NCBI GenBank assembly: GCA_021824385.1
Contig: JAKAKU010000099.1
Span: 1-9,895, forward strand
DNA: 9,895 nucleotides
Direction of reading: 5' to 3'
Source: a bacterium
GTDB taxonomy: Bacteria; Patescibacteriota; Microgenomatia; UBA8517
Below are positions 1-9,895 of this stretch, piece after piece. The position numbers and the translations under genes are program-made. Numbering within the stretch: the first letter of the stretch is position 1; each line of letters opens with the position of its first letter. The notes below the pieces were generated by a model. That model was not told the DNA's origin. It did not search any database and saw only the letters and a program-made list of their open reading frames with translations.

Positions 1-555
1 GTTATCAGGCATGGTATAAAAAGTTACTCCGCGTCTTCCTATTGCATACACGATGGGGAATTCAAGCTGGGCTTCATTTGCCGCAAGCTCCAAAAACAGT
101 GTTTCTATTTTGTCTTTTACTTCAGACACCCGCGCGTATGGCTTATCGATTTTGTTGATAACAACAATAACTTTCAAGCCCAAAGCGAGAGCTTTTTTTA
201 GTACGAAGCGAGTTTGAGGCATCGGGCCTTCTTGAGCGTCAACAATAAGGAGCACCCCATCGGCCATTCCCAAGGTACGCTCAACTTCTCCTGAAAAATC
301 AGCATGTCCTGGGGTATCAATGACGTTAATTTTTGTGCCGTTGTAGCTGATTGCACAATTTTTAGCGAGAATAGTAATTCCGCGCTCTCGCTCTAAATCA
401 TTGCTGTCCAAAATGGTTGTTTGCTGCATTTCGGCCTGGTTATCACGGAACGTGTGCGTTTGTTTTAAAAGCGCATCAACAAGCGTGGTCTTTCCATGAT
501 CAACGTGAGCAATAACGGCAATATTTCTAATGTTTTTTACGTGATTATTTTCCAT
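1..555 (-). CDS. typA: Translational GTPase TypA/BipA, N-terminal 185 residues (gene runs off the left edge)
   Basis: The visible protein is the G domain of a ribosome-associated translation-factor GTPase of the TypA/BipA family, which acts in ribosome assembly and stress adaptation. It begins at an ATG (553-555). G1 is AHVDHGKT (residues 16-23), switch I contains RERGITI (56-62), G3 is DTPGH (80-84) and G4 is NKID (134-137). The stretch around residues 165-171 (EFPIVYA) aligns with the family just before G5. The Asp-rich segment [14 protein letters not shown] separates it from EF-G and LepA. In the G5 position, where the family normally has Ser-Ala, I see Ala-Ile-Gly (171-173). There is no Shine-Dalgarno upstream of the ATG. 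The C-terminal domains lie outside the window. The family call is firm. Confidence 0.95.
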
Positions 556-642
556 ATCTATTTTTAAACTAAAACTTACAAAGCAAGTACTTCACAGTGC
601 GTATGAGCGAACAAGAAGTAGGACCTGGGTCAGGTGAAACGT

Positions 643-651
643 AGTATATCA
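643..651 (-). promoter_or_regulatory. Extended -10 promoter for typA, with a short hairpin at the mRNA 5' end
   Basis: Read on the minus strand, this is TGATATACT: a TGn extension followed by TATACT. No good -35 is seen; that position falls in the terminator of the neighbouring operon. The predicted start is near 636, giving a leader of about 80 nt. The first bases of that leader form a 5-bp hairpin, ACCTG-ACC-CAGGT (623-635), which could protect the 5' end. The remaining leader (556-622) is AT-rich, with no Shine-Dalgarno or other structure I can identify. Confidence 0.5.
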
Positions 652-661
652 CAAATGAGTC

Positions 662-689
662 ACCAAAAGCCCGCCCGAAGGCGAGCCCT
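662..689 (-). terminator. Rho-independent terminator of the 713-1512 operon
   Basis: On the minus strand, GCTCGCC-TTCG-GGCGGGC forms a 7-bp stem (one G-U pair) closed by a C(UUCG)G tetraloop, with stem arms at 669-675 and 680-686, followed by TTTT. It lies about 25 bp past the stop codon of the Pro-rich gene. It also insulates typA, whose promoter follows immediately. Confidence 0.85.
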
Positions 690-712
690 GGCTATTTAAT
701 CTCAAGTTCTCA

Positions 713-1027
713 TTACGAAGCAGTAGTTGTTGTACTATCTGCAGGAACTGTAGCTGTTGTTGCAGGCTCAGCTGTAGGCATCGTTGGAACTGCTGGTGTC
801 TCCATGACCGGAGCGGATGGCTCTGTCATTGCAGGTACCATCGGTTCTGTAGCGGGCATAGCTGGTTCTGCCATAAGCGGAGCTGTTGGCTCTGTAGCCA
901 TAGGGGCTGGTGCTGTAGGCATCGTTGGAACAGCTGGTGTTTCCATGACTGGTGCTACCGGTGCTGTTGCATCTGCAACAGGAGCAGAAGCCATAGGTTG
1001 TGTCATTGTTGGATCTGTAGGGTTCAT
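713..1027 (-). CDS. Pro/Ala/Thr/Met-rich low-complexity protein, 104 residues, unknown function
   Basis: I do not recognise a family. The protein uses very few amino acids: mostly Ala, Pro, Thr, Met, Val and Glu. It has no Lys, Arg, His, Gly, Ile, Cys or aromatic residue. It has about 12 Met and ten acidic residues against no basic ones, so it should be acidic, disordered and invisible to trypsin. A segment APVMETPAVPTMPTA occurs twice (residues 25-39 and 72-86) with degenerate copies between, and the tail is Thr-rich. There is no signal peptide or membrane segment. Translation is supported by a perfect Shine-Dalgarno 7 nt before the ATG, by its place 20 nt after the coiled-coil gene in the same operon, and by a strong terminator just past the stop. 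The opposite strand is also open over much of this stretch, but it has no ribosome site and faces the terminator. Confidence 0.75.
   Translation of the reverse strand: MNPTDPTMTQPMASAPVADATAPVAPVMETPAVPTMPTAPAPMATEPTAPLMAEPAMPATEPMVPAMTEPSAPVMETPAVPTMPTAEPATTATVPADSTTTTAS
771..814. repeat. Direct repeat copy 1, internal to the Pro-rich gene
   Basis: This 44-bp block matches 912-955 at 40 of 44 positions. It encodes the second copy of the APVMETPAVPTMPTA peptide segment. The mismatches are scattered, which fits an older internal duplication under protein-level constraint. Confidence 0.85.
912..955. repeat. Direct repeat copy 2, internal to the Pro-rich gene
   Basis: Partner of the block at 771-814, with 40 of 44 bases identical. 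It encodes the first copy of the APVMETPAVPTMPTA segment in the minus-strand gene. Confidence 0.85.
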
Positions 1028-1034
1028 ATTTTGC

Positions 1035-1044
1035 TCACCTCCTT
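1035..1044 (-). promoter_or_regulatory. Perfect Shine-Dalgarno for the Pro-rich gene
   Basis: On the minus strand this reads AAGGAGGTGA, complementary over ten bases to the usual 16S 3' end, and it sits 7 nt before the ATG at 1025-1027. Most other genes in the window lack such a site, so this gene is probably translated strongly. It fixes the start and supports the minus-strand reading frame. Confidence 0.85.
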
Positions 1045-1047
1045 AGA

Positions 1048-1512
1048 TTATTTGTTCAATTGAGTTTTTCGAACCAATTTGGCCATATATACAATCTGGC
1101 GAAGTTCGCCATCAAGGCCTTCAATTTCATTTGCGCCAGTTGCTGCTTGAAATTCTCGTAAGTAATACGAGAGTCCCTCCTCAAGTTCAGACAGATCAGA
1201 TTTTAATTCCGTAATTTTTTCAACTATTGCCCTCCCTGCTGGAACGGAGAGTAACTGTTTTTTGGTAGCAGACTTTTGTTTGGTAGCTTTCTTGGCAGCT
1301 TCATTATGTTCTCGATAAACGGGGTCATTCTCTAAATAACTCGCAAGCATTTCTTTATGAGGCTCCATTTCTTTTTTAAGATTTTCAATTTTAGAAATTC
1401 TGTCTTTAATTGCCTCTTCAATCAATAAAAGTGATTCAAGTCGTGGTTGCACGACACCGGTTACCTGTGCATCTTCATCAATTTTTTGTGGTTCCACTGA
1501 AAGGTCATTCAT
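1048..1512 (-). CDS. Coiled-coil protein of unknown function, about 154 residues
   Basis: I do not recognise a family. From the ATG at 1510-1512 the protein is soluble and highly charged, with no signal peptide. Residues about 24-62 are heptad-like (RLESLLLIEEAIKDRISKIE and following) and 96-120 form a second predicted helix. Between them is a basic Lys-rich stretch (73-86) ending in LLSVPAGRAI. This helix-linker-helix pattern suggests a helical hairpin or dimeric coiled coil. A TTG in the same frame (1522-1524) is an alternative start; it sits just after the predicted transcription start, but I prefer the ATG. The gene is first in an operon with the Pro-rich gene and is transcribed away from mutS through a shared divergent region. 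Its link to mismatch repair, if any, is unknown. Confidence 0.75.
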   Translation of the reverse strand: MNDLSVEPQKIDEDAQVTGVVQPRLESLLLIEEAIKDRISKIENLKKEMEPHKEMLASYLENDPVYREHNEAAKKATKQKSATKKQLLSVPAGRAIVEKITELKSDLSELEEGLSYYLREFQAATGANEIEGLDGELRQIVYMAKLVRKTQLNK

Positions 1513-1531
1513 AAACAAAATCAATGTACCT

Positions 1532-1540
1532 GTTATAGCA
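1532..1540 (-). promoter_or_regulatory. Extended -10 promoter for the coiled-coil/Pro-rich operon
   Basis: The minus strand reads TGCTATAAC: a TGn extension followed by TATAAC. It is preceded by a T7 run (1540-1546) in the spacer and a weak TTTGCC as a possible -35. The predicted start is near 1525, only about 13 nt from the ATG. It is divergent from the mutS promoter about 35 bp away. Confidence 0.55.
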
Positions 1541-1569
1541 AAAAAATTAAAGGGGCAAAGCGCTAATCG

Positions 1570-1578
1570 TGCTATATT
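1570..1578 (+). promoter_or_regulatory. Extended -10 promoter for mutS, near-leaderless
   Basis: TGCTATATT gives a TGn extension and a TATATT -10. No convincing -35 is visible. The usual spacing places the start near A1585, three bases before the ATG at 1588. There is no room for a Shine-Dalgarno, so a leaderless or near-leaderless mRNA is inferred. Confidence 0.5.
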
Positions 1579-1587
1579 GTTTTCACC

Positions 1588-3810
1588 ATGCAGAACTTCT
1601 CAACTCCCATGATGAAGCAGTATGAAGAGATAAAAAAAAGGTATCCCGATTGTTTGCTTTTTTTTCGTCTCGGAGACTTTTATGAACTCTTCCTCGATGA
1701 TGCAAAAATCGGTTCGGAAATATTGGGAATTACTCTCACAGGACGACCGAAAGGCAAAGACGGCAGAATTCCCATGGCGGGGGTGCCTTACCACGCCGTC
1801 GACGGGTACCTTCATAAACTCGTAAAAGCCGGATACAAAGTGGCCATTTGCGAGCAGCTGTCTGAGCCCGATAAAAAAGGCATTGTTGAGAGAGACGTAA
1901 TTCGAGTAGTAACTCCAGGGACAATTCTTGACGAGCGCGCACTCGAAAAAAAAACACACAATTATATTCTTTCCCTTTTGGTCGAAAAAAATAGTATTGC
2001 ACTTTCATTGGCCGACTTTTCAACAGGGCAACTTCAAACTGAGGAATACTTTACAGAAAATTGGCAGGAGCTCTTGAGAGACGAGCTTATCAAAACAAAT
2101 CCAACTGAATGTATCTTGCCAGATTCTCTGTATAACGATCCAGAGGTATTGAAAATATTAAAAACAGTTCCTAATATCACCATATTTCTCTTTCCCGAGT
2201 GGCAGTCTTCTACAACCTACGCCAAAAAGGAGCTTATGGCACACTTTGGAGTAAAAACACTCGAAGCATTTCAAATTGAGAACAAGCCTCTTGCACAAAA
2301 GACCTGCAATGCACTGCTTTCGTATCTGAAGTTAACGCAAAAAAACAACCTTCCTCACATAAATAGTATTGTCCTTTTGCCTTCAAACGAGTTTGTTCTC
2401 CTCGACCGGGCAACAATCATTAACTTGGAGTTGTTTTCTACAATTCGTGAACAAAATACCAAGGGAAGTCTCCTCGCTGCCATCGATTACACACACACCG
2501 CCATGGGTGGACGACTTCTCAAAGACTGGCTGGTGCACCCCTTAAAATCGAAAAAGAATATTGAAAGCAGACTCAATGCAGCTGACGAACTTATTGAAAA
2601 CAAGGCACTTGCCGTGTCTCTCCAAAAATTGCTCACTGAAATTACCGATATCGAACGAACATTCTCTCGAGTAAGTGTGGGAATTGGAAACGCGAGAGAT
2701 CTAAAAGCACTCTCACATGCCCTGGAGTTGGTTATTTCATTAAAACACAACCTCGTTTCTGCAAATTCGTCTTTTTTGACTAAAGCACAAAAAGAAATTT
2801 CCCCAAAAATTACCACACTGGCAAAAAACATCGAAGAGACTCTTACCGAGGATCCCCCCATTCAACTAAAAGAAGGAGGACTTATTCGTGACGGAGTTGA
2901 TAAAACGGTCGACGAACTTCGTCAGGTAGTTATGAGTGGAAGAAGTTGGGTTGCCAAACTTGAAGCAAAGGAACGCGCACAAACCGGTATTGGTTCACTC
3001 AAAATTCGCTACAACCAAGTGTTTGGCTATTTTATTGAAGTGAGTAAATCAAATTTATCAGCAGTTCCTTCCCATTATTTTCGCAAACAAACACTGGTAA
3101 ACGGCGAGCGCTTTATTACAGAAGAACTCAAAGAGAGAGAAGAGACAATACTTAAAGCAGAAGAGCTTCTTAAATCTCGAGAATATGAGCTCTATAAAAT
3201 ACTCCTTTCTGAAGTGGTGAGTTACGCCCCGCTCATTCAAAAAGCGGCCGAGTCCGTTGCCAAAATTGACTGTATTGCTTCAATTGCCATATGTGCGAAA
3301 ACACATCGATATTCACGACCCAAAATTGTATATTCTCACGAACTCGTTATAAAAGACGGCAGACACCCCGTCGTTGAACAAGTTATTTCTCAAACTCACT
3401 TTGTTCCCAATAGCACTCATATTGGAAGCCCCAAACAGTCAATTATGCTGCTCACGGGCCCGAATATGGCGGGTAAATCGGTCTACTTGCGACAAGTCGC
3501 AGTGATCACATTACTTGCTCATATTGGTTCGTTTGTTCCAGCCAAAAGTGCATACATACCAATAGTGGATAGTATTTTTGTTCGAAGTGGTGCGAGTGAC
3601 ATGATTTCATCAGGCTTATCGACGTTCATGGTGGAGATGGTTGAGACTGCTTTTATATTAAACCATGCGACAAGCAAAAGCCTTATTATTATGGATGAAA
3701 TTGGACGTGGAACGAGCACCTACGACGGTGTCAGCATTGCCTGGGCTGTCGCAGAGTACCTTATGGAACACGTAAATCCCTCACCCAAAACGCTTTTTGC
3801 AACCCACTAG
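1588..3810 (+). CDS. mutS: DNA mismatch-repair ATPase MutS, ended early by an in-frame TAG at codon 741
   Basis: MutS recognises mismatches and small loops, then recruits MutL using ATP. The N-terminal mismatch-binding domain carries the Phe-x-Glu wedge as GDFYELF (F31, E33). The connector and lever/clamp domains follow. The ATPase has Walker A GPNMAGKS (624-631), the STFMVEM segment, and Walker B LIIMDE (699-704) followed by IGRGTSTYDG. The reading frame then reaches FATH (737-740) and stops at TAG, where the family has Tyr in FATHYHEL. The frame continues without a gap for 114 more codons to 4155. The 740-residue product would lack the end of the ATPase domain and the helical dimerisation region; the intact length would be about 855, as expected. 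The 5' part contains A8, T8 and A9 runs. There is no Shine-Dalgarno, and the promoter lies just upstream. Either the gene is a recent nonsense mutant, or the stop is read through or is a sequence error. Confidence 0.95.
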   Translation: MQNFSTPMMKQYEEIKKRYPDCLLFFRLGDFYELFLDDAKIGSEILGITLTGRPKGKDGRIPMAGVPYHAVDGYLHKLVKAGYKVAICEQLSEPDKKGIVERDVIRVVTPGTILDERALEKKTHNYILSLLVEKNSIALSLADFSTGQLQTEEYFTENWQELLRDELIKTNPTECILPDSLYNDPEVLKILKTVPNITIFLFPEWQSSTTYAKKELMAHFGVKTLEAFQIENKPLAQKTCNALLSYLKLTQKNNLPHINSIVLLPSNEFVLLDRATIINLELFSTIREQNTKGSLLAAIDYTHTAMGGRLLKDWLVHPLKSKKNIESRLNAADELIENKALAVSLQKLLTEITDIERTFSRVSVGIGNARDLKALSHALELVISLKHNLVSANSSFLTKAQKEISPKITTLAKNIEETLTEDPPIQLKEGGLIRDGVDKTVDELRQVVMSGRSWVAKLEAKERAQTGIGSLKIRYNQVFGYFIEVSKSNLSAVPSHYFRKQTLVNGERFITEELKEREETILKAEELLKSREYELYKILLSEVVSYAPLIQKAAESVAKIDCIASIAICAKTHRYSRPKIVYSHELVIKDGRHPVVEQVISQTHFVPNSTHIGSPKQSIMLLTGPNMAGKSVYLRQVAVITLLAHIGSFVPAKSAYIPIVDSIFVRSGASDMISSGLSTFMVEMVETAFILNHATSKSLIIMDEIGRGTSTYDGVSIAWAVAEYLMEHVNPSPKTLFATH
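3808..3810 (+). other. mutS: In-frame amber codon interrupting mutS
   Basis: Codons around this point read Ala-Thr-His-TAG-His-Glu-Leu. In MutS proteins the position is a conserved aromatic, usually Tyr (TAC or TAT), which is one base from TAG. The frame, composition and conservation are uninterrupted on both sides, so a single substitution explains it and no frameshift is needed. Confidence 0.9.
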
Positions 3811-4155
3811 CATGAGCTTATCTACTTAGAAAAAAAGTACCCAAATAAACTTAAAAATGCTCACATGAATGTTTCACACCAAGGAAGTGAACCCGTTTTC
3901 ACGCATTCTTTGGTTCACGGACCAGCCTATGAAAGCTACGGGGTCGACGTTGCAAAATTGGCGGGAGTACCTACTTCTGTAGTTGCACGAGCCAACGTCC
4001 TCTTAAAAGAACTCCACAAAACTCAGTCTGCTGTAGTTATTCCCGACAAACAAAACAATAGCCTTTTAACAGAGATTACCAATATTGATATAAACAACAC
4101 AACGCCAGTTGAGGCTTTTCAAATTCTTTCAAAGTTAAAACAAAAATATGAATAA
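3811..4155 (+). pseudogene. mutS: C-terminal remainder of mutS downstream of the amber codon
   Basis: These 114 codons are in the same frame as the upstream MutS and finish the protein. They begin HELIYLEKKYPN, then KNAHMNV, then the highly conserved ESYGVDVAKLAGVP segment and the helical tail VVARANVLLKEL that belongs to the MutS C-terminal dimer contact. The only later ATG is at 3865, within KNAHMNV, with no Shine-Dalgarno, so independent translation is unlikely to give a working protein. No further lesions are visible, which fits a very recent disruption or a readthrough product. The stop TAA overlaps the start of mutL by 8 bp. Confidence 0.85.
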
Positions 4156-5806
4156 AATTGTTCAACTATCAGAAGAAACAATTGCAAAAATTGCCGCCGG
4201 AGAAGTAATTGAGCGGCCATCATACGCGGTTAAAGAACTCGTTGAAAACGCGATAGACGCAAAACCCACCCATATCGATGTCATAATTGTGGACAGTGGC
4301 CTAACAGAAATTACCGTTGTAGACGATGGCGTTGGCATGTCGAAAGAAGATCTGCAAATGGCACTGCTTCCCCATACAACCAGTAAGATCAGAGATTCAA
4401 GCGAATTGACAACGGTTTCAACCCTCGGTTTCAGAGGTGAAGGGCTATCGAGCTTGGTTGCAATTTCAGATATCTCACTGTCTTCACGGCCCAAAAACTC
4501 GGCTGTTGGACACAGTATCGAATCAGTAAATGCATCTATTCAATCAATTAAACAAATCGGGATGGCGACAGGAACCAGAATAAGTGCATACAAACTAATG
4601 AACAACTTGCCAGCACGGAAGAAATTCTTGAAAAGCGAACGAACAGAATTCCGGCACATTGTTGAATACATTTTAGAGGTTTCTTTAAGCTTCCCCTCCA
4701 TTTATTTCACTCTTACTCACAACAACAAAAAAATAGTAGATATTGGTGGAAATACAACATCTCGAATTTCAGAAATTTTTGGGGAGAGTGTCGCAGCACG
4801 CATTATGTCTCGATCTTTTAAAAACAGCATTACTTCTGTAGATCTCAATATTGGTCATCCAGAAAACGCGCTTCCGTCCAAAAACAAACTTTATATTTAT
4901 ATAAACAATCGCCCGGTTTCTGATCCAGTTGTTGCCGCTGCTATAAAAGAGGCATACGGAAAACTTTTAGATCCTTATTCATATCCCGTCGGTGCTGTTT
5001 TTGTTTCAATTCCATCACAATTTGTAGACGTAAACGTACACCCCACCAAACGCGAGGTCAGATTTGAAAGTGCAGAGTATATTTTCCAAGAAATTCTTGA
5101 GAATACTCGAGAACTCCTCGGGAGTTACAACCTTACCTTTGGATCACAAAACGTGCATGCAACAAACCGTGAAATAGCTTCCGACTTACGAGCTGACGTT
5201 TCAAAATTGCCCATTTCACATATTCTTGATGATACGCTCTCAGATGAGCTCATTATTATAGACAACACATACATTATTACCCCCCACAAAGATGGCCTCA
5301 TATTGTTTGACCAGCATGCTGCACACGAGGCGCTGTTGTACGAAGCTTTCAGTAAGTCATTTCTCAAACACAAAACCGAAAGCATTGAGCTTGCAGCCCC
5401 TATTCTGATACCTCTCACCAAGACTCAAATGCTTGAGTTTGAAGAGCATGGTGAAGTTTTTCATAAAATGGGCTTCAAAATAGACATCTTTGGAGGAAAT
5501 ACCGTCAAAGTTTCGGCTATTCCAAAACTTGCTAACGAGCATGATATTGCTGGGCATATTGCCGAAATTTTGGAATATGTGAGCTCATCCCACTACCCTG
5601 ATATCGACCACATAAATAACAAAATGATTGCATTTTTGTCATGTAAGTCGGCTATTAAAGCGGGCGACAAACTTTCAAAAACTGAAGCCTTCAAAATTAT
5701 TCACGCCTTAAACGAAAGCAATTCAGTTTATACCTGTCCACACGGAAGGCCTGTTAAGCGTATTGTGAGTGTCCGTGATCTACAGAAAATGTTCAAACGA
5801 GTGTAA
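4148..5806 (+). CDS. mutL: DNA mismatch-repair protein MutL with endonuclease motif
   Basis: MutL links mismatch recognition by MutS to strand incision. The N-terminal GHKL ATPase shows E29/N34 in KELVENAIDA, DDGVGM (59-64), TSKI (78-81) and GFRGEGLSS (94-102). Transducer-domain motifs are NNRPV (253-257) and DVNVHPTKREVRF (294-306). The C-terminal domain carries the metal-binding endonuclease motif DQHAxxExxxxE (388-399), SCKSAIKAG (498-506) and CPHGRP (530-535), as in bacteria without MutH. At 552 residues it is shorter than Bacillus and E. coli MutL, mainly through a short linker (about 325-355). The beta-clamp-binding motif near PILIP (418-422) lacks its usual Gln. The ATG overlaps the mutS stop (ATGAATAA), and there is no Shine-Dalgarno, so translational coupling to mutS is inferred. 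All catalytic motifs are intact. Confidence 0.97.
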   Translation: MNKIVQLSEETIAKIAAGEVIERPSYAVKELVENAIDAKPTHIDVIIVDSGLTEITVVDDGVGMSKEDLQMALLPHTTSKIRDSSELTTVSTLGFRGEGLSSLVAISDISLSSRPKNSAVGHSIESVNASIQSIKQIGMATGTRISAYKLMNNLPARKKFLKSERTEFRHIVEYILEVSLSFPSIYFTLTHNNKKIVDIGGNTTSRISEIFGESVAARIMSRSFKNSITSVDLNIGHPENALPSKNKLYIYINNRPVSDPVVAAAIKEAYGKLLDPYSYPVGAVFVSIPSQFVDVNVHPTKREVRFESAEYIFQEILENTRELLGSYNLTFGSQNVHATNREIASDLRADVSKLPISHILDDTLSDELIIIDNTYIITPHKDGLILFDQHAAHEALLYEAFSKSFLKHKTESIELAAPILIPLTKTQMLEFEEHGEVFHKMGFKIDIFGGNTVKVSAIPKLANEHDIAGHIAEILEYVSSSHYPDIDHINNKMIAFLSCKSAIKAGDKLSKTEAFKIIHALNESNSVYTCPHGRPVKRIVSVRDLQKMFKRV

Positions 5807-5819
5807 AGTGTGCTATACT
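5792..5819 (+). promoter_or_regulatory. Promoter of the RRM protein gene, inside the end of mutL
   Basis: TATACT at 5814-5819 is preceded by TG at 5811-5812 (extended -10). A weak -35, TTCAAA (5792-5797), lies 16 bp upstream. The -35 overlaps the last mutL codons. The predicted start is near 5826, giving a leader of about 89 nt with the direct repeat TAGTAAT at 5834-5840 and 5847-5853. Confidence 0.6.
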
Positions 5820-5899
5820 ACACCCGGCTTGAATAGTAATTCGTTTTAGTAATCTTTTTTGTGTTCGCTTCTAAAACAGTTCCTCGTACAAGCGTTACT

Positions 5900-5907
5900 G
5901 GAGGTGA
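5900..5907 (+). promoter_or_regulatory. Strong Shine-Dalgarno deciding the RRM protein start
   Basis: GGAGGTGA lies 7 nt before the ATG at 5915. It favours that ATG over a GTG upstream at 5861 in the same frame, whose added 18 residues are not part of the RRM fold. Confidence 0.9.
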
Positions 5908-5914
5908 ATACAAG

Positions 5915-6271
5915 ATGGCAAAACGTTTATTCGTAGGAAACTTACCTTATTCTGTAGATGACAACCAACTCGCAACTCTTTTTGGAGAAGTGGGAACCGT
6001 GTCTTCAGCAACTGTTATTATCGACAGAATGAGTGGACGTGCAAAAGGATTTGGATTCGTAGAAATGTCTACAGATGAAGAATCTGATAAAGCAGTCGCA
6101 GAACTTAACGGTCGTGAAATGGATGGAAGAAAGATCATCGTCAATGAAGCTCGCCCAATGGAGGAAAGAGCACCAAGAGATGGTGGTAGTTTTTCAAGAG
6201 GTCCACGTCGTGACTTTGGAAATGGAGGCAGTCGAGGTGGCTCGAACTCTGGATCAGGAAGAAGATATTAA
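5915..6271 (+). CDS. Single-RRM RNA-binding protein with glycine/arginine-rich tail
   Basis: This is a small cytoplasmic RNA-binding protein of 118 residues. One RNA recognition motif fills residues 4-80. RNP2 is LFVGNL (5-10), and RNP1 is KGFGFVEM (44-51), with the aromatic residues that stack on RNA bases. The tail from about 85 is rich in Gly, Arg and Ser (SRGPRRDFGNGGSRGGSN) and ends RRY. The layout matches the bacterial glycine-rich RNA-binding proteins best known from cyanobacteria (Rbp), where several are cold-induced. Its role here is not known; RNA chaperone or mRNA stability factor is the likely guess. It is a single-gene unit with its own promoter, a long leader, a strong Shine-Dalgarno and a terminator, so high expression and possible leader-based control are inferred. 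Confidence 0.95.
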   Translation: MAKRLFVGNLPYSVDDNQLATLFGEVGTVSSATVIIDRMSGRAKGFGFVEMSTDEESDKAVAELNGREMDGRKIIVNEARPMEERAPRDGGSFSRGPRRDFGNGGSRGGSNSGSGRRY

Positions 6272-6296
6272 AAACGGATTAGTGTAAAAAGACAGG

Positions 6297-6319
6297 AAGC
6301 CCCACGCAAGTGGGGTTTT
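6297..6319 (+). terminator. Rho-independent terminator of the RRM gene
   Basis: CCCCAC-GCAA-GTGGGG (6300-6315) forms a 6-bp GC-rich stem with a GNRA tetraloop, extendable by A-U/G-U pairs at its base, followed by TTTT. It sits about 25 bp after the stop. On the minus strand the same hairpin lies just past the 6336-7310 gene, though the T run there is interrupted, so two-way use is possible but weaker. Confidence 0.9.
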
Positions 6320-6335
6320 CTGGTGGGCAAAAAAC

Positions 6336-7310
6336 TCACTTTGTTTTAAACAAAATTACGTTTGGAAGTCCACGCCCGGGACCCAATTTGTATCCACCAC
6401 TCCACAAAGCAGTCGAACCACCACTATCAAGGTTTAAGGCATTATCCATTTGCAGGACAGTGAGCGCTGCTGCAGAGTCGTTCACGGTTGCATTCATAAC
6501 CGTTCCAATAAACACCATACTCCCCCTGTTGGCCACAAAACTTCTATTACCCTTAGATGTCATCTTTGAATCACCTCCTGGGTTTAAGTTTGATCCGTTA
6601 AACACAAGCATTGGGTAGTTTGATAGCACTCCATCAACTCCCGTGTCTCGTCCCCATTCCTGGGCAGCCCTCACAAATCGAATTGAACCCCCTTGAAAAA
6701 TAACAGCCGGATTGGTGCTATATACATTGTTGGCCGAATTAAAATAATATTTATCTTTATTCATGAGAAGCGTATCAAAACTATTTGTTTTACCGGCACA
6801 TGAATCATAGGTTGCTGGACAAAAATAGCCACCATTTACCCCTGCATAAGCACCGTTCCGGGCGACATATTCCCCCAAAGAAAGTACCGGACAATTGTTT
6901 GCACAATCACTCGTTGAGGCAGTGTCCACGATTACCTTTGTAGATCCAAGATCTGCTCCAATGATGTAAACAGTAAAGTCACCATTTGCCGTGTGAACAC
7001 GCTTGACGCTATATCCGGATCCTGCGGGGCCAGTAGAAACAGGAATAGGAGTTGCCGTGGGCTTTGGGGTAGGAGATTTTGTAGGGGTAGGAGTAGGTGA
7101 TGGGCTTAGTGTTGGGGTTGGCGAAGGGGTGGGTGTTGGTGAAGCGGTAGTCGTGGCTGTAGGGAGAGTGGTGGCAAGTGAAACTTGCGGTTGAACTTGA
7201 GAATTCGTGCTCACTGGCATTTTCACTTTTATAACAACCGCAACGAGTGCCACTGCCAATAACACAAAGACAACTACGGCAATGATGGCAGAACCACTAT
7301 TTTTTCTCAT
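6336..7310 (-). CDS. Membrane-anchored phosphodiester glycosidase (NAGPA/DUF2233) family protein
   Basis: The 324-residue protein begins with a short basic segment and one hydrophobic helix (about 8-28), with no lipobox, so it should be anchored in the membrane with the rest outside. A Pro/Thr/Ser linker (about 50-92, with PTPTPSPTPT-type repeats) acts as a flexible stalk. The C-terminal domain (100-324) matches the NAGPA-like phosphodiester glycosidase fold. Signature segments are GVNGGYF (157-163) and NLDSGGSTALW (293-303), with the central NRSFVANRGSMVFIG (255-269). Family members hydrolyse sugar phosphodiesters or act on exopolysaccharide and cell-wall glycans; the substrate here is unknown. 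Four Cys (136, 140, 164, 171) are close together and probably form disulfides. It stands alone between convergent and divergent neighbours. The start codon is ATG, with only a weak ribosome site. Confidence 0.9.
   Translation of the reverse strand: MRKNSGSAIIAVVVFVLLAVALVAVVIKVKMPVSTNSQVQPQVSLATTLPTATTTASPTPTPSPTPTLSPSPTPTPTKSPTPKPTATPIPVSTGPAGSGYSVKRVHTANGDFTVYIIGADLGSTKVIVDTASTSDCANNCPVLSLGEYVARNGAYAGVNGGYFCPATYDSCAGKTNSFDTLLMNKDKYYFNSANNVYSTNPAVIFQGGSIRFVRAAQEWGRDTGVDGVLSNYPMLVFNGSNLNPGGDSKMTSKGNRSFVANRGSMVFIGTVMNATVNDSAAALTVLQMDNALNLDSGGSTALWSGGYKLGPGRGLPNVILFKTK
7041..7142. repeat. Pro-Thr repeat linker coding region, G-rich on the plus strand
   Basis: This stretch encodes the Pro/Thr stalk of the glycosidase-like protein through degenerate 6-bp units. 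The plus strand has G runs at 7084-7087, 7102-7104, 7114-7117, 7126-7129 and 7131-7133, enough for a G-quadruplex with long loops. Such tracts tend to vary in unit number between strains. Confidence 0.6.
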
Positions 7311-7345
7311 TCTTCATTATTGAATAAAGAGCATGCCGAAAGCAA

Positions 7346-7376
7346 TTGTGACTCCTGAGTCAAAGTGAGGTAAAAT
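7346..7376 (+). promoter_or_regulatory. Possible promoter of tRNA-Gln
   Basis: TTGTGA (7346-7351) and TAAAAT (7371-7376) are separated by 19 bp, which is longer than ideal. The predicted start near 7383 is four bases before the tRNA. The spacer contains the palindrome at 7349-7362. Confidence 0.35.
7349..7362. repeat. 14-bp palindrome TGACTC-CT-GAGTCA
   Basis: A perfect inverted repeat of 6 bp arms around 2 bp lies in the intergenic space between the glycosidase-like gene and tRNA-Gln, overlapping the proposed -35 region. It could be a dimeric regulator site. No T run follows it on either strand, so it is not a terminator. Confidence 0.55.
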
Positions 7377-7386
7377 AGGCATATAT

Positions 7387-7457
7387 TGCCGAATCATCTA
7401 ACGGTAGGATAGCGGACTCTGAATCCGTTCATCTTGGTTCGAATCCAAGTTCGGCAG
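7387..7457 (+). tRNA. tRNA-Gln (anticodon CUG)
   Basis: The 71-nt sequence folds as a full cloverleaf. The acceptor stem TGCCGAA/TTCGGCA has 7 pairs, the D stem is ATC/GAT, and the anticodon stem is GCGGA/TCCGT with loop CTCTGAA and anticodon CTG at 7419-7421. The T arm is CTTGG-TTCGAAT-CCAAG, and the discriminator is G. The variable loop has 4 nt. CCA is not encoded (the next bases are CAA), so a CCA-adding enzyme is required. It reads CAG codons. Confidence 0.95.
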
Positions 7458-7541
7458 CAAATCAATTTAGCTTCATATATCTAAATCAAACTATTCCTCT
7501 CCACACTTTGTTTCAAACTAATTCAAATAAATAAATTGTAG

Positions 7542-7547
7542 TAGAAT
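7542..7547 (+). promoter_or_regulatory. -10 element for the RibD-C-like gene, leaderless
   Basis: TAGAAT ends 7 nt before the ATG at 7555, so the expected start falls on or next to the start codon. No clear -35 is seen and there is no Shine-Dalgarno. The rest of 7458-7541 is AT-rich, with one weak AT stem (7465-7470/7481-7486) and nothing else recognised. Confidence 0.4.
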
Positions 7548-7554
7548 AGTTTCA

Positions 7555-8157
7555 ATGAGAAAAATTATTGTTGTTGAATTTATTACACTTGACGGTGTTA
7601 TGCAAGCTCCAGGTGGCTCTAAAGAAGATACTGCTGAGGGTTTCAAGTTTGGCGGATGGATGGGCCCTTATTTTGATGAAGATGGCGGGAAAGAAATGGG
7701 AAAACAAATGAAAGAGACCGTCGGATTACTCTTGGGACGAAAAACATATGATATCTTTTCGGGATTTTGGCCGCATCATGCTACAGAAACAGAAGGCTGG
7801 CCACAAATAAACAAAATTCCAAAATATGTAATGTCCAAAACCTTAGAAAATCCAAGCTGGGAAAACACTGAAGTGTTAAAAGATATAAATGCATTAAAAG
7901 AGCTAAAGAAATCAACCGGTCCTGACTTACAAGTGTACGGAAGTAGCAATCTTATTCAATCATTAATGAAGAACGATTTGGTAGATGAACTTTGGCTAAA
8001 AATATTTCCCCTTACACTTGGGACAGGAAAACGATTGTTTGAAAAAGGCACAATTCCTGCTGCCTTCAAACTATATAAATCCAAAGTTACTCCAAGTGGT
8101 ACTTTCTTTGGCTATTACAGACGTGCTGGAGATGTTAAAACCGAAGACATAGTATAG
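7555..8157 (+). CDS. RibD C-terminal/dihydrofolate-reductase-like family protein
   Basis: The 200-residue protein belongs to the standalone RibD-C/DHFR-like reductase family (YyaP/YwjB type). It is a soluble NADPH-binding Rossmann-like fold. The N-terminal strand MRKIIVVEFITLDGVMQAPG (1-20) is typical. Other family landmarks are LLLGRKTYDIF (58-68), KYVMSKTL (90-97), VYGSSNLIQSLMKNDLVDEL (127-146), the IFPLTLGTGKRLF stretch (150-162) and the C-terminal YYRRAGDVKTEDI. Members are annotated as putative reductases; physiological substrates are mostly unknown, so neither folate nor riboflavin synthesis should be assumed. It is a single gene with a promoter almost touching the ATG. It ends in TAG at the usual family length, which argues that TAG is a normal stop codon in this genome. 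Confidence 0.92.
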   Translation: MRKIIVVEFITLDGVMQAPGGSKEDTAEGFKFGGWMGPYFDEDGGKEMGKQMKETVGLLLGRKTYDIFSGFWPHHATETEGWPQINKIPKYVMSKTLENPSWENTEVLKDINALKELKKSTGPDLQVYGSSNLIQSLMKNDLVDELWLKIFPLTLGTGKRLFEKGTIPAAFKLYKSKVTPSGTFFGYYRRAGDVKTEDIV

Positions 8158-8169
8158 TTGTTTACGGAG

Positions 8170-8271
8170 TCAGCAAATGCCAGCATGGTAATCAGGAATA
8201 TAAAATTGTCCTTCTGAAGACTGCCAAAAAGTTCGAATAGTGTCTATGTCCACCAGCAAAAAAATGGGCCG
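8170..8271 (-). pseudogene. Possible remnant of a small protein gene
   Basis: The 137-bp gap between the RibD-C-like gene and the 8295-9365 gene holds a 33-codon minus-strand open stretch. It ends with the protein-like segment VDIDTIRTFWQSSEGQFY followed by IPDYHAGIC and TGA. It has no start codon of its own and a stop just upstream. A T7 run (minus strand, about 8259-8265) lies at the point where a one-base slip would join it to the adjacent frame, which reads HFKDYENNGPFF back to the stop of the upstream gene. I cannot assign a family. It may be a decayed gene or chance. Confidence 0.2.
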
Positions 8272-8294
8272 TTATTTTCGTAATCTTTGAAGTG

Positions 8295-9365
8295 TCATTT
8301 AGCCTTATTTGTAGGGTATTTTGTAACTCGCTCTACTAATACATATTTGTTATCTAACCCTAAAGCCTCAAATTGTTTTTGAATTGACTCGGAAGAATTG
8401 TTCGCATCACTCGGTAAAAGTTCGTTTTTGTTACCATCAAATTTTCGTACTGTTTTTTCATCGAGGAGCGAAACTGCTATTGTTTCCTTGGTTGTACTAA
8501 CCTCCAAGACCATTTCACCGTTCTTTGTAAAGCCAAGTAGCTTCTCAGGCCTAGTGTCTATATATTGGTTGGAAGCTTCGTTCAATCGTTTCAATTCGGA
8601 AGCCTTTAGAGTAGTAGTCTCAACTCTTTGATAATAACAACCTTCATAACATGAAGCTGTTAGATAGTAATTTCCAAATTGATAGATTATGGTTCCAATC
8701 GGTTTCTGTAATTTTTCAATTTTGGAGGTTCGAGTCGGAGGTAATTTTAACCGATATTCAAATCCGGCATTTCTCGGGCCGTAACTTCCTACTTTCAGAA
8801 AATATGTATTTTCAATGAGTTGTGGATAAACCATGTCAATCTCACCCCAGGTGGGTTTTTGTAAAGATATCGAGTAAACCTCCCCCGTCTTTATATTCAG
8901 AATCCTAATATGACGAATGGTGCTTTGTAAGCTCGGAGAACATCCACCAAAACACCCACCGGTACTCTCAGCAATATAACGATCTTTAGTGAATCCAATT
9001 AAGTAGTCACCCCACTTAATTACGTCTGAGTATCCCGGTGATTCCTGATAAAAATAAAGTCCTGTTGGAAGTGGGGGGCTCTGGGAATTATCTACAATTT
9101 CCCAATTAGAAATTGTTTGGCTGTAATCTTCAGGAGTGGGTGTTAGCGTTGTATTCGAAGACAAATCTTTCTTTAGTAATCTTTCAGCGGCAATAGTTCT
9201 TCCAAAAATATCTCGTGTATAGACTACTTCTCCGATTTTATACGTAGGGTTTACTTTATTGTAAGCAAGAAAGACGCAAAACAAACTGACAGTGAACAGC
9301 AAAATAAAAAGCAACAGTTGCCTTCTTTGAAGCTTCAGATTAATTTTTTTGAAATTAATTTTCAC
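8295..9365 (-). CDS. Membrane-anchored extracytoplasmic protein of unknown function, 356 residues
   Basis: I do not recognise a family. The N-terminus is basic (KINFKKINLKLQRRQ), followed by one hydrophobic helix (about 17-35), so the remaining 320 residues should lie outside the cytoplasm. A Thr/Ser/Pro linker (about 68-100) leads to a strand-rich domain with alternating hydrophobic and aromatic residues (for example YLIGFTKDRYIAE, GEVYSISL), reminiscent of beta-propeller or sandwich folds. Two matching C-x3-C motifs occur, GCFGGC (C138, C142) and SCYEGC (C239, C243), suggesting two local disulfides or a paired metal site. The start is GTG (9363-9365), chosen because the frame has no earlier usable start downstream of a good promoter. 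It ends in TGA. It is a single gene, with the GrpB-like gene upstream on the same strand after a 91-bp gap. Confidence 0.85.
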   Translation of the reverse strand: MKINFKKINLKLQRRQLLLFILLFTVSLFCVFLAYNKVNPTYKIGEVVYTRDIFGRTIAAERLLKKDLSSNTTLTPTPEDYSQTISNWEIVDNSQSPPLPTGLYFYQESPGYSDVIKWGDYLIGFTKDRYIAESTGGCFGGCSPSLQSTIRHIRILNIKTGEVYSISLQKPTWGEIDMVYPQLIENTYFLKVGSYGPRNAGFEYRLKLPPTRTSKIEKLQKPIGTIIYQFGNYYLTASCYEGCYYQRVETTTLKASELKRLNEASNQYIDTRPEKLLGFTKNGEMVLEVSTTKETIAVSLLDEKTVRKFDGNKNELLPSDANNSSESIQKQFEALGLDNKYVLVERVTKYPTNKAK

Positions 9366-9370
9366 AAGAT

Positions 9371-9399
9371 ATTGTAGAACTATGGGTGGTAAAAAGCAA
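9371..9399 (-). promoter_or_regulatory. Promoter of the 356-residue membrane protein gene, leaderless
   Basis: On the minus strand, TTGCTT (9394-9399) and TACAAT (9371-9376) are separated by exactly 17 bp. The expected start falls at the GTG at 9363-9365. There is no Shine-Dalgarno. The rest of the gap up to 9456 is A/T-rich, and I see no terminator for the upstream gene in it. Confidence 0.6.
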
Positions 9400-9456
9400 G
9401 TGAAATATTTAATAAATCTTTTTTCTCTTGATACGATTCCTACTCCTCTTTTTGCC

Positions 9457-9895
9457 TCAAATCTTTAGAAGTATTTCATTAATAAATTCAATTTTTCTTG
9501 TGTAGTATTTCCGAACGCTCATTCCATCACCATCTTCTTTTAGCTCACGATATTTATCGAGCACTAAAGGGTTATTCAGCAAATAGTTTGTAAACTTTTC
9601 ACTATCTATCCAATTTTTGTCCTCTTTGTTGATAATAAACACATCAACATGTTTATTAAATCCTTCTAGCCTAAACCGAGCCCGAACAAGGGGATACAAA
9701 CTTCTTGGTTCGGATAACGATGTAGACATTTTTTCAACCGTTTTATTAAAAACTGAAGGGGGCACGGGCACATATATGTCTATTTCATTCTGGCCGGAGA
9801 TTTCAAGATACGAGGCTCCTCTGTGTAAAACTTCAAAGTTGTTTCCTAAAATATCGATAACCTGTTTCTTAGCTTTTTCAAAAATCTGTGGAGAT
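9457..9895 (-). CDS. GrpB/UPF0157-like nucleotidyltransferase family protein, C-terminal 145 residues (runs off the right edge)
   Basis: The open frame extends through the right edge, so the true start lies outside; an internal GTG at 9769-9771 would cut the conserved core and is not the start. Visible landmarks fit the GrpB (UPF0157) branch of the polymerase-beta-like nucleotidyltransferases. They are the strand-turn HRGASYLEI at the place of the family's H-x-GSTS, then NEIDIYVPVPP at the place of the catalytic acidic strand (PVIDIxV), and the C-terminal helical signature NNPLVLDKYRELK followed by YYTRKIEFINEILLK (family: LRxxPxxAxxYxxLK, then Y-x-x-x-K-x-x-F). The catalytic pair is reduced to Asp-Ile-Tyr rather than Asp-x-Asp, as in some family members. 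The biochemical substrate is unknown. It ends in TGA. Confidence 0.8.
   Translation of the reverse strand, partial: SPQIFEKAKKQVIDILGNNFEVLHRGASYLEISGQNEIDIYVPVPPSVFNKTVEKMSTSLSEPRSLYPLVRARFRLEGFNKHVDVFIINKEDKNWIDSEKFTNYLLNNPLVLDKYRELKEDGDGMSVRKYYTRKIEFINEILLKI

Follow-up and report, generated by a model that had tools for sequence, protein, structure and literature searches.

The mutS gene of a draft Microgenomatia genome carries an amber codon at a position where its relatives encode a tyrosine, which raises the question of whether this lineage is losing mismatch repair, still reads the codon as an amino acid, or appears interrupted through an error in the consensus. The 9,895-nucleotide stretch analysed here (the window) is contig C142 of this draft (G000), which comprises 926,600 bases in 148 contigs and is 67.9% complete. 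The mutS frame extends from 1588 to 4155 on the plus strand and reads ...FATH-TAG-HELIYLEK... around the lesion; its own terminator is the TAA at 4153-4155, and the only other in-frame stop found before it is the TAG at 3808-3810, codon 741 of 855. The part preceding this stop (1588-3807, 740 codons) encodes domains I-IV and most of the ATPase domain V, and the remainder (3811-4155, 114 codons plus the TAA) is open and holds the end of domain V. In terms of Pfam families, MutS_I, II, III and IV and positions 1-119 of the 188 of MutS_V lie upstream of the TAG; since MutS_V positions 121-187 continue downstream in the same frame, the two flanking parts are free of any frameshift between them. 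The preliminary description of this locus, an amber codon in an otherwise intact mutS with conserved sequence on both sides, is thus borne out by the frame and by its Pfam domains.

The pre-stop part alone matches the bacterial MutS1 model TIGR01070 over positions 2-713 of 840 with 824.8 bits, and the whole frame scores 911.7 bits (cut-off 641.7). A MutS1 gene is expected to encode domains I-V, with a complete ATPase domain, in a single open frame and to have a mutL partner. Here, the TAG splits domain V between profile positions 119 and 121, and the mutL partner is intact (4148-5806, plus strand, 552 codons). The ATG of mutL overlaps the end of the mutS frame by 8 bases; the same 8-base overlap occurs in G001, a genome of the same genus (mutS ORF to 7088 of L166, mutL match from 7081), and in G002 the mutL start likewise precedes the mutS end. 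Elsewhere in the window, a 104-aa minus-strand ORF (713-1027) consists mostly of Pro, Ala, Thr, Met and Glu repeats and matches no NCBIfam family, and an 80-aa ORF lies opposite to it on the plus strand.

The amber codon falls in a nearly invariant column, which is occupied by Tyr in 355 of the 356 homologues that span it, the single exception being a Phe (P0343). The first two protein searches contributed 240 aligned sequences, of which 238 span the site, all with Tyr, and 2 fall short of it; the third contributed 119 examined sequences, 118 of them spanning, with Tyr in 117 and the one Phe. The named sources of the near relatives are Levyibacteriota, Microgenomates, Patescibacteria, Woesebacteria and Roizmanbacteria, which points to a Patescibacteria (CPR) genome, and the farther ones belong to other phyla. 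In the DNA of relatives, the codon following the motif is TAC in 44 cases and TAT in 29, with four other codons seen once each (raw matches of a simple pattern scan). A single substitution is enough to turn either Tyr codon into TAG, as previously proposed; this simplicity would also suit an error. Aligned to 7ai6 and counted by eye, the column corresponds to Y729 of E. coli MutS, immediately after H728. We therefore agree with the earlier claim that a conserved Tyr of the MutS ATPase has been replaced. The alignment to solved MutS chains also accords with the further claim that the end of the ATPase and the dimer contact are missing; the function of the short protein is a prediction from sequence. 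As to the dimer contact, PMC4521584 places the hinge of the helix-turn-helix (HTH) domains at 765-766 and states, citing Biswas et al., that these domains stabilise MutS dimers.

In our view, held with somewhat better than even confidence, the TAG at 3808-3810 most probably arose very recently as a nonsense mutation, and its predicted outcome is loss of MutS function and of mismatch repair. The product would stop after 740 of 855 codons, just past the His that aligns with H728 of E. coli, and would be devoid of the rest of the ATPase fold and of the helix-turn-helix dimer region. Because both are missing, the short MutS should not form a working dimer. Moreover, with the start of mutL lying in the last mutS codons, 337 bases past the TAG, its translational coupling to mutS would probably be weakened as well. 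Once mismatch repair is disabled, the mutation rate would rise. The site shows no sign of the mismatch-repair switch that the preliminary description had also envisaged: the change is confined to a single codon, with no repeat or insertion in the frame.

To judge how old the stop is, we compared branch lengths before and after it. On a fixed tree, the branch leading to the MutS of the window measures 0.0999 for residues 481-740 and 0.3209 for residues 742-855 (ratio 3.2), and that of P0121, the closest intact relative spanning the site in that tree, measures 0.1005 and 0.3338 (ratio 3.3). The downstream/upstream ratios of four other intact relatives range from 2.2 to 6.9. In relative-rate comparisons of the window with P0121, the unique downstream changes number 9 vs 3 with P0003 as outgroup and 8 vs 2 with P0004 (chi-square 3.0 and 3.6, respectively, both under 3.84), and 7 vs 9, 5 vs 4 and 3 vs 5 with P0002, P0005 and P0007. 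The 114 post-stop codons thus exhibit no clear acceleration relative to intact relatives, and for this reason the stop should be very recent, suppressed, or an error. The same observation is what a truly intact gene with a miscalled base would give, and a part of the gene that still looks constrained is also what suppression of the stop would predict.

We then asked whether TAG is read as an amino acid in this organism. Of 339 terminated ORFs of at least 150 aa (71 contigs, 487,297 bases of G000), TAA closes 192, TGA 91 and TAG 56. The gene for release factor RF1 is present in the draft, although cut by a contig end (C61:4238-4486, starting at 4238), and is full in G001, where it encodes 232 aa (L210:11661-12359). 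It should be noted that the RF1 of G001 is short: the RF1 model matches only from position 111, and the N-terminal part is missing. Many RF1-type matches begin at about position 105-114 and lie in open frames of some 230-260 aa, and in none of 56 genomes (this one and relatives) does a match reach the cut-off of the RF1 model. No CTA anticodon was found among the 47 tRNA matches of this 67.9%-complete draft, one of which has no readable anticodon; ARAGORN assigned 45 of the 47, and one contig-edge fragment was read by eye as CCA. The match with no readable anticodon is a tRNA-like sequence (L126:436-505; G000:C80:3135-3204, minus strand) that scores 53.5 bits with the tRNA model and in which ARAGORN finds no standard anticodon loop. 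ARAGORN also reads a tRNA-Ser with anticodon ACT (L102:2055-2140; G000:C57:4458-4542), located beside a tRNA-Ser GCT on the same contig.

A recoded lineage would have lost RF1 and would use TAG rarely as a terminator and frequently inside genes. Neither is the case here, and we rejected a recoded genetic code on the strength of the 56 of 339 ORFs that end in TAG and of the alignment of 269 ORFs described below, in which no further TAG-interrupted gene was judged real. Suppression of this one codon, whereby a suppressor tRNA, recoding or leaky termination would still deliver full-length MutS, is unlikely in our view. It could draw on the missing third of the genome, on the C80 sequence devoid of a standard anticodon loop and on the short RF1 of the genus, but TAG is a regular terminator, the RF1 gene is present, none of the tRNAs read (45 by ARAGORN and the contig-edge fragment by eye) has CTA and no other gene in the aligned sample was judged to be truly interrupted by TAG. 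The programmed or suppressed readthrough put forward in the preliminary description therefore finds no support in this genome, 68% complete as it is, and the amber-suppressor tRNA (CUA anticodon) whose search it had advised does not occur among the readable tRNAs of the draft. A more specific version, in which the amber codon acts as a leaky rheostat, appears very improbable: with RF1 shortened by its N-terminal part, some ribosomes would read through, and the lineage, rather than giving up repair altogether, would retain full-length MutS and the coupled MutL at a low and adjustable level.

The two parts of the gene might also act without readthrough. An in-frame ATG at 3865 opens 96 codons within the post-stop part (3865-4155, plus strand), for which the protein database has an entry of its own (P0243), and neither part has further lesions; the 740-codon protein, alone or together with a product restarted at this ATG, could then work as a split or shortened MutS. 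We regard this as highly unlikely, since the restart product would lack the 18 codons right after the stop, the short form would lack the dimer region, and no such split gene was seen among 94 mutS genes over the model cut-off. One apparently split mutS, in G109, was dropped as an N-run scaffold gap.

To see whether the assembly is faulty in general, we counted lesions in a sample of the genome. ORFs of G001 were aligned to the same 487,297 bases of G000, giving 269 ORFs at no less than 40% identity (80,869 aa). Eight of them show a stop, and mutS alone was judged by eye to have a gene-interior stop in a real gene. The others were set aside by eye, five with stops at the alignment end (g1_107, g1_393, g1_501, g1_520 and g1_540) and two that look like non-gene ORFs (two stops in g1_364 and three in g1_951). 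When the comparison was reversed (255 ORFs, 76,939 aa), seven rows had stops, and none was judged a real interior lesion: in g0_69, g0_193, g0_244, g0_319 and g0_347 they lie near the alignment end, and g0_294 (four stops) and g0_459 (two stops) were set aside by eye as doubtful. The G000 sample also yielded one candidate +1 frameshift, located in a short run of A within a gene judged RodZ-like by eye (L190; G000:C146, about 4015, minus strand); the 255 ORFs of the reverse comparison yielded none. Either a mutator that has acquired another lesion or a flawed consensus would account for it.

As 4.55% of single substitutions create a stop, the 80,869 codons compared should contain about 1.1 false nonsense codons at an error rate of 1e-4 per base and 0.11 at 1e-5; for mutS itself, the expectation at 1e-5 is 0.001. 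The lesion counts are thus compatible with sequencing error without requiring it. The main and serious rival of a recent allele is a mistake in the consensus or the assembly, or else a minority strain variant that entered the consensus while most cells keep an intact mutS; we give it a substantial chance that nevertheless falls clearly short of even. The fragmentation and incompleteness of the draft speak for it, as do the two lesions of the G000 sample, a nonsense codon and a frameshift, vs no lesion judged real in the reverse comparison, and the expectation of about one false stop at the higher error rate. Against it stand the low expectations at the lower rate and the 269 aligned ORFs, which gave no second interior nonsense codon considered real. 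Phage records, viral contigs and protein searches yielded no further copy of the TAG allele; the protein searches returned pieces of the contig itself (P0001, P0243) and P0044, the most similar sequence, which is 91% identical and ends before the site. A literature search of open-licence PMC papers found no report of this allele.

The comparison with relatives' mutS genes, which the preliminary description had recommended, shows how rare the gene is around this genome. Of the 33 genomes of the family, three have a member of the MutS ATPase family (MutS_V), namely G000, G001 and G002, and mutS1 exceeds the TIGR01070 cut-off in 22 of 373 genomes of the class and 75 of 379 of the phylum; the two scans share G000, G044 and G134, leaving 94 distinct mutS genes. 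The genomes of relatives searched measure 0.6-1.5 Mb. None of these genes other than that of G000 has an interior stop (1 of 94). Stops in the mutS of G441, G388, G634, G630 and G584 are natural gene ends and were dropped. In G338, a run of T close to codon 30 carries a +1 (L216:1233-1316), possibly a real frameshift and possibly an error. The clearest case of decay is G159, a genome of the same class that is 97% complete and has an intact uvrA: its mutS remnant, below the cut-off, consists of seven aligned pieces with frame changes and four stops, and its mutL is in two frames (L214:1690-5901). A mutL match over the cut-off occurs in all 23 class genomes with mutS or a remnant (the 22 over the cut-off and G159).

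As a yardstick, we used uvrA, which is present in 22 of the 23 mutS genomes with no stop among the matches listed (those unlisted are weaker than E 3.5e-4); G002 has weak matches only, and the uvrA of G338 lies on two contigs. In a broader comparison, one of the 150 best matches listed (counted by hand) has a stop, in G364. Broken mutS genes in the class (G000, G159 and G338; 3 of 23) vs broken uvrA genes (0 of 22) give a one-sided p of 0.12; the excess is suggestive only and not significant.

Taken together, a real allele is favoured by the Tyr in 355 of 356 homologues, by a stop that is the sole interior one judged real in 269 ORFs and the sole interior one in 94 mutS genes, and by a genome in which TAG is a normal terminator, the RF1 gene is present and no CTA tRNA was seen. 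It is weakened by the false stop expected at 1e-4 errors per base, by the fragmented draft, the C146 frameshift and the single copy of the allele, and by the p value above. That the allele reflects loss of mismatch repair is favoured by the rarity of MutS (3 of 33 genomes in the family, 22 of 373 in the class) and by the decayed mutS and split mutL of G159. The recent natural mutator or population variant suggested in the preliminary description is thus compatible with what was tested and is our best reading, with the loss of function predicted from the gene's sequence. The lineage is likely at an early step of losing mismatch repair, a system absent from most sampled members of its family.

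Such an allele resembles natural mutS loss-of-function isolates, for example hypermutable Pseudomonas aeruginosa (PMC4199492 and others), in that an inactivating mutS change occurs in a genome otherwise apparently in order and a mutator phenotype would follow; whereas the phenotype was studied in those isolates, the present case is known from the draft genome of an uncultured lineage alone. In Vibrio splendidus 12B01 (PMC5296598), mutS is also interrupted and mismatch repair would be lost, but there the excision of a mobile element toggles the gene, and here a single codon is changed, with no element or repeat in the frame. Among reduced genomes, PMC8406219 reports no evidence of MutS or MutL in Saccharibacteria, and the small-genome review PMC4285135 links repair-gene loss to genome reduction; a reduced-genome lineage without working MutS would resemble these, except that genes are absent or reported lost there, whereas in the present genome both genes persist, mutS with a single lesion. 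Another review (PMC10221324) states that CPR retain mismatch-repair genes. The closest parallel is G159, with the same operon in the same class and mutS broken, yet with numerous stops and changes of frame and with mutL split, as opposed to one stop and an intact mutL in the window.

Should the stop prove erroneous, it is a commonplace flaw of assembly. If it is real, the nonsense allele is a known kind of mutation that would be a useful case, provided that it lies near the first step of mismatch-repair loss: mismatch repair would have been caught near the moment of its loss, in a reduced-genome lineage most of whose sampled relatives have no MutS. Together with G159, it would give a graded series, from intact genes through one stop and rubble to absence, in which one could ask whether the loss of mismatch repair precedes or follows genome change.
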